A DNA stretch of 64,000 nucleotides from Bergeyella cardium (GTDB taxonomy: Bacteria > Bacteroidota > Bacteroidia > Flavobacteriales > Weeksellaceae), in NCBI RefSeq assembly GCF_003614945.1, contig NZ_QYCZ01000001.1:1010001-1074000 (forward strand), read 5' to 3'. The translations under genes and the position numbers were made by a program. The first letter of the stretch is position 1; every line of letters starts with the position of its first letter. Shown one piece after another: positions 1 to 64,000 of the stretch. Below the pieces are notes generated by a model. That model made no database searches. It was not told the DNA's origin and saw only the letters and a program-made list of their open reading frames with translations.

Positions 1-60
1 CATCTCTTCTACCCAGAAGTTTTGGAGCTTCCTGAAAGATATCTTGGCGAATATCCCTAA
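1..60 (+). CDS. C-terminal 19 residues of an unrecognised gene (partial)
   Basis: One frame is open from the window edge to a TAA at 58-60 and reads HLFYPEVLELPERYLGEYP. A hairpin with a T-run follows at 83-124, as expected after a real gene end. The piece is too short to name a family, and no function is proposed. The call rests on the open frame, the plausible composition and the terminator just downstream. Confidence 0.5.
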   Translation, partial: HLFYPEVLELPERYLGEYP

Positions 61-82
61 AAAAGCCTAAGAAATGAGCATT

Positions 83-124
83 AAATCTCCTTTGGAATCT
101 TTCCTTCGGGAGATTTCTTTTTAT
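83..124 (+). terminator. rho-independent terminator of the upstream partial gene
   Basis: AAATCTCC (83-90) pairs with GGAGATTT (109-116) across an 18-base loop, followed by CTTTTTATT. It lies between the partial gene and the pyrG promoter. Confidence 0.6.
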
Positions 125-127
125 TAA

Positions 128-1798
<1,671 letters not shown>

Positions 1799-1804
1799 AA
1801 ACAT

Positions 1805-1836
1805 AAGAAAATCGCCTCCTCAGAGGTGATTTTCTT
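1805..1836 (+). terminator. pyrG terminator hairpin
   Basis: A 14-bp stem (1805-1818 with 1823-1836, one G-T pair) closes a 4-base loop just after the pyrG stop. The T-rich 3' arm ends in TTTTCTT. Confidence 0.75.
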
Positions 1837-1929
1837 GATTGATGAAGATTTGTCCACTACTTTCAAAGCAAAAATGAAATATTGATAAAAAATATAAAAT
1901 TTCAGTTACTTCTATGTGGATTTTTATCT

Positions 1930-1961
1930 TTTGGCTATAAAAAAGTAGTTTTATATATTTG
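1930..1961 (+). promoter_or_regulatory. promoter of the M3 peptidase gene
   Basis: TTTG at 1930-1933, a 20-base spacer and TATATTTG at 1954-1961: a full match to the Bacteroidota promoter, 26 bases before the ATG at 1988. Confidence 0.8.
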
Positions 1962-1987
1962 CTAATCAACATTAAATATTTATCGCT

Positions 1988-4132
1988 ATGAAAGGTATTA
2001 CTCCTGCTGTACTGGTTGCCGCTCTTTTCTTTAACTCCTGCGCTACCACCTCAAAAACAGCTAAAACTAAAACGGATAAAATGACTGCTACACAAGAATC
2101 GAAACAAAGTGAAAACCCTCTGATGAGGAAGAGTTCGCTTCAATTTGAAGCACCTGAATTTGATAAAATCAAAACTGAACATTTCAGGCCTGCATTTGAT
2201 TTTGGATTGAAACAGCACAATTTGGAAATACAATCCATCGCTGATAATCCACAGCCTGCTACATTTGCCAATACACTGGAAGCATTGGAAAAAAGTGGTG
2301 AGGTACTGAAAAGGGCACAGATTATTTTTGGCAACCTTACAAGTGCAGATACCAACCCTGAACTTCAAGCGTTAGAGGAAGAGTATGCGAGTATTTTTGC
2401 GGCTCATAACGACAAGATTTATCTCAATGAAAACCTCTATAAAAGGATAAAATCCATTAGCCCACAAGGTCTAGATGCTGAAAGCAAAAGGCTTTTGGAA
2501 GTTTATCTTCAAAATTTTGAAATTGCAGGTGCTGGGCTTTCAACTGAAGCTAAAGAGGAGCTAAAGAATATTAATCAAGAACTCGCTACGCTCTCTACGC
2601 AGTTTGATTCTAAACTTTTGGAAGCAAGGAAAAATGGTGCACTTCTCATTTCTGATGTAAAAGAACTGGACGGATTGAGCCAAGATCAAATCTCTGCAGC
2701 AGCAAATGCCGCAAAAAAAGCAGGGCATCAAGGTTATCTCCTTAGCTTGCAAAATACTACTCAACAACCACTGCTTTCCAGCTTAAATAATCGGAAGACA
2801 AGAGAAAAACTCTTTAAAGCCTCTTGGCTTAGAGCAGAGAAGGGCGACAGTGCAGATACCCGAGAAGTAGTGGAAAAACTCGCAGCCCTTAGACTGAAAA
2901 AAGCTAATCTACTCGGTAAAAAATCCTTTGCCGAATGGAAACTTCAAGATCAGATGGCTAAAACTCCAGCAGCCGCTACTCAACTAATGAAGCAAATAGC
3001 TAAACCCGCCGTAGAAGCAACCAAAAAAGAGCAGGCTGAAATTCAAAAGCTCATAGATGCAGAAAAAGGAGGCTTTAAAATAGAGGTTTGGGACTGGAAT
3101 TTCTATGCAGAGAAAGTGAGAAAAGCAAAATTTGACCTCGATGAATCCGAAACAAAACCCTATTTTGAAATTTTTACTGTATTGGAAAAAGGTGTTTTCT
3201 ATGCAGCAAATAAATTCTATGGGATTTCATTCAAGAAAAGAACAGACCTGCCAGTTTATCATCCAGATGTAGTGGTGTATGAGGTTTTTGATACTGATGG
3301 GAGCTCACTTGCGTTGTATTACCTCGATTTCTATACTCGGGAGAGCAAAAGGGGAGGAGCTTGGATGAATAACTTTGTGGAGCAGTCTTATCTCTTGGGA
3401 ACCAAACCCGTAATTACCAATTGCTACAATTATGCAAAACCAACTGATGGGAAGCCATCGCTCATCAGTTTTGATGAAGTAGAAACCATTTTTCACGAAT
3501 TTGGTCATGCAATACACGGGATATTCGCTACTCAGAAGTATCCATCGCTTTCGGGAACTAATGTGCCGAGGGATTTTGTAGAATTTCCATCTCAAATCAA
3601 TGAACACTTTGCTCTTGTACCCGAAGTACTGAAAAACTACGCTATTCACTACGAGACCAAGCAGCCTATTCCGCAATCACTCATAGATAAAATTTTAAAA
3701 GCGAGAACCTTTAACCAAGGATATGCTACTACGGAATTGGTTTCTGCTGCAATGACAGATATGGCATGGCATACCATTACCTCTGAACAGGAGCTGAAAC
3801 CTACTTTGGAATTTGAAAAATCTACACTTCTCTCCAATGGGTTTACACTTCAAGCTGTACCGCCGAGATACCACACACCTTACTTTGCCCATATATGGGG
3901 AGGAGGCTATTCTGCAGGATACTATGCTTATCTTTGGTCAGAAGTAATGGACTTGGACGCTTGGGAATGGATAAAGCAGCACGGTCTCCTCACAAGAGAA
4001 AATGGTGACAGATTCAGAAAATACATTCTCTCCGTAGGGAATTCTATGGACTTAAACAAAGCTTACCGAAACTTCGCAGAGAGAGACCCAGATATAAAGC
4101 CCCTCTTACGAAGCAGAGGATTTATAAAATAA
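1988..4132 (+). CDS. dcp: M3 family metallopeptidase, Dcp-like lipoprotein
   Basis: Zinc peptidase of the thimet/peptidyl-dipeptidase family, expected to release dipeptides from the C-terminus of periplasmic peptides. The zinc motif HEFGH lies at residues 503-507 inside FHEFGHAIHG, and a conserved Glu follows about 25 residues later (VEFPSQINEH region). The N-terminus is a lipoprotein signal with Cys18 (FFNSC), so the mature protein is membrane-anchored. 714 aa fits Dcp. It has its own promoter and terminator, so it is a single-gene unit. Dcp is the best guess; oligopeptidase A (PrlC) is the alternative, but that enzyme is cytoplasmic and lacks a lipobox. Confidence 0.9.
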   Translation: MKGITPAVLVAALFFNSCATTSKTAKTKTDKMTATQESKQSENPLMRKSSLQFEAPEFDKIKTEHFRPAFDFGLKQHNLEIQSIADNPQPATFANTLEALEKSGEVLKRAQIIFGNLTSADTNPELQALEEEYASIFAAHNDKIYLNENLYKRIKSISPQGLDAESKRLLEVYLQNFEIAGAGLSTEAKEELKNINQELATLSTQFDSKLLEARKNGALLISDVKELDGLSQDQISAAANAAKKAGHQGYLLSLQNTTQQPLLSSLNNRKTREKLFKASWLRAEKGDSADTREVVEKLAALRLKKANLLGKKSFAEWKLQDQMAKTPAAATQLMKQIAKPAVEATKKEQAEIQKLIDAEKGGFKIEVWDWNFYAEKVRKAKFDLDESETKPYFEIFTVLEKGVFYAANKFYGISFKKRTDLPVYHPDVVVYEVFDTDGSSLALYYLDFYTRESKRGGAWMNNFVEQSYLLGTKPVITNCYNYAKPTDGKPSLISFDEVETIFHEFGHAIHGIFATQKYPSLSGTNVPRDFVEFPSQINEHFALVPEVLKNYAIHYETKQPIPQSLIDKILKARTFNQGYATTELVSAAMTDMAWHTITSEQELKPTLEFEKSTLLSNGFTLQAVPPRYHTPYFAHIWGGGYSAGYYAYLWSEVMDLDAWEWIKQHGLLTRENGDRFRKYILSVGNSMDLNKAYRNFAERDPDIKPLLRSRGFIK

Positions 4133-4146
4133 CTCTCATCTAAATA

Positions 4147-4177
4147 AAAGAGCAGGAATCTCATTCTGCTCTTTTTC
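4147..4177 (+). terminator. terminator after the M3 peptidase gene
   Basis: AAAGAGCAG-G-AAT pairs with ATTCTGCTCTTT (one bulged G, loop CTC), followed by TTCTTC. Confidence 0.8.
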
Positions 4178-4199
4178 TTCGCTTATTAATTATTAAATT

Positions 4200-4844
4200 A
4201 TGAATTTATACATCATCAGCGGTTTAGGGGCAGATGCCAAAGTATTCAGCCGAATAAAATTTAATGAAAACATAAAGCCCATACATATAGACTGGCTCAT
4301 TCCCGAGAGGGAGGAGGATTTTTATCATTATATCGGTCGAATGGCAGAGAAAATTGATACCTCTGAGCCGTTTTACCTTTTGGGCTACTCGTTTGGGGGT
4401 ATCGTGGCTCAGGAAATCAATAAACTGAAGCCCGCCGAGAAGGTCGTTATCCTTGGGAGCATCCGCTCGGATAAGGAAAAATCAAAACTCATAAAAGCAG
4501 GGATGCTAACCAAAATACCAAAGCTCTTGCCCGAGTCGGCTTTCGGCGAAAAGGCGATTCTCACTTATTCCTACCTGCGAAAGATGATTGAGCCGAAAAA
4601 CCCAAAACTCCTCGAATATTTCCGAGTGCGAAATGCCTACTACCTGAAATGGTCTATGGAGAAAATAACCGAATGGCAAAGCGAAGAAACCAAAGGCGTA
4701 GTGCAGATAATGGGCGATAAAGACATCGTGTTTCCACTCAAAAATTGTAGCCCCGACTATATTATACGGAATGGTACTCATCTCTTCCCACTAACTCATT
4801 CTGCCGAAGTTTCGAGGATTTTAAGGGAGGTTTTGTCCCCTTAA
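4200..4844 (+). CDS. alpha/beta-fold hydrolase of unknown substrate
   Basis: A 214-aa cytoplasmic alpha/beta hydrolase. The nucleophile elbow GYSFGG puts the catalytic Ser at residue 64, a late Asp is likely in GDKDIVFP, and the His in GTHLFPLTH near the C-terminus. A very short cap region and no signal peptide are seen. No neighbour points to a substrate. It lies between two hairpins and converges with yceI. The fold is clear, the reaction is not. Confidence 0.8.
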   Translation: MNLYIISGLGADAKVFSRIKFNENIKPIHIDWLIPEREEDFYHYIGRMAEKIDTSEPFYLLGYSFGGIVAQEINKLKPAEKVVILGSIRSDKEKSKLIKAGMLTKIPKLLPESAFGEKAILTYSYLRKMIEPKNPKLLEYFRVRNAYYLKWSMEKITEWQSEETKGVVQIMGDKDIVFPLKNCSPDYIIRNGTHLFPLTHSAEVSRILREVLSP

Positions 4845-4867
4845 AAGACTTTATTATTAAATATAAA

Positions 4868-4900
4868 AAGAACAGCTGCTCATCAGAGCAGCTGTTTTCT
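4868..4900. terminator. bidirectional terminator
   Basis: AACAGCTGCTC (4871-4881), loop ATCA, GAGCAGCTGTT (4886-4896), flanked by A-run on the left and T-run on the right. It separates the hydrolase gene (+) from yceI (-). Confidence 0.85.
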
Positions 4901-4915
4901 TTTAGTTTGGAGAGA

Positions 4916-5482
4916 TTACTTTGCGGTAAGCTCTACCGTCATATCCACTTCATCTTTTATCACTAAATCTTTCATTGATGATTTATAAGTGATATCAAAT
5001 TTCTGTCTGTCAAAGCTGAATTTATTAGACTTTATCTTTACTTCACCATTATCTACCGAAATCATTGCAGGGAAAGAGATGGTATTGGTTTTACCTTTTA
5101 CAGTCAGTTTTCCACTGATGGTATGGGTAAAGTCCGTGCTTTTATTTTTCTTTACGGATGTAATCTGAAAGGTTGCAGTTGGGTACTTATCTACTTCGAA
5201 GAAGTCTCCATCTTTTAGGTGTGCATTAAGTTTTGTTTGCATATTTCCCGTTACATCTACAGCATTGATGCTCGTCATATCCAATACAAAAGTACCGCCC
5301 ACTACTTGATTTTTTTTCAAGGTTACAAATCCTGATTTTACATCTACTGTACCATCGTGAGAAGAGCCTTCGGATTTCATTACCTTATACCCCCACCAAT
5401 GTACATTAGATGATGTTACTTTTTTTGACTGACCAAATGCCAGTGTGCTTACTAATACTAAGCCTAATGCTATTTTTTTCAT
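4916..5482 (-). CDS. YceI family periplasmic protein
   Basis: A 188-aa YceI/lipocalin-like beta-barrel protein thought to bind isoprenoid-type lipids in the periplasm; exact role unsettled. The N-terminus is a clean signal peptide (MKKIALGLVLVSTLAFG, then Q). The family pattern is visible: an early VxWxGxK-like region (VHWWGYKVMKSEG), central KLNAHLKDGDFFEVDKYPTA and the late F(D)RxKFDI-like stretch (FSFDRQKFDITY). Own promoter box just upstream; shares the convergent terminator with the hydrolase gene. Confidence 0.92.
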   Translation of the reverse strand: MKKIALGLVLVSTLAFGQSKKVTSSNVHWWGYKVMKSEGSSHDGTVDVKSGFVTLKKNQVVGGTFVLDMTSINAVDVTGNMQTKLNAHLKDGDFFEVDKYPTATFQITSVKKNKSTDFTHTISGKLTVKGKTNTISFPAMISVDNGEVKIKSNKFSFDRQKFDITYKSSMKDLVIKDEVDMTVELTAK

Positions 5483-5505
5483 TGATTTTTAATTTTAAAC
5501 TGATG

Positions 5506-5513
5506 CAAATATA
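5506..5513 (-). promoter_or_regulatory. -7 box of the yceI promoter
   Basis: TATATTTG on the minus strand, 23 bases before the start codon. No good TTG at -33. Confidence 0.55.
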
Positions 5514-5521
5514 CAGCCTTT

Positions 5522-5974
5522 TTATGATTCTGATAAAAGATCGCTGGCTATTGCCGTACAAGCTCTATCGAGGAGTTGATATACCTTTTCAAAGCCTTCT
5601 TTACCGCTATAATATGGGTCTGGAACTTCGCTAATACTATCTTCCAGTATATCTAAAATCAATGAGACCTTCTCCTTCTGCCTATCATTCTCAGCCATTG
5701 AAAGAACATTACTAAGGTTGCTCTTGTCCATACAGTAGATTCTATCAAACTCATCAAAATCCCATATTTGCAATGGTCTTGAGCGTTGATTAGATATATC
5801 GATTCCCTGTTCTTTTGCTATAGATATTGCTCTTTCATCAGGTATTTCCCCTTTGTGAAAGGCACTTGTACCAGCCGAATCTACTATAAAATTTTCAGGG
5901 AGTTTAGATTTTAATATCCCTTCTGCAAGCGGACTTCGGCAGATATTTCCTAAGCATACCATTAATATTTTCAT
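5522..5974 (-). CDS. low-molecular-weight protein-tyrosine phosphatase
   Basis: 150-aa cytoplasmic phosphatase. The P-loop CLGNICRS (Cys7, Arg13) sits at the N-terminus, and the general-acid Asp lies in the family motif VPDPYYSG. Length and layout are typical for Wzb/YwlE-type enzymes. No capsule or kinase gene is adjacent, so its target (tyrosine- or arginine-phosphate) is open. Own promoter at 6001-6008. Confidence 0.93.
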   Translation of the reverse strand: MKILMVCLGNICRSPLAEGILKSKLPENFIVDSAGTSAFHKGEIPDERAISIAKEQGIDISNQRSRPLQIWDFDEFDRIYCMDKSNLSNVLSMAENDRQKEKVSLILDILEDSISEVPDPYYSGKEGFEKVYQLLDRACTAIASDLLSES

Positions 5975-6000
5975 TCTTCTGATGTATTAATTTTTGCCCT

Positions 6001-6008
6001 CAAAAGTA
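6001..6008 (-). promoter_or_regulatory. -7 box of the phosphatase promoter
   Basis: TACTTTTG on the minus strand, 26 bases before the ATG at 5974. Confidence 0.55.
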
Positions 6009-6131
6009 CTTATTTCTATCTAAAAAATCACCCTTAATACTGATAATGTGAGTTTAATTACAATTTAGCAAATGAAGATTTCAATTATAAACTTTAATAA
6101 AATGCCTTATCTTATAAAGGTGATATTTACC

Positions 6132-6139
6132 TATATTTG
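6132..6139 (+). promoter_or_regulatory. -7 box of the Lrp-family gene promoter
   Basis: TATATTTG, 19 bases before the ATG at 6159. The -33 region is weak, which would fit a regulated promoter. Confidence 0.6.
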
Positions 6140-6158
6140 TGCCCTATATTAGTAAATT

Positions 6159-6638
6159 ATGAAAACATTAGACAGTATAGATTTACAGATATTAGATATT
6201 TTACAAAGAAATTTTTCTACCCCTATAAAAGAATTATCAGAAAGGGTAGGACTGTCTTTCACACCCACTTATGAGCGTATAAAAGCTCTTAAAAAAAGTG
6301 GACTTATCCTGAGAAATGTAGCTGTTGTAGATAGAGAAGCTCTGGGCTACAACATTATGTCTTACTGCTATGTAACGCTTAAAGAGCAGTCAATCGATAG
6401 AATCCGTGAATTTGAAACCAAAGCAAGCGAGAAACAACAGATATTGGAAGTAATCCGCCTCTCTGGACAGTATGATTATATGATGAAAATAGTTGCCAAA
6501 GATATTAATGACTACAATAATTTTATGATGAAAATCATTGCTGAGCTACCGAATATCGGAAATTATAGCAGCTCAATTGTACTTTCTGTAGTAAAGAGCG
6601 AAACCAGAATACCAGTAACAAACCAAGAAAAAGAATAG
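6159..6638 (+). CDS. Lrp/AsnC family transcriptional regulator
   Basis: 159-aa DNA-binding regulator that usually senses amino acids. The N-terminal helix-turn-helix (about residues 5-55: LDSIDLQILDILQRN, then KELSERVGLS) is followed by the RAM ligand/oligomerisation domain (about 65-145) with the typical GQYDYMMKI strand. The next gene starts 5 bases later, so the two are probably co-transcribed. Effector unknown. Confidence 0.93.
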   Translation: MKTLDSIDLQILDILQRNFSTPIKELSERVGLSFTPTYERIKALKKSGLILRNVAVVDREALGYNIMSYCYVTLKEQSIDRIREFETKASEKQQILEVIRLSGQYDYMMKIVAKDINDYNNFMMKIIAELPNIGNYSSSIVLSVVKSETRIPVTNQEKE

Positions 6639-6643
6639 AACAA

Positions 6644-6988
6644 ATGAACTTAATTATTCGCCTGCTCATCACGGCGGGAGTGTCGTATGGGCTTACTTAT
6701 TTTATGTCAGGAGTAGCCTTTAATGATGGATTTAAAACCGCAATCATCTTCGCTGTGGTTTTAGGGCTTGTCAACACCTTTATAAAGCCCATCCTCAAAA
6801 TCATCAGTATGCCGCTTACTGTTATTAGCCTTGGGCTATTTGCCCTTGTCATCAATACCGTTACCATCCTCATCGCAGATTATTTTATAGATAATATGAA
6901 GATTGATGGCTTCGTAACGGCGTTTATTTTTAGCGTTCTCCTATCGATTTTTACCTCCATACTCAATGGAATTTTTGTAGATGATTAA
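6644..6988 (+). CDS. phage-holin-superfamily-IV (PF04020-type) membrane protein
   Basis: 114-aa inner-membrane protein with four hydrophobic segments and the family-typical sequence NTFIKPILKI followed by PLTVISLGLFALVINT. Despite the family name, these proteins are common chromosomal genes and no phage gene lies nearby. It follows the Lrp gene by 5 bases and precedes the S9 peptidase by 18 bases, so all three may form one transcript. Function unknown. Confidence 0.85.
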   Translation: MNLIIRLLITAGVSYGLTYFMSGVAFNDGFKTAIIFAVVLGLVNTFIKPILKIISMPLTVISLGLFALVINTVTILIADYFIDNMKIDGFVTAFIFSVLLSIFTSILNGIFVDD

Positions 6989-7006
6989 AAAACTTTAATA
7001 ATAAAA

Positions 7007-9004
7007 ATGAAACTAAAACATAGCATCGTAGCTCTTGCAGCTCCTTTTCTGATGAATGCACAGCAGGTAATGACACCAGAAATCCTCTGGAGTCTTAATA
7101 GATTAGGTGTAGAAACCGTTTCCCCATCTCAGTCTGAACTGATTTATAAACTGAGCAAAACCGATATCCAAACCGAGAAAACCAAGTCGGAAATTTATTT
7201 TCTCAATCTTCTCAATGGAGGAGCTTCGCATAAGATAGATTTAGGTAAAAAATCATTAATCCAATGGGATAAAAATGGAATTTATGCTCAGGAAGGCGGG
7301 AAGATTTACCGCTCCAAAGACAAGGGAAGTTCTTGGGAAGAATTTTACACCATCGGAGAGGTAGATCATATTATTATCTCCCCAGATGCAAAGAAAATTG
7401 CTTTCAGCAAAGAAGTTTTGGTAGAAAAACTTTTGGGTAAGGACAAGCATTCTGACCTTGAAAAAACTTCGGGTCATATTTATACGGATCTCAATCACAG
7501 GCATTGGGATTATTTTAATGAAGGCAAGTACAACCATATCTTCGTTGTAGAAGTTTCTCAATCGGTAGATACTGCTAAAGACTTGCTCGAAGGTAAGGCT
7601 TGGGACTCTCCTCAGCGACCTTTCGGTGGAAAGGAAGACTTCCTTTGGAGCCCAGATTCTTCACATCTGCTCTTCGTGATGAAACCTCTGGAGGGCATTC
7701 ATTACGCCAAATCTACCAACACAGATATTTTCTCCTATAGCCTTTCTTCGGGGGAAATAAAGAACCTCACCGAAACTAACAAAGGCTATGATACAGACCC
7801 TAAATTCTCTCCCGATGGGAAGTATTTGCTCTGGTTTAGTATGGCGAATGATGGCTATGAATCCGACAAAAAAGACATCAAAATAATGAACTGGGCTACG
7901 GGCAAAGTCATTAATCTTACTGAAAACTGGGACGAAATTGTAGGTGGAAATGCCTTCTTTGCAAGTGAAAAGATGATTTACTTCACCGCAGCAATGAAAG
8001 GAAGCGTTCAGCTTTTCTCATTGGATATTCAGACTAAAAAGATTAAGCAAATCACCAACGGAAATTTTGATGTGAATGCAATCTATGCGCTCAATAAAAA
8101 TCAGCTTTTGGTCAGCAGGGTAGATATTAATCATAATGCCGACTTGTTTTCCGTAGATTTGAAAAACGGTGCTATGAAGCAGATTACCGCTGTGAATAAA
8201 GATACTTATACCAAGCTCTCTCAGGGTAAATCTGAGCTTAAAATGGTAAAAACTACTGACGGTAAGGAGATGGGGGTATGGTTCCACTATCCACCGAACT
8301 TTGATCCGAACAAGAAATACCCTGCATTGCTTTATTGTCAGGGTGGCCCACAGTCTCCCGTTACCCAGTTTTTCAGCATTAGATGGAATTTCGCTCTGAT
8401 GGCAGCTAATGGATACATCATCATCGCCCCTAACCGAAGAGGAATGCCTGGCTGGGGAGTAAAGTGGAATGAGGATATCTCCAAAGACTGGGGCGGCCAG
8501 CCAATGAGAGACTACCTCTCTGCTGTAGATTATGCGAAAACCCTCCCGTATGTAGATGGCGATAGAGTAGGGGCTGTGGGAGCGAGCTATGGAGGCTATT
8601 CTGTGCTAATGCTCGCAGGGATTCACGAAAACAGATTTAAAACCTTTATCTCTCACAACGGTTTATTTGATATGAAATCTTGGTCGCTCACCACTGAAGA
8701 ACTTTGGTTTGCCGATTGGGATTTGGGAGGGAACCTCTACTCTCAGCCGCTTCCGAAGTCGTTTACTGATTTCAATCCGAGCAACTTTATCTCCAAATGG
8801 AATAAACCGATAATGATTATCCAAGGCGGGATAGACTATCGCGTACCTTATGAACAGGGGCAGGGAGCCTTCCAAGCAGCAAGGCTGAAGGGATTAAAAT
8901 CTAAATTCCTTTACTTCCCCAACGAGAACCATTGGGTACTCAAACCTCAGAACGGTATCCTTTGGCAACGCGAATTTTTCTCTTGGCTAAAAGAGACTTT
9001 GTAA
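7007..9004 (+). CDS. S9 family peptidase, DPP5-like
   Basis: Secreted serine peptidase of the prolyl-oligopeptidase family, likely releasing dipeptides from peptide N-termini. A signal peptide (MKLKHSIVALAAPFLMNA) leads into a WD40-like/TolB beta-propeller (about 30-400; repeats such as DPKFSPDGKYLLW). The C-terminal alpha/beta hydrolase domain has the nucleophile elbow GASYGGYS with Ser527, an Asp in GGIDYRVP and a His in NENHWVL. 665 aa and the GASYGGYS motif resemble DPP5 (acyl-peptidase-like) rather than DPP4. A separate DPP4 gene lies at 58.7-60.9 kb. Confidence 0.9.
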   Translation: MKLKHSIVALAAPFLMNAQQVMTPEILWSLNRLGVETVSPSQSELIYKLSKTDIQTEKTKSEIYFLNLLNGGASHKIDLGKKSLIQWDKNGIYAQEGGKIYRSKDKGSSWEEFYTIGEVDHIIISPDAKKIAFSKEVLVEKLLGKDKHSDLEKTSGHIYTDLNHRHWDYFNEGKYNHIFVVEVSQSVDTAKDLLEGKAWDSPQRPFGGKEDFLWSPDSSHLLFVMKPLEGIHYAKSTNTDIFSYSLSSGEIKNLTETNKGYDTDPKFSPDGKYLLWFSMANDGYESDKKDIKIMNWATGKVINLTENWDEIVGGNAFFASEKMIYFTAAMKGSVQLFSLDIQTKKIKQITNGNFDVNAIYALNKNQLLVSRVDINHNADLFSVDLKNGAMKQITAVNKDTYTKLSQGKSELKMVKTTDGKEMGVWFHYPPNFDPNKKYPALLYCQGGPQSPVTQFFSIRWNFALMAANGYIIIAPNRRGMPGWGVKWNEDISKDWGGQPMRDYLSAVDYAKTLPYVDGDRVGAVGASYGGYSVLMLAGIHENRFKTFISHNGLFDMKSWSLTTEELWFADWDLGGNLYSQPLPKSFTDFNPSNFISKWNKPIMIIQGGIDYRVPYEQGQGAFQAARLKGLKSKFLYFPNENHWVLKPQNGILWQREFFSWLKETL

Positions 9005-9055
9005 ATATCAGCTACTAGATTAAAATAAATAATTATAAAAAAGATTTCAATTTTA

Positions 9056-9649
9056 ATGTTCCTTGCTTCGGCAATGGTTTTCGGTGCTCATTCTATTGAA
9101 AAAAATGCTGAAACATCAGCAGGCCTGATCTCTAAAACCTCCGATTATGCTACTTGTCCTGCGGAGAAAGCATCTGTTGATATTCAAAACATTGGGCTTT
9201 CTACCTCGCCACAGATAAGCGGAGAAGAATGGCTAAAAAGTATTTTCAAATGCAAAAATTCATCAAAATATTGCTTTCCAAATCAAGAAAAAGTCTGTAC
9301 CAAGCGCTTCCTCCGCTTTATGAAAGATAAGATGGAGATCTTCGGGCCTTCTAATATGACCGATAGAGAGCTTCGTCAGGCTTTAAAAAAATATAAATCC
9401 ACTTGGGGGGGGATCTATGATCTTGATAATGAGGAATATTACTTCTTAGGTAACCCAAGTGAAATGGAAACGGGGATTAGTAAATTAAAATCTGTAAGTA
9501 TAAAGCGCTTAGCTCCTACCAAGTATCGAGTAGATATAGATTTCGTAGAAGGTTATAAAAGCACCAATGAAGTCATCCTAGTCCCTGACGGAAAGGCTTA
9601 TAAAATTGATTTTATAGCATCCGAAACCATTTATGAATACGAAGATTAA
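9056..9649 (+). CDS. hypothetical secreted protein; start codon possibly mutated
   Basis: No family recognised. From the ATG at 9056 the protein has 197 residues with a hydrophobic N-terminus but no basic residues before it. Seven codons upstream, in the same frame, ATA AAA AAG (9035-9043) precedes it. If that ATA were ATG, the protein would start MKKISILMFLASAMVFGA, a textbook signal peptide. The mature part has four cysteines in its first third (CPAEK, FKCKN, KYCFPN, KVCTK) and a charged C-terminal half that resembles small periplasmic DUF3828-like proteins only loosely. It lies 51 bases after the S9 peptidase gene. Confidence 0.6.
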   Translation: MFLASAMVFGAHSIEKNAETSAGLISKTSDYATCPAEKASVDIQNIGLSTSPQISGEEWLKSIFKCKNSSKYCFPNQEKVCTKRFLRFMKDKMEIFGPSNMTDRELRQALKKYKSTWGGIYDLDNEEYYFLGNPSEMETGISKLKSVSIKRLAPTKYRVDIDFVEGYKSTNEVILVPDGKAYKIDFIASETIYEYED

Positions 9650-9673
9650 TATGTGAAAGCAAAGAAAACATTT

Positions 9674-9736
9674 ATTGCAATGTAAATAAATGAGATTGTA
9701 ATGCAAAGAAGTGGGATTGTAATGCGAAAGAGGACC
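9674..9736 (+). repeat. three degenerate 21-bp tandem repeats
   Basis: Units at 9674-9694, 9695-9715 and 9716-9736 share ATTGnAATGnnAA at the same phase. Units 2 and 3 share the first ten bases exactly (ATTGTAATGC). They lie in the gap between the orphan secreted protein and mutS2. No other content is seen in this gap except the mutS2 promoter. Confidence 0.7.
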
Positions 9737-9820
9737 AATTAGCCTCTATCCAATAGCTAAAACACAATAATTCATAGTATTTCTAAACTTTACTACCTAA
9801 ACCCTACCATCAAGAATTAC

Positions 9821-9828
9821 TACTTTTG
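9821..9828 (+). promoter_or_regulatory. -7 box of the mutS2 promoter
   Basis: TACTTTTG ends 5 bases before the GTG at 9834, so transcription should begin at or next to the start codon (leaderless or nearly so). Confidence 0.6.
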
Positions 9829-9833
9829 TTTCC

Positions 9834-11981
9834 GTGAAAATAGATAAGACAGATTTACAAGAGCTGGAGTTTCCCGAATTACTTTCGGAGGTAGCGCCTT
9901 TTGCCTATTCCCCAAAAACGGCAGAGCAAATAATGAATTTAGCACCAATGCCACAAGAAAAAGCAGAGGTAGCGCTGAAGAAAACTTCAGAATTCCTTAC
10001 GAGTTTTGAAAGTTCAAATGCGATCCCTTTTAATGAGTATGAGGATATAGAGGCAGATCTCAAGCTGATGATGATTGAAAACTTTCGCCTTGAAAATAAA
10101 GCCTTCATACGGATTAAGAGCATTTCCGAGCAGGTGGGTAGGTTACAAAAATTCTTTCCAACGCTTGCTGAAACTTTCCCCACATTAAATAATGAAGTCC
10201 AGCAACTCATCTTCCGAAAGGAGATTATAGATAAGGTAGATAAGGTCTTCAACCGATTTGGAGAGGTAAAATCTGAAGCATCAGAAGTCTTAAAAACCCT
10301 CCGAATGGAAATAGGGCAGGCGAGGAAGAGCATAGATGAGCACTTTAATAGGACGCTTAGCACTTATGCACAGCAAGATTTTTTAGACGATATCCGCGAG
10401 AGTATAATTGAAGACCAGAGGGTGCTCGCCGTGAAATCTACTTTTAAGAAGAGGGTTGCGGGGCGTGTGTTGGGTATCTCAAAAACAGGTTCCATCACCT
10501 ACATACAGCCCGAGAGCGTAATAAAACCTTATTTCAAACTAAGGGAAAGCCAAGAGGAAGAAAAAAAAGAGATTGACAGAATCCTACGAAAGCTCACCGC
10601 TGAGCTTAGCAAGTTTCAGCCCGAGCTGAGTGCCTACCAGCAGTATATTTTTGACCTTGACCTCACCCGCGCCAAAGCGAAGTTTGCCGAGAAGATACAC
10701 GGCGTACTTCCGAAGATTAATAAGCACCCTACGCTCAGGCTGATAAACGCCTTCCACCCACGGCTCTGGATTCGGAATAATGAGGAAAACAAGCCGATCT
10801 ATCCGCAGAGCCTCACCCTTACCGAGCACAGCAGAATCATCTGCATCTCTGGACCCAATGCAGGCGGTAAGTCCATTACTTTAAAGACAGTTGGGCTCCT
10901 CCAGCTGATGATACAATCGGGGATTTTGGTGCCCGTACATCCCAAATCGGAGATGTTTTTCTTTGATAATATAATGACCGATATCGGAGATAATCAATCC
11001 ATAGAAAACCACCTTTCCACCTATTCCTCTCGATTGAAAAAAATGTCTGGGATGATTCGCAGAGCAAGCGCACAATCATTACTCCTCATTGATGAATTTG
11101 GTACAGGCTCAGACCCCGAGCTCGGTGGAGCACTTGCCGAGAGTTTCCTCGAGTTTTTCTACGAGAAGAGGAGCTTTGCCATCATTACCACTCATTACAC
11201 CAATATCAAACTAAGAGTAGAGCAGCTATCAGCAGCGCAAAATGCCGCTATGCTCTTTGATGAAGACAGCCTCGAGCCGCTTTATAAATTGGAAATAGGG
11301 CAGGCGGGTAGCTCCTTCACTTTTGAAGTAGCGGAGAAGAACAGGATACCGAGGTTCATCATTAAATCTGCTCAGAAAAAAGTGGAGAAAGATGTGGTAA
11401 ATCTCGATAAAACCATCGTAAAACTCCAGCAGGAGAAGTACGAAGTAGAAAAGCTCAAAACCGATTTAGCAGAAAAGAAAGAATCCGTAGCCGATAAGCG
11501 GGAGAATTTGCAGCGACTCAATCAGCAGCTCGAGCAGAAGCTCTACAATTTCCAGAAACTCTACGAAGAGGAGCATAGAAAACTTCAGTTTGGGAATAGG
11601 GTAGAGGCATTTATCGATTCTTACATCAAGGGAAAAGCACGGAAGGAAGTGGTTAAAGATTTCATCAAACTCCTCGAGCAGGAGAAATACCGGAAACTCG
11701 GAGCGGATAAAGACGAGACGAAGCGCTTACAAATCATCAAAAGAAAAATTACCCAACAGCTGAAAAGGCAAGATATAATAGAGAAAATAGCCGAAACCAA
11801 CGAGAAACTCGAAGAGAAAAAGCGAGAAGAGCGGAAGCTCTGGCTAAAGGAAGGTCAGCGCGTGAGAATTATCGGAGGTACAAGTGTAGGTACGATAGAG
11901 AAAATCTCCAAAAACAAGGCGATTATCAATTATGGGAATTTCAAAACCACGATAAACACCGATGAATTGGAGAGGATCTAA
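9834..11981 (+). CDS. MutS2-like ATPase without Smr domain
   Basis: 715-aa MutS-family protein. Helical core/lever region (about 1-320), ATPase domain with Walker A GPNAGGKS at residues 340-347 and Walker B LLIDEFGTGSDP near 418, then a long coiled coil (about 515-660) and a small KOW-like C-terminal beta domain (RVRIIGGTSVGTIEKI). MutS1 mismatch-recognition domains are absent. The C-terminal Smr nuclease domain of classical MutS2 is also absent, so its role (recombination control or rescue of collided ribosomes, as for MutS2) is uncertain. The GTG start is supported by the conserved N-terminus MKIDKTDLQELEFPELL. Confidence 0.88.
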   Translation: MKIDKTDLQELEFPELLSEVAPFAYSPKTAEQIMNLAPMPQEKAEVALKKTSEFLTSFESSNAIPFNEYEDIEADLKLMMIENFRLENKAFIRIKSISEQVGRLQKFFPTLAETFPTLNNEVQQLIFRKEIIDKVDKVFNRFGEVKSEASEVLKTLRMEIGQARKSIDEHFNRTLSTYAQQDFLDDIRESIIEDQRVLAVKSTFKKRVAGRVLGISKTGSITYIQPESVIKPYFKLRESQEEEKKEIDRILRKLTAELSKFQPELSAYQQYIFDLDLTRAKAKFAEKIHGVLPKINKHPTLRLINAFHPRLWIRNNEENKPIYPQSLTLTEHSRIICISGPNAGGKSITLKTVGLLQLMIQSGILVPVHPKSEMFFFDNIMTDIGDNQSIENHLSTYSSRLKKMSGMIRRASAQSLLLIDEFGTGSDPELGGALAESFLEFFYEKRSFAIITTHYTNIKLRVEQLSAAQNAAMLFDEDSLEPLYKLEIGQAGSSFTFEVAEKNRIPRFIIKSAQKKVEKDVVNLDKTIVKLQQEKYEVEKLKTDLAEKKESVADKRENLQRLNQQLEQKLYNFQKLYEEEHRKLQFGNRVEAFIDSYIKGKARKEVVKDFIKLLEQEKYRKLGADKDETKRLQIIKRKITQQLKRQDIIEKIAETNEKLEEKKREERKLWLKEGQRVRIIGGTSVGTIEKISKNKAIINYGNFKTTINTDELERI

Positions 11982-12038
11982 GGCTACATCTCAGTTTTTT
12001 CCTACATTTACGCATTCAAAAAATAAAAATTCTTTATA

Positions 12039-14165
12039 ATGAAAAAGACTCTAATCCATTTAATGGCGCTCTCTGGCATCGTTGCGATGACCAGCTGTGC
12101 TGCAAGTAAAAAAGGAAAGAATCTCCACGCCAACTGCAAAACAGAATGTGCTAAGGAGAATAAAACCTGTAAATCCAAAGACAACCAATGCTGCTCTGCT
12201 AAAGATACAGAGAAGTACGATGGTATCAACCCTGCGTATATGGACACTTCCGTTCGCCCGCAGGATGATTTCTATAGCTTCGTTAATGGCGGTTGGATGA
12301 AAAATGCCGTTATCCCAGCTGATAAAGCCTCTTGGGGTAGCTTTAATGAACTCAGAGAGAAGACCGATGAAGATTGTATGAAAATCCTCAACAATCTACT
12401 TAAAACAAAATATGAGGCAGGCTCCGAAGGAGAAAAAATCCAAAACCTCTACGAGGCATATATGGATATGAGCAAGAGGAACCAAGAGGGATTAAATCCT
12501 GTAAAGGCAGATTTAGCGAAGATAGACGCTATTAAAAATCTAAAAGATTTGCAGAGCTACCTCTCCAAAGCGGTACAGTCTGGTGATAATCCACTCTTTG
12601 GCTGGGGGGTATATTCTGACCTCAAAAACTCAAAGATGAATGCCGTGTATATCGGTGCTCCAAGGCTCGGAATTGGTAAAGATTATTACCAAAAAGAGAG
12701 CAAAGCAAATGATGAGGTGATCGCAAACTATACCCATTTCGTAAGCCAGCTCCTCACTGTATTGGGTTATAAGAATGCAGATGATACGGCGAAGAAAATC
12801 GTAGCCTTTGAGAAGTCCGTCGCTAAAAAACTCCTCACCAATGAAGAGGGGAGAGATGCCAACAAACGCTACAATCCTAAAACAATGGATGAGCTCGCTA
12901 CTCTTTCTAAAAACATCAATTTGCCTGCATACCTCAAAGCATCGGGTGCAGATATCAATATCGCCATTGTAGGTGAGCAAAGATTCTATGAGAGCTTTGA
13001 TGCTTTCATCAATCAAAAAAACCTCCCTCTTCTTAAAGATTATTTAAAACTTAGATTAATTTCAGGGGCAGCGTCCGAGCTTGATGAGAAGATGGACAAA
13101 ATCTCCTTTGATTTCTATGGAAAAACAATGCAGGGGCAGCAGGAGCAAAGGGCGAGGAATAAAAGAGCACTCTCGCTTATCAATGGCGTACTCGGTGAGG
13201 CATTCGGCAAGCTCTATGTAGACCAATACTTCCCTGCGGAGGCTAAGGCAGAGATGGAAGTGCTCATCAGCTACTTGCTGAAATCTTATAAACAGCACAT
13301 CTCTAACCTCGACTGGATGTCCAGCGAAACCAAAGTAAAAGCACTTGACAAGCTCAGCAAATTCACCGTAAAAGTAGCCTATCCAGATAAGTGGAAGGAT
13401 TATTCCGACCTCCATATACAAAAAGGGGAATCCCTCTACACGATGCTAAAAAAAGTCTCAGAATGGAGATTCCAGCGAATGCTAAAAGAAGACCTCAACA
13501 AGCCAGTGGATAGGTCTAAATGGGGAATGACACCGCAGACCGTAAACGCTTATTACAGCGCTACGAATAATGAAATCGTCTTCCCAGCAGCTATTTTGCA
13601 AGCGCCTTTCTTCGATTTCAAGGCAGACCCAGCGGTTAATTTCGGAGGCATAGGAGCCGTTATCGGGCACGAAATCTCTCACGGATTTGATGATGGAGGA
13701 GCAAGATTTGACGGCAATGGAAACCTCAACAACTGGTGGACGGATACCGACCGAAAGAACTTCGATGCAAAAGTAAAACAGCTCGCCGACCAGTACAGCA
13801 GCTACGAACCTGTGAAAGGGCACTTCGTGAACGGGACATTCACCAGTGGAGAAAATATCGCTGACCTCGGTGGCGTAGCTATCGGAATTGATGCACTGAA
13901 AATGTACCTCAAAGATAATGGCGAGGTAGGGAAAATCAATGGATTTACTCAGAGCCAGCGCTTCTTTATGAGCTGGGCAACCGTATGGCGCACAAAATCT
14001 ACTGAGAAATATATGATGAACCAAGTAAAGACCGATCCGCACACCCCTGGCTATTTCAGGAGCTTCGGACCGATAGTAAATGTAGATGAGTGGTACAAAG
14101 CCTTCGATGTAAAGGAAGGCGATAAGCTCTACAAAAAACCTGCTGACAGGATTAAAATCTGGTAA
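12039..14165 (+). CDS. pepO: M13 family metallopeptidase (neprilysin/PepO-like), lipoprotein
   Basis: 708-aa zinc endopeptidase for oligopeptides. The lipoprotein signal ends in MTSC (Cys20), then a Cys/Lys-rich linker, then the peptidase body. The zinc motif HEISH is at residues 544-548, followed by the family-typical GFDDGGARFD and the third-ligand motif ENIADLGG. The NAYY substrate-binding motif lies at about 505. The C-terminus ends in IW, close to the usual WC/W end of the family. The second extracellular peptidase lipoprotein in this window. Confidence 0.93.
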   Translation: MKKTLIHLMALSGIVAMTSCAASKKGKNLHANCKTECAKENKTCKSKDNQCCSAKDTEKYDGINPAYMDTSVRPQDDFYSFVNGGWMKNAVIPADKASWGSFNELREKTDEDCMKILNNLLKTKYEAGSEGEKIQNLYEAYMDMSKRNQEGLNPVKADLAKIDAIKNLKDLQSYLSKAVQSGDNPLFGWGVYSDLKNSKMNAVYIGAPRLGIGKDYYQKESKANDEVIANYTHFVSQLLTVLGYKNADDTAKKIVAFEKSVAKKLLTNEEGRDANKRYNPKTMDELATLSKNINLPAYLKASGADINIAIVGEQRFYESFDAFINQKNLPLLKDYLKLRLISGAASELDEKMDKISFDFYGKTMQGQQEQRARNKRALSLINGVLGEAFGKLYVDQYFPAEAKAEMEVLISYLLKSYKQHISNLDWMSSETKVKALDKLSKFTVKVAYPDKWKDYSDLHIQKGESLYTMLKKVSEWRFQRMLKEDLNKPVDRSKWGMTPQTVNAYYSATNNEIVFPAAILQAPFFDFKADPAVNFGGIGAVIGHEISHGFDDGGARFDGNGNLNNWWTDTDRKNFDAKVKQLADQYSSYEPVKGHFVNGTFTSGENIADLGGVAIGIDALKMYLKDNGEVGKINGFTQSQRFFMSWATVWRTKSTEKYMMNQVKTDPHTPGYFRSFGPIVNVDEWYKAFDVKEGDKLYKKPADRIKIW

Positions 14166-14188
14166 GCCTCGATTTCTTTAAAATATTC

Positions 14189-14218
14189 GTCCGCTCCGTA
14201 GTGGGGCGGACTTTTTTT
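14189..14218 (+). terminator. terminator after the M13 peptidase gene
   Basis: GTCCGCTCC (14189-14197), loop GTAGT, GGGGCGGAC (14203-14211), then seven T. Confidence 0.9.
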
Positions 14219-14348
14219 ATCCCATTTCTTTTTTTAGAAACACTATTTAACATAATGTGAATTATAGTAAAATTATATTTAGTAATAAGTTTATACAAAC
14301 TAATGGAGCCTTCCATAATAAATCTTTCTATTATTTCCTTTTTTTAAT

Positions 14349-14905
14349 CAAAACAAGGCTACTTAGAATTCTAAGTAGCCTTATCAATAATATAGTTATG
14401 AAAGAAATTATTTCTTCTTCTTAGGAGCAACTTTCCTTACCGGTGCTTTCTTAGCAGAAGCTTTTCCTTTTGCAGAAGTAGTTACTTTTTTCTTAGCTAC
14501 GGGTACATCTGACTTGGATAGAGCTTCCCACTCACTTCCCGTGATGTGGAGAACTTCTACTCTTCTGTCTTTTTGTCGTTCCGCATCACTTGCTGTTGCT
14601 GGTACAGTAGCTTCTTTAGAGCCCATACCTTTAGATTTTAATTGATCTGCTGGTACACCTCTCTCTTCAAGAGCTTGTACTACTGCTGCTGCTCGCTCTC
14701 TTGAAAGTTTCAAGTTGTAAGCCTCGTTACCTTTTTTATCGGTATGACCCACAAGAAGATAAGTGCCTCCTTTAGAATCTTTGATAATCTTAGCTGCAGT
14801 ATCTAATTTCTTATTAGATTCTGGGTTGATGGTAGCTTTACCAAAGTTGAACAAGATATCTTTCAGAGCAAGAGTAACTTCTTTAGCTACAGTTTCGTGA
14901 GCTTT
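14349..14905 (-). repeat. 557-bp near-identical repeat, copy A
   Basis: Matches 29705-30261 on the other strand with seven base differences (98.7%). It covers the OmpA domain, the stop codon, the 3' untranslated region and the palindromic terminator. Confidence 0.95.
14355..14382. terminator. perfect 28-bp palindromic terminator of the first ompA-like gene
   Basis: A 28-base perfect palindrome, AAGGCTACTTAGAA and its complement, followed on the minus strand by TGTTTTG. The identical palindrome follows the second ompA-like gene at 30228-30255. The rest of the gap from 14219 to 14354 shows nothing recognisable. Confidence 0.85.
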
Positions 14906-16546
14906 AGGGCAACCGAAGTTTTCTACTAAACCAGGTACGGTAGGGCATTTATCATCTTTATCGAGTACGCCATCGCCGTCTGTATCTGACCAAGGGCAGC
15001 CGTTGTTTTCAATAGCTCCTGCTACATCTGGGCAAGCATCGTCTTTATCGAGTACGCCATCGCCATCCGTATCTGGCCAAGGACAACCGTTGTTCTCCAC
15101 TGGTCCTGCTATATATGGGCATTGATCATCCTTATCAAACACACCATCACCATCAGAATCTATCGGTGATTCTACAGGTGGCACAATAGCTTTGGCCTGC
15201 TTTTTAAATAATTCAAAATGCAATCCTAAATACGCATTAGCACCTTTTGATTCTGTAAACAATAATTTAAGGTCATCAGAGCCAAGGGACAGAGGTCCTA
15301 CTCTAAAGGCTAAACCTGGTTTGAAATCTTTACTCATCAGATTATAGGATAAAGGCACGGAAACATCAAACCATTTGCTTTCGAATCTCGGAGCAACACC
15401 TACGAAATTATAATAATAAGGATTTGTAGAATTGGTTTTTACTACATTGATTGATGCATTAGCACTTATGAAAAATTTCTTAGTAATAGCATAATCTCCA
15501 TAAACATTTAAGTTTGTAGGCAGGCTGGTTGTAAGCTCTCTATTTGTAGTTCTTACTACGCTAAGCCCTTTAGATTGTAAATAATCTGCCGTAGAAATAA
15601 GATCTAAAAGGTCAATACTACTCGCATCTATATTTACACCAGAGCCCTTTATAGACATAAAGTTAAGATTCTTATACTTGATAGAACCTATATCATTAAC
15701 CGCAATACCAAATTTGAAAGCATAGGGCTTCTCTGCGTTATTCCCTTTAAGTTCTAATTCAGCACCGAAATCCCCGCCAAAACCTGTTCCGGCATTAGGA
15801 GAAGAGAAAGGTTTCCTAAGGGTTTCTTCAAGATTTTCATTATCTAAATTTGTATAAAATTCCCAATCTATATTATTAAAATTGATAGTTGAATTTGTAA
15901 TACTGAAATTATAGTTTAAATCATACCTCTTGCTGATAAAACTATTGTATGCTAATCCTCTATAATATTTAAGAGCCGCTCCTAATGATAGTCTGAGTTT
16001 ATCATTATCTACAACAATATAAGCTCCCTTTACTCCTAAATCTAAAATACCATTAGCATTAAGATTAAATTCTTGATTATCCTTTATTGCAATATTATTT
16101 TTGAAATTTTTATTGAGAACATTGATGAAATCAGAATTTATATTGTCCCCCTGTGCAAAAGTTCTTACTCTTGAACTGAAACCAAATCCCAATCTATCAC
16201 CTGCTGTAAACTGGAAAGATGGAGCTAATGCCTCCCCTATTACACCAAAACTTAGCCTCTTCTGACCAGCATCATAAGATAATCCCTGACCAAGTGTATT
16301 AAGACCTAAGTCTTTAAAATTATCAACACCTGTAAACTTGTAATAATCATTATCAAGCATTGCATTAACACTAATAAGATTTACAGACAACCTCACTTTC
16401 TTATCTGCAACCTTTGCAGGGCTATACTGCCCGCCATAGACTCCTGAGTAATTGCTATTACTCAATCCTAAATACTTTTGAGCCGAGAGCTCAGTGGTAG
16501 AGAAAATTCCTAAAAGAACCCCTGCTACAATTACTTTCCTTTTCAT
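14408..16546 (-). CDS. OmpA family protein with thrombospondin type-3 repeats (copy A)
   Basis: 712-aa outer-membrane protein. Signal peptide (ends ELSA, then Q), an N-terminal beta-rich DUF5723-like barrel (about 25-460), three calcium-binding TSP3-type repeats with DSDGDG/DTDGDG cores (about 465-560), an OmpA peptidoglycan-binding domain (about 570-675: ILFNFGKATINPES through GHTDKKGNEAYNLKLSRERA), and a Lys/Ala-rich tail. It links outer membrane and cell wall. It starts 14 bases after the ffh stop, so it may be read with ffh. A paralogue with two TSP3 repeats lies at 28.1-30.2 kb; the last 165 codons and the terminator are nearly identical in DNA. Confidence 0.92.
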   Translation of the reverse strand: MKRKVIVAGVLLGIFSTTELSAQKYLGLSNSNYSGVYGGQYSPAKVADKKVRLSVNLISVNAMLDNDYYKFTGVDNFKDLGLNTLGQGLSYDAGQKRLSFGVIGEALAPSFQFTAGDRLGFGFSSRVRTFAQGDNINSDFINVLNKNFKNNIAIKDNQEFNLNANGILDLGVKGAYIVVDNDKLRLSLGAALKYYRGLAYNSFISKRYDLNYNFSITNSTINFNNIDWEFYTNLDNENLEETLRKPFSSPNAGTGFGGDFGAELELKGNNAEKPYAFKFGIAVNDIGSIKYKNLNFMSIKGSGVNIDASSIDLLDLISTADYLQSKGLSVVRTTNRELTTSLPTNLNVYGDYAITKKFFISANASINVVKTNSTNPYYYNFVGVAPRFESKWFDVSVPLSYNLMSKDFKPGLAFRVGPLSLGSDDLKLLFTESKGANAYLGLHFELFKKQAKAIVPPVESPIDSDGDGVFDKDDQCPYIAGPVENNGCPWPDTDGDGVLDKDDACPDVAGAIENNGCPWSDTDGDGVLDKDDKCPTVPGLVENFGCPKAHETVAKEVTLALKDILFNFGKATINPESNKKLDTAAKIIKDSKGGTYLLVGHTDKKGNEAYNLKLSRERAAAVVQALEERGVPADQLKSKGMGSKEATVPATASDAERQKDRRVEVLHITGSEWEALSKSDVPVAKKKVTTSAKGKASAKKAPVRKVAPKKKK

Positions 16547-16560
16547 TTTATATATAGTTT

Positions 16561-17934
16561 TTATCTACCGAACATTTTCCCAAGACCACCCAAGCCAGGC
16601 ATATTACCGCCCATTTTGCTCATCATCTGCATCATTTGTTTTCCTTGTGGGCCCTGCATCATTTTCATTACTTTTCCCATTTGGTCAAACTGCTTCATCA
16701 GCTGATTTACTTCCTCCAACTTTCTTCCGGATCCTTTGGCAATACGGTTTTTCCTTTGGGTATTGATGATGGAAGGCTTCCTTCTCTCCTCTGGGGTCAT
16801 AGAATAAATAATCGCTTCTATATGCTTAAAGGCATCGTCATTAATATCTATATCTTTCACCGCTTTCCCTACTCCTGGTATCATTCCTACAAGGTCTTTC
16901 ATATTCCCCATCTTCTTGATCTGGTTGATTTGTTTAAGGAAGTCATCAAAGCCGAATTCATTCTTTGCAATTTTCTTTTGGAGTTTCTTTGCTTCCTCTT
17001 CATCAAACTGCTCCTGAGCTCTCTCTACAAGGGAAACCACATCTCCCATTCCGAGGATTCTATCCGCCATTCGCTCTGGATAGAAGAGGTCAAGAGCTTC
17101 CATTTTCTCACCTGTGGAGATAAACTTAATCGGCTTTTCTACTACGGAACGGATGGTAAGCGCTGCCCCCCCTCTCGTATCGCCATCTAATTTTGTGAGG
17201 ACTACCCCATCAAAGTTAAGGACATCATTAAAGGCTTTTGCGGTATTTACGGCATCCTGACCCGTCATAGAATCTACTACAAAGAGGGTTTCCTGAGGTT
17301 TAATGGTCTGGTGAACGGTCTTTATCTCGTTCATCATCTCCTCATCTACCGCGAGGCGACCAGCCGTATCTATTATTACGACATCAAAGCCGTTGGATTT
17401 TGCATAATGAATTGCATTCTCTGCAATAAGGGCAGGATTTTTATTCCCCTCCTCAGTGTATACCTCTACGCCTGTCTGGGTACCGAGTACTTTCAGCTGG
17501 TCTATCGCTGCGGGTCTATACACATCGCAAGCTACGAGCAGAGGTTTCTTTGATTTTTTTGTCTTTAAGAAATTGGAGAGCTTGCCAGAGAAGGTCGTTT
17601 TTCCCGAACCTTGAAGCCCTGCGATAAGGATAATGCTCGGCTTCCCTGAGAGGTTGATGCCCTCCTGCGAGCCTCCCATCAGCTCTACAAGTTCATCGTG
17701 CACAATCTTCGTCATCAGCTGCCCTGGCGTAAGGGAGGTCAGCACATTCTGACCGATTGCCTTATCCTGCACCCTCTTCGTAAGGTCTTTTGCTACTTTA
17801 TAATTTACATCGGCATCTACGAGTGCTCGTCGTATTTCCTTTACGGTTTCCGCTACATTAATCTCGGTAATCTTCCCCCTCCCTGAGAGGCTGTGCAATG
17901 CCTTGTCTAATTTATCTTGTAAGCTATTAAACAT
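16561..17934 (-). CDS. ffh: signal recognition particle GTPase Ffh
   Basis: 457-aa protein that binds signal sequences on ribosomes and, with SRP RNA, delivers nascent membrane proteins to FtsY. The N domain is followed by the GTPase domain with P-loop GLQGSGKTT (residues 106-114), DTAGRL and TKLDGD motifs. The C-terminal Met-rich M domain runs from about 325 to the end (QMGKVMKMMQGPQ and a Gly/Met tail). Its RNA partner, ffs, is at 61.66 kb. Own promoter box at 17968-17975; the ompA-like gene follows 14 bases downstream. Confidence 0.97.
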   Translation of the reverse strand: MFNSLQDKLDKALHSLSGRGKITEINVAETVKEIRRALVDADVNYKVAKDLTKRVQDKAIGQNVLTSLTPGQLMTKIVHDELVELMGGSQEGINLSGKPSIILIAGLQGSGKTTFSGKLSNFLKTKKSKKPLLVACDVYRPAAIDQLKVLGTQTGVEVYTEEGNKNPALIAENAIHYAKSNGFDVVIIDTAGRLAVDEEMMNEIKTVHQTIKPQETLFVVDSMTGQDAVNTAKAFNDVLNFDGVVLTKLDGDTRGGAALTIRSVVEKPIKFISTGEKMEALDLFYPERMADRILGMGDVVSLVERAQEQFDEEEAKKLQKKIAKNEFGFDDFLKQINQIKKMGNMKDLVGMIPGVGKAVKDIDINDDAFKHIEAIIYSMTPEERRKPSIINTQRKNRIAKGSGRKLEEVNQLMKQFDQMGKVMKMMQGPQGKQMMQMMSKMGGNMPGLGGLGKMFGR

Positions 17935-17967
17935 ATTTCTTTTTTAACAATTTTTAATAATTAAATG

Positions 17968-17975
17968 CAAATATA
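17968..17975 (-). promoter_or_regulatory. -7 box of the ffh promoter
   Basis: TATATTTG on the minus strand, 33 bases before the ATG at 17934. Confidence 0.55.
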
Positions 17976-18223
17976 ATAAAATCCTTATTGGAATAGTTTA
18001 GCATCTAAGGCTTTTTTTATAAAGTATCTCCTGAAATTTTTACTTAAAAAATGTAGTCTATAATTATTAACAGATATCCATCACCCCAGCTTTCTTCACC
18101 TGTCAGAATGGGGCAAAAATAAGTTTGGGAATGTAGTCTGGGTGTCCTAATAGGATAAGTACTCATCATATAACGACAGGATAATTACCTGTTGCAGTGT
18201 TTTATTATATGATAAGAAATAAT

Positions 18224-18231
18224 TACTTTTG
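18224..18231 (+). promoter_or_regulatory. -7 box upstream of purC leader
   Basis: TACTTTTG on the plus strand, in the 550-base gap between ffh and purC. The nearest TTG (18192-18194) is 29 bases away, too far for a normal -33 element. No other good box lies nearer purC, so this may start a leader of about 250 bases. Confidence 0.45.
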
Positions 18232-18235
18232 CCAA

Positions 18236-18457
18236 ATGATAACAGGAGTTATTAGAAATCATTTTCACTCAAAAGACTTAGGCTATCTGTATGGAGAGAT
18301 ACAGATGGCTGTTTTTGTAAGGTCTTTTCAATATCAATCCTTAAAAAAATAGCATAATGACCGTACCCAGCGCTTTATTTTACCTTCTAAAAAGTTTTTC
18401 GCAGAGCATTTGGGAGGCAGTGCGGTCTTTCTATTCATCCTATTGAGAAAAAGTTAA
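18236..18457 (+). pseudogene. possible relict or leader open frame with an in-frame TAG
   Basis: An ATG 5 bases after the -7 box opens a frame of 38 codons ending in TAG (18350-18352). The same frame continues for 34 more codons to a TAA at 18455-18457 and reads like protein ([19 protein letters not shown], then a basic end). It could be a short leader peptide, a gene broken by a nonsense change, or chance. A hairpin with a T-run lies inside the first half. No homologue is named. The remaining gap (17976-18223) holds GC-rich stretches such as CACCCC...GGGG but nothing I can identify. Confidence 0.3.
18282..18316 (+). terminator. possible attenuator or small-RNA terminator upstream of purC
   Basis: GCTATCTGTAT (18282-18292), loop GGAGAG, ATACAGATGGC (18299-18309): 11 pairs including one T-G, followed by TGTTTTTG. 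It sits about 80 bases after the -7 box at 18224 and 170 bases before purC. Confidence 0.5.
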
Positions 18458-18486
18458 TTTATATAATCATCATTAAAAAAGTAAAA

Positions 18487-19206
18487 ATGAACCAGAAATT
18501 AGAAATGCTTTATGAAGGCAAAGCCAAACAGATTTATGCCACTGAAAACCCAGAGGAGATCATCGTTTATTTTAAAGATGATGCCACCGCTTTTAACGCT
18601 CAGAAGAAAGGGCAAGTAAAGCTGAAGGGCGAGATGAACAATGCGATTACTACCCTTATTTTTGAGTATTTGCAAACTAAGGGTATCCCTACGCATTTCA
18701 TCAAACAATTGAATGAAAAGGAGCAGCTGGTGAAGAAAGTTTCCATTATTCCATTGGAATTTGTGGTGAGGAACTATGCTGCGGGGAGTATGGCACAGCG
18801 ACTGGGCGTGGAGGAAGGCATAAAATCCCCCGTTACCATCTTTGATATTTGCTATAAAGATGACGCCCTTGGAGACCCGCTCATCAATGACCATCACGCG
18901 GTATTCTTAGGTGCTGCTTCGTATGAGGAGCTCGGTGAGATGTATGCTCTGGCAGGGAAAATCAATGATGCACTCAAAGAGCTGTTTGATAAAATCAATA
19001 TTATCCTCGTTGATTTCAAGATTGAGCTCGGGAAGACGGCAGATGGGAAAATCATCCTCGCCGATGAAATCTCCCCAGATACTTGCAGGCTTTGGGATAA
19101 AGACACACTGAAAAAATTAGATAAAGACCGCTTCCGAAGAGACCTTGGCGATGTTACAGAAGCCTATGTAGAAATCTACCACCGATTGAAAGCGCTTTTA
19201 GGATAA
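18487..19206 (+). CDS. purC: SAICAR synthetase
   Basis: Joins aspartate to CAIR in purine synthesis (step 8 in bacteria); cytoplasmic. 239 aa, the usual short monofunctional form. Family motifs seen: [12 protein letters not shown] at the N-terminus (ATP site), [30 protein letters not shown] and [12 protein letters not shown] (substrate-binding). The start ATG follows an A-rich stretch. purF begins 15 bases after the stop, so the two form an operon. A 280-base leader with a hairpin upstream may control it. Confidence 0.97.
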
Positions 19207-19221
19207 GCAAGAAAAAAAGAG

Positions 19222-20694
19222 ATGAAAGACTTAGAAGTTTTCAAAAAAGAATACCTCCAGCGAATCAAAAAACAGAGCTACGGCAGGAATACTTTCCGAA
19301 CCAAAGACGAGGAGAGATTAGATGCTCCGAATGAAGAGTGCGGGATTTTTGGGCTCTACTCCGAGAATGAGGTGGATACCTTCTCACTCTCTCAGTTTGG
19401 GCTCTTTGCTCTTCAGCACCGAGGTCAGGAGGCGTGTGGTATTTCTGTGAGCAAGAATGGGCATATCGTTAATATTAAAGATGAAGGGCTCGTTCTCGAT
19501 GTTTTTAAAGGCATCAATGAGCCTGAAACCTTTATGGGCAACTCTGTTATCGGGCATACTCGATATACCACCGCAGGCGATAAGAAGAAGTATAATTATC
19601 AGCCTTTTTTTGCGAAGAATGAATGGGATCAAATCATCCTCTCCATCGCTCACAATGGGAATCTTACCAATGCTAAACAGCTCCGCACCGAACTTGAAGC
19701 CGAAGGTGTAGTCTTTAAAGCGACTTCCGACTCGGAGATTATCCTAAGGCTGATTCAGAAGAACCTCGATTTGGGGCTTCGTGGAGCGATTAAACACACG
19801 ATGGAACGAATAGAAGGAGCTTTCTCGGTAGTGGGAATGACCCGCAATAAGTTCTTTGCATTTAGGGATTTTAATGGTATTCGCCCACTCGTTCTGGGGG
19901 CATTGGATGAGAAAACTTTCGTAGTAGCATCGGAGTCGGCAGCATTAGATGCGGTAGGTGCGGCTTATGTTCGTGATATTCTCCCTGGCGAAATCATCTA
20001 TACTTCATCGGATGAGAAAGGGCTGAAGTCTTACTTGGTAAAGGACGACTGCGTCAATAGAATTTGTGCTTTTGAATACATCTACTTTGCACGACCAGAC
20101 ACCACTTTGGAGAATATTAATGTGTATGAAGTAAGGGAAAAATCGGGGATGAAAATCTGGGAGCAGTCCCCCGTGGAAGCAGATATCGTTATCGGTGTGC
20201 CGGACTCGGGGGTGCCTGCAGCTATTGGTTTTTCAAAGGCATCGGGGATACCTTTCAGCCCTGTTTTGGTTAAGAACAGATACATCGGGAGGAGCTTCAT
20301 CGTCCCTACCCAAGAGATGAGGGAGAGAATCGTTAATCTAAAGCTAAACCCCATTGTATCCGAAATTAAAGGCAAAAGAATCGTAATTATCGATGACTCT
20401 ATCGTACGGGGAACAACCTCTAAACGATTGGTGAAAATCCTCAAAGATGCAGGCGTAAAAGAAATACACTTCCGAAGCGTGTCTCCACCCATTATAGCGC
20501 CTTGCTTTCTCGGGATAGATACCCCCTCCAAAGATGACCTCATCTCCGCAAATATGAGTGTCGAAGAGCTAAGAGACTATCTGGGAGTAGATTCATTAGA
20601 CTTTCTCAGTTTGGAAAATCTAAAAGATATACTCGGCAGCTCCGACCACTGCTTCGGATGCTTTACAGAGATTTATCCCGTGAAATCACCGTAA
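19222..20694 (+). CDS. purF: amidophosphoribosyltransferase, Fe-S type
   Basis: First committed step of purine synthesis: PRPP and glutamine to phosphoribosylamine. The N-terminal nucleophile is Cys40 (NEECGIFG), so a 39-residue propeptide must be removed. The phosphoribosyltransferase domain has the PRPP motif VIIDDSIVRGTTS. Four cysteines match the 4Fe-4S ligands of the Bacillus-type enzyme (RICAFEYIYFARP, APCFLGID and CFGC), so it is predicted to be oxygen-sensitive. Operon with purC, ended by the hairpin at 20781-20813. Confidence 0.96.
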   Translation: MKDLEVFKKEYLQRIKKQSYGRNTFRTKDEERLDAPNEECGIFGLYSENEVDTFSLSQFGLFALQHRGQEACGISVSKNGHIVNIKDEGLVLDVFKGINEPETFMGNSVIGHTRYTTAGDKKKYNYQPFFAKNEWDQIILSIAHNGNLTNAKQLRTELEAEGVVFKATSDSEIILRLIQKNLDLGLRGAIKHTMERIEGAFSVVGMTRNKFFAFRDFNGIRPLVLGALDEKTFVVASESAALDAVGAAYVRDILPGEIIYTSSDEKGLKSYLVKDDCVNRICAFEYIYFARPDTTLENINVYEVREKSGMKIWEQSPVEADIVIGVPDSGVPAAIGFSKASGIPFSPVLVKNRYIGRSFIVPTQEMRERIVNLKLNPIVSEIKGKRIVIIDDSIVRGTTSKRLVKILKDAGVKEIHFRSVSPPIIAPCFLGIDTPSKDDLISANMSVEELRDYLGVDSLDFLSLENLKDILGSSDHCFGCFTEIYPVKSP

Positions 20695-20780
20695 ATTTTA
20701 GGTAGCAGGTATTTCTCCTGTTTAAATCATAATAGTGAGAACTTTGGTTAATAATTAGAAAATACCCGAAATGATAATAA

Positions 20781-20813
20781 AAAAACAGTGCCCTATAAGG
20801 CGCTGTTTTTTTG
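20781..20813. terminator. bidirectional terminator between purF and the TonB receptor gene
   Basis: AAAAACAGTGCC (20781-20792), loop CTATAA, GGCGCTGTTTTT (20799-20810), with A- and T-runs on the two sides. Confidence 0.88.
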
Positions 20814-20819
20814 TCTCTA

Positions 20820-22634
20820 TTAGTTAATCCCTATTGTATAACTCACCCCGATATGAAACCATCGGCCTGGCATTTCTATACCGAAGGCATCGGTGTATTT
20901 ATTATTTGTAAGGTTGTTGATTACTATATAGGTTTCAAAACCGTTTTTCCTATAGCTGAGCTTTTCATCAAGGGTATTGATGCTGTAGCCCCCCATCTGC
21001 CTGTCTTGGTAGCGGTAAATAGTTTGGCTGTAGAAATTGCCCAAAACTCGGTTCTCCATCCTTGCTACGAGCTGGTGCCTCAGGTTTTCTAAAATGTATT
21101 TGGATTTATCGGAAACCTTATCGGATTTCAGCTCATTGTTAAGGTAGGTATAGCTAAGCCCAAAAGTGGTATTAATGAATGGAAGGCTCAGCTCGGAGCT
21201 GGCTTCAAAGCCTGTAACTCGGGTGGCAACCAAATTTTGGCTGTGCCATTTATTATCGAGGGTCTCAAAATTCCAATCAATCATATTATCGGTATCTCTA
21301 CCGAAGCCGCTCACCTTAAAACTAAAATTCTTCATCTGAAAGGCATAGCCTACCTCGGCAGAAAGGGCAGATTCTGACTTTAAATCTGGATTTCCTTCCT
21401 CTGTTTTGCTCTTATAATAGAGGTCGGTAAAGGTAGGTACGCGGTGCACCTTCGCAATATTACCGTATATTTTATGGTGAGGATTAAACCTAAAACCTAT
21501 ATCTACCCCAGGATAGAAATAATCTCCTACGGAGGAGTATTTAGCCCAAGTAACCCCTGGTGTAATCTTTAAATTATCATTAAAGAAAGAGAAATTATGC
21601 TCAAAGAATACTTGGGTGATAAATCGGTCTCTCTCGCCTAAGTTGTTGGAGACAATTCCCTCGTTTCTCACCTCCGTACCCAAGCCCGTAGTACCGAGCA
21701 GCCACTGATAGCTGGCATTGAGCGTACCCCCGATATTATGGGTGATGTGCATATTTCGGTAGATCTCGGGCTTTTGTCGGTTATAGAGGTACATATCCTG
21801 CCCCCTACGCCAGTACACCGATGAATTAAGAGCAAAGTGCTGAAACTTCTGTGCATAATTAAAGCTCACGAGCGAGGTTTGGACTTCTTCATACTGCTCG
21901 GTAGCCTTTCTGCTCGCATAGAAACCATTTGCTCCGAATTTTTTCTCGGAGAAGCCTGCTTGTACGCCAAAGTTCCCATTATTGAGAGGGATTTTCCCTT
22001 GGTAGAAAACATTCCTCACGGTATAGTCGGTATTGTGCTTATAACCTTGCGAACCTGTGGAGGTAGCTTGGAGCAAGTTCTGGAATTTATCCCCTCCAAA
22101 CGAGGAAACCACCCCCAACGCATAGGTCTGGAAGTCTCCTCCCTCTGCTTTTATCTTTACTTTTTCCTCCGCAGACGGTTTTGTAATGATGTTAATAGCC
22201 CCAGCATAGGCATTATTTCCGAATCTCCTTGCTGCTGGGCCTTTCACAATCTCTATTTTTTCTATTGCCGAGAGGTCTATCGGGAGATTCATTACATTAT
22301 GCCCCGTTTGAGCATCATTCATCGGAATACCATTAACGAGGATTAATACCTGATCAAAAGTACCCCCACGAAGGGATATATCGGATTGTACGCCATTCGC
22401 TCCTCGCTTACGGATATCTAATCCGGAGAACTGCTGAAGCAGGTCGTCTATGCTTTGAGCAGGGGAGTTCTCGATCTCCTTTTTAGAAATCACTTCTATA
22501 TTCTCTACAATCTTCTGGTAGGGAGTGCTGAGGAATTTCCCCTGTATGGATACTTCTTCTACTTCTTTGGTATCTTCCTGAGCGAAAGATACCGCTGCTG
22601 CGAGCATTAATACGCTTAAAAAAGTCTTTTTCAC
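20820..22634 (-). CDS. TonB-dependent outer-membrane receptor, BtuB/siderophore-receptor size class
   Basis: About 604-aa TonB receptor. Signal peptide MKKTFLSVLMLAAAVSFA, a TonB-box-like region (EEVSIQG), a plug domain (about 45-150, with the typical SLRGGTFDQVLILVNGIPMND and IEIVKGPAARRFGNNAYAGAINI), and a 22-strand barrel. Length fits BtuB-like receptors, but no corrin, haem or siderophore gene and no cobalamin riboswitch adjoins it, so the ligand is open. The GTG at 22634 is preferred: an in-frame TTG at 22649 lies only 10 bases from the -7 box. No SusD partner. Confidence 0.88.
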   Translation of the reverse strand: MKKTFLSVLMLAAAVSFAQEDTKEVEEVSIQGKFLSTPYQKIVENIEVISKKEIENSPAQSIDDLLQQFSGLDIRKRGANGVQSDISLRGGTFDQVLILVNGIPMNDAQTGHNVMNLPIDLSAIEKIEIVKGPAARRFGNNAYAGAINIITKPSAEEKVKIKAEGGDFQTYALGVVSSFGGDKFQNLLQATSTGSQGYKHNTDYTVRNVFYQGKIPLNNGNFGVQAGFSEKKFGANGFYASRKATEQYEEVQTSLVSFNYAQKFQHFALNSSVYWRRGQDMYLYNRQKPEIYRNMHITHNIGGTLNASYQWLLGTTGLGTEVRNEGIVSNNLGERDRFITQVFFEHNFSFFNDNLKITPGVTWAKYSSVGDYFYPGVDIGFRFNPHHKIYGNIAKVHRVPTFTDLYYKSKTEEGNPDLKSESALSAEVGYAFQMKNFSFKVSGFGRDTDNMIDWNFETLDNKWHSQNLVATRVTGFEASSELSLPFINTTFGLSYTYLNNELKSDKVSDKSKYILENLRHQLVARMENRVLGNFYSQTIYRYQDRQMGGYSINTLDEKLSYRKNGFETYIVINNLTNNKYTDAFGIEMPGRWFHIGVSYTIGIN

Positions 22635-22659
22635 GGTTGATTTTTTCAATTAAACGGGG

Positions 22660-22667
22660 CAAATGTA
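22660..22667 (-). promoter_or_regulatory. -7 box of the TonB receptor promoter
   Basis: TACATTTG on the minus strand, 25 bases before the GTG at 22634. It is divergent from the radA box 23 bases away, so the two promoters share a control region. Confidence 0.55.
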
Positions 22668-22689
22668 ATAAAATTTCTTTTCCAAGATT

Positions 22690-22697
22690 TATCTTTG
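22690..22697 (+). promoter_or_regulatory. -7 box of the radA promoter
   Basis: TATCTTTG, 21 bases before the ATG at 22719. An in-frame TTG at 22695 is part of this box. Confidence 0.6.
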
Positions 22698-22718
22698 CAG
22701 GCATTAACCCCTTTCCCA

Positions 22719-24062
22719 ATGGCGAAACTTAAAACTTCTTATTTCTGTCAGAACTGTGGTATGCAGTACTCCAAATGGCTTGGGCAGTGCCAGAACTGCG
22801 GTGAGTGGAATACGATAGTAGAAGAGGTTGTGGAGAAGAAATCAAAGTCCATCCTTCCCAAAACTAAGCAGCACATCATCAATATTATTGAGGTAGAAAC
22901 CAGTGAAGAGCCTCGCATTAAAACCCCTTCTGAGGAGCTCAACAGGGTGCTTGGTGGAGGCATTGTTCTCGGCTCGGTTACCCTTATCGGTGGGGAGCCC
23001 GGCATTGGTAAATCTACTTTACTGCTTCAGCTGGCACTCAAAATGAAGAAGAGAATCCTCTATGTATCGGGGGAAGAAAGCGCTTCGCAAATCAAAATGA
23101 GGGCAGACAGGCTTACGGAACTTCAAAACCCGAACTGCTATCTCTTCACCGAGACTTCCATAGAGAAAATCATCTACGAGGCAAAGAAACTCCAGCCCGA
23201 CTTTATGATTATAGACTCCATTCAGACCCTTCATTCGGCGGAGATAGAGAGTTCGGCAGGTTCGGTATCTCAAATCCGAGAATGTTCTAATGAGATTATA
23301 AAGTACGCAAAGGAGAATAATACCCCCGTTTTCCTCGTGGGGCATATCACGAAGGACGGTCAGATTGCGGGTCCAAAGGTTTTAGAGCATATGGTAGATG
23401 TAGTCCTCAACTTTGATGGTGATAGGAACCACCTTTTCCGTCTCCTCAGGGCGAATAAAAACCGTTTCGGTTCTACCTCCGAGATTGGTATCTATGAAAT
23501 GATTTCTCAAGGGCTGAAAGAGATTAAAAACCCATCGCAAATCCTTATTACCAAGAAATTAGAAGAGCTTTCGGGCAATGCTATTGCTGTAACTTTGGAG
23601 GGGAACCGGCCGATGCTTCTGGAGATTCAAGCATTGGTGAGCACAGCAGTCTATGGCACGCCACAGCGGAGCAGTACGGGTTTTGATGCCAAGAGGCTGA
23701 ATATGCTCCTCGCCGTTTTAGAAAAGCGCGCGGGCTTCCAGCTCGGAGCGAAAGATGTTTTCCTCAACATTACGGGAGGCATTAAAACCGATGACCCCGC
23801 TCTTGACCTTGCCGTTATCGCCTCTATCCTTTCCAGTAATGAGGATATTGCCATCTCCGAGCGCTATTGCTTTGCGGGAGAGATTGGTCTTAGTGGAGAA
23901 ATTCGCCCTGTTTCTCAGATAGAGCAGCGCATCTCCGAAGCCGAAAAGTTAGGGTATGAGAAAATTTTTGTCTCCTCCCTCAATAAAATTTCCAAAAAGA
24001 AATACGGCATCAAGATAGAAGAAGTAGGCAAAATAGAGGATTTCGTAGAACTGCTTTTTTAA
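22719..24062 (+). CDS. radA: DNA repair protein RadA (Sms)
   Basis: 447-aa RecA-related branch-migration ATPase used in recombination. A C4 zinc finger (Cys10, 13, 24, 27) leads the protein, then Walker A GGEPGIGKST, the RadA-specific KNRFG (ANKNRFGST) and a C-terminal Lon-protease-like domain without an active Ser-Lys dyad (GGIKTDDPALDLAVIASI). The ATG at 22719 gives MAKLKTSYFCQNCG, the family's usual start. Divergent from the TonB receptor gene. Confidence 0.96.
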   Translation: MAKLKTSYFCQNCGMQYSKWLGQCQNCGEWNTIVEEVVEKKSKSILPKTKQHIINIIEVETSEEPRIKTPSEELNRVLGGGIVLGSVTLIGGEPGIGKSTLLLQLALKMKKRILYVSGEESASQIKMRADRLTELQNPNCYLFTETSIEKIIYEAKKLQPDFMIIDSIQTLHSAEIESSAGSVSQIRECSNEIIKYAKENNTPVFLVGHITKDGQIAGPKVLEHMVDVVLNFDGDRNHLFRLLRANKNRFGSTSEIGIYEMISQGLKEIKNPSQILITKKLEELSGNAIAVTLEGNRPMLLEIQALVSTAVYGTPQRSSTGFDAKRLNMLLAVLEKRAGFQLGAKDVFLNITGGIKTDDPALDLAVIASILSSNEDIAISERYCFAGEIGLSGEIRPVSQIEQRISEAEKLGYEKIFVSSLNKISKKKYGIKIEEVGKIEDFVELLF

Positions 24063-24100
24063 CCGATGGGCTTATTCTTATTAATATTTATCCTGCAAAA

Positions 24101-24130
24101 GCCTACTGCTTATTGCCTACCGCCTAAAGC
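24101..24130 (+). repeat. heptamer-phased repeat (locus 1)
   Basis: Four units at exact 7-base spacing: GCCTACT, GCTTATT, GCCTACC, GCCTAAA, then GC. It ends 8 bases before the GTG of the next gene, so it lies in its leader. Related loci are at 32722, 55868 and 63973. Confidence 0.75.
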
Positions 24131-24138
24131 AAATTAAA

Positions 24139-24720
24139 GTGAATTACTTAGCACATTCTTACCTCAATGAAACGGAGGAGCAGCTCGTAGGGCAGTTCTT
24201 GAACGACTATATCCGAAACCGAGACCGCCACCTCTTGCCCGAAGGCATACAGGACGGCATCCGCAGGCACAGGGCTATTGATTCTTTTACCGACACCCAC
24301 CCCGCTATTATAGAGGCTAAAAAAGTATTTGCCCCACTCACGAGGCTCTATGCTGGGGCTTTTGTAGATGTAGCGATGGATTACTTCCTCGCCAATGACC
24401 CAAAAATCCTCTCCACAACCGAATGGAAAGCCCATTCACAAGCCACCTACGCCACCCTCCGAAACTACCTTTACCTCTTTCCAGAGAACTTTAAGACTGT
24501 GCTCCATTATATGGAGAAGGACGACTGGCTCTACAACTACCGTACGGATTGGGGGATGAAGCACAGCCTGCAAAATGTGCTCAACAAAGCGAAATACCTC
24601 GATAAATCCCTCCCCATCTTTGATGCTTTCTTAAAAGAAAAACCTTTCCTCCAATCCTGCTATGATGCCTTCTTCCCAGAATTAAGAGCAACTGTGGTTG
24701 TTTTAGACTTTAAACCGTAG
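24139..24720 (+). CDS. acpH: acyl carrier protein phosphodiesterase (AcpH family)
   Basis: 193-aa protein of the AcpH/DUF479 family (HD-like fold), which removes 4'-phosphopantetheine from acyl carrier protein. Family marks: MNYLAHSYL at the start, GQFLNDYIRN, RHRAIDSFTDTHP and GAFVDVAMDYFLA, which carry the metal-binding His/Asp residues. GTG start at 24139, with repeats just upstream. It converges with the helicase gene; a small hairpin (ACACCT...AGGTGT, 24744-24764) lies at the junction. Confidence 0.88.
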   Translation: MNYLAHSYLNETEEQLVGQFLNDYIRNRDRHLLPEGIQDGIRRHRAIDSFTDTHPAIIEAKKVFAPLTRLYAGAFVDVAMDYFLANDPKILSTTEWKAHSQATYATLRNYLYLFPENFKTVLHYMEKDDWLYNYRTDWGMKHSLQNVLNKAKYLDKSLPIFDAFLKEKPFLQSCYDAFFPELRATVVVLDFKP

Positions 24721-24748
24721 TAGGCAGAATATTTAATTAATAAACACC

Positions 24749-26887
24749 TCACTTACTAAGGTGTGCTGTGCTATAGCTGAAATGATTAATCAATAGTCGG
24801 ATTTCATGGAACTCAAATTCGGGAGGGAGGATTTTTTTCCAATCGGTGAGCGTGGTGGGATGAGTGGGCTTATGAAATTCCTGCTCGAAAAGGAGGAGCT
24901 TCTCTTGAGTCACGATTCTCCCAATATCCAAAACGCCTTGCTCGGCAAATTTTGCAAGATGTCCGTATATAGTACTGATTGCTAATCCTCTCTCCTTAAC
25001 TATTTCTGGAATACTCTTCTCAGCCTCGAAGAGTTGGTAAGTGATGATATGGGTAGGGATTTTAGCAATTTTCTTGGAAACTTTCACCTCGTTCTTTTCC
25101 TCAAAGAGCTTCGTTTCAAGGAGGCGTATCTGTTTTAAATCATTCAAATAGTCTTCTAAATCATCTATTAAAATTCTTATCTCCTCATTGTAGAGTTTTA
25201 GCCCTTTTACGCCTTTGGTTTCTGCATAGAACTGCTTGAGCTCCTCAAAGATTTTGGAATAAATGGTGGTAAAAAAGAAATTAACTGCTCCTTTTGCCTT
25301 GCTCTCTATCTCCTGCCAAAGTATCTCTCCATAGATGAACTTTTGGAGCTTCTGCAAAACTATTTTCTCAAACTTTGTATAAATCTGGATGAGGTTTTTA
25401 TTCTCTTGGTTAATGATATGATAAAGGGTTTTTGCCTTGTCTTTATCCAGATTCTTGCTGGTAATGGCAACTGAATACCAGCGCTCCAACTGCTCTTGTA
25501 ACCAATGGGAGTCTATGCTCATCAGCATTTTATTTATCGCATAATCGTACTTTTCAGATTCGAGGATTTCCTCTATCCGCTCATTAGCATTAGTGGCGTA
25601 TTGGAAGTTGTCTACTTGGTAATTGGCAAAAATAATCTCGGGAGTTATCTTGGATTTGAGGACGATGCCCTCCAAAGTACGGCATCTGGAGAGAGCTACA
25701 TAGACCTGTCCAGAGGTAAAGGACTTGCCAGCATCTACAATCACCCTATCGAAAGTGAGCCCCTGAGATTTGTGTATGGTAACCGCCCAAGCGAGGCGTA
25801 TCGGGTACTGCTCGAAGCTGCCCAGCACATCTTCCACAATGTTTTTTTCGGCATCTAATGAATAGGCTTTCTGCTCCCAGCTTTCGGTTCGGAGTTTAAA
25901 TTCCTCATCGCTGTCTTCCAGCCTCACCCAAACCTCATCCTCTGCAAGGCGGGTTACCTGTGCCAGCTTTCCGTTATAGTATCTTTTGTCTCCACTTGTA
26001 TCATTTCGTATGAACATTACTTGTGCACCTACTCTTAGCTCTATCTCAACATCATTCGGGTATTGAGTTTCCTTAAAATCTCCCACTACTCTCGCTCCAT
26101 AGAAATAACTTTTACCTCCGAGCTCGGAGAGTTTTTTCCTATTGACCTCGTCCGCCATTCTATTGTGGGAAGTGAGATAGACAAAGGATTCTTTTGTAGG
26201 TTCAAAATCGGGGTCATAACGCTCATTTAGCAGGTTGAAATCTATTTTTTCCCGCTCTCCATCTCGTATGGTATTGAGGAGATTGACGAATACTTCATCC
26301 GTCTGCCGATAGATTTTCGTGAGCTCTACGGTGATGAGGGGGAGCTGCTGAAGGGCAAGGCTACTGAAAAAGAAACTCGAATCGTAGTACTGCATCAGGA
26401 TATTCTCGTCTCTCACCACTGGGGGTAGCTGGTATAGGTCGCCTATAAAAAGCATCTGTACTCCTCCGAAAGGTTTGGTACTCCTTCGGGTAAAGCGTAG
26501 TGAGAAGTCCATCATATCTAGAACATCGGCACGAAGCATAGAGACTTCATCTATAATAATAATTTCCAACTCGCGGAAGAGCTTGAGCTTATCTTTTCTA
26601 TACTTGAAATGATGGGTAAGGTCTGCGATATTATTTGCCAGGTTTTGATCTATCCGCTCGGAAGTTGGCACAAAGGTTCGCAATGGGAGCCCAAACATAG
26701 AGTGAATGGTTACCCCACCTGCATTAATCGCTGCAATCCCCGTAGGTGCTACGATAATGTGTTTTTTCCGTGTCTTTTGCACAAAATTATTGAGGAAAGT
26801 TGTCTTCCCTGTGCCTGCCTTTCCCGTCAGGAAGATGCTTCTATTCGTATGCTCTATAAGCTGAAAAATGGACTCCTGCTGATTCAT
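24749..26887 (-). CDS. Pif1-like SF1 DNA helicase with C-terminal helix-turn-helix
   Basis: 712-aa helicase. Walker A GKAGTGKTT (residues 22-30), Walker B IIIDEVSMLRADVLD (about 110-125), GDLYQLPPV motif III and a C-terminal SF1 part with VTIHKSQGLTFDRVIVD and YVALSRCR. A long helical linker follows, then a helix-turn-helix (about 645-690: ISTIYGHLAKFAEQGVLDIGR) like the HTH_40 domain of RecQ-type proteins. Probably active in replication or repair, for example on G4 or RNA-DNA structures as in Pif1; the exact role is an inference. Confidence 0.9.
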   Translation of the reverse strand: MNQQESIFQLIEHTNRSIFLTGKAGTGKTTFLNNFVQKTRKKHIIVAPTGIAAINAGGVTIHSMFGLPLRTFVPTSERIDQNLANNIADLTHHFKYRKDKLKLFRELEIIIIDEVSMLRADVLDMMDFSLRFTRRSTKPFGGVQMLFIGDLYQLPPVVRDENILMQYYDSSFFFSSLALQQLPLITVELTKIYRQTDEVFVNLLNTIRDGEREKIDFNLLNERYDPDFEPTKESFVYLTSHNRMADEVNRKKLSELGGKSYFYGARVVGDFKETQYPNDVEIELRVGAQVMFIRNDTSGDKRYYNGKLAQVTRLAEDEVWVRLEDSDEEFKLRTESWEQKAYSLDAEKNIVEDVLGSFEQYPIRLAWAVTIHKSQGLTFDRVIVDAGKSFTSGQVYVALSRCRTLEGIVLKSKITPEIIFANYQVDNFQYATNANERIEEILESEKYDYAINKMLMSIDSHWLQEQLERWYSVAITSKNLDKDKAKTLYHIINQENKNLIQIYTKFEKIVLQKLQKFIYGEILWQEIESKAKGAVNFFFTTIYSKIFEELKQFYAETKGVKGLKLYNEEIRILIDDLEDYLNDLKQIRLLETKLFEEKNEVKVSKKIAKIPTHIITYQLFEAEKSIPEIVKERGLAISTIYGHLAKFAEQGVLDIGRIVTQEKLLLFEQEFHKPTHPTTLTDWKKILPPEFEFHEIRLLINHFSYSTAHLSK

Positions 26888-26929
26888 AGCCTCAAAAGTA
26901 GCTATTTTTTAAATATTAATTTTATATTA

Positions 26930-26962
26930 TTTATAAAAAAAACAGCTGCAAAAAACAGCTGT
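26930..26962 (-). terminator. terminator of the orphan gene 26991-27971
   Basis: On the minus strand, ACAGCTG pairs with CAGCTGT (26942-26948 with 26956-26962), followed by eight T. Confidence 0.8.
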
Positions 26963-26990
26963 ATAAAAATTTTAAAAACCAAATAGAGCA

Positions 26991-27971
26991 TTAATAAATA
27001 AACTTATAGGTTAATGCATCTATGTATATATTATATTTTTCCTGTTGCTTTGCTTTTTTTTGTCTATCATTTTGATCTATTGTAGCTACAATACCTCCTA
27101 TCAAACCAAACATACCATAAGTACTATCTACGGGAACATATTCCAATTCTCCACGATTACTAACTAAGTAAAATCCTTTTTCATCTTTTTCTAATGGTAA
27201 AAAGCCAGATATAGTATTTAGATAGGCTTTGTTATCTTCTACATAAGCAAATATTTTTCGTACACTTACCTTATCTTTATTAGATTTTGCCTGGGTAATT
27301 TTACCTTTATCATTTCTTTCTAATACATAACCTTCCTTTGGTAATTGATTAAAAAAATCTTCACCCGATAAATATATTCCATCTTTTAAAGATTGAGTAT
27401 AGGCAGGCAAACTTTGTGTAAGTTTAGTCCTATAATTTGGAAGTTCTATCTCTGAAATACCAATACTGCTTATGTTTTTTGCTTTATAGGAAGTTTTCAT
27501 TAAAGCTGAAATATCCCGTCCTACAAAAAGAGACATTGTTTTAGGAGTCTTTCCTGCTTGCTGCTGTTGCTCACCAATATCTTTATTAATACTTTTTATG
27601 TAATAGTATAAATCTCCTTTCTTCTCAAAGGTGGCAGCCTGTATGCGAGCATCAGCCACAGTTTTTTCACCTGCTTTTCCTTCAAAAACCTCAAATTTTT
27701 CTAAAAGTAATAATAATTCTCTTCCTTCTCCATCAGGATTATCTTCTTTAAATCGCTTTTCTATAGCTATTCCAAAACTTTGGTCAAGCACCATTTGATA
27801 ATCTTCTTTCTTAAAATTAATAACCGCTAATTTTTTGTTTTCCCTTACATCTTTATAATACAAAGTGGATACCTTCTCTGTAGGGTCTACTAAGTTTGAA
27901 TTGAACTTTATAGGAACAACCTTTTGTGTAAATCCCAAAAAGGGAATAAATAATAGTATAATCTTTTTCAT
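26991..27971 (-). CDS. hypothetical secreted protein
   Basis: No family recognised. From the ATG at 27971 the protein has 326 residues with a signal peptide (MKKIILLFIPFLGFT, then Q). The body is rich in Lys and Asp, with no transmembrane segment until a weak hydrophobic stretch near the end (MFGLIGGIVATI). The AT content is higher than in its neighbours. It is a single-gene unit with its own promoter and terminator. An earlier in-frame TTG at 27989 lies inside the promoter box and is not the start. Confidence 0.75.
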   Translation of the reverse strand: MKKIILLFIPFLGFTQKVVPIKFNSNLVDPTEKVSTLYYKDVRENKKLAVINFKKEDYQMVLDQSFGIAIEKRFKEDNPDGEGRELLLLLEKFEVFEGKAGEKTVADARIQAATFEKKGDLYYYIKSINKDIGEQQQQAGKTPKTMSLFVGRDISALMKTSYKAKNISSIGISEIELPNYRTKLTQSLPAYTQSLKDGIYLSGEDFFNQLPKEGYVLERNDKGKITQAKSNKDKVSVRKIFAYVEDNKAYLNTISGFLPLEKDEKGFYLVSNRGELEYVPVDSTYGMFGLIGGIVATIDQNDRQKKAKQQEKYNIYIDALTYKFIY

Positions 27972-27986
27972 AAATATAAATTTGTA

Positions 27987-27994
27987 CAAAGATA
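27987..27994 (-). promoter_or_regulatory. -7 box of the orphan gene's promoter
   Basis: TATCTTTG on the minus strand, 15 bases before the ATG at 27971. Confidence 0.6.
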
Positions 27995-28020
27995 ACTATA
28001 AACCTTATAAAAGAAATCGG

Positions 28021-28107
28021 TTTTTTAATTAAATATTTTAACTAATTTTTAGACATTGGCACTTAAATTGAAGGGAGGGAGAAGTGTTTTTTAATTAAAT
28101 ATTTTAA
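28021..28107 (+). repeat. 21-bp exact direct repeat flanking the 5' region of the second ompA-like gene
   Basis: The same 21 bases, starting TTTTTTAATTAAATATTT, occur at 28021-28041 and 28087-28107. The second copy abuts the ATG at 28109. The 45 bases between hold no clear promoter box. Confidence 0.8.
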
Positions 28108-28108
28108 A

Positions 28109-30202
28109 ATGAGAAAAAAAATCGCAGTAGCGGGTTTACTTTTAGGTATGCTTTCCGCTCATCAGCTATCCGCTCAGAAGTATTTAGGACTGAGCAATAG
28201 TAATTATTCTGGCGTGTATGGTAGCCAGTACAACCCAGCTAAACTGGCAGGAAACAAGTATGTATTCTCTATGAATTTCCTTAGTGTAAATGGGCTTGTG
28301 GATAATGATCTCTACAAGTTCAGCAGCATTGAAGCATTTAGGAATATGAACCTGAATAACTTTGGAAATATTGCTTCTAAGGAAAATCAAAATTTAGTTT
28401 CTACGCTTTATGTAGGTGAAGTATTAGGTCCATCATTACAATTTACCGTGAATGACAGGCTGGGCTTTGGAGTGAGTAGCAGGCTGAGAACCTTTGGTCA
28501 GTCTGATAACCTGACTTCTGATTTCGTTAATATCGTAAATAGCAATAGGGGAACTACTTCTGCAACAGGGCTTTTGAGTAACTCAGCAGGTGGCTTTACG
28601 GCAAGCTCTCTTTCAGACTTAGGCGTGAGTGGTGCTTATTCTGTTATTAATAATGATAAATTCAGATTAACATTAGGTGCTGGCGTAAAATTATACAGAG
28701 GTTTAAAACTCAACAACTTCAAATCTAACAACTACAACCTTGATTATAACTATAACAGTACTACAAATACCTCTACATTTGATGTAAATAGTGCCAATTG
28801 GGAATTCTATACCAATGTGCCTTCTGGAGGTAGTATAAGCAACCCTCTGGGAAGCATAGCTACTTCTATTGGTGATATGTATGATTTCAGCTCTGGTTCT
28901 ACAGCTGTAGGCGGAAACTTTGGTGCAGAGGCAGTATTTAAAGGAAATAACTCCGAAAAGCCTTATGCTTTTAAATTGGGAGCTGCCATCCATGATTTGG
29001 GTTCTATTACCTATAAAGATATAACCAAATATACCGTTCAAGGTAATGGTTCAGGTATTAATCCTCTTGAATTTAATCTTGCAGATGTTAATTCTACCGT
29101 AAATTACTTACAATCTAAAGGGCTTACAGTTACTAAAACTGCAAATCAAGAATTTAAATCTGATCTACCTACTCATGTAACAGCTTATGCTGATTATGCA
29201 TTTACTAAGAAATTTTTTGTTAGTGCAAATGCATTGGTAAACTTGGCCGAAAAAGGAGCAAATTCTGTACATTATAATAGCTCTGTGAGCTTGGCACCAA
29301 GATGGGAAAGCAAGTGGTTTGATGTTTCTGTACCACTTACATATCAATTAGATAACAGTGATTTTAAACCAGGTTTAGCCTTTAGAGTTGGTCCTCTATC
29401 TGTAGGCTCTGATGATATAAAAGTACTCTTTACTGATGCAAAAGGTGCTAATGTATATGCTGGATTGAACTTCTCGCTTGGTAGGAAAAAAACAGCAGAA
29501 CCTGAAGTTGTACCAGCAGAACCTGTACGAGAAGTAGATTCTGATGGTGATGGTATAGTAGACAATAAAGATAGATGTCCTTATGAGGCTGGTCCAGCAG
29601 AGAACCAAGGCTGCCCTTGGCCAGATACAGACGGCGATGGCGTACTCGATAAAGATGATAAATGCCCTACCGTACCTGGTTTAGCGAGCAATCAAGGTTG
29701 TCCGAAAGCTCACGAAACTGTAGCTAAAGAAGTTACTCTTGCTCTGAAAGATATCTTGTTCAACTTTGGTAAAGCTACCATCAACCCAGAATCTAATAAG
29801 AAATTAGATACTGCAGCTAAGATTATCAAAGATTCTAAAGGAGGTACTTATCTTCTTGTGGGGCATACCGATAAAAAAGGTAACGAAGCTTACAACTTGA
29901 AACTTTCAAGAGAGCGAGCAGCAGCAGTAGTACAAGCTCTTGAAGAGAGAGGAGTACCAGCAGATCAATTAAAATCTAAAGGTATGGGCTCTAAAGAAGC
30001 TACTGTACCAGCAACAGCAAGTGATGCGGAACGACAAAAAGACAGAAGAGTAGAAGTTCTCCACATCACGGGAAGTGAGTGGGAAGCTCTATCCAAGTCA
30101 GATGTACCCGTAGCTAAGAAAAAAGTAGCTACTTCTGCAAAAGGAAAAGCTCCTGCTAAGAAAGCACAGGTAAGGAAAGTTGCTCCTAAGAAGAAGAAAT
30201 AA
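28109..30202 (+). CDS. OmpA family protein with thrombospondin type-3 repeats (copy B)
   Basis: 697-aa paralogue of the protein at 14.4-16.5 kb. Same layout: signal peptide (ends QLSA, then Q), DUF5723-like barrel (about 25-455), two TSP3-type repeats (DSDGDGIVDNKDRCP and DTDGDGVLDKDDKCP; copy A has three), OmpA domain (about 555-660), Lys/Ala-rich tail. The N-terminal barrel is clearly diverged in protein, with conserved blocks (QKYLGLSNSNYSGVYG), while the 3' third is almost identical in DNA. Own terminator at 30228-30255. Confidence 0.92.
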   Translation: MRKKIAVAGLLLGMLSAHQLSAQKYLGLSNSNYSGVYGSQYNPAKLAGNKYVFSMNFLSVNGLVDNDLYKFSSIEAFRNMNLNNFGNIASKENQNLVSTLYVGEVLGPSLQFTVNDRLGFGVSSRLRTFGQSDNLTSDFVNIVNSNRGTTSATGLLSNSAGGFTASSLSDLGVSGAYSVINNDKFRLTLGAGVKLYRGLKLNNFKSNNYNLDYNYNSTTNTSTFDVNSANWEFYTNVPSGGSISNPLGSIATSIGDMYDFSSGSTAVGGNFGAEAVFKGNNSEKPYAFKLGAAIHDLGSITYKDITKYTVQGNGSGINPLEFNLADVNSTVNYLQSKGLTVTKTANQEFKSDLPTHVTAYADYAFTKKFFVSANALVNLAEKGANSVHYNSSVSLAPRWESKWFDVSVPLTYQLDNSDFKPGLAFRVGPLSVGSDDIKVLFTDAKGANVYAGLNFSLGRKKTAEPEVVPAEPVREVDSDGDGIVDNKDRCPYEAGPAENQGCPWPDTDGDGVLDKDDKCPTVPGLASNQGCPKAHETVAKEVTLALKDILFNFGKATINPESNKKLDTAAKIIKDSKGGTYLLVGHTDKKGNEAYNLKLSRERAAAVVQALEERGVPADQLKSKGMGSKEATVPATASDAERQKDRRVEVLHITGSEWEALSKSDVPVAKKKVATSAKGKAPAKKAQVRKVAPKKKK

Positions 30203-30261
30203 TTTCTTTCATAACTATATTATTGATAAGGCTACTTAGAATTCTAAGTAGCCTTGTTTTG
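29705..30261 (+). repeat. 557-bp near-identical repeat, copy B
   Basis: Inverted partner of 14349-14905, with seven differences (four silent, three changing Thr/Ala, Ser/Pro and Pro/Gln). The match stops sharply: upstream at the last Pro/Ser codon before KAHETV, downstream six bases past the palindrome. Confidence 0.95.
30228..30255 (+). terminator. perfect 28-bp palindromic terminator of copy B
   Basis: Same palindrome as at 14355-14382, followed by GTTTTG. Confidence 0.85.
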
Positions 30262-30340
30262 TATATTTTTCCATCTCAATTATAAAAAAAATAAAGCCTA
30301 AAAAAATCATCAAACTGCCCTGTTAGAAAATAAAAAACTT

Positions 30341-30348
30341 TAAATTTG
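30341..30348 (+). promoter_or_regulatory. -7 box of the dapA promoter
   Basis: TAAATTTG, 20 bases before the ATG at 30369. Confidence 0.6.
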
Positions 30349-30368
30349 GCATTCTAATTATTTCCGTT

Positions 30369-31241
30369 ATGAAAAGTTTAAAAGGTCTTGGTGTAGCTCT
30401 TGTAACACCTTTCAATGAAGATTTATCAGTAGATTTTAGTTCGCTTACTCGTCTTGTAGAGTATAATATTGCAAATGGCTGTGATTTCCTTGTGGTTTTA
30501 GGAACTACGGCAGAGGCTGCTACCCTATCCAAAGAGGAGAAAAAGCAGGTTACCGAGCATATTATAAAGGTTAATAATGGTAGATTACCACTCGTGCTGG
30601 GTATTGGTGGGAATAATACCGCTGAGGTAAAGAAACAGATAGAGGAAACCAACCTCAGTGCTTTTGAGGCAGTGCTTTCGGTATCGCCATATTATAACAA
30701 ACCCAACCAAGAGGGGATTTATCAGCATTATAGAGCTTTGGCAGAAACAGGCAAGCAAATCATTATCTATAATGTACCTAGCAGAACGGGGCAGAATGTA
30801 GAGGCATCTACCACCCTAAGGTTAGCAAAAGATTTCACTAACCTTTCCATTATAAAAGAAGCGGCGCCTAACATCGCCCAGTATTTTGATATCCTAAGGA
30901 AAAAGCCTGCTGGGTTTAGCCTACTCTCTGGGGATGATGAATTTACCCTCCCTGTAACCTTAGCTGGGGGAAGTGGAGTGATTTCTGTGATTGGGCAAGC
31001 CTACCCTAAGCAGTTCTCCGATATGCTGAAGCTCGCTTTTGAAAGGAGAGTAGATGATGCCTATGCCATCCACAATTCATTAGTAGAAATCACCCGACTG
31101 ATTTTTGCAGAAGGCAATCCAGTGGGGATAAAAACAGTACTCGCAGAGATGGGGCTTATAAAAAATGTGCTGAGGCTCCCCCTTGTAAAAGCCTCTAAAG
31201 ACTTAGAGGAAAGAATCAAAGCTGAAATGAAGAACCTCTAA
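30369..31241 (+). CDS. dapA: 4-hydroxy-tetrahydrodipicolinate synthase
   Basis: Condenses pyruvate with aspartate semialdehyde; first step of the lysine/diaminopimelate branch. 290-aa TIM barrel. Schiff-base Lys163 (IIKEAAP), catalytic Tyr134 and Arg139 (YNVPSRTG), and GTTAEAATL in the position of the usual GTTGESxTL motif, where Ala replaces Gly. SPYYNKPNQEGIYQHY is the typical 110-122 block. Monocistronic, with a convergent terminator. Confidence 0.96.
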   Translation: MKSLKGLGVALVTPFNEDLSVDFSSLTRLVEYNIANGCDFLVVLGTTAEAATLSKEEKKQVTEHIIKVNNGRLPLVLGIGGNNTAEVKKQIEETNLSAFEAVLSVSPYYNKPNQEGIYQHYRALAETGKQIIIYNVPSRTGQNVEASTTLRLAKDFTNLSIIKEAAPNIAQYFDILRKKPAGFSLLSGDDEFTLPVTLAGGSGVISVIGQAYPKQFSDMLKLAFERRVDDAYAIHNSLVEITRLIFAEGNPVGIKTVLAEMGLIKNVLRLPLVKASKDLEERIKAEMKNL

Positions 31242-31262
31242 CCCTCCGCCATCTAAAGAAAT

Positions 31263-31297
31263 AAAAAGTGAAAGCAGATAAAAGGCTTTCACTTTTT
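31263..31297. terminator. bidirectional terminator between dapA and the isochorismate synthase gene
   Basis: AAAAAGTGAAAGC (31263-31275) pairs with GCTTTCACTTTTT (31285-31297). Confidence 0.88.
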
Positions 31298-31300
31298 TAT

Positions 31301-32254
31301 TTATAAGGTTGTAATGTTTCGCCCTAAGGCTTGGGATTTCAGCTCGGTTTCTCGCCACTCTTTCTCTGGGCTGCTCATACGGGTAATCCCCCCACCAACG
31401 AAGAGCACTGCCGAGTTCTTATAAAACTTCCCACAGCGCAAATTCACGAAATAGTAAATCTTTTCATCTATCTCCACTTTGGAGTATCCCGCATAAAATT
31501 CCCTATCAAAGCCCTCTATCTCTCGGATTTTCTCTTTACAGAAGTCCTTCGGGATGCCGCAGACGGCAGGCGTAGGGTGGAGGTCATTAATTACATCATC
31601 GAGGGAGCTCTCCTCTATCTTTATGCTGAAATCTGTCCTCAGGTGCTTGATATTCCCTGATACGAAATCATAGGTCTCTGAAGTTCTCACTTCCTGAGCA
31701 TAGCGGCTCAAGATATTGTGGATATAGCTGCTCACGGGCTTTTGCTCTTCGATTTCCTTCTTCGTCCAGCTTTCTTCTACGGGGAGGGTTCCCGCAAGGC
31801 TCATCGTCTCAAAGAGGTGGGATTTCTTATCGTACTTTCCTAAAACTTCAGAGAATGCCCCCATCCACACACCTCCTTTGTGCTGAAAGGCATAGACGAA
31901 TGCCGAAGGATAAAATTCTGCTAAGTTTTTAAGAGTTTGCGGGATATCCACCTCATTAATATTGATGATTTTTCGCCTTGCGATGACGAGCTTGGGCAGT
32001 TGATGAGCATTAATCACCTGAATCGTTTGGCTGAGTTTATCAAAATATTCCTCCCTGCTCTCCCCTGCTTCATCATTATTTTCGGGAAGGATGAAAGGCA
32101 GCTGCCCCACTTCATCAAGAGGAATTTCTTTAATATTTCCTTTGAAGCTGAGGGTTTCGGATAAATCAAAAGAGGAAAAGCTCACGAGAGACTCCTCCCC
32201 GAAAAGGTCTGTGCTAAGAAAGCGAGCCTCAAACGGCATTCTAAATACGAGCAT
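31301..32254 (-). CDS. menF: isochorismate synthase (MenF/EntC type)
   Basis: 317-aa chorismate-binding enzyme that makes isochorismate. The C-terminal signature is complete: LHPTPAVCGIPKDFCKEKI, then EGFDREFYAGYSKVE and FVNLRCGKF, with Mg ligands ELKSQALG at the end. It is about 30-80 residues shorter than most EntC/MenF, mainly in the N-terminal part. A probable DHNA-CoA thioesterase gene lies 9 bases upstream, and ubiE/menG is elsewhere in the window, so menaquinone rather than a siderophore is the likely product. Confidence 0.88.
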   Translation of the reverse strand: MLVFRMPFEARFLSTDLFGEESLVSFSSFDLSETLSFKGNIKEIPLDEVGQLPFILPENNDEAGESREEYFDKLSQTIQVINAHQLPKLVIARRKIININEVDIPQTLKNLAEFYPSAFVYAFQHKGGVWMGAFSEVLGKYDKKSHLFETMSLAGTLPVEESWTKKEIEEQKPVSSYIHNILSRYAQEVRTSETYDFVSGNIKHLRTDFSIKIEESSLDDVINDLHPTPAVCGIPKDFCKEKIREIEGFDREFYAGYSKVEIDEKIYYFVNLRCGKFYKNSAVLFVGGGITRMSSPEKEWRETELKSQALGRNITTL

Positions 32255-32263
32255 TGCGGTGGT

Positions 32264-32686
32264 TTAGTGTGAGAGGATGGTATTGGTCATCGTCGTATGG
32301 TTGATGAGCTTGCCTTGCTCATCTCGAATTTCAATCTGGGAAATGTGCATCGTTCGCCCCTTTCGGATAAAGGTTGCCCTACCTGTAACGGTGCCTTCTT
32401 TCTTGGGTCTGAGGTGGTTGCTATTGATATTCGTGCCCACAGGATAAAACTTCTCTGGGTCTATGCTAAGGAAAGAGAGGCAGGAGCCTAAGGTCTCTGC
32501 CAGTGCCACGCTTGCGCCGCCGTGCAAGATACCATACGGCTGGTGAATTTTGGGGTTTACGGGCATTGTAGCCGAAAGCGAGTCCTCACTAACATCTGTA
32601 AATACGATTCCGAGTGTTTTTGCAAGGGTTTCGGTGCCCCAATTGTTGAGCCTTTCTAGAATCTCTTTTTTGTTTTCTTCGTCCAT
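32264..32686 (-). CDS. hotdog-fold PaaI-type thioesterase, probable DHNA-CoA thioesterase
   Basis: 140-aa cytoplasmic thioesterase. The family signature HGGASVALAETLGS and the preceding NPKIHQPYGILHGG are clear. The neighbour is isochorismate synthase (9 bases downstream), which fits the menaquinone thioesterase MenI, though the substrate is an inference. The ATG at 32686 is chosen: it starts MDEENKKEILERLN and lies 14 bases after a -7 box. The frame stays open upstream to 32965, but that part reads through intergenic repeats. Confidence 0.88.
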   Translation of the reverse strand: MDEENKKEILERLNNWGTETLAKTLGIVFTDVSEDSLSATMPVNPKIHQPYGILHGGASVALAETLGSCLSFLSIDPEKFYPVGTNINSNHLRPKKEGTVTGRATFIRKGRTMHISQIEIRDEQGKLINHTTMTNTILSH

Positions 32687-32700
32687 TACTATTCTTTTTG

Positions 32701-32708
32701 CAAAAGTA
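32701..32708 (-). promoter_or_regulatory. -7 box of the thioesterase-menF operon
   Basis: TACTTTTG on the minus strand, 14 bases before the ATG at 32686. Confidence 0.6.
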
Positions 32709-32721
32709 ATGATTTTGTTGC

Positions 32722-32747
32722 TGGCTATTGGCTTCTGGCTTTTAGCA
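32722..32747 (-). repeat. heptamer-phased repeat (locus 2)
   Basis: On the minus strand: CTGCTAA, AAGCCAG, AAGCCAA, TAGCCAG at 7-base spacing, just upstream of the thioesterase promoter box. Confidence 0.65.
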
Positions 32748-32816
32748 GTAATCTGTTTGAAATGATTTTTATGCAGAAACCTTCCCTCATCAACAGGTAG
32801 GATATTAAAAAAATGT

Positions 32817-32858
32817 GTAGGAGGAGTTCCTACACCTGTCGGGGGAGTACCGACACCT
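32817..32858 (+). repeat. two tandem 21-bp hairpin units
   Basis: Units at 32817-32837 and 32838-32858 differ at four positions. Each folds: GTAGGA...TCCTAC and GTCGG...CCGAC around a GGAGT loop. The third stem pair changes from A-T to C-G on both sides, which keeps the pairing. Confidence 0.8.
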
Positions 32859-32868
32859 TGTAAGGATA

Positions 32869-32926
32869 TAAGTGCCTGCCACGCTGTGGCTCGGGGGATA
32901 ATTGCGGCTAAGTGCGCTCCCTGCAA
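32869..32926 (-). repeat. ACTTAGCCG...GGCAGGCACTTA element (copy 1)
   Basis: On the minus strand: TTGCAG, 4 bases, CGCACTTAGCCG, a variable middle with an internal GCCAC/GTGGC pairing, then GGCAGGCACTTA. A second copy is at 55828-55867. It is the GC-rich part of the 315-base gap between the thioesterase gene and rpsA. Confidence 0.65.
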
Positions 32927-32948
32927 GGGGCCACGCGAGTAGGGAGAT

Positions 32949-32975
32949 AAAAAAAAACACCCCAATCTTGGGGTG
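32949..32975 (-). terminator. rpsA terminator
   Basis: On the minus strand CACCCCAA, loop GA, TTGGGGTG (32958-32975), followed by nine T. Confidence 0.88.
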
Positions 32976-33002
32976 ATTTATATTTTAGAAATGGGTGGGA
33001 GA

Positions 33003-34778
33003 TTATTTCCCTTCTTCCATTTTCTTTTTAAGCTCTGCAAGAGCATCGATGTCTCCGAGGGTTGTTTTCTCTTCGGAAGAAGATTTAGCTGCTGCGTCTT
33101 TCACATTCTTTCTTTCTTCTTCACGGAAGATTCCTGTGTGAGAAACCACTACTCTCTTGAATTCTTTATTGAATTCTATCACTTTGAAGTCTGCCGTTTC
33201 TCCTTTTTTGATTTTAGAACCATCTTCTTTTTCTAACAATCTTGAAGGGCAGAATGCTTCTACTTCGGCATCTTCAAACTGTACTTGAGCACCTTTATCA
33301 AATACATCAAGAGCTACACCAGAGTGTACAGTACCTTCTGCATATTTAGTCTCGAATACATCCCAAGGGTTTTCTGTAAGCTGCTTATGACCAAGAGAGA
33401 TTCTTCTTGCTTCTTTATCAAGCTCGAGAACTACTACATCCATTTTATCTCCTACGGAGCAGAACTCTGATGGATGCTTGATTTTCTTAGTCCAAGAAAG
33501 GTCAGAGATATATACAAGACCATCGATACCCTCTTCCAACTCTACAAATACACCAAAGTTTGTGAAGTTTCTTACAGCACCATTGTGCTTAGAACCTACT
33601 GGATACTTAGCTTCAATATCTGCCCAAGGGTCATTGGTTAATTGCTTAATACCAAGAGAGATTTTTCTTTCATCTCTGTCGAGGGTAAGGATTTCAGCTT
33701 CTACTTCATCTCCTACTTTTACGAAATCTCCAGCGCTTCTAAGGTGGGTAGACCAAGACATTTCAGATACATGGATAAGCCCTTCTACACCTGGAGCAAT
33801 CTCTACGAATGCACCATAATCTGCAAGAACTACTACTTTACCTTTTACTTTGTCTCCTACTTTCAAGTTAGCATCAAGAGCTTCCCAAGGGTGTGGCTCA
33901 AGCTGCTTCATACCCAACTGGATTCTTGTTTTCTCATCATCGAAATCGAGGATAACCACTTTTACCGTTTGACCATCTTCCAAGATTTCTGTCGGATGAT
34001 TTACTCTTGACCAAGAAAGGTCAGTGATATGGATAAGACCATCTACTCCGCCAAGGTCTATAAACACACCGTAAGAAGTGATGTTTTTAACAGTTCCTTC
34101 AAGAACTTGACCTTTTTCTAGCTGAGCGATGATTTCTTTTTTCTGATCTTCGATATCAGCTTCGATAAGAGCTTTGTGGGAAACTACAACATTTTTGAAC
34201 TCAGGGTTAATCTTCACCACTTTGAATTCCATTGTTTTTCCTACAAACTGATCATAGTCTTTAATAGGCTTAACATCGATTTGGGAACCAGGCAAGAAGG
34301 CTTCAATACCGTGTACATCTACAATCATACCTCCTTTTGTTCTTGATTTCACAAAACCATTTACAACCTCGCCAGACTGGTGCAGTTCATTTACTTTATC
34401 CCACGCTCTAAGCGTTCTTGCTTTTTTGTGAGAAAGCTGAAGCTGCCCTGTTTTGTCTTCTCTTCTATCTACCATTACTTCTACTTCATCGCCTACTTTA
34501 AGGCCAGCATTGTAACGGAATTCGTTAAGAGAGATAACACCTTCGGATTTGAAATTGATGTCTACAATCGCTTCTTTGTCTGTAAGTCTTACAACTTTAC
34601 CTACTAAAACATCATTGTCTTCAAGGTCGTTTAAAGAGCCTTTGTAGATTTCTTCAAGATCAGATTTCTCTTTTCTTGCTTCTGCATCAAGACCAGATTC
34701 AAAAGAATCCCAATCAAATTGTTCAGGTGCCACATTTTGGTTCATTAGAACCTCTTCTTTGTTTGTCAATTCAGACAT
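33003..34778 (-). CDS. rpsA: 30S ribosomal protein S1
   Basis: 591-aa RNA-binding ribosomal protein that brings mRNA to the 30S subunit. It consists of tandem S1 (OB-fold) repeats; at least five are clear by their GVFIDLGGVDGLIHITDLSW-like signatures (for example at about 235, 320, 405), and a sixth, diverged one is near 490. It has the Bacteroidota length. Bacteroidota lack Shine-Dalgarno use, which makes S1 central to initiation here. A promoter box lies 122 bases upstream, leaving a leader of about 115 bases. Confidence 0.95.
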   Translation of the reverse strand: MSELTNKEEVLMNQNVAPEQFDWDSFESGLDAEARKEKSDLEEIYKGSLNDLEDNDVLVGKVVRLTDKEAIVDINFKSEGVISLNEFRYNAGLKVGDEVEVMVDRREDKTGQLQLSHKKARTLRAWDKVNELHQSGEVVNGFVKSRTKGGMIVDVHGIEAFLPGSQIDVKPIKDYDQFVGKTMEFKVVKINPEFKNVVVSHKALIEADIEDQKKEIIAQLEKGQVLEGTVKNITSYGVFIDLGGVDGLIHITDLSWSRVNHPTEILEDGQTVKVVILDFDDEKTRIQLGMKQLEPHPWEALDANLKVGDKVKGKVVVLADYGAFVEIAPGVEGLIHVSEMSWSTHLRSAGDFVKVGDEVEAEILTLDRDERKISLGIKQLTNDPWADIEAKYPVGSKHNGAVRNFTNFGVFVELEEGIDGLVYISDLSWTKKIKHPSEFCSVGDKMDVVVLELDKEARRISLGHKQLTENPWDVFETKYAEGTVHSGVALDVFDKGAQVQFEDAEVEAFCPSRLLEKEDGSKIKKGETADFKVIEFNKEFKRVVVSHTGIFREEERKNVKDAAAKSSSEEKTTLGDIDALAELKKKMEEGK

Positions 34779-34899
34779 AAAAAAATAAATTTTGTATTCC
34801 TTAGTTTCTAATGGTTTGATGATTTACAGTTTAAAAACTCAGGAAGATGTTAATTATAATTCATTCGCTTTCCAAACCTCTACTGCAAAAAAGCGGTGC

Positions 34900-34907
34900 A
34901 AAAGTAT
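34900..34907 (-). promoter_or_regulatory. -7 box of the rpsA promoter
   Basis: TACTTTTG on the minus strand, 121 bases before the rpsA ATG. The leader in between is AT-rich and has no obvious strong hairpin. Confidence 0.5.
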
Positions 34908-34950
34908 TAAAAATAATTGATAATTATACTTTTAATTCAAAATTATTTCC

Positions 34951-36723
34951 CTACAAAGGTTGTACAAGTTGGAGGAACCAGTCTTTTACTTCCCCATCGA
35001 GGTGTTTAGAGAGTTTTTCTTCGCAGAGTTTGTGGTAATTATTCAGCCACTGAATTTCTTCTTCGGAGAGGAGTTCTCTTATGATAACATCTTTGAAGAA
35101 TGGACAAATGGTAAGGGTTTCAAAGCCGTAGAACACACCGAAATCTGTAGTTTCAACTTCTCTTACTGCGATGAGGTTTTCCAAACGAATACCATATTCT
35201 CCTACTAGATAGAAGCCAGGCTCGTTAGACACCACCATACCTGGCATTAGCTCTACGGGGTTAAGGTCTTTCCTAATATTTTGAGGACCTTCGTGTACAT
35301 TCATAAAACTACCTACACCGTGCCCTGTACCGTGGTTGTAGTCCTTCCCAGCCTGCCAAAGAGGGAGCCTTGCAAAGGCATCGAGCTGTACGCCTCTCGT
35401 CCCTTTAGGGAACTTCACCATAGAGAGGTTTATCATTCCTTTGAGTACAAGGGTATAATTTATTTTAAAATCTTGGGATACATCATTTCCTAAGGCAAAA
35501 GTTCGCGTGATATCTGTCGTGCCTTCTAAGTATTGTCCCCCAGAATCCACTAATATTGTCCCAGAGTTGGTTATTTCCTTACTCCCCTCAGATTTTGCTG
35601 AATAATGGATAATTGCACCATTTTCTTTATAACCGATAATACTATCAAAGCTCACTCCTACGAAATTCTCTTGCTCAGCTCTTAGGGAGGTGAGTTTTTC
35701 TCCTATGCTGTATTCATTCATCTCGATTTTCCCTGCGTTATGAGTAAGCCAGTGGAGGAATTTTACCATCGCAACGCCATCTTTCTCCATTGCGATACGG
35801 AAGCCTTCCAATTCTGTTTCATTCTTTTGGGCTTTCATCAGATTTCCTGGCACTGCTGCTTTTATGAAGGTATTTTTAGCTTTTAGTGCTTCAAATACGA
35901 GCTGATTGGTATTAGGCGAGATGAGAATTTTCTCCCCATCAATTCCCGAGAGGAAATGGAAGAAATCGTGATAAGAAACCGCTTTTACGCCCGATTTATC
36001 GAGCTGTTCCTTAGCATCGGTTTCCAGTTTTTCTAAATCTACGAACAGCACCGCATCATTCAAACTGAGGTAGATGTATCCTAAGAATACAGGATTTGCA
36101 TTCACATCGCTTCCTCGGAGGTTGAGCGTCCAAGCGACATCATCGAGGCTGGAAATAATATGCGCCGTAGCTCCGGCTTCCTGTACTTTTGCTCTAATGG
36201 TGGAGAGCTTGTCTTGTACGGACTTCCCAGCCCTCTCTACGGGTTGTGTGAAGACTTTGTTTTTAGATGGAGCCGGTCTATCGTGCCATATTTCATCAAT
36301 GAGGGGGAGGTGGATGAGCGATGCACCGCCATTCTGTAGCTTGGAGGAGATTTGCTCCCAGTTTGCGTGGGATGTCGCTAGTGCGTTTACGGCTACCTTA
36401 CCGCCCTGCGGAATATTCTCGAGAATCCAGTCGATGTAGTTTGGGGTGCCTTCTACTCCATCTTTCATCAGGGTGATTCCGGTATCCTTCAGCTCTACTC
36501 CCGCTTGGGTGAAGTACCTTCCATCCGTCCAAAGCCCAGCTTTATCTCGGGTGAAGACCACAAAACCCGCAGAGCCCGTAAAGCCCGATACCCACGCTCT
36601 TTCTTGCCACTCGTGTGGGAGGTATTCGCTCATATGAGGGTCGGCAGAGAATACGATAAACGCATCTACATTATTGTCTCGCATTTTTGTACGCAGTACT
36701 GAGATTTTTTCTGTTGTATTCAT
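34951..36723 (-). CDS. pepP: aminopeptidase P family protein (M24B)
   Basis: 590-aa cytoplasmic Xaa-Pro aminopeptidase, of the long type with two creatinase-like N-terminal domains (about 1-310) and a pita-bread M24 domain (about 320-540). Metal ligands are visible: ILVDSGGQYLEGTTDITRT (two Asp), GTGHGVGSFMNVHE (His) and SNEPGFYLVGEYGIRLEN (two Glu). No signal peptide. It starts 33 bases after mtgA, so the two share a transcript. Confidence 0.94.
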   Translation of the reverse strand: MNTTEKISVLRTKMRDNNVDAFIVFSADPHMSEYLPHEWQERAWVSGFTGSAGFVVFTRDKAGLWTDGRYFTQAGVELKDTGITLMKDGVEGTPNYIDWILENIPQGGKVAVNALATSHANWEQISSKLQNGGASLIHLPLIDEIWHDRPAPSKNKVFTQPVERAGKSVQDKLSTIRAKVQEAGATAHIISSLDDVAWTLNLRGSDVNANPVFLGYIYLSLNDAVLFVDLEKLETDAKEQLDKSGVKAVSYHDFFHFLSGIDGEKILISPNTNQLVFEALKAKNTFIKAAVPGNLMKAQKNETELEGFRIAMEKDGVAMVKFLHWLTHNAGKIEMNEYSIGEKLTSLRAEQENFVGVSFDSIIGYKENGAIIHYSAKSEGSKEITNSGTILVDSGGQYLEGTTDITRTFALGNDVSQDFKINYTLVLKGMINLSMVKFPKGTRGVQLDAFARLPLWQAGKDYNHGTGHGVGSFMNVHEGPQNIRKDLNPVELMPGMVVSNEPGFYLVGEYGIRLENLIAVREVETTDFGVFYGFETLTICPFFKDVIIRELLSEEEIQWLNNYHKLCEEKLSKHLDGEVKDWFLQLVQPL

Positions 36724-36756
36724 TATAATAGATTTTTTAGTATCATTAGAAATAAG

Positions 36757-37422
36757 TTATTTACCTTTATTTGGGAACAATGAGATGTGGTTCATCTGCT
36801 GCATTATCCACTTATGTTTTTTGTTGAGTTTTTTGGTCGGGTTCTTTGGGTCGTATTTTTTGGGATTGGGGAGTACTGCCGCTATCCACGCGGCTTCGCT
36901 TTTGGATAAATTCTTCGCCGGCTTATGAAAATAATAATCTGCCGCTGCCTCGATGCCGAAGACCCCTTGCCCCATTTCTATTGAGTTCAGATACCTTTCG
37001 AGGATGATTTCCTTCGTCCAAACTCTTTCTATAATAAAGGTATAGATTGCTTCCAGACCTTTTCTCAGCCAGCTTCTTCCTTGCCAGAGGAAGACATTCT
37101 TTGCCGTCTGTTGGGAGATGGTGCTCCCGCCCTGCATCTTTCCTGAGGTAGATTTCTCATTAAACTTCATCGCTCGCTCTATTGCTTTGAAATCAAAGCC
37201 TTGATGTACAAAAAAATTCTGGTCTTCGGAGGCAATCACAGCTTTTTTTATATTCTCGCCCATTTCATCGTAGGGGATATACTCGCGCTGGAGCTTTCCG
37301 TAGTCTAAATACCCTCCGATTTGGGTAATGGTAATGGGCGGATTAAAAAACCTACCCCAAACGATAAAGAGAATATTCGCCAGAATGAGGATGAGGATTA
37401 ATCTTTTGAGGGTTTTCCACAT
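36757..37422 (-). CDS. mtgA: monofunctional peptidoglycan transglycosylase
   Basis: 221-aa inner-membrane GT51 enzyme that polymerises lipid II into glycan strands. An N-terminal transmembrane anchor (about 5-27) is followed by the GT51 motifs EDQNFFVHQGFD (catalytic Glu), GGSTISQQTAKN, RSWLRKGLEA and KEIILERYLNSIEMG. There is no transpeptidase domain. First gene of a unit with aminopeptidase P. No clear promoter box was found in the divergent gap to 37588. Confidence 0.95.
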   Translation of the reverse strand: MWKTLKRLILILILANILFIVWGRFFNPPITITQIGGYLDYGKLQREYIPYDEMGENIKKAVIASEDQNFFVHQGFDFKAIERAMKFNEKSTSGKMQGGSTISQQTAKNVFLWQGRSWLRKGLEAIYTFIIERVWTKEIILERYLNSIEMGQGVFGIEAAADYYFHKPAKNLSKSEAAWIAAVLPNPKKYDPKNPTKKLNKKHKWIMQQMNHISLFPNKGK

Positions 37423-37507
37423 ATTATTATGAAGGATTTAAAGCAATGCAAAAAAACGAAAAAATCTCGTCTTTCAAAAAAGAATTTCACATCTTATTTA
37501 GCTTAGT

Positions 37508-37525
37508 ATGTGATAAAAATCATAT
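37508..37525 (+). promoter_or_regulatory. FNR-like palindrome upstream of the first FG-GAP gene
   Basis: TGAT-AAAA-ATCA (37511-37522) matches the core of the FNR site TTGATNNNNATCAA. It lies 10 bases before the -33 TTTG. The same arrangement is found before the second copy. Confidence 0.5.
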
Positions 37526-37532
37526 TCGATTT

Positions 37533-37563
37533 TTTGAGAACTTTATGGATATTCTTATTTTTG
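37533..37563 (+). promoter_or_regulatory. promoter of FG-GAP gene 1
   Basis: TTTG (37533-37536), 19 bases, TATTTTTG (37556-37563), 24 bases before the ATG at 37588. Confidence 0.8.
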
Positions 37564-37587
37564 TACAAATTCTAAATAAAAATTACA

Positions 37588-39330
37588 ATGAAAAAAATCT
37601 ATTGCTCAATTGGATTGTTGGCTTTCATCGGTATGAAAGCTCAGGTGTTTGAAGAAGTAACCCCTTCACCATTTAAGAACTCTTATTACTCCTCAATAGC
37701 CGTCGGGGATTATAATAATGACGGATATAAAGATGTATTCTTCGCAGGTGCATTAGATACTGATAATGACAATGATGTAGATACCACTATTAATGAACTC
37801 TACAAAAACAATAATGGAGTTTTCGAGCTTGCCCAAGTTATTGAAGATTATCCTGTGCATTTAAGTTCGGTTAAATTTATAGACTTCGATAACGATGGAC
37901 TTTTAGATATTATAGATACTGGGCTTAGCTATAAAAATGTAGTTGATTACAGGCATTATCGCTTCAAGAATAATGGAAGTTCTTTTGAATTAGTCGATAA
38001 TCTCCCAGGTAAAATTTATGGAAATATAGATGTATTTGATTTTAACCACGATGGTAAAATGGACTATTCCTTAAATGGAGTAAGATATGTGCAAGGTGTG
38101 GGATTTACTAAGTATGTAGATTTATACACAAACAGTAAATCTGGATTTACAAAAGAGGAAAATTGGATATTGGGAAGCCAGAACGGAAAAATGAAAGCGT
38201 TTGATTTCAATAATGATAATGAACTCGATGCCGTAGTAACAGGAGTAGATAATAAGAATAATTTCAGCTTCTTTATTTACAAAAATAATGGAAAAAAAAT
38301 GGAGCTCCATTCCGAGCAAAAAGGCTTAATATCGGGAGATGTAACCTTCGCAGACTTTAATGCTGATGGATTCTTAGACATCGTAGTATCTGGTAAGGAT
38401 AGCAATCATGACTCCCACCTAATAGTCCTTTGGAACGACGGTAATGGCAACTTTACAGAATCTGAAATTCCTAATGAAGGTTTAGAAATGGCTTCAATAG
38501 ATGTAGGAGACCTTAATAATGATGGCTACTACGACTTTATTATCATTGGTAACGCTAAAGATGCAAACTCCCGCTATGTTCCAAACATTAATGTATTTAT
38601 ATACGACCCTAAAGGAAATAATTTCTCCAAATTTGATGATACTGATATCTATCACTTAGGCAGTAATGGCAGTATTGAACTCGTAGATTATAATAATGAT
38701 AACCACCTCGATATCATTGCTACTGGCTTTGACTGGAAACTCCCTGATACACCCCTTTTCAGTAAGTTATTTAAGAACAAGGAAACCAAACCTAACGAAA
38801 AGCCTAATCCGCCTAAAAACCTCTCTGCAACAGTAAAAGATGACAGAGTTGTATTTGAGTGGAGCGGAGCTTCGGATGATAAAACCCCGGAAAAAGCTCT
38901 CAGATATGAAATAAGCGTAGGAAGCGAATCTGGAAAATCAGACATCGCCAAATATGAAGTAACCACCCCAAGTTGGTATTTGAAAAAAGAAAACCTGCCA
39001 AATACCATTTATTGGAGTATAAAATCTATTGACGCATCCAAAGTATTATCTGTAAGTTCCAAAGAGCAAGTGGCTTATGACCTATCTGTAGATGACAGGG
39101 ATATAAAGCACAAGGCACTCTATCCTAACCCTGTGAAAGATATTCTCAACATCAGCACAGATGCTAAGGTGAAATCTTATAAACTTACCAATATGTTAGG
39201 ACAAACGGTAAAAGAAGGCAGCCTATCTGGTAAAGAGATTGACTTATCTGTATTAGAAAGCGGAATCTACATCATTGATATCCAGCTTCAAAATGGAGAG
39301 AATATCAATCAGAAAATTATTAAAAATTAA
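37588..39330 (+). CDS. FG-GAP/VCBS beta-propeller protein with T9SS sorting domain (copy 1)
   Basis: 580-aa secreted protein. Signal peptide (MKKIYCSIGLLAFIGMKA, then Q). Seven repeats of about 50-60 residues, each with a DxDxDG-type calcium loop (VGDYNNDG, FIDFDNDG, VFDFNHDG, AFDFNNDN, FADFNADG, VGDLNNDG, LVDYNNDN), should form a seven-bladed propeller. A fibronectin-III-like domain (about 405-495) and a type A T9SS sorting domain (about 505-580; LYPNPVKDILNIS, GIYIIDIQ, KIIKN end) follow. Probably a surface or secreted binding protein or adhesin; ligand unknown. Tandem duplicate of the next gene. Confidence 0.92.
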   Translation: MKKIYCSIGLLAFIGMKAQVFEEVTPSPFKNSYYSSIAVGDYNNDGYKDVFFAGALDTDNDNDVDTTINELYKNNNGVFELAQVIEDYPVHLSSVKFIDFDNDGLLDIIDTGLSYKNVVDYRHYRFKNNGSSFELVDNLPGKIYGNIDVFDFNHDGKMDYSLNGVRYVQGVGFTKYVDLYTNSKSGFTKEENWILGSQNGKMKAFDFNNDNELDAVVTGVDNKNNFSFFIYKNNGKKMELHSEQKGLISGDVTFADFNADGFLDIVVSGKDSNHDSHLIVLWNDGNGNFTESEIPNEGLEMASIDVGDLNNDGYYDFIIIGNAKDANSRYVPNINVFIYDPKGNNFSKFDDTDIYHLGSNGSIELVDYNNDNHLDIIATGFDWKLPDTPLFSKLFKNKETKPNEKPNPPKNLSATVKDDRVVFEWSGASDDKTPEKALRYEISVGSESGKSDIAKYEVTTPSWYLKKENLPNTIYWSIKSIDASKVLSVSSKEQVAYDLSVDDRDIKHKALYPNPVKDILNISTDAKVKSYKLTNMLGQTVKEGSLSGKEIDLSVLESGIYIIDIQLQNGENINQKIIKN

Positions 39331-39354
39331 TTTCATAAAACTCTAATATTCTTA

Positions 39355-39388
39355 AAAAGACTGCTGAAATCAGCAGTCTTTTTTTTTA
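39355..39388 (+). terminator. terminator of FG-GAP gene 1
   Basis: AAGACTGCTG, loop AAAT, CAGCAGTCTT (39357-39380), then nine T. Confidence 0.9.
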
Positions 39389-39413
39389 TTAATAAAATCT
39401 TATTCAGCCCATT

Positions 39414-39431
39414 ATATGATAAAAATCATAT
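39414..39431 (+). promoter_or_regulatory. FNR-like palindrome upstream of the second FG-GAP gene
   Basis: ATATGAT-AAAA-ATCATAT, a perfect 18-bp interrupted palindrome with the FNR core TGATNNNNATCA, at the same distance from the promoter as in copy 1. Confidence 0.55.
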
Positions 39432-39438
39432 TCGGTTT

Positions 39439-39469
39439 TTTGGAGACTCTATATATATCCTTATTTTTG
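39439..39469 (+). promoter_or_regulatory. promoter of FG-GAP gene 2
   Basis: TTTG (39439-39442), 19 bases, TATTTTTG (39462-39469), 24 bases before the ATG at 39494. Confidence 0.8.
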
Positions 39470-39493
39470 TATAAATTCTAAATAAAAATTACA

Positions 39494-41236
39494 ATGAAAA
39501 AATTCTATTGCTCAATTGGATTGTTGGCTTTCATCGGTATGAAAGCTCAGGTGTTTGAAGAAGTAACCCCTTCACCATTTAAGAACTCTTATTACTCCTC
39601 AATAGCCGTCGGGGATTATAATAATGACGGATATAAAGATGTATTCTTTGCCGGCGCACTGGATACGGACGGTAATGGCAAGGTGGATACTACTATTAAT
39701 GAACTCTACAAAAACAATAACGGTGTTTTTGAACTTGCTCAGGTTATTGAGGATTATCCTGTGCATTTAAGTTCGGTAAAATTCATAGATTTTGATAATG
39801 ATGGGCTCTTGGATATTATAGATACTGGGCTTAGCTATAAAAATGTAGTTGATTATAGACATTATCGTTTCAAGAATAATGGGACTTCATTCGAATTAGT
39901 GGATAATCTGCCTGGAAAAATCTTCGGAAATATAGATGTATTTGACTTTAACCACGATGGTAGAATGGATTATTCCTTAAACGGAATACGATATATACCT
40001 GGAGTAGGATTTACTAAGTATGTAGATTTATACACAAACACTAAATCTGGTTTCACGAAACAGGAGAACTGGATATCAGGAAGCCAAAATGGAAAAATGA
40101 AGGCATTTGATTTCAATAATGATAATGAACTCGATGCTGTAGTAACGGGAGTTGATGCTAAGAATAAATTTAGCTTCTATGTCTATAAAAATAATGGGAA
40201 GACGATGGAATTCCATTCCGAACACATAGGCTTAATATCAGGAGATGTAGCTTTTGCAGACTTCAATGCCGATGGATTTCTAGATATGGTGATTTCAGGT
40301 AGAAACAATAAATATACAGAACAACTCGTAGTGCTTTGGAATGACGGTAATGGTAACTTTACAGAATCTGAAATACTCGGCGAAGGTATAGAAATGGCAT
40401 CAATAGATGTAGGAGACCTTAATAATGATGGCTATTACGACTTTATTATTATCGGTAATGCTAAAGATGCAAACTCTCACTATGTTCCAAACATTAATGT
40501 ATTTATATACAACCCCAAAGAAAATAAATTCTCCAAATTTGATGACACCGATCTCTACCACTTAGGAAGTAATGGCGGTATTGAGCTTGTAGATTATAAT
40601 AATGATAATCACCTTGACATTATCGCTACTGGCTTTGACTGGAAACTCGATGATAATCCTCTTTTCAGTAAGCTATTTAAAAACAAGGAAACTGAGCCTA
40701 ACCAAAAACCTAAGCCTCCTAAAAATCTCTCCGCAACTGTAAAAGATGATAGAGTTGTTTTTGAATGGAGTGAGGCTTCAGATGATAAAACCCCAGAAAA
40801 AGCCCTCAGATATGAAATAAGTGTAGGCAGCGAGTCGGGTAAATCAGACATTGCCAAGTATCAAGTAACCACTCCAAGCTGGTACTTAAAAAAAGATGCT
40901 CTTCCAAATACTATTTATTGGAGTATAAAATCTATCGATGCCTCAAAAGTACTATCCGATAGCTCCAAAGAACAAGTAGTTTCTGATCTATCAGTAGATG
41001 ATAGGGATATAAAACACAATGCACTCTATCCTAACCCAGTGAAAGATATTCTCAACATCAGCACAGATGCTAAGGTAAAATCTTATAGACTAACCAATAT
41101 GCTAGGACAAACGGTACAAGAAGGTAGTCTGCTTGGTAAAGAGATAGATTTATCTGCATTAGAAAGCGGTGTTTATATCATCAACATCCAACTTCAAAAT
41201 GGAGAGAATATCAATCAGAAGATTATTAAAAATTAA
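39494..41236 (+). CDS. FG-GAP/VCBS beta-propeller protein with T9SS sorting domain (copy 2)
   Basis: 580 aa, the same length as copy 1 and about 90% identical, with the same signal peptide, seven calcium-loop repeats, fibronectin-III-like domain and sorting domain. The first 160 coding bases differ at only one or two positions, while the rest has many silent changes, so the 5' end looks recently homogenised. Protein changes cluster in loops of blades 4-5 (for example DSNHDSHLI versus NNKYTEQLV). Own promoter, FNR-like site and terminator. Confidence 0.92.
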   Translation: MKKFYCSIGLLAFIGMKAQVFEEVTPSPFKNSYYSSIAVGDYNNDGYKDVFFAGALDTDGNGKVDTTINELYKNNNGVFELAQVIEDYPVHLSSVKFIDFDNDGLLDIIDTGLSYKNVVDYRHYRFKNNGTSFELVDNLPGKIFGNIDVFDFNHDGRMDYSLNGIRYIPGVGFTKYVDLYTNTKSGFTKQENWISGSQNGKMKAFDFNNDNELDAVVTGVDAKNKFSFYVYKNNGKTMEFHSEHIGLISGDVAFADFNADGFLDMVISGRNNKYTEQLVVLWNDGNGNFTESEILGEGIEMASIDVGDLNNDGYYDFIIIGNAKDANSHYVPNINVFIYNPKENKFSKFDDTDLYHLGSNGGIELVDYNNDNHLDIIATGFDWKLDDNPLFSKLFKNKETEPNQKPKPPKNLSATVKDDRVVFEWSEASDDKTPEKALRYEISVGSESGKSDIAKYQVTTPSWYLKKDALPNTIYWSIKSIDASKVLSDSSKEQVVSDLSVDDRDIKHNALYPNPVKDILNISTDAKVKSYRLTNMLGQTVQEGSLLGKEIDLSALESGVYIINIQLQNGENINQKIIKN

Positions 41237-41257
41237 TTTTATAGGACATATATTCTT

Positions 41258-41290
41258 AAACAGACTGCTGAAATTGGCAGTCTGTTTTTT
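41258..41290 (+). terminator. terminator of FG-GAP gene 2
   Basis: AAACAGACTGC (41258-41268) pairs with GCAGTCTGTTT (41277-41287), then TTT. Confidence 0.85.
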
Positions 41291-41297
41291 ATTAGTG

Positions 41298-41339
41298 ATA
41301 ATAGAAAGAGTTCCAAAATTTTGGAACTCTTTCTATTAT
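41298..41339. terminator. 42-bp perfect palindrome between FG-GAP gene 2 and rny
   Basis: 21 bases on each side of the centre at 41318/41319 are exactly complementary with no unpaired loop (core TTCCAAAATTTTGGAA). It is placed to end rny transcripts, but the T-run on the minus strand is poor, so it may instead act as a mRNA-stabilising hairpin or a binding site. Confidence 0.6.
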
Positions 41340-41357
41340 TATAGCATTAAAAATACA

Positions 41358-42923
41358 TTACCTCGCTATATTTACCGCTCTTGTTTCCCTGATAACGGTA
41401 ACTTTCACCTGACCAGGATAGGTCAGCTCGTTTTGGATTTTCTCAGAGATATCATAAGAGAGTTGTGCTGCTACTTCATCATTTACTTTACCGCTTTCCA
41501 CGATTACTCTGAGCTCCCTACCTGCTTGTATCGCGTAGGCACTGGATACTCCATCGAAGCTGAGGGCAGCAGCCTCAAGGTCTTTTAACCTTTGGATATA
41601 AGACTCGAGAACCTGTCTTCTGGCACCTGGTCTTGCCCCTGAAATAGCATCGGCAACTTGGACGATAGGCGATAAAAGTGAAGTCATTTCAATCTCATCG
41701 TGGTGCGCACCGATAGCGTTGAGAACCTCTGGATGCTCGCCGTACTTCTCTGCCCACTGCATACCGAGTAGGGCGTGCGGAAGTTCGGATTCCTGCTCTG
41801 GAACTTTCCCAATATCGTGAAGGAGACCTGCTCTTTTGGCTAATTTTACATTCAGACCGAGCTCGGCAGCCATAGTTGCAGCAATATTTGCGACCTCTCG
41901 GGAGTGTTGTAGGAGGTTTTGACCGTAAGATGAACGGTACTTCATCCTACCGACGATTTTCACAAGCTCTGGGTGTAGCCCGTGGATACCGAGGTCTATA
42001 ATCGTCCTTTTACCGACTTCTATAATTTCCTCTTCGATATGTTTTCTGGTTTTCTCCACCACTTCTTCAATCCTTGCGGGGTGTATCCTGCCATCGGTTA
42101 CGAGCCTGTGGATAGAAAGCCTTGCAATCTCTCTTCTGACAGGGTCAAAGCAGGATAAAAGGATGGCTTCTGGGGTATCATCTACGATGATTTCTACCCC
42201 CGTAGCTGCTTCAAGAGCACGGATATTTCGTCCTTCCCTACCGATGATTCGTCCTTTTACTTCATCAGATTCTATATTAAAAACAGAAACTGAATTCTCA
42301 ATAGCCTGTTCGGCTCCTATTCTTTGAATGGTTTGGATTACAATTTTCCTTGCCTCGTTCTTGGCATTCATCTGCGCTTCCTCCATTATACTCTGTACAT
42401 GAGCTTGGGCTCTTGTTTTAGCTTCAGATTTGAGAGATTCTACAAGTTCGGCTCTAGCTTCCTCTGCTGAATAATTAGAAATTTTCTCTAAAATCTCCAC
42501 TTTCTGCGCCGTAATAGCGTTGAGCTCAGCTTGCTTCTTTTCTACAATCTCATGCTTTTTAGTATAATCAGAAATTTGCTTCTCAAGGTCTTTTTCCAAT
42601 TTGCTGGTTTTAGAAAGCTCATCTACCAGCTTCTGTTCTTTTTCTTTTGCTCTCTTTTCTATCTCTTGGATTTTCTTTTCACGAGCTTGAATATCTGCAT
42701 CGTGCTGAGATTTTAATTCTAAAAACTTTTCTTTGGCTTGTAGTTGTTTCTCTTTCTTGATTGCTTCTGCTTGTACTGTCGCTTTTTCTACTAAATTTTC
42801 TGCATTCTTCCTGGCATCTTCCATCATAAATTTCGCCTTAGAATTAAGGGAGCTTCTGGAAAATAGAATTCCTGCTGCAACCCCTACAATAAGGCCAATA
42901 ATGCCCGCTATTATCTCTATCAT
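41358..42923 (-). CDS. rny: ribonuclease Y
   Basis: 521-aa membrane-bound endoribonuclease that starts mRNA decay. N-terminal transmembrane helix (about 2-22), long coiled coil (about 25-175), KH RNA-binding domain ([15 protein letters not shown], about 220-235) and HD domain with the catalytic HDIGK ([11 protein letters not shown], about 365). The order and length are typical. It lies downstream of zapA and 6S RNA on the same strand. Confidence 0.97.
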
Positions 42924-42969
42924 AATTCAATTATTTATATCTCTTTTTTTAATCTTATTTCATAAAAAA

Positions 42970-43129
42970 CCTACAATAGTTCAATGATTGAGAGTAAACT
43001 CCTAATCAACACGATTTGAGCTTATTTCTATCTTCTGTAATCTGGGTTACCAGCACGCCATAGGATAGACTTTTACTCGGTAATTGTTTAGCGTTGAGTT
43101 TACCTTTAATGTGTTAGAACTATTGTAGG
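42970..43129 (-). ncRNA. ssrS: 6S RNA (6S-Flavo type)
   Basis: On the minus strand, the 13 bases CCTACAATAGTTC at the 5' end pair exactly with GAACTATTGTAGG at the 3' end, and internal blocks (AGGTAAACTC with GAGTTTACT) pair further inside, leaving a large central bubble: the 6S layout that mimics an open promoter and holds RNA polymerase. Six T follow at 42964-42969, a terminator. It lies right after zapA on the same strand, the same neighbourhood as ssrS in Proteobacteria. About 160 nt. Confidence 0.85.
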
Positions 43130-43149
43130 CAATTCCTTTATAAATGACA

Positions 43150-43431
43150 CTAATCTTCCTCAAAAAGTGAAAGTAAATGATCTACTTTCTCTTTAGAGGC
43201 TGAGATGATATTGTCATATTTCTGTTTATTAACTTCTACATTGGTACCCAATTGTAAGATACACAATGCCAAAGCATCTTGTTTATCTTTTATAGCATAA
43301 TTTGCTTCAAATTTTTTAATCATACCCTCTACTTTTTTCTCTAAGTCTCTCAATATTTCCTCTTCTTCTGAAGGTATACTAAGCGGATAAAACCTTCCTC
43401 CTACCTTTATGTTAACTGATTTATTTTCCAT
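43150..43431 (-). CDS. zapA: cell division protein ZapA
   Basis: 93-aa FtsZ-ring-associated protein. N-terminal beta-strand domain (MENKSVNIKVGGRFYPLSIP), then a coiled coil with the family-typical ALCILQLGTNVEVNKQK. The ATG at 43431 gives this conserved start; an earlier in-frame codon at 43464 would overlap the upstream gene. It follows the coiled-coil gene by 4 bases and precedes 6S RNA by 20 bases. Confidence 0.9.
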   Translation of the reverse strand: MENKSVNIKVGGRFYPLSIPSEEEEILRDLEKKVEGMIKKFEANYAIKDKQDALALCILQLGTNVEVNKQKYDNIISASKEKVDHLLSLFEED

Positions 43432-43435
43432 AACA

Positions 43436-43738
43436 TTATAATCCGCTATTTTGAAGCTCCGCAATACAGAAATCCACTTCTTTAATCAATCGGTTGAGAT
43501 GATTCTTCATCAGTCTATTGTGCTCTGGATTGCCAGATATACTCGCTTGAAGTTTTATCTTTTTATTCTCTTCTTCCAATTCCTGATTCTTTTTTCTTTC
43601 ATCTTCATATTTCTTTTTCATTTGCTCAAATTCCTTAGAAAGTTCTGTGTAGTCGTAATCTAAATTTTGAAAATTCTGCTTCATTTTCAAAATTTTTCTT
43701 TCCAACATCAAAAAACTATTTCCTAATTCCCTGGGCAT
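43436..43738 (-). CDS. small coiled-coil protein upstream of zapA
   Basis: Up to 100 aa, almost entirely a charged coiled coil (EFEQMKKKYEDERKKNQELE), with a conserved-looking C-terminus (HLNRLIKEVDFCIAELQ). Similar small coiled-coil genes sit before zapA in related genomes, so a role in the division ring (ZapB-like) is an inference from context. The start may be the ATG at 43738, 43708 or 43684; the shortest (MKQNFQNLDYDY) looks most natural, but the promoter distance fits the first. Operon with zapA. Confidence 0.75.
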   Translation of the reverse strand: MPRELGNSFLMLERKILKMKQNFQNLDYDYTELSKEFEQMKKKYEDERKKNQELEEENKKIKLQASISGNPEHNRLMKNHLNRLIKEVDFCIAELQNSGL

Positions 43739-43768
43739 ATATCATCAGGTTATAATTCTAACTGTATG

Positions 43769-43776
43769 CAAAAGTA
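43769..43776 (-). promoter_or_regulatory. -7 box of the zapA operon
   Basis: TACTTTTG on the minus strand, 30 bases before the first ATG at 43738. Confidence 0.55.
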
Positions 43777-43830
43777 AAAAAAAAATGCATTTTATACCTT
43801 ATTTTTTTATTCAAATATTCAGTATTAGTC

Positions 43831-43866
43831 CAAAATAAAAAGAGAAAATGCAGTCAATTTTCTCTT
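43831..43866 (-). terminator. terminator of the porT operon
   Basis: AAGAGAAAA pairs with TTTTCTCTT (43840-43848 with 43858-43866); minus-strand T-rich tail follows. Confidence 0.75.
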
Positions 43867-43894
43867 CCAATGATATTTATAATAAAATATAAAA

Positions 43895-44641
43895 CTACTC
43901 AAATTTAAGCACAAACATAAATGCTCTACTGCTAAGGTGGTCCATTGCCCCCGCCCAATAAGGAGGCGTACCTGGGTTGTCTGGCACCAATTCATTATTG
44001 AGGAAAAAAGTACCTCTAACGGCTGGGGTAAGTTTAAATCTACTGAAATAGAACTGTATCCCAATCTCTCCCGTATAACCAAAATTATGAGTCTTTGTAC
44101 GGAAAATCTGTTGCTGATTATCACTCTCAGAATTTTCATTACTCTGCAAATTCCCCAAATAATTCACCCCTAAAGCTACATAAGGGCGGGAATTATACCA
44201 TCTGTTCCCGTGAAATTCTACAAGTAATGGCACATCTACATAAGTAGATTTTACATCTCTCTCGAGGTCTGTAGTGACTGCACTTGGGTATAAGTCCTTA
44301 ATATCAAAAGTTAATTTCCTTTGTACAAACTGCAAAGAGGGCTCAAGGCGGAGATCTATATATTCATTCACCCTCATTTTACCGATAAGCCCTGCCCCGA
44401 AACTTGCAGAACCTTTGGAAAGTACTCTGTTTTGATTCTTATTATTGAGTCCATTCTGAGGGTTCAAGTCTATTTTGTAATCAAAATAATTACCCGCGAG
44501 GAAGAAACCCCAACTGAATTTCTGATTATCAAAATCCACCAGATTGTCCATCCTATCCCTTGTACGGAAGAGCTGTGCATCTACTGAATTAGAAAACAAA
44601 GCAGTAATGATGAGGGCAAGCACCCTGAATTTTCTTTTCAT
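43895..44641 (-). CDS. porT: type IX secretion protein PorT/SprT (outer-membrane beta-barrel)
   Basis: 248-aa protein with signal peptide (ends SVDA, then QLF) and an eight-stranded barrel pattern (FSWGFFLAGNYFDYKIDL, GFGAGLIGKMRVNEYIDLRLEPSLQF-like blocks). PorT/SprT is needed for T9SS export. The assignment rests on size, barrel pattern and position directly after ubiE, the usual place of sprT in flavobacteria; a generic PorT-family (OMP_b-brl_2) barrel is the alternative. Last gene of the three-gene unit, 11 bases after ubiE. Confidence 0.78.
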   Translation of the reverse strand: MKRKFRVLALIITALFSNSVDAQLFRTRDRMDNLVDFDNQKFSWGFFLAGNYFDYKIDLNPQNGLNNKNQNRVLSKGSASFGAGLIGKMRVNEYIDLRLEPSLQFVQRKLTFDIKDLYPSAVTTDLERDVKSTYVDVPLLVEFHGNRWYNSRPYVALGVNYLGNLQSNENSESDNQQQIFRTKTHNFGYTGEIGIQFYFSRFKLTPAVRGTFFLNNELVPDNPGTPPYWAGAMDHLSSRAFMFVLKFE

Positions 44642-44652
44642 TTAGAGTAAAA

Positions 44653-45372
44653 TTACTTCGTTGCCTTATATATCGTTGCAATACCGAGCGTAAGTTTTTT
44701 ATATACTACAGTAGTAAAGCCACAGTTGAGGAGGATTTTCCTCATTCCCTCTCCGTAAGGGAATGCCTGTACGGAGTCTGGCAAATAGGTATAGGCTCTA
44801 CTATCTTTGGAAACCATTTTACCGATTCTTGGCAGTATATTTTTAAAGTAAAACATATAGAAAGGTCTCATAAATCCTTCTACTTTGGAGAATTCCAGTA
44901 TATAGACACTTCCTCCTGGTTTTACTACTCTTTTCAGCTCGTTGAGCCCTTTTTCGAGGTTCTCAAAATTTCTTGCTCCAAAAGCAACGGTTACAGCATC
45001 AAAATTATTGTCCTCAAAGGGTAGATTTTCAGCATCGCCCTTCATCATTTTGATTTTTCCGTCCAGCTGTAGCCTTTTCACTTTATCTATTCCTACATTG
45101 AGCATTTGTTGGGAGAGGTCTAGCCCTACGATATCTGCCCCCGTACCTCTTTGAAGCGCTATCGCAAGGTCTCCCGTGCCTGTTGCTACATCAAGGATGG
45201 TTTTCGGCTGGTCGGCACTCAACCATTTTACTAATTTCTTCCTCCAAGATACATCAATATTCATCGAGAGGGTTCGGTTCAGGAAATCATATTTCTCGGC
45301 TATGTTATCAAACATATCCTCTACCTGCTGCTTCTTACTGCTATCGGTATTATATGGTGTTACTTGTTTCAA
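44653..45372 (-). CDS. ubiE: demethylmenaquinone methyltransferase
   Basis: 239-aa SAM-dependent methyltransferase for the last step of menaquinone synthesis (UbiE/MenG). Motif [14 protein letters not shown], then [13 protein letters not shown] and [25 protein letters not shown], and the family signature [15 protein letters not shown] near the C-terminus. It starts 3 bases after the upstream membrane-protein gene and is followed by porT. Confidence 0.95.
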
Positions 45373-45375
45373 GGT

Positions 45376-45948
45376 CTAAAATTTATAGTATTCATTATAA
45401 TAATTAAGGAAATCTCCTTTCCTAAAAATCTTGGTTCGGGATTCTAATTTGTCTATATTTTTAATGACTTTATCATAGTCTTCATCTACATTATAATAGA
45501 AATCCTCAGTATAGAGATTATGGAAATGTATAGGGTTTCCGTAGTATTTCTTACCGTCTATTTCGGTTTTTGGGAGTGCTGCAAGGAGGGAGTCTCTATC
45601 CACTCCATAGCCATAGTACTGCCGATTGATATAATAATCCGATTGGGAAATATTCAGTAGCCCACGAACTTTTTCCACTTGGAAGGTGGAGTCATAGAGG
45701 GGTTTCTTATCTTGGTCAAATACCTCCACTCTGTTTTTCCCTCTTCTGAGGTCTATTTTCAAGGACTGCCCCCCTGCAATAATCCTCTCCTCACCTCCAT
45801 TAATCTTAAAATAATAGGTATTGGTCGTAGGATTATCTACCACATACTCATTTTTCTTGGCTAAGAACAAAAAATATATCCCAAACGCTACCATTAGAGC
45901 AAGCACTGAGATAATAAAACCCGAAACCGATGGATTCTTTTTAAGCAT
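45376..45948 (-). CDS. hypothetical single-pass membrane protein
   Basis: 190 aa from the ATG at 45948. A transmembrane helix near the N-terminus (SGFIISVLALMVAFGIYFLF) anchors a periplasmic part with a small beta-rich domain (TYYFKINGGEERIIAGGQ) and an aromatic C-terminal half (YYINRQYYGYGVDRD). No family recognised. The frame is open to 46011, but the promoter box at 45965-45972 lies inside that extension, so 45948 is the start. First gene of the unit with ubiE and porT. Confidence 0.75.
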   Translation of the reverse strand: MLKKNPSVSGFIISVLALMVAFGIYFLFLAKKNEYVVDNPTTNTYYFKINGGEERIIAGGQSLKIDLRRGKNRVEVFDQDKKPLYDSTFQVEKVRGLLNISQSDYYINRQYYGYGVDRDSLLAALPKTEIDGKKYYGNPIHFHNLYTEDFYYNVDEDYDKVIKNIDKLESRTKIFRKGDFLNYYNEYYKF

Positions 45949-45964
45949 CAAGAAAATCTTTCGG

Positions 45965-45972
45965 CAAATGTA
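45965..45972 (-). promoter_or_regulatory. -7 box of the membrane protein-ubiE-porT operon
   Basis: TACATTTG on the minus strand, 16 bases before the ATG at 45948. Confidence 0.6.
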
Positions 45973-46025
45973 AGAATTATATTTACAATTTGCTTTATCC
46001 TCTTGTACCAAGAGACTTTTTTAAT

Positions 46026-46060
46026 AAAAAACCACAGTAGAAATTCAGCTACTGTGGTTT
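46026..46060 (-). terminator. terminator of the Nif3/zinc-ribbon-family operon
   Basis: AAACCACAGTAG pairs with CTACTGTGGTTT (46029-46040 with 46049-46060), then a minus-strand run of T. Confidence 0.88.
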
Positions 46061-46071
46061 AAAAATTAATC

Positions 46072-46854
46072 TTATGAAAATTGTATTATATCCTTCATCT
46101 TCTCATTTTCTTCTGCTACAAGCTGGTCATCTACCAGTATTTTTCCAGAATGCTCATCTATAATAATTTTTTTCCTTTGAGCGATTTCCATCTGCCTTTG
46201 TGGAGGTATCATAAAGAACGAACCTTTTGGCGCTCCTCTTTCTATACCTACTACTGCGAGACCATTTTTTGAATTATTACGAATTCTATTATAGGAAGCG
46301 AGCAATCTCTCATCGATTTTCTTAGAGAAATCTTTGGACTTTTCTACTAAATACTCCTCTTCTTTTTGGGTTTCAGCAATTAGGTCATCGAGTTCCTCTT
46401 TCTTGAATTTCAAATGCTCTTTAGAAGCAGAGATTCTATCATCAACTTGAGCAAGAGATTCATTTTGTTGAGAGATTTTAAGGTTAAATTCTTTTATTTT
46501 TTTCTCTGCAAGCTGAATTTCCAAGTCCTGATACTCTATTTCCTTTTCCAGAGACTCAAATTCTTTATTATTCCTTACATTATCCTGCTGAGATTTATAT
46601 TTTTCAATAAGGGATTTTGATTGGTTAATCTCCTCATTTTTCCCTTTCACACTATCTTTAAGGTGTTTTATATCTTTTCGGAATTTATCGGCTCTCTTTT
46701 CAAGCCCCTCGATTTCATTCTCTAAATCTTCTACCTCTATCGGTAGCTCTCCTCTTGTATTTCGGATTTCATCTAATCTCGAATCGATGATTTGAAGGTC
46801 ATACAATGCTCTTAGTTTCTCTTCAACTGAAATTTCGTTGCTCTTTTTCGCCAT
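46072..46854 (-). CDS. C4 zinc-ribbon family (DUF164) coiled-coil protein with lost cysteines
   Basis: 260 aa: a long coiled coil (about 25-185) and a C-terminal domain that is a zinc ribbon in most relatives. Here the two CxxC knuckles are gone: the first reads GAPKGSFFMIPPQRQ and the second IDEHSGKILVD, so no cysteine is left. The IPPQRQ and KILVD framework is kept, so the fold may be kept without zinc. Its usual partner, the Nif3-family gene, is 3 bases upstream. Function unknown. Confidence 0.85.
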   Translation of the reverse strand: MAKKSNEISVEEKLRALYDLQIIDSRLDEIRNTRGELPIEVEDLENEIEGLEKRADKFRKDIKHLKDSVKGKNEEINQSKSLIEKYKSQQDNVRNNKEFESLEKEIEYQDLEIQLAEKKIKEFNLKISQQNESLAQVDDRISASKEHLKFKKEELDDLIAETQKEEEYLVEKSKDFSKKIDERLLASYNRIRNNSKNGLAVVGIERGAPKGSFFMIPPQRQMEIAQRKKIIIDEHSGKILVDDQLVAEENEKMKDIIQFS

Positions 46855-46857
46855 AAT

Positions 46858-47955
46858 TTATAGAAAATAATTTACAGGGTTTGTATTCAAATTGGATTTT
46901 AAGACGGCAAATGTAGGAAATTTTTCCAATAAAATCTCAAAGATTTGTTGTACTACAAACTGTTCGGATTCGAAATGCCCAATATCACACAGTAGAACCT
47001 CCCCTTCAGCTTGAAAAAAATCGTGATATTTATAGTCGCCCGTGAGGTAGGCATCACAGTTTTTTGCTTTTGCAGCTACTATTCCTGAAGTTCCGCTCCC
47101 TCCGAGCACTCCTACTCTTTTTATTTTCTTTTTGGTGAAGTTCGAGTGGCGAATCACCTTTAAACCCAACTTCTCTTTTACCATTTTCAGAAAGTCGATT
47201 TCCTCCATTTCCTGTACTAAATCACCATATTTTCCTAAGCCAGAGTACGGGTTTTCATTATCTATTGAGATGATTTGATGCGCTACTTCCTCATAAGGAT
47301 GCGCACTGTACATCGCTCTAAGGATTTTACTCATTTTATACTCCTCAAAGATGCAGGAGATAAGTTTCTCCTCCACATATTCCCTCTCGTTTTGCTTGCC
47401 GAGGAAAGGATTTGCCCCTTCCTTTGGGCGGAAACTCCCCTGCCCTTCCACTGAGAAACTACAATCATCATAGAAGCCAATCTCCCCTGCTCCAGCTTGT
47501 AAAATAGCATCTCTCACCGCTTCTGAATGCGTTTTGGGAACATAGACTTCCAGTTTTTTTAATGATGAAAATTTTGGCATCAATATCTTCTGATGATGAA
47601 GCCCAAGTGCATTGCAAATCGCATAATTCACTCCAAAATAATCGTTATCAAATGCCGTATGAATCGCATAGATTGCAATTTTGTTTTCAATCGCTTTCAA
47701 AACGGCTTTTTCTACATAATTTTTTGCTGTGATGGATTTCATCCCCGAGAAAATAATCGGATGAAAGGCAATGATAAGGTTCAGATTTCTCTCGATAGCT
47801 TCATCTACCACTGTTTCCAAAGCATCGTGGCAAACGAGCATTCCACTGATTTCCCTCTCTGGATTACCGCAGAGCAGTCCTACATTATCAAAATGCTCTG
47901 CCGTTCTAATCTTAAAAATCTCATCAAGTCTGTGGGTAATTTCTCTTAAAATCAT
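46858..47955 (-). CDS. Nif3-like dinuclear metal-centre protein (DUF34)
   Basis: 365-aa protein of the Nif3/YbgI/YqfO family, some of which act as GTP cyclohydrolase-like enzymes or metal chaperones; exact role unknown. The first half has the metal-site motif IIAFHPIIFSG and IYAIHTAFDN, the second half GDIGHFESEQFVV-like ligands (CDIGHFESEQFV). A YqfO-type insert of about 100 residues lies between (about 130-235). Operon with the DUF164 gene. Confidence 0.9.
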   Translation of the reverse strand: MILREITHRLDEIFKIRTAEHFDNVGLLCGNPEREISGMLVCHDALETVVDEAIERNLNLIIAFHPIIFSGMKSITAKNYVEKAVLKAIENKIAIYAIHTAFDNDYFGVNYAICNALGLHHQKILMPKFSSLKKLEVYVPKTHSEAVRDAILQAGAGEIGFYDDCSFSVEGQGSFRPKEGANPFLGKQNEREYVEEKLISCIFEEYKMSKILRAMYSAHPYEEVAHQIISIDNENPYSGLGKYGDLVQEMEEIDFLKMVKEKLGLKVIRHSNFTKKKIKRVGVLGGSGTSGIVAAKAKNCDAYLTGDYKYHDFFQAEGEVLLCDIGHFESEQFVVQQIFEILLEKFPTFAVLKSNLNTNPVNYFL

Positions 47956-47971
47956 ATTTAAAAGGTTTCAG

Positions 47972-47979
47972 CAAATATA
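47972..47979 (-). promoter_or_regulatory. -7 box of the Nif3-family operon
   Basis: TATATTTG on the minus strand, 16 bases before the ATG at 47955. Confidence 0.6.
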
Positions 47980-48137
47980 AATATTTAGGTATAAAAGAAA
48001 ACGGAATACCTTAGCAACACCAAATATAATTTGGTAATAGATTTATAAATAAGCTACACTATATATTAGAGACAAGTAGATAATCAGACTTTTAAAAGAA
48101 ATACGCCTATTCTCTAAAATATTCGGAAAATTATAAC

Positions 48138-48145
48138 TACATTTG
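48138..48145 (+). promoter_or_regulatory. -7 box of the icd-rpe promoter
   Basis: TACATTTG, 49 bases before the ATG at 48195. The leader is longer than at most promoters here. Confidence 0.5.
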
Positions 48146-48191
48146 TAAGCGTTCAACGAAAATGAAAAATAAATAATTAATAAAACAATAA

Positions 48192-50414
<2,223 letters not shown>

Positions 50415-50416
50415 AG

Positions 50417-51067
50417 ATGAAAACAAGACTCATAGCACCATCACTCCTCTCCGCAGACTTTGGAAACTTACAGAGAGATATAGAGATGCTCAACCGCTCG
50501 GCTGCCGACTGGCTACACATAGATGTTATGGATGGGCGGTTTGTACCGAATATCTCCTTCGGATTTCCTGTGATGAAAACCGTGAAAGAGCACAGTCAGA
50601 AGTTCATAGATGTACATTTAATGATTGTAGAGCCCGAGAAATATGTAGAAGAGTTCATTAATAGTGGTGCCGATTTGGTTTCTGTGCATTACGAGGCTTG
50701 TACCCACCTGCACAGAACGGTGCATCTCATCAAGAGCAAGGGTGCAAAAGCGGGTGTGGTTCTCAACCCCTCTACTCCCATTAGCTTTTTGGAGGATATT
50801 ATTACCGATGCCGATTTAATCCTTCTAATGAGTGTAAATCCTGGGTTTGGAGGGCAGAAATTCATTGAGAATACTTATAAAAAGATCGGTCAGCTCCGAG
50901 ATTTAATCGCCAAGACTCATTCTCAAGCCCTGATAGAGGTAGATGGTGGGGTAAATATGGAGAATGCAGGCAAGCTCTTCGATGCAGGAGCCGATGTTTT
51001 GGTGGCGGGCAATGCCGTCTTCTCGTCTGAAAGTCCAGAAGAGACCATCAAGCACCTCAAAGCCTAA
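50417..51067 (+). CDS. rpe: ribulose-phosphate 3-epimerase
   Basis: 216-aa TIM-barrel enzyme of the pentose phosphate pathway, ribulose-5-P to xylulose-5-P. Signatures: APSLLSADFGNL, WLHIDVMDGRFVPNISFG (His and Asp metal ligands), VDVHLM-like (FIDVHLMIVEP), MSVNPGFGGQKF and EVDGGVNMENA. Co-transcribed with icd, with a strong terminator after it. Confidence 0.97.
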   Translation: MKTRLIAPSLLSADFGNLQRDIEMLNRSAADWLHIDVMDGRFVPNISFGFPVMKTVKEHSQKFIDVHLMIVEPEKYVEEFINSGADLVSVHYEACTHLHRTVHLIKSKGAKAGVVLNPSTPISFLEDIITDADLILLMSVNPGFGGQKFIENTYKKIGQLRDLIAKTHSQALIEVDGGVNMENAGKLFDAGADVLVAGNAVFSSESPEETIKHLKA

Positions 51068-51127
51068 TAGAATAGGAATTTAATCTGTCTTAAATCCTAT
51101 TATAGAGATAAAAAATAAATTCTCTAT

Positions 51128-51166
51128 CATCCGCTGAGCAATATTGCCCAGCGGATGTATTTTTTA
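51128..51166 (+). terminator. terminator of icd-rpe
   Basis: CATCCGCTG-A-GC, loop, GC-C-CAGCGGATG (51128-51157), then TATTTTTT. Confidence 0.88.
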
Positions 51167-51344
51167 CCCCTCTCCTATTCTACTATAGGAGCATTTTTTT
51201 TACATATAATCACCAAAATAAAATATCCAAAATTATTAAAAAGTATTTTAAAAGGTTTTGATTCTCATTTAATTTGTTTAGTTTTTGATTTGAGAGAGTA
51301 ATATCAAAGAGGTGAAATATATAGAAGTAATAGTAGATAAAAAG

Positions 51345-51434
51345 ATTATAAAATTACAAAGGTAGCCTTTCAGCTACCTTAAACCTTTATTTCAAGGGGG
51401 GCACAGTGGGAGGCATTACCCTGTCCCTCTGTGC
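51345..51434 (-). ncRNA. candidate small RNA with own promoter and terminator
   Basis: A consensus promoter on the minus strand (51437-51466) would start RNA near 51431-51434. The RNA begins with a hairpin (GCACAG with CTGTGC and inner GGGA/TCCC, 51401-51434), then a C-rich single-stranded stretch (about 51382-51400), then an 8-bp hairpin AAGGTAGC/GCTACCTT (51359-51380) with a moderately T-rich tail. About 85-90 nt. The longest frame inside is nine codons. Not assigned to a known RNA family. It is the only recognised content of the 660-base gap apart from the flanking terminator and promoter; 51467-51703 shows nothing. Confidence 0.5.
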
Positions 51435-51436
51435 TG

Positions 51437-51466
51437 CAAAGATATATAAACTTTTTTAATACCCAA
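51437..51466 (-). promoter_or_regulatory. promoter of the candidate small RNA
   Basis: On the minus strand: TTG (51464-51466), 19 bases, TATCTTTG (51437-51444). No protein-coding gene follows it. Confidence 0.65.
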
Positions 51467-51703
51467 TTAAAAGTCTTTTAATTAGTAAAAAAATACAAGA
51501 TATACAAAATGAAAGAAAAGAGATGAGATAAGTTATTTTAACAGTGTAGAGAAGAGAAAGTAATTTTATTAAATAGTAATTACCTCCTATGTTACAAATT
51601 ATCCTTAATTTTTTAAAAAAAACATCAAAAAAAGGGATAAAAAAGATGAGGAATATCAGATGGAAATAAACCTTAGCATTAATAATAAGGAAGAGGAATT
51701 TAT

Positions 51704-51711
51704 TATCTTTG
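51704..51711 (+). promoter_or_regulatory. -7 box of the split 5'-nucleotidase operon
   Basis: TATCTTTG, 20 bases before the ATG at 51732. Confidence 0.6.
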
Positions 51712-51731
51712 CAAGCAAATAATTAATAATA

Positions 51732-52478
51732 ATGAAAAATAGAAAATATGTTTGGCTACTATCATTAGCGATGTTCGCTTCGTGTAAAACGCACTTGGGC
51801 ATCAGCAATATAAAGCCTTACGAGAACACAAAGATTACGGCAGAACTGACAGAAGATCAGGAAATGCTGAAAACCATTATCCCGTATAAAAAATCAATGG
51901 AAAAGCAGATGGGCGAGAAGATTTCTCACACCAGCGTAGCCCTTACTAAGGACGGGGACGACAGCAATATGGGGAAAGTCTTGGTAGATTATACTTATGA
52001 CGCCGCTGCAGAATGGGCAAAAAGCAATGGACTGCCAAGAGTAGATGCAGCGGTTATCAATATCGGGGGGATAAGGACGACCTTCGCACCAGGAGATATT
52101 CTACTGAAGCATATCTACGAAGTAATGCCTTTTGAGAACGAAATAGTTGTAATTGCAATGAAAGGCTCCGACCTGCAAGGGCTCTTTGATTATTATCTCA
52201 AAACTCAGGTAAACAACCCAGTATCTCGCCTTACAATAGAGACTAAGCAAGGGAAAATTACTAAAGCATTAATCAACGGCGAAGTACCTATAGCTGATAA
52301 GACTTATTATATTGCAACCACTGACTACCTCGCTCTCGGGGGCGACCGTATGTGGTACTTTGGCAAAGGCAAGATGATTCCCACAGGGCTAAAACTCCGA
52401 GAAGTCTTTATAGAAAGCTTTAGAAAAAACCCAGAAGTAAGCGTACCCACAGATGTAAGACTCAGATTTAATAAATAA
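51732..52478 (+). CDS. 5'-nucleotidase C-terminal domain protein (lipoprotein)
   Basis: 248 aa. A lipoprotein signal (LSLAMFASC, Cys19) leads into the substrate-binding domain of UshA-type 5'-nucleotidases. Family blocks: ADAAVINIGGIRTTFAPGDI-like (VDAAVINIGGIRTTFAPGDI), EVMPFENEIVVIAMKGSDL and TDYLALGGDRMWYF. The catalytic metallophosphatase half is the next gene, 4 bases downstream, so the enzyme is made as two chains, in reversed gene order compared with the fused protein. Confidence 0.9.
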   Translation: MKNRKYVWLLSLAMFASCKTHLGISNIKPYENTKITAELTEDQEMLKTIIPYKKSMEKQMGEKISHTSVALTKDGDDSNMGKVLVDYTYDAAAEWAKSNGLPRVDAAVINIGGIRTTFAPGDILLKHIYEVMPFENEIVVIAMKGSDLQGLFDYYLKTQVNNPVSRLTIETKQGKITKALINGEVPIADKTYYIATTDYLALGGDRMWYFGKGKMIPTGLKLREVFIESFRKNPEVSVPTDVRLRFNK

Positions 52479-52482
52479 AAAA

Positions 52483-53433
52483 ATGAACCGTAAGCAATTT
52501 ATAAAAACAGCCATAGGAGGAGGGATAAGCCTTTCCCTCGCTCCGAATTTGATATTTGCAAAAGACAGCGTTGCCCTTAAAAAAAACGGGCTAAAGAAGC
52601 TGACAATACTCCACACCAACGACCAGCACAGCCGTATAGAGCCCTTTGACTCGTCTTATACCAAAAACCCTAATCAGGGCGGCTTTGCGAGGAGAGCGTC
52701 ATTGATAAAGAACATACGAGAGCAGGAAAAAAATGTATTACTACTCGACTGCGGAGATATTTTCCAAGGCACACCTTATTTTAATATGTTTGGTGGAGAG
52801 CTGGAATTTAAACTGATGAGTATGATGGGATATGATGCCGCTACTATGGGGAATCACGACTTTGATAACGGTCTTGAAGGTTTCCTTAAAGCCCTTCCAA
52901 ATGCGAAATTCCCTTTCGTTACCTCAAATTATGATTTCAAAAATACCATCCTCGATGGGAAGACATTAGACTACAAAATCTTTAATAAAGATGGGATAAA
53001 AGTAGGAATCTTCGGACTGGGAGTAGAGCTCGCTGGCTTAGTAGGTAAAAAACAATATGGAGAAACAGTGTATAATGACCCTGTGGATGTAGCTCAGCAC
53101 TATGCCGACTTCCTAAAAAAGGATAAGAAATGTGATATGGTGATCTGCCTGTCTCATATCGGCTACCAATACCCAGAGCGAAAAGACAAAATCTGCGATA
53201 CCCTCCTCGCTACTAAAACCGATAATATAGACTTAATTCTCGGTGGGCATACCCATACCTTCCTCCCCGAGCCTCAGAAATATACTAACAGAGCAGGGAA
53301 ATCCGTTCTTGTAAATCAAGTAGGCTGGGCAGGTCTCCTTCTCGGCAGAATAGAATTTTTCTTTGACAAGGATAAGAATGTACAACACATCGCGTGGAAT
53401 ACCCACATTATAGATGACAAGATAAAAGTATAA
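52483..53433 (+). CDS. metallophosphatase, N-terminal half of a split 5'-nucleotidase
   Basis: 316-aa calcineurin-like phosphoesterase that would hydrolyse nucleotides in the periplasm. Dinuclear metal motifs: ILHTNDQHSRIEP, DCGDIFQGTP, MGNHDFDNG, CLSHIGYQYP and LGGHTHTF. The N-terminus NRKQFIKTAIGGG followed by a hydrophobic stretch resembles a Tat signal with RK in place of RR. The partner domain is encoded just upstream. A strong terminator follows. Confidence 0.9.
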   Translation: MNRKQFIKTAIGGGISLSLAPNLIFAKDSVALKKNGLKKLTILHTNDQHSRIEPFDSSYTKNPNQGGFARRASLIKNIREQEKNVLLLDCGDIFQGTPYFNMFGGELEFKLMSMMGYDAATMGNHDFDNGLEGFLKALPNAKFPFVTSNYDFKNTILDGKTLDYKIFNKDGIKVGIFGLGVELAGLVGKKQYGETVYNDPVDVAQHYADFLKKDKKCDMVICLSHIGYQYPERKDKICDTLLATKTDNIDLILGGHTHTFLPEPQKYTNRAGKSVLVNQVGWAGLLLGRIEFFFDKDKNVQHIAWNTHIIDDKIKV

Positions 53434-53453
53434 TCATCTAAAACGAGAAATCA

Positions 53454-53496
53454 ATAAGATGTATAAAAAGTACAGATTATACATCTTATTTTTTAT
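53454..53496 (+). terminator. terminator of the split 5'-nucleotidase operon
   Basis: ATAAGATGTATA pairs with TATACATCTTAT (53454-53465 with 53478-53489), then TTTTTTATT. Confidence 0.88.
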
Positions 53497-53519
53497 TAAC
53501 GAAACAAAATATTTGTGTA

Positions 53520-55820
53520 ATGAGATTTATATACCCTTTAGTATTTGGTTTATCTGTTTCTGCACTGCAGGGGCAGGAGATTTCGTCCCCTCGCTGGTCA
53601 GATCTTTTTTCATATAACAACATCCTCCAAATTCGAGAAGATGGTGAAAGCCTACTGGCAGCATCCGAGAATGGTATCTTCCGATATACGCTCTCCTCTG
53701 GTGAGGTATCCAAATACCTTTCAAAAGCCAATGGGCTCCATAATGTGAATATTACTGCATTTGACTATAACCCTAATACTAAGACAGGTCTGGTAGGCTA
53801 CAAAGACGGGAGTATAGATGTAATTACAGAGCGTGGTGTAACCTATGTGATAGATATCCCAATGAATAATGGATATACAGGCTCCAAAAAGATTAATCAT
53901 ATCTCTATTAATGGAAATCTTGCTGCTGTATCTACCGACTATGGTATCTCTATCTTTAAGCTCGATAGGAAGGAGTTCTCCGAAACTGCCTTTCTCCCCC
54001 ACCCTGTAAAGGAAGCCATTATTAAAGACAATAAAGTATATCTCATTACCAATACAGGGATTCTTAGCCATAATATCGATTCTTCATTTGCCATAGCATC
54101 AAGCTGGGAGACTTTAAGAGCTGGGGACTTTAATAATATTGTCTCCGATGGGAATCTCATCTCTTTTTCATCATTGGATAAAGTCTATTACGGCGATGGA
54201 AATTCGTTCTCTGAAATCGCTCAGACCTTTTCGTCTGTAAAGGATATGAACATCAGTAATGGGCAGATCGTAGTAACCGACAGCAAGACAAAAGGAGGGA
54301 ATGCGCCTTCTGCTATCTATGTCTTTAATGCCAGTGGAAACCTTGTAAAAAGCAAAACCAATTATACAGAAGAATTAAACACAGGCTGGATAAAAGACAA
54401 TCATATCTACGCGGGAACTTTCCTTTCTGGGGTTTATAATGAAAGCCTGCAATCCATAAAACCCGATGGTCCTTACGCCAATAAAGCCTACAAAATGTCT
54501 TTCGTAGGAAATAAAATCTTAGTGTCAAGCGGTGGGGTATACGATTTCTATCAACAGCCTATCCTCTCCGATAGATTATTGGGCTTCTATTACTTTAATG
54601 GAACTAAGTGGGTTTATCCCTCCTTTTTCATCGATAATTACAACAATGCCAAAAAGGTTTTTAATGTCCTCGATGTCGTGATGAACCCATCTAACCCCAA
54701 AGAAATCTTCTTTGGGAGTTTTGGAAACTGGAACTATCGCTTCACCGATGGTATGTACAAAATGGAAGTAAATAGCGATGATATAGTACTTAAGAACTTC
54801 TACCCTACTTTTGAAGCAGGAAAAAAAATCACCAGCATCTCAGGTCTTACCTATGATGACAAAGGAAATCTATACGCTGTGGGAAGATACTATAATATTA
54901 CTGGAGCAGTACCTCCTGAACGAACAGAAATCTTCTTCTATAACAGAAATAATGATAATTTTTCATCTATTCTTTCTTCAAAATCAAAATCTGCTCAGAA
55001 ACCTTATTATAAAGAAGGTTTTCTCTGGATACCCACACCTCGTTCCAACTCTTTTCTAGCTTTAAACACTCAGAAATCTACAGCTATCAATGAAAATGAC
55101 ATCTTTGTTTTGGAAGGAACACAAAGCGGACTGCCAAACACTGCAGAAACGATAAGTACCGCTATGGACAAATCTGGCGACCTATGGATAGGAACATCAA
55201 AAGGGCTCAGAGTACTACGAAATGCCTCTTCGGCAATCAGCAGAAACCCAAAATTAGAATCTATCATCATTGAGGAAAAAGGTATAGGAGAAGAACTGTT
55301 CAGAGATGCAGAAATACTCCAAATAGAAGCTGACTCTGGCAATCAAAAATGGTTTTCTACCAATGGAGGAGGAGTTTTTTACCTCAATGCAAGCGGTGAA
55401 AAGACCATTCATCACTTTACCAGTAAGAACTCTCCCCTACCTAATGATATGGTAACCGATATTAAAGTAGATGAAAAGACAGGTAAAGTCTATTTCGCTA
55501 CTTCGGAGGGAATTGTGGTTTATCAAGGAGATGTGCAGCAGGTATCTGACAAGTTTGGAAATGTACTCGTATATCCTAACCCTGTGGTTTCATCTCAATA
55601 CAAAGGTAATGTGAGAATTAAGGGATTAGCAGAGAAAACCAATATCCGGATTACCGATACCGCAGGAAATTTAATCCACCAAGGTATTGCCAAAGGCGGT
55701 TATTACGAGTGGGATTTAAATTATCGTGGCAAGAGAGTAGCTTCAGGGATTTATTTTGTGCTAATGACCAATGAAGACGGCTCCGATACCGCAACTGCAA
55801 AAATCGCCATCATCAACTAG
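53520..55820 (+). CDS. porZ: type IX secretion-associated PorZ-like beta-propeller protein
   Basis: 766-aa surface protein. Signal peptide (ends LQG, then QE), two Y_Y_Y/two-component-regulator-type beta-propellers (about 25-330 and 335-660; repeats such as SGDLWIGTSKGLRVLRN and TGKVYFATSEGIVVYQG), and a C-terminal T9SS-type domain (about 675-766: VLVYPNPV, IRITDTAGNLIHQG, VASGIYFVLM). This order matches PorZ, which links sorted cargo to anionic lipopolysaccharide in Porphyromonas. The assignment rests on architecture. A near-match -7 box (AATATTTG, 53506-53513) lies just before the start. Confidence 0.8.
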   Translation: MRFIYPLVFGLSVSALQGQEISSPRWSDLFSYNNILQIREDGESLLAASENGIFRYTLSSGEVSKYLSKANGLHNVNITAFDYNPNTKTGLVGYKDGSIDVITERGVTYVIDIPMNNGYTGSKKINHISINGNLAAVSTDYGISIFKLDRKEFSETAFLPHPVKEAIIKDNKVYLITNTGILSHNIDSSFAIASSWETLRAGDFNNIVSDGNLISFSSLDKVYYGDGNSFSEIAQTFSSVKDMNISNGQIVVTDSKTKGGNAPSAIYVFNASGNLVKSKTNYTEELNTGWIKDNHIYAGTFLSGVYNESLQSIKPDGPYANKAYKMSFVGNKILVSSGGVYDFYQQPILSDRLLGFYYFNGTKWVYPSFFIDNYNNAKKVFNVLDVVMNPSNPKEIFFGSFGNWNYRFTDGMYKMEVNSDDIVLKNFYPTFEAGKKITSISGLTYDDKGNLYAVGRYYNITGAVPPERTEIFFYNRNNDNFSSILSSKSKSAQKPYYKEGFLWIPTPRSNSFLALNTQKSTAINENDIFVLEGTQSGLPNTAETISTAMDKSGDLWIGTSKGLRVLRNASSAISRNPKLESIIIEEKGIGEELFRDAEILQIEADSGNQKWFSTNGGGVFYLNASGEKTIHHFTSKNSPLPNDMVTDIKVDEKTGKVYFATSEGIVVYQGDVQQVSDKFGNVLVYPNPVVSSQYKGNVRIKGLAEKTNIRITDTAGNLIHQGIAKGGYYEWDLNYRGKRVASGIYFVLMTNEDGSDTATAKIAIIN

Positions 55821-55827
55821 CCACAGC

Positions 55828-55867
55828 TTCCAGCTGACGGACTTAGCCGTAGCACGGCAGGCACTTA
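55828..55867 (+). repeat. ACTTAGCCG...GGCAGGCACTTA element (copy 2)
   Basis: TTCCAG, 4 bases, CGGACTTAGCCG, then TAGCAC and GGCAGGCACTTA. It shares both ends with 32869-32926 but has a much shorter middle; GCCGT and ACGGC pair with each other. Confidence 0.65.
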
Positions 55868-55897
55868 GCTAATTACCAAAAGCTAATCGCTATAAGC
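55868..55897 (+). repeat. heptamer-phased repeat (locus 3)
   Basis: GCTAATT, ACCAAAA, GCTAATC, GCTATAA, GC at 7-base spacing, directly after the element above and running into the last codons of trmH. Confidence 0.55.
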
Positions 55898-56567
55898 CTC
55901 CTGCACAAAGATACCTCTCTAATATCTCTCCCCCGCTGCGGATGGAGTTTACTGCCCATCGTATCTTCAGCCTCAGCCGTTTTTCATCGTTTAAGAGATG
56001 AGGCGTCTGCGTTTTCACTAGCTTTTGTTTAAGTTCATATAAGCAAATCGCTGCTGCCACCGATACATTAAAACTCTGCGTAAAGCCATACATCGGAATC
56101 ATCAGCGTCTCATCGGCAAAGTCCAATATCTCTTCCGAAATCCCCTCCCACTCGGTACCGAAAGTTAAAGCAATTGGCTCATCAATCCTAAAGTTTGGGA
56201 GGAGGGTCGCATTTTTCTCTGGAGAAACGGCTACAATTTTATAACCCCTCTGCCTGATTTCTTTCAATGATTCTATCCGTGCAGGGAGTTTTTCCACCTC
56301 TACCCAAGTATCTGCTCCTTTAGTAACTTCCAGATTAGGGTTAAAGACATTATGCTTTTGCAGTGCCACAATCTTATGAAAGCCACAAGCCTCCGAGCTT
56401 CGCACAATAGCTGCCGCATTTCTAAACTGATAAACATCCTCCATCACAGGAAGTACAAAATCTGAGCTCTGAGCAGAAAAATGCTCGATTTTCCTTAGCC
56501 TTTCCTCCGTGAGAAACTGCTGGAGATATACATAAGTCTGCTCCAATAAAGTATCTGGGATTGTCAT
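55890..56567 (-). CDS. trmH: tRNA/rRNA 2'-O-methyltransferase, SPOUT family (TrmH)
   Basis: 225-aa RNA methyltransferase of the SpoU/TrmH group, likely Gm18 of tRNA. SPOUT motifs: NAAAIVRSSEACGFHKIVALQ (motif 1 with Asn/Arg), LTFGTEWEGIS (motif 2) and IPMYGFTQSFNVSVAAAICLYEL (motif 3, knot). The C-terminal helix after about 190 is the TrmH tail. The C-terminus overlaps an intergenic repeat. Confidence 0.9.
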   Translation of the reverse strand: MTIPDTLLEQTYVYLQQFLTEERLRKIEHFSAQSSDFVLPVMEDVYQFRNAAAIVRSSEACGFHKIVALQKHNVFNPNLEVTKGADTWVEVEKLPARIESLKEIRQRGYKIVAVSPEKNATLLPNFRIDEPIALTFGTEWEGISEEILDFADETLMIPMYGFTQSFNVSVAAAICLYELKQKLVKTQTPHLLNDEKRLRLKIRWAVNSIRSGGEILERYLCAGGL

Positions 56568-56602
56568 AATATATATATGGCAGTTCGTCTTATTTATTTG
56601 TT

Positions 56603-57166
56603 TTATTTACCCAAAGGGATGTTATAAGAAAGCGTTACACCAAAGTTAGCCGCACTGTATTTTTGCTCTCCAATCTTGCCTTTATTTGCAATAAAAACTT
56701 TCTGATAATGGATTCCTAAGTTCCAGTCCCTATTATGGAAACCTATTTCTGGTTTGAAATAAATCCCCCCCTTTGGTCTCTCTATCTCATTATTTTTAGC
56801 AACTTTATCATTTCCTGTAATAAAGCCATAACCAAGGTCTCCACCCAGATAAAAGCCCAACTGCTTAGGATACAATCTGAATAATAATGCAGCAGGAATC
56901 ACTCCAAAATCATTATTATCTATCCCGTTATTCTCCTTACCAAAGTGGTGAATATAGCCTGTAGCAAAGCCCCAGCCAATTCCAGCGACAGAAATATTCT
57001 GATAGCTAGCATCTATTCCCATAACAAATGAAGAGTTATTGGAAGGTAATGATGCCCCTGAATTTAAACCTAATTTTAAGATATTTCTCATATCAGCACT
57101 CTGTGCACTAACAAAACTCATTGCCACAAGACCTATAGCCAAAGCTACTCTTTTAATCGTTGTCAT
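56603..57166 (-). CDS. outer-membrane beta-barrel protein, small porin family
   Basis: 187 aa. Signal peptide (MTTIKRVALAIGLVAMSFVSA, then Q) and alternating hydrophobic strands of an eight-stranded barrel (SFVMGIDASYQNISVAGIGWG, LLFRLYPKQLGFYLGGDLGYG, IYFKPEIGFHNRDWNLGIHY), ending in a typical barrel-closing strand FGVTLSYNIPLGK. No specific role. It is 35 bases upstream of trmH on the same strand, so they may be co-transcribed. Confidence 0.82.
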   Translation of the reverse strand: MTTIKRVALAIGLVAMSFVSAQSADMRNILKLGLNSGASLPSNNSSFVMGIDASYQNISVAGIGWGFATGYIHHFGKENNGIDNNDFGVIPAALLFRLYPKQLGFYLGGDLGYGFITGNDKVAKNNEIERPKGGIYFKPEIGFHNRDWNLGIHYQKVFIANKGKIGEQKYSAANFGVTLSYNIPLGK

Positions 57167-57251
57167 TTTTTTATTTTGAAAACTAACGACAAATCATTAT
57201 AAAAATTGCCTGAACAGCTTATACTTGCTGTACTTTATTAGCTTTTTTAGG

Positions 57252-57286
57252 AAAAAAAAACTTTCCCAAATTCAAGAGAAAGTTTT
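57252..57286 (-). terminator. mtaB terminator
   Basis: AAAACTTTC pairs with GAAAGTTTT (57257-57265 with 57278-57286); minus-strand T-run follows. Confidence 0.85.
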
Positions 57287-57290
57287 GACT

Positions 57291-58616
57291 TTATGCTGAC
57301 TTAACGGATACCGTACCGTCGGGTTGTATTTTGTCTAAGGTGAGGAATTCTATGGTGTTGCAGGAGGCTTCATCGTAGGGTTTTTGTACGCGTACATAGT
57401 TTTCGGTAAAGCCAAACATCAGCCCATTTTTATTCTCATCCTCCCAAAGAACAGGGAGCGTACTGCCGAGCTGAGACTCGTAGAACTCCCGCTTTTTCTT
57501 TTCGGAGAGTATTCTTAGCATTTTATTTCGTCTTTTCCTTTCGGCTATGGGAACGGTGCCTTCCATTTCTACAGCTTCGGTATTATCCCTTTCGGAATAG
57601 GTGAAGACATGGAGGTAGGAAATCGGGAGCTGGTTAAGGTAGCGGTAGGTCTCGAGGAAATGCTCTTCGGTCTCCCCTGGGAATCCCACGATGACATCTA
57701 CACCGATGGCGCAGTCCGGGATGGTTTCCTTGATTTTAGAGATGCGGTCGGTATAGAGTTTTGTAAGATATCGGCGCTTCATTTTTTTAAGGATGGTATC
57801 GCTACCACTCTGAAGCGGGATGTGGAAGTGCGGTACGAAACTCCTGCTGTGGGATACGAGCTCTATGGCATCATCTTTAAGGAGATTGGGCTCTATGGAA
57901 GAGATACGAATCCTCTCTATGCCCTCTACTTTGTCGAGCTCTTTAATAAGGTCTAGGAAGGTATGCTCGTGCCTTTTATTGCCAAACTCACCCTTGCCAT
58001 AATCCCCGATATTCACGCCTGTGAGTACGATTTCCTTAATGCCTCGTTGGGAGATTTGGGTAGCATTTTTAATGATATTCTCTATCGTATCCGAGCGGGA
58101 AATCCCCCTCGCCATAGGGATGGTGCAGTAGGTACATTTGTAATCGCAGCCGTCTTGCACTTTTAGGAAGGCTCTGGTTCTTTCGCCTACCGAGAAACTG
58201 CCGATAAATGAGTTTGCCTCCCCTACTTCGCAGGAATGCACTACTCCATTGTTGCTGGTTTTCTCTAAATCTTCCAAATAGCTGAGGACATTGAACTTTT
58301 CCTTAGCTCCGAGAACTAAATCTACGCCGTCTATACTGGCAATCTCATCTGGTTTTAGCTGTGCATAGCACCCGATGACCACTACGAGCCCTTGAGGATT
58401 TGCCTTCATTGCCCGTTTGATGTGGAATCTGCATTCTTTATCTGCATTATCAGTTACCGAGCAGGTATTGATGACATAGACATCTGCCTTTTCATCAAAT
58501 TCTACCTTATTATAGCCCGCACCTTTTAGCTGGCGAGCGATGGTTGAGGTCTCTGCAAAGTTGAGTTTGCACCCGAGAGTATGATATGCTGCTGTTTTGT
58601 ATGTTGCTGTTTCCAT
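57291..58616 (-). CDS. mtaB: tRNA t6A37 methylthiotransferase MtaB
   Basis: 441-aa radical-SAM enzyme that turns t6A37 into ms2t6A in tRNAs reading ANN codons. N-terminal UPF0004 domain with three cluster Cys (HTLGCKLN, NTCSVT, GCYAQ), radical-SAM CxxxCxxC (DGCDYKCTYC), and a C-terminal TRAM domain (GLMFGFTENYVRVQKPY). HTLGCKLN with Lys separates it from MiaB (usually GCQMN). The ATG at 58616 is preferred over an open extension to 58691 because a promoter box lies inside that extension. Confidence 0.94.
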   Translation of the reverse strand: METATYKTAAYHTLGCKLNFAETSTIARQLKGAGYNKVEFDEKADVYVINTCSVTDNADKECRFHIKRAMKANPQGLVVVIGCYAQLKPDEIASIDGVDLVLGAKEKFNVLSYLEDLEKTSNNGVVHSCEVGEANSFIGSFSVGERTRAFLKVQDGCDYKCTYCTIPMARGISRSDTIENIIKNATQISQRGIKEIVLTGVNIGDYGKGEFGNKRHEHTFLDLIKELDKVEGIERIRISSIEPNLLKDDAIELVSHSRSFVPHFHIPLQSGSDTILKKMKRRYLTKLYTDRISKIKETIPDCAIGVDVIVGFPGETEEHFLETYRYLNQLPISYLHVFTYSERDNTEAVEMEGTVPIAERKRRNKMLRILSEKKKREFYESQLGSTLPVLWEDENKNGLMFGFTENYVRVQKPYDEASCNTIEFLTLDKIQPDGTVSVKSA

Positions 58617-58630
58617 AATATTTAAGTGGG

Positions 58631-58638
58631 CAAATTTA
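58631..58638 (-). promoter_or_regulatory. -7 box of the mtaB promoter
   Basis: TAAATTTG on the minus strand, 14 bases before the ATG at 58616. Confidence 0.6.
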
Positions 58639-58708
58639 ATTAAATAGATTTTGCTACCAAAAAAAGGAGGTATGGGGATGGGCTGAGGCAAATATTTATT
58701 ATCATTAT

Positions 58709-58739
58709 AAAAAAAGAAGATAGCACACTGGCTATCTTC
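58709..58739 (-). terminator. terminator of the DPP4 gene
   Basis: GAAGATAGC pairs with GCTATCTTC (58716-58724 with 58731-58739), then a minus-strand T-run. Confidence 0.88.
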
Positions 58740-58747
58740 CTTAGGGA

Positions 58748-60898
58748 TTAGTTGTCTTTTTCGGGCTTTAGATACAAGTCAAAATAATCGGTGATTTTCT
58801 GCATCAGGTGTACCCTGTCTCTCCCCATTACATTGTGTGCGTGCCCTGGATAGACGAAGTAATCAAGCTGCACATTTCTATCTACTGCAGATTTCAGGAA
58901 GTTGATGGAATGCTGCCAAACGACTACATCATCCTGTGCACCGTGTATTAAGAGGAGTTTTCCTTTCAGGTTCTCTACCTTATCAAGGAGGTTGGATTGT
59001 TTGTACCCCTCTGGATTATCCTGCGGAGAAGCCATATACCTCTCGGTATACATTATTTCGTACATATTCCAGTCCATTACGGGGCCTCCTGCTACTCCTA
59101 CTTTAAATACATCGGGGTGTTTTAGCATCAGGCTGGTGGTCATAAACCCACCGAAGCTCCAGCCGTGTACGCCCATTCTGCTGGCATCTACATAAGGGAG
59201 CGTTTTGAGATACTCTACTCCTTTTAGCTGGTCTTTCATCTCGGTTTCTCCCAAGTTTTTATATACTGCCTGCTCAAATTTAAGCCCTCTGTTTGAGGAA
59301 CCTCTACCATCCATAGAGAATACAATATAACCCTTCTGCGTGAGATAGTCATACCACAGGTTTCCAGACTTAGGGAATGAATTGGTGATGAGCTGTGCGT
59401 GAGGTCCATTGTAGAGATAGACAATAACAGGGTATTTTTTAGTGGCATCAAAGTCCTTAGGGAGCATTAGCTTGGCATAAAGAGGGGTGCCATCTTCTGC
59501 TTTTAGTGTGATGTTTTTCACTTCCGCCTGAGTGTAGCCTGTGAGAGGATTGCTCGCTGTAAGTAAATTGGTATTTGATTTCTTTTGAGTCTCTATAATA
59601 TCTATTTTCCTTGGGACTTCTTCATTAGAATAAGAGTCAAAAAGATAATCTCCATTGTCTGAAAGCACACCGTAATGCGTGCCCGCCTCTTTATTGAGCT
59701 TTTCTACCTTACCAGAAGACCAGTTTACCTTATACAAATGCCTTTCAAGTGGAGTTTCCTTAGTAGAAATAAAGTAGATTTCCTTTTTCTTAGCATTAAA
59801 ACCGAGGAGATCGGTTACCAACCAGTCGCCTTTGGTAACTTGCCTTACGAGGCCTTTATCTACATTATAATGGAAGAGGTGATTATAGCCCGTTCTCTGG
59901 CTTTGCCAGATGAAATCTTTCTCCGAATTCGGAAGAAAAACAAGAGGCTGCTGTGGCTCTACATACTTATCGGATTTCTCTTCAAAGAGGGTTTTAATGA
60001 ATTGACCATTACCTGCATTGTAGAGGTTCATCTTTAAGTGGTTTTGCTTTCTATTGAGCACCCCGATAAACACATTCTTAGAGTTTGGTTGCCACGAAAT
60101 AACGGTTAGATATTGCTCCTTATCACCTTCTGTATTCATATAAGTCGTCTTTCCCGTAGGGATATCATACACTCCCAAGACTACCTGATGAGAAGTTCGC
60201 CCAGCCATAGGGTATTTTATATTTTGATTCTTAGCCGCTACTACCGACCAGTCAATGACAGGATAATCTTCCACCATCGTTTGATCCATTCTGTAAAAGG
60301 CGATTTTGGTTTTATCTGGCGAAATAAAAATCCCTTTATCTATGCCAAATTCATTTCTATGAACGGCAGAACCATTTACGATATTCTCCTCCTTATCTGA
60401 GGTAATAGCCACCTCTCCCCTTTCTGTTTTGTAGTAAAGATTATTCTTTACGGTGTAAACGACCATAGATTTATCCAAAACAACCTCTTCATTCTGTGCA
60501 TCGGCAGGGACTTCAAGCCATTTCTCCACCGACCACTGAGCATTATTTCTCTTAATTTTATAATAAGTATTCTCATTCTTGAAATAGCCAGAATCTGCGG
60601 TATTAAATACTACCAAAGGTAAGTAGCTCAGCTGCTCCTGCTTGGGCAGATGAGTATTAATATCATTTAATGTAAGTAGAGTTTCGGTCTTTTGAGTCTC
60701 TGCATTGGTGAGCAGATACTCCCCATTTTTGAAATAAGTAAGGCTGTTAGAATTCTTTATCCACGCAGGATACCAGTAATTCTCTACCCTAAGATTTGAG
60801 CGAAGCCCAAGTATGGCTTCATTCATCGTTAATTTTTGTTGTGCAAATAATAAACTCCCCGAAAATAATAGAGTTAATGCAATTTTGTGTATTCTCAT
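58748..60898 (-). CDS. S9 family peptidase, dipeptidyl peptidase 4 type
   Basis: 716-aa secreted serine peptidase that should cut X-Pro dipeptides. Signal peptide (MRIHKIALTLLFSGSLLFA), eight-bladed DPPIV_N propeller (about 60-445; contains the substrate-binding Glu pair region YRMDQTMVEDYP), then the hydrolase domain with GWSFGG (Ser581), Asp in GAQDDVV and His in PGHAHNV. Second S9 peptidase in the window, of a different subfamily from the DPP5-like one. Confidence 0.93.
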   Translation of the reverse strand: MRIHKIALTLLFSGSLLFAQQKLTMNEAILGLRSNLRVENYWYPAWIKNSNSLTYFKNGEYLLTNAETQKTETLLTLNDINTHLPKQEQLSYLPLVVFNTADSGYFKNENTYYKIKRNNAQWSVEKWLEVPADAQNEEVVLDKSMVVYTVKNNLYYKTERGEVAITSDKEENIVNGSAVHRNEFGIDKGIFISPDKTKIAFYRMDQTMVEDYPVIDWSVVAAKNQNIKYPMAGRTSHQVVLGVYDIPTGKTTYMNTEGDKEQYLTVISWQPNSKNVFIGVLNRKQNHLKMNLYNAGNGQFIKTLFEEKSDKYVEPQQPLVFLPNSEKDFIWQSQRTGYNHLFHYNVDKGLVRQVTKGDWLVTDLLGFNAKKKEIYFISTKETPLERHLYKVNWSSGKVEKLNKEAGTHYGVLSDNGDYLFDSYSNEEVPRKIDIIETQKKSNTNLLTASNPLTGYTQAEVKNITLKAEDGTPLYAKLMLPKDFDATKKYPVIVYLYNGPHAQLITNSFPKSGNLWYDYLTQKGYIVFSMDGRGSSNRGLKFEQAVYKNLGETEMKDQLKGVEYLKTLPYVDASRMGVHGWSFGGFMTTSLMLKHPDVFKVGVAGGPVMDWNMYEIMYTERYMASPQDNPEGYKQSNLLDKVENLKGKLLLIHGAQDDVVVWQHSINFLKSAVDRNVQLDYFVYPGHAHNVMGRDRVHLMQKITDYFDLYLKPEKDN

Positions 60899-60964
60899 CT
60901 TGATGATTTATTGATTTTCTTTATTTATTAAACTTCGTTACACAGTTTTTAACCTGATGTAAAA

Positions 60965-61588
60965 TTACTTCTCCCCATCGCGCAGAGCAAAAGAATGATG
61001 TAAAATTTTTTCATCTTTTTTACTCCTGAAAAAACTCCCGAAAAATACCGATAGAATAATGAAAAACAGATTAAAGCCTCCAAAAATATAAACAAAGTAC
61101 TCAAAGGAAAACATATCTTCTTTCTTATTCTCTTTCGCTTCTATTCTCAGCTTTCCTTCTGCATATTTTTCCTCCAAATCTTTCATTTCATCGGTATCTG
61201 GTTTAATGATTTCTTTGGCTTTTTGGTATTCATCTTCGAGAGATTGCTTATAGCTCTCTATATATTGATGATTAAGCAAATCCTTCGTGTCTGTATCTAT
61301 ATAGCTAATGTAGGTATAGATAAAGGATAAGGAGAGCACACCTGCTACAAACATCGGCATAAATGCCCTACCGAAAGCCTCCTTGAAAGATAAAACTTTC
61401 TTATACCTGCTGTAAGCCGTTACAGAGAGGTACGCCCCCACTGCACAAATGAAAGGCACAAAGAAAGCATTGAGCAAAACACTTGTATTATAATAATGAA
61501 TATCTCTGAAAAAAATATTGGTAATAAAGAATACGGCTATGATGATAATAAATATCAAAAAACCAATAGTGTAAACATTCTTTGTCAT
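60965..61588 (-). CDS. DUF4199 membrane protein
   Basis: 207-aa inner-membrane protein with four predicted helices (about 8-27, 38-58, 77-98 and 165-190) and a charged, helical loop between helices 3 and 4 (about 105-160). Pattern and length fit the DUF4199 family, common in Bacteroidota and often near glycosyltransferase or cell-wall genes; function unknown. Divergent from the SRP RNA gene. Confidence 0.8.
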   Translation of the reverse strand: MTKNVYTIGFLIFIIIIAVFFITNIFFRDIHYYNTSVLLNAFFVPFICAVGAYLSVTAYSRYKKVLSFKEAFGRAFMPMFVAGVLSLSFIYTYISYIDTDTKDLLNHQYIESYKQSLEDEYQKAKEIIKPDTDEMKDLEEKYAEGKLRIEAKENKKEDMFSFEYFVYIFGGFNLFFIILSVFFGSFFRSKKDEKILHHSFALRDGEK

Positions 61589-61630
61589 AGTCTAAATACG
61601 ATCTTTATTAGTGAGTTTATAATTTTTGAT

Positions 61631-61660
61631 TTTGTTTTTTGAATTTTTGATTTATATTTG
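61631..61660 (+). promoter_or_regulatory. promoter of the SRP RNA gene
   Basis: TTTG (61631-61634), 18 bases, TATATTTG (61653-61660), right before the RNA. Confidence 0.8.
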
Positions 61661-61663
61661 CAC

Positions 61664-61757
61664 CGGCAAGTCCTAAACAACCAGCTCCTGAGAATCCTCC
61701 AGGGTGGGAACGCAGCAAAGGTAATCGGTCGTAGCGGTGTGATTTAGGTAGCTTGCC
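61664..61757 (+). ncRNA. ffs: signal recognition particle RNA (small bacterial type)
   Basis: About 94 nt. GGCAAG at the 5' end pairs with CTTGCC at the 3' end, and the conserved Ffh-binding domain is visible (CAGGGTGGGAACGCAGCAA: GGAA tetraloop, then GCAGCA on the 3' side of the symmetric loop). It forms SRP with Ffh (16.6-17.9 kb). The terminal stem is followed by ATTTTTT, so the RNA ends at its own terminator. Confidence 0.95.
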
Positions 61758-61789
61758 ATTTTTTATTTCCCTTTGTTCAGATTGATACA

Positions 61790-61819
61790 AAAAAGCGAAC
61801 TTCTCAGAGTTCGCTTTTT
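61790..61819. terminator. bidirectional terminator between ffs and nifU
   Basis: AAAAAGCGAACT (61790-61801) pairs with AGTTCGCTTTTT (61808-61819). Confidence 0.88.
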
Positions 61820-61825
61820 CTGTGT

Positions 61826-62086
61826 CTATCCTTCTACACTTAGAACTTCATTTATCTCCGGTGCCATTTGCTTAATGGTGGTCTCTACACCGAGCTTCAT
61901 AGTAGAGAAACTCACAGGGCAACCGTTGCAGTTCCCGAGAAGCCTTACATAGACCTTATCGTCTACTACATCTATCAGTTCTATATCCCCACCATCTTTA
62001 TGTAAGAATGGACGGATACTTTCCAATGCTTCGAGGACTCTCGTTACCGTTTCTTCGTGTTCCTCAAGGTCTTTCTCTTTTCTCAT
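61826..62086 (-). CDS. NifU-type iron-sulfur scaffold protein
   Basis: 86-aa stand-alone NifU C-terminal domain. The cluster-binding motif is GNCNGCPVS with Cys53 and Cys56. It accepts and passes on Fe-S clusters, often together with Mrp. The mrp gene ends 33 bases upstream on the same strand, which supports a common role in Fe-S assembly. Confidence 0.93.
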   Translation of the reverse strand: MRKEKDLEEHEETVTRVLEALESIRPFLHKDGGDIELIDVVDDKVYVRLLGNCNGCPVSFSTMKLGVETTIKQMAPEINEVLSVEG

Positions 62087-62119
62087 AAAATTATTGTTTG
62101 AATTTGCAATTTTACAAAA

Positions 62120-63223
62120 TTATTTTTTAGTAGAGCAACCTGCCATAGTGGTAATCTTTACCGCTTCGGTAGGTGGTAGATTAGTATTTCTCTCTACAAG
62201 GCTTTCCACCATATTCTGTGCAGTTTCCTTATAGATATTTGCTACCAATGTTCCTTCTTGTAATGCTGCAGGTCTGCCCACATCTCCCGACTCTCTCACA
62301 CTCTGAATAAGAGGAATCTCTCCAAGCACTGGAATATTTAAATCTCTGGCTAGGTTCTGAGCTCCTTCCTTACCAAAAATATAGTATTTATTATTCGGAA
62401 GCTCCTCAGGAGTGAAGTAAGACATATTCTCTATAAGCCCCAATACAGGGATATTGATGCTCTCCATTGTAAACATAGCGATACCTTTCTTCACATCTGC
62501 AAGAGCTACATGCTGTGGAGTGCTCACGATAACCGCTCCTGTAACCGGCACTTCCTGAACGATGGACAGGTGAATATCTCCCGTACCTGGTGGCAGGTCT
62601 ACAAGGAGGAAATCCAGCTCACCCCAATTAGCATCACGGATAAGTTGCTGAAGCGCTTTGGATGCCATTGGTCCTCTCCACACTACAGCTTGGTTAGAAC
62701 CAGAAAAATATCCAATAGAGAGTATTTTTACACCATAGTTTTCCAATGGTTGCATCAGGTTTTTACCATTTACATTTACCGAGAAAGGTTTTTCTCCTAC
62801 GGTATCAAACATTGTAGGGATAGAGGGACCGTAGATATCGGCATCCAACAGTCCTACTTGGAAGCCCATCTTAGCCAAAGTTACAGCAAGGTTTGCTGCT
62901 ACGGTAGATTTACCTACGCCTCCTTTTCCTGAAGCTATGGCAATGATATTCTTAATACCTGGAATTTCTTTTCCTTTAATCTGATTCTTCTGAACTTCTG
63001 ATGGCTCAGGGGAATTGATTTTCAGTTTAAGGTTGATATTCTCTCCAAATTCTGCAGTGAAGGCCTGCTTCATTGCTACTTCTAACTTTTTCTTTTCGTG
63101 CATTGCTGGGGAGTGTGCTGTCATATCAATATACACATCATCACCCATAATCTGTATGTTATGCACGAGGTCATCTACTTCTATTTCTTTCAGGAAGTCC
63201 TGAATTTTTGCTTTCGTCAACAT
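62120..63223 (-). CDS. mrp: Mrp/NBP35 family iron-sulfur carrier ATPase
   Basis: 367-aa cytoplasmic P-loop ATPase (ApbC/Mrp). An N-terminal MIP18/DUF59 domain (about 1-75) precedes the deviant Walker A GKGGVGKST (residues 99-107), then LLDADIYGPSIP and LLVDLPPGTGD. In most Mrp proteins a CxxC lies near the C-terminus; here only the final Cys363 (GCSTKK) is seen in the last segment, so the usual second ligand is not obvious. Own promoter; operon with nifU. Confidence 0.94.
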   Translation of the reverse strand: MLTKAKIQDFLKEIEVDDLVHNIQIMGDDVYIDMTAHSPAMHEKKKLEVAMKQAFTAEFGENINLKLKINSPEPSEVQKNQIKGKEIPGIKNIIAIASGKGGVGKSTVAANLAVTLAKMGFQVGLLDADIYGPSIPTMFDTVGEKPFSVNVNGKNLMQPLENYGVKILSIGYFSGSNQAVVWRGPMASKALQQLIRDANWGELDFLLVDLPPGTGDIHLSIVQEVPVTGAVIVSTPQHVALADVKKGIAMFTMESINIPVLGLIENMSYFTPEELPNNKYYIFGKEGAQNLARDLNIPVLGEIPLIQSVRESGDVGRPAALQEGTLVANIYKETAQNMVESLVERNTNLPPTEAVKITTMAGCSTKK

Positions 63224-63244
63224 CTTATTTTTAAAATTTAATTA

Positions 63245-63252
63245 CAAATATA
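63245..63252 (-). promoter_or_regulatory. -7 box of the mrp-nifU operon
   Basis: TATATTTG on the minus strand, 21 bases before the ATG at 63223. Confidence 0.6.
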
Positions 63253-63268
63253 CAGTATTTCTTTCACT

Positions 63269-63934
63269 TTAAATGATAAGCCCATCCTTCATCACCAGCT
63301 TCCTGTCGGTAATCTCTGCAAGTTCTTTATTATGGGTTACAATGACGAAGGTCTGATTGTATTTATCCCTCAAATCAAAGAACAGATGATGCAGGTCATC
63401 TGCATTTTTAGAGTCGAGGTTTCCCGTAGGCTCGTCGGCAAAGATAATTTTTGGAGAATTAATAAGTGCACGGGCTACGGCAACCCTCTGTGCTTCCCCT
63501 CCTGAGAGCTGATTTGGCTTATGGTGGAGCCTGTCTATAATTTTCAAATCTTCAAACAGAGTAAGGGCTTTATCGATATAATCATTCCACTTGTTGCCAG
63601 AGATTCTAATCGGTAAGACTACATTTTCCAGTGCCGTAAATTCTGGCAAGAGCTGATGAAACTGAAAAACAAAGCCTATATTTTTATTTCTGAATTTGGA
63701 GAGTTCCTTATCTTTCATCGTGAGGAAAGATTGCTCGGCAATGCTAATCTCAGTACCATACAGCTGAGGATTGCTCGGCAGGTCTAATGTCCCAAGAATC
63801 TGCAAAAGAGTAGATTTCCCCGCTCCCGACTCCCCTACTATGGAGACCACTTCTCCTTCTTTTATATGTATATCTACGCCTTTCAGTACCTCTAAATCTC
63901 CGTAGAATTTATGGATATTCTTTGCTACAATCAT
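63269..63934 (-). CDS. lolD: ABC transporter ATP-binding protein, LolD type
   Basis: 221-aa ATPase. Walker [10 protein letters not shown] (residues 34-42), Q-loop in [18 protein letters not shown], signature [15 protein letters not shown], Walker [13 protein letters not shown] and H-loop VTHN. The [15 protein letters not shown] block is typical of LolD, which drives lipoprotein release to the outer membrane, but MacB/FtsE-type relatives cannot be excluded since no permease is adjacent. A promoter box ends 5 bases before the ATG, so the mRNA is probably leaderless. Confidence 0.9.
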
Positions 63935-63939
63935 AGCCC

Positions 63940-63970
63940 CAAAAGTATGTTTTTTTTATTCGCTTTGCAA
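63940..63970 (-). promoter_or_regulatory. lolD promoter
   Basis: On the minus strand: TTG (63968-63970), 20 bases, TACTTTTG (63940-63947), ending 5 bases before the ATG. Confidence 0.7.
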
Positions 63971-63972
63971 CT

Positions 63973-64000
63973 TATAAGTGATAAGCAGTAGGCTTGAGGT
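63973..64000 (-). repeat. heptamer-phased repeat (locus 4, runs off the window)
   Basis: On the minus strand: ACCTCAA, GCCTACT, GCTTATC, ACTTATA at exact 7-base spacing. GCCTACT-GCTTAT is shared with locus 1 at 24101. Confidence 0.7.

What the first reader, a model, noticed from the sequence alone, without database searches (positions are those of the whole stretch)
51345..51466. Unassigned small RNA candidate with consensus promoter and terminator
In a 660-base gap with no gene, the minus strand holds TTG-N19-TATCTTTG, then a 34-base hairpin beginning at the predicted transcription start, a C-rich linker, and a second hairpin with a T-rich tail. The parts are in the right order and spacing for an independent RNA of about 85-90 nt. 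It does not resemble the 6S, SRP or tmRNA patterns. The C-rich linker could pair with G-rich targets.
Basis: partly seen in the sequence, partly recalled or inferred. Interest (0 to 1): 0.65.

Follow-up and report, generated by a model that had tools for sequence, protein, structure and literature searches.

The report
Orphan RNA partner of phage toxins
This small RNA gene belongs to a family not listed in Rfam that, in phages of related bacteria, sits against the end of a gene for a phage-head protein with a toxin-like domain, so it is probably an RNA antidote, and this bacterium carries a copy without the toxin.

Summary
In detail: window 51349-51466 (minus strand) holds a Bacteroidota-type promoter, a 34-nt hairpin at the predicted start, and a terminator-like hairpin. 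Homologues in other genomes and phages keep TAnnTTTG promoter, spacing and hairpin. On 12 aligned RNAs, 120 of 120 pair cells are standard pairs and 7 of 10 pairs change on both sides. No Rfam family matches.

The family points to a partner. In Mu-like phages the RNA gene is convergent with the minor head (MuF) protein gene, its terminator touching that gene's stop codon. The MuF C-terminal domain is predicted to fold like a CdiA-CT toxin (Z 12.3). A convergent promoter-plus-terminator unit lies at 18 of 18 such gene ends against 6 of 504 other ends; 13 of the 18 were found by protein alone. RNA identity follows toxin identity (Mantel r 0.76).

Best reading: an RNA antitoxin (immunity RNA) for a phage-head RNase toxin. 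The window copy is an orphan; its genome has a second copy about 1.1 kb from a remnant of such a toxin. Expression and neutralisation are inferred, not shown.

The parts
51464..51466 (-). -33 element TTG, 19 nt before the -7 box
   Evidence: read directly
51437..51444 (-). -7 box TATCTTTG (TAnnTTTG); same box and spacing in the homologues
51401..51434 (-). 5' hairpin of the RNA family (4-bp stem, purine mismatch, 3-bp stem, AC bulge, 3-bp apical stem, loop GUAAUG); the GC ends add 2 pairs in this copy
   Evidence: (R2 51.8 bits, E 2.6e-12)
51381..51400 (-). linker with C run, not conserved in the family
51349..51380 (-). terminator-like hairpin 51380-51359 and interrupted T-rich tail
51349..51434 (-). 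predicted RNA, about 86 nt (ends predicted, not mapped)

Best explanation
The window holds one gene of a new family of small structured RNAs (promoter TAnnTTTG, 5' hairpin of about 34 nt with a bulged apical stem-loop, terminator). SHOWN by sequence: the family is real; in Mu-like phages and prophages its members lie convergent with the 3' end of the gene for a MuF minor head protein whose C-terminal domain is predicted to fold like a CdiA-CT RNase toxin; the terminator abuts or overlaps the toxin stop codon; RNA type tracks toxin type. INFERRED: the RNA is made from its own promoter in the lysogen, binds the toxin domain through the bulged hairpin and blocks it (RNA antitoxin or immunity RNA), so that producer and lysogens survive. 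The window copy is an orphan in the chromosome, either kept because it protects against incoming toxin-bearing phages or a relic of a lost prophage.
For: RNA family. Partner: of 9 viral loci fetched by toxin-domain similarity, R2 finds the hairpin at the toxin 3' end in 7 (E below 1e-3); 2 of those (L217, L218) are contigs already known from the RNA, so 5 of 7 new ones, plus L224 of the same form by eye. A protein-profile search of 197 genomes gave 10 toxin loci, all with a convergent unit (8 read, the two of G279 by R2): 4 are R2 type and were known from the RNA, 6 are new and of other sequence types. Overall 18 of 18 toxin ends against 6 of 504 others, Fisher 1.4e-28; 13 of the 18 found by protein alone; Mantel r 0.76, n 18, 0 of 5000 permutations as high. 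Fold: pLDDT 91.3; best PDB match CdiA-CT 4g6v_A, Foldseek E 3.7e-5, VIA Z 12.3, rmsd 3.0, 122 residues; next row 6.3. Chromosomal toxin remnants keep an RNA unit: G037 and the window's own genome. Known MuF toxins have immunity proteins beside them (PMC5576092, PMC11699363, passages); in phage TCUEAP3 the 96-nt gap between tail gene and toxin gene holds the RNA gene instead.
Against: No expression, binding or neutralisation data. Many toxin loci are related phages, which inflates the counts and the Mantel value; the distance window of the control was set after seeing the first loci; L225's hairpin is doubtful by eye. Of 19 loci of this RNA type (some near identical), 6 have no toxin gene abutting: the window, copy 2, two in G032, Myroides, G278. 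A reading-frame tail beside the window RNA that looked like a decayed toxin end was not significant. The toxin profile finds nothing in this genome at 1e-5; the remnant near copy 2 rests on PHROGs and a Pfam match below cut-off, and BLASTP against the G037 toxin finds nothing. CdiA_C Pfam matches are all below cut-off. The third catalytic-looking position reads DIS in L217-L222, so activity is uncertain.
Confidence: 0.6

Rival explanations
1. A phage regulatory or insulating element: a convergent RNA gene, antisense to the late mRNA between the MuF gene and the tail gene, that tunes late expression or acts as a two-way terminator. The toxin link would then be shared position only.
For: In the phages the RNA is complementary to the junction of the late mRNA and its terminator overlaps the stop codon.
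Against: Copies in chromosomes and in a Myroides prophage lie elsewhere; a covarying 5' hairpin with its own promoter is not needed for termination; toxin remnants outside phages keep a unit; 5 of 7 MuF records with other C-terminal ends show no clear unit.
Confidence: 0.2
2. The RNA is a cofactor, guide or cargo of the toxin (needed for its activity or packaged with it) rather than an antitoxin.
For: The same tight linkage and co-variation with the toxin.
Against: Toxin-free copies with promoter, hairpin and terminator kept are easier to explain as protection.
Confidence: 0.1
3. An AbiF-type RNA antitoxin or an orphan derived from one.
For: In G278 the RNA lies behind an Abi_2/AbiF gene.
Against: RF03085 does not match these RNAs; of 13 Abi_2 loci only G278 has the hairpin, and there abiF has a different RNA directly behind it; no Abi_2 in the window's genome.
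Confidence: 0.03
4. A host trans-acting base-pairing sRNA that uses the C-rich linker.
For: Free-standing RNA with a C6 run.
Against: The linker is not conserved and the hairpin is.
Confidence: 0.05

Closest known systems
MuF polymorphic toxins of temperate phages (PMC5576092; Bxa and Apk2, PMC11699363)
   Same: Phage minor head (MuF) protein with a variable C-terminal toxin domain in the packaging module; the partner of this RNA family has that architecture.
   Different: Described MuF toxins have small immunity ORFs beside them; here a convergent RNA gene occupies that place.
CdiA-CT toxin of Burkholderia pseudomallei (PDB 4g6v)
   Same: Predicted fold of the toxin domain (Z 12.3, rmsd 3.0, 122 residues).
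   Different: Its inhibitor is a protein (CdiI); delivery is by a contact-dependent system.
Type III toxin-antitoxin systems such as ToxIN (features recalled)
   Same: Works like it if the RNA inhibits the RNase protein directly.
   Different: Single hairpin with its own promoter, convergent behind the toxin gene; different toxin fold.
abiF RNA (RF03085) and RCd22 of AbiF (PMC12373285)
   Same: Short hairpin RNA with promoter and terminator, antitoxin of an RNase.
   Different: The covariance model does not match, and the toxin is a HEPN protein.

Membership tests
Rfam families incl. 6S, SRP, tmRNA | score above the family's gathering cut-off | tested here: not met
   only the SRP RNA at 61657-61762 in the window; none in 9 loci
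abiF RNA RF03085 | match to the covariance model | tested here: not met
   0 of 9 loci at gathering; 7 genomes; one unrelated match, E 1.56
abiF RNA RF03085 | Abi_2 gene beside the RNA | tested here: not met
   no Abi_2 in the window's genome; 1 of 13 Abi_2 loci has the hairpin
New hairpin RNA family (models R1-R3) | covarying bulged hairpin behind TAnnTTTG and before a terminator | tested here: met
MuF toxin with RNA partner | MuF domain joined to a CdiA-CT-like domain in the partner gene (phage loci) | tested here: met
   PF04233 over cut-off in L179 and L185; fold of the C-terminal domain
MuF toxin with RNA partner | toxin gene abutting the window copy | tested here: not met
   not significant; no profile match in the genome at 1e-5
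Type III toxin-antitoxin | RNA repeats upstream of and co-transcribed with the toxin (recalled) | tested here: not met
   single convergent hairpin unit with own promoter
Type III toxin-antitoxin | RNA binds and inhibits the toxin protein | not testable with these tools
   needs the bench

The most novel reading that the evidence does not exclude
In Bacteroidota, polymorphic toxins carried in phage heads are neutralised by RNA instead of immunity proteins: a class of exchangeable toxin-plus-RNA cassettes with many RNA types. Bacteria collect orphan immunity RNAs, singly or in tandem (as in G032 and G278), as RNA counterparts of orphan immunity-gene arrays; the window RNA is one of them.
Probability: 0.45. 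Interest if true: 0.9.

Novelty: new variant of a known kind. Interest (0 to 1): 0.75.

Why it matters
An RNA antitoxin for a polymorphic or phage-head toxin was not reported in what I saw: searches over an open-licence library, of which only the top 10-12 listings were seen for the large ones. If true, it gives an RNA answer to how lysogens survive virion-borne toxins, explains some free-standing hairpin RNAs in Bacteroidota chromosomes, and supplies natural toxin/RNA pairs for direct tests.

Tried and rejected
(1) AbiF antitoxin, suggested by G278: rejected. (3) The type B core in viral contigs gave 6 contigs; 4 lack the lower stem and the promoter. (4) Decayed toxin tail in window, reading frame ending at 51365 (+): not significant. 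(5) Peptide gene: the window and L002 hairpins contain an ATG, but the type B hairpins do not (by reading). (6) Rfam YenS at 51124-51256: far below its cut-off, covers the rpe-side hairpins. (7) BLAST of the window RNA against phage and plasmid records: only matches of 19-23 bases with E about 6. (8) R1 matches with E of 4e-4 or weaker and the R3 match in G349 (0.0099) set aside as promoter-like chance matches after reading some of them. (9) Toxin profile against PDB sequences: one irrelevant match, E 0.74. (10) tblastn of the remnant near copy 2 against phages: no match. (11) A first form of the control (ORFs of 120 aa or more): 23 of 425 ends had a unit; one search repeats it at 80 aa with the toxin ends counted apart.

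Full report
OBSERVATION. The minus strand of window 51349-51466 reads TTG, 19 nt, TATCTTTG, a 34-nt hairpin (51434-51401), a C-rich linker, a second hairpin (51380-51359) and an interrupted T-rich tail. The 90-nt RNA folds better than all 200 shuffles (z -3.94). Nothing in Rfam 15 matches above the gathering cut-off; weak matches are implausible.

HOMOLOGUES. BLAST over 99 related genomes gave matches in 5, one being the window's own; only G032 matches at length (83% over 92 nt), with different neighbours and a different terminator. An exact 21-base pattern in the species-genome collection gave two stretches, that same MAG and Myroides pelagicus, where the RNA lies among phage-like genes (HNH endonuclease, DnaB helicase) and ACAG/CTGT has become ACAA/TTGT. 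A covariance model of these three (R1) found a second copy in the window's own genome (C1:1552074-1552117, E 4.3e-8) and a variant with another loop in G037, G278, G045 and G279. A model of eight (R3) in 316 family genomes gave 10 matches in 7 genomes at E 0.01 or better; nine, in 6 genomes, have E of 1e-6 or less, and I count the tenth as chance.

STRUCTURE. Common form: ACAR, mismatch, GNG, two-base bulge, 3-bp apical stem, loop of 5-6, CNC, YUGU, GC. Eight sequences: 98.8% of 80 cells paired, 6 of 10 pairs changed on both sides (4 of 500 shuffles as high), covariation score reached by 0 of 500. Twelve sequences: 120 of 120 cells, 7 of 10 pairs, 0 of 500. In both the count of further pair types is no higher than in shuffles. 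The set of 12 leaves out four of the 16 RNAs aligned (L155, L214, L223, L224) because the aligner placed several of them badly. In phage TCUEAP3 most of the lower stem is exchanged with pairing kept.

THE PARTNER. Six loci (L178, L179, G045, two in G279, TCUEAP3; some near identical) lie in Mu-like phages or prophages on the strand opposite the late genes, with the terminator at the stop codon of the minor head protein gene. The C-terminal part of that protein matches Pfam CdiA_C below cut-off. I then searched by protein. Nine viral loci came back, two of them (L217, L218) contigs already known. R2 finds the hairpin at the toxin 3' end in seven of nine with E below 1e-3, five of them new; L224 has the same form by eye, L225 is doubtful. 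A profile search of 197 genomes gave ten toxin loci in nine genomes. Eight were read, all with a convergent TAnnTTTG 61-82 nt from the stop codon followed by hairpin and terminator; the other two (G279) have the R2 hairpin. Four of the ten are R2 type and were known from the RNA; the six new ones carry RNAs of other sequence. Over the fetched loci, leaving out the viral pattern loci L018-L137, 18 of 18 distinct toxin ends have such a unit against 6 of 504 other ends (Fisher 1.4e-28). Thirteen of the 18 (L219-L225, L236-L241) came by protein alone. Of the six others, one is the toxin-like remnant in the window's own genome, one a MuF gene with another C-terminal end, one the Myroides copy of this RNA. 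The distance window was chosen after seeing the first loci. Toxin identity and RNA identity correlate (Mantel r 0.76, n 18, 0 of 5000); shared phage descent contributes to this.

THE TOXIN DOMAIN. The model of the L217 domain (8 sequences, pLDDT 91.3, pTM 0.86) matches best a CdiA-CT toxin of Burkholderia pseudomallei, 4g6v_A (Foldseek E 3.7e-5; VIA Z 12.3, rmsd 3.0, 122 residues); the next rows are a restriction enzyme (6.3) and another CdiA-CT (6.1). Jamet et al. state that the CdiA-2 toxin of strain 1026b has tRNA nuclease activity (passage); that 4g6v is this toxin is recalled. The alignment has an invariant Glu and two acidic positions nine residues apart; that such residues are catalytic in 4g6v is recalled. 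L223 and L224 read DIK after the second, L217-L222 DIS, L225 EIA, so activity needs testing.

CONTROLS. Seven MuF records with other C-terminal ends: none has an R2 match better than E 0.29; L226 and L231 have convergent units of other sequence, L229 only a promoter-like match, and L227, L228, L230 and L232 none (L230 and L232 share the same end). So the link is with particular C-terminal domains rather than MuF position alone, and may extend to other toxins.

HOST COPIES. G037 has a MuF C-terminal remnant with the RNA and host genes around it. In the window's genome copy 2 (L155) lies about 1.1 kb from a 213-aa ORF that matches the C-terminal half of phrog_19194, the family that also covers the N-terminal part of the phage protein of L179; that ORF has its own convergent unit of other sequence. 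G032 and G278 have three tandem units of differing sequence. The window copy has no toxin: a suggestive reading-frame tail was tested and is not significant. The rpe/nucleotidase junction is private to this genome among 24 nucleotidase loci (rpe sought within about 1.5 kb), and only this locus has the RNA, which fits a rearranged or mobile site. In all I know 19 loci of this RNA type, some near identical; in 13 the terminator abuts a toxin gene, in 6 not (window, copy 2, two in G032, Myroides, G278). Among toxin-linked RNAs, L220 and L221 share the window's GUAAUG loop (26 of 35 columns identical to L220, counted).

MECHANISM. Shown: conserved RNA gene structure, linkage to the toxin gene, co-variation with toxin type, predicted toxin fold. 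Inferred: transcription, direct binding, neutralisation, protection of lysogens, orphan immunity of the window copy. MuF toxins in print have protein immunity (PMC5576092: abstract, outline, passages; PMC11699363: passages) and MuF domains are thought to deliver effectors (PMC5512222: passages). The RNA-antitoxin precedent is AbiF/RCd22 (PMC12373285: abstract, outline, passages, part 1 of the Discussion); the Cell 2025 AbiF/Cas13 work was seen only as cited there.

JUDGEMENT. RNA family: near certain. Link to the toxin genes: very likely. Immunity: more likely than not. Present function of the window copy: open.

Noticed in passing
L191 about 2280-2440; L199-L203, 3' of abiF: Flavobacterial abiF (Abi_2) genes are followed by a TAnnTTTG-like promoter and a hairpin of the form AGUGCC..GCACU, mostly with a terminator: probable AbiF RNAs, not reported by Rfam (RF03085) in these loci at E 1.
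   Followed up: partly
L216 about 8160-8530 (G032 C58): Three tandem small RNA units with own promoter-like box, hairpin and terminator beside a helicase-like gene; only the middle one is of this family.
   Followed up: partly
L226 and L231, 3' end of MuF genes: Phage records from human faecal samples with other MuF C-terminal domains also carry convergent TAnnTTTG units of other sequence.
   Followed up: no
L230 and L232, 3401-3652 (-): Two Bacteroides phage records have a small annotated ORF convergent with and overlapping the end of the MuF gene; possibly an immunity gene.
   Followed up: no
window 61657-61762 (+): Bacteroidales small SRP RNA (RF04183, 95.7 bits).
   Followed up: no
window 51124-51191: Two hairpins behind rpe, the second with a T run: probable rpe terminators.
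   Followed up: no
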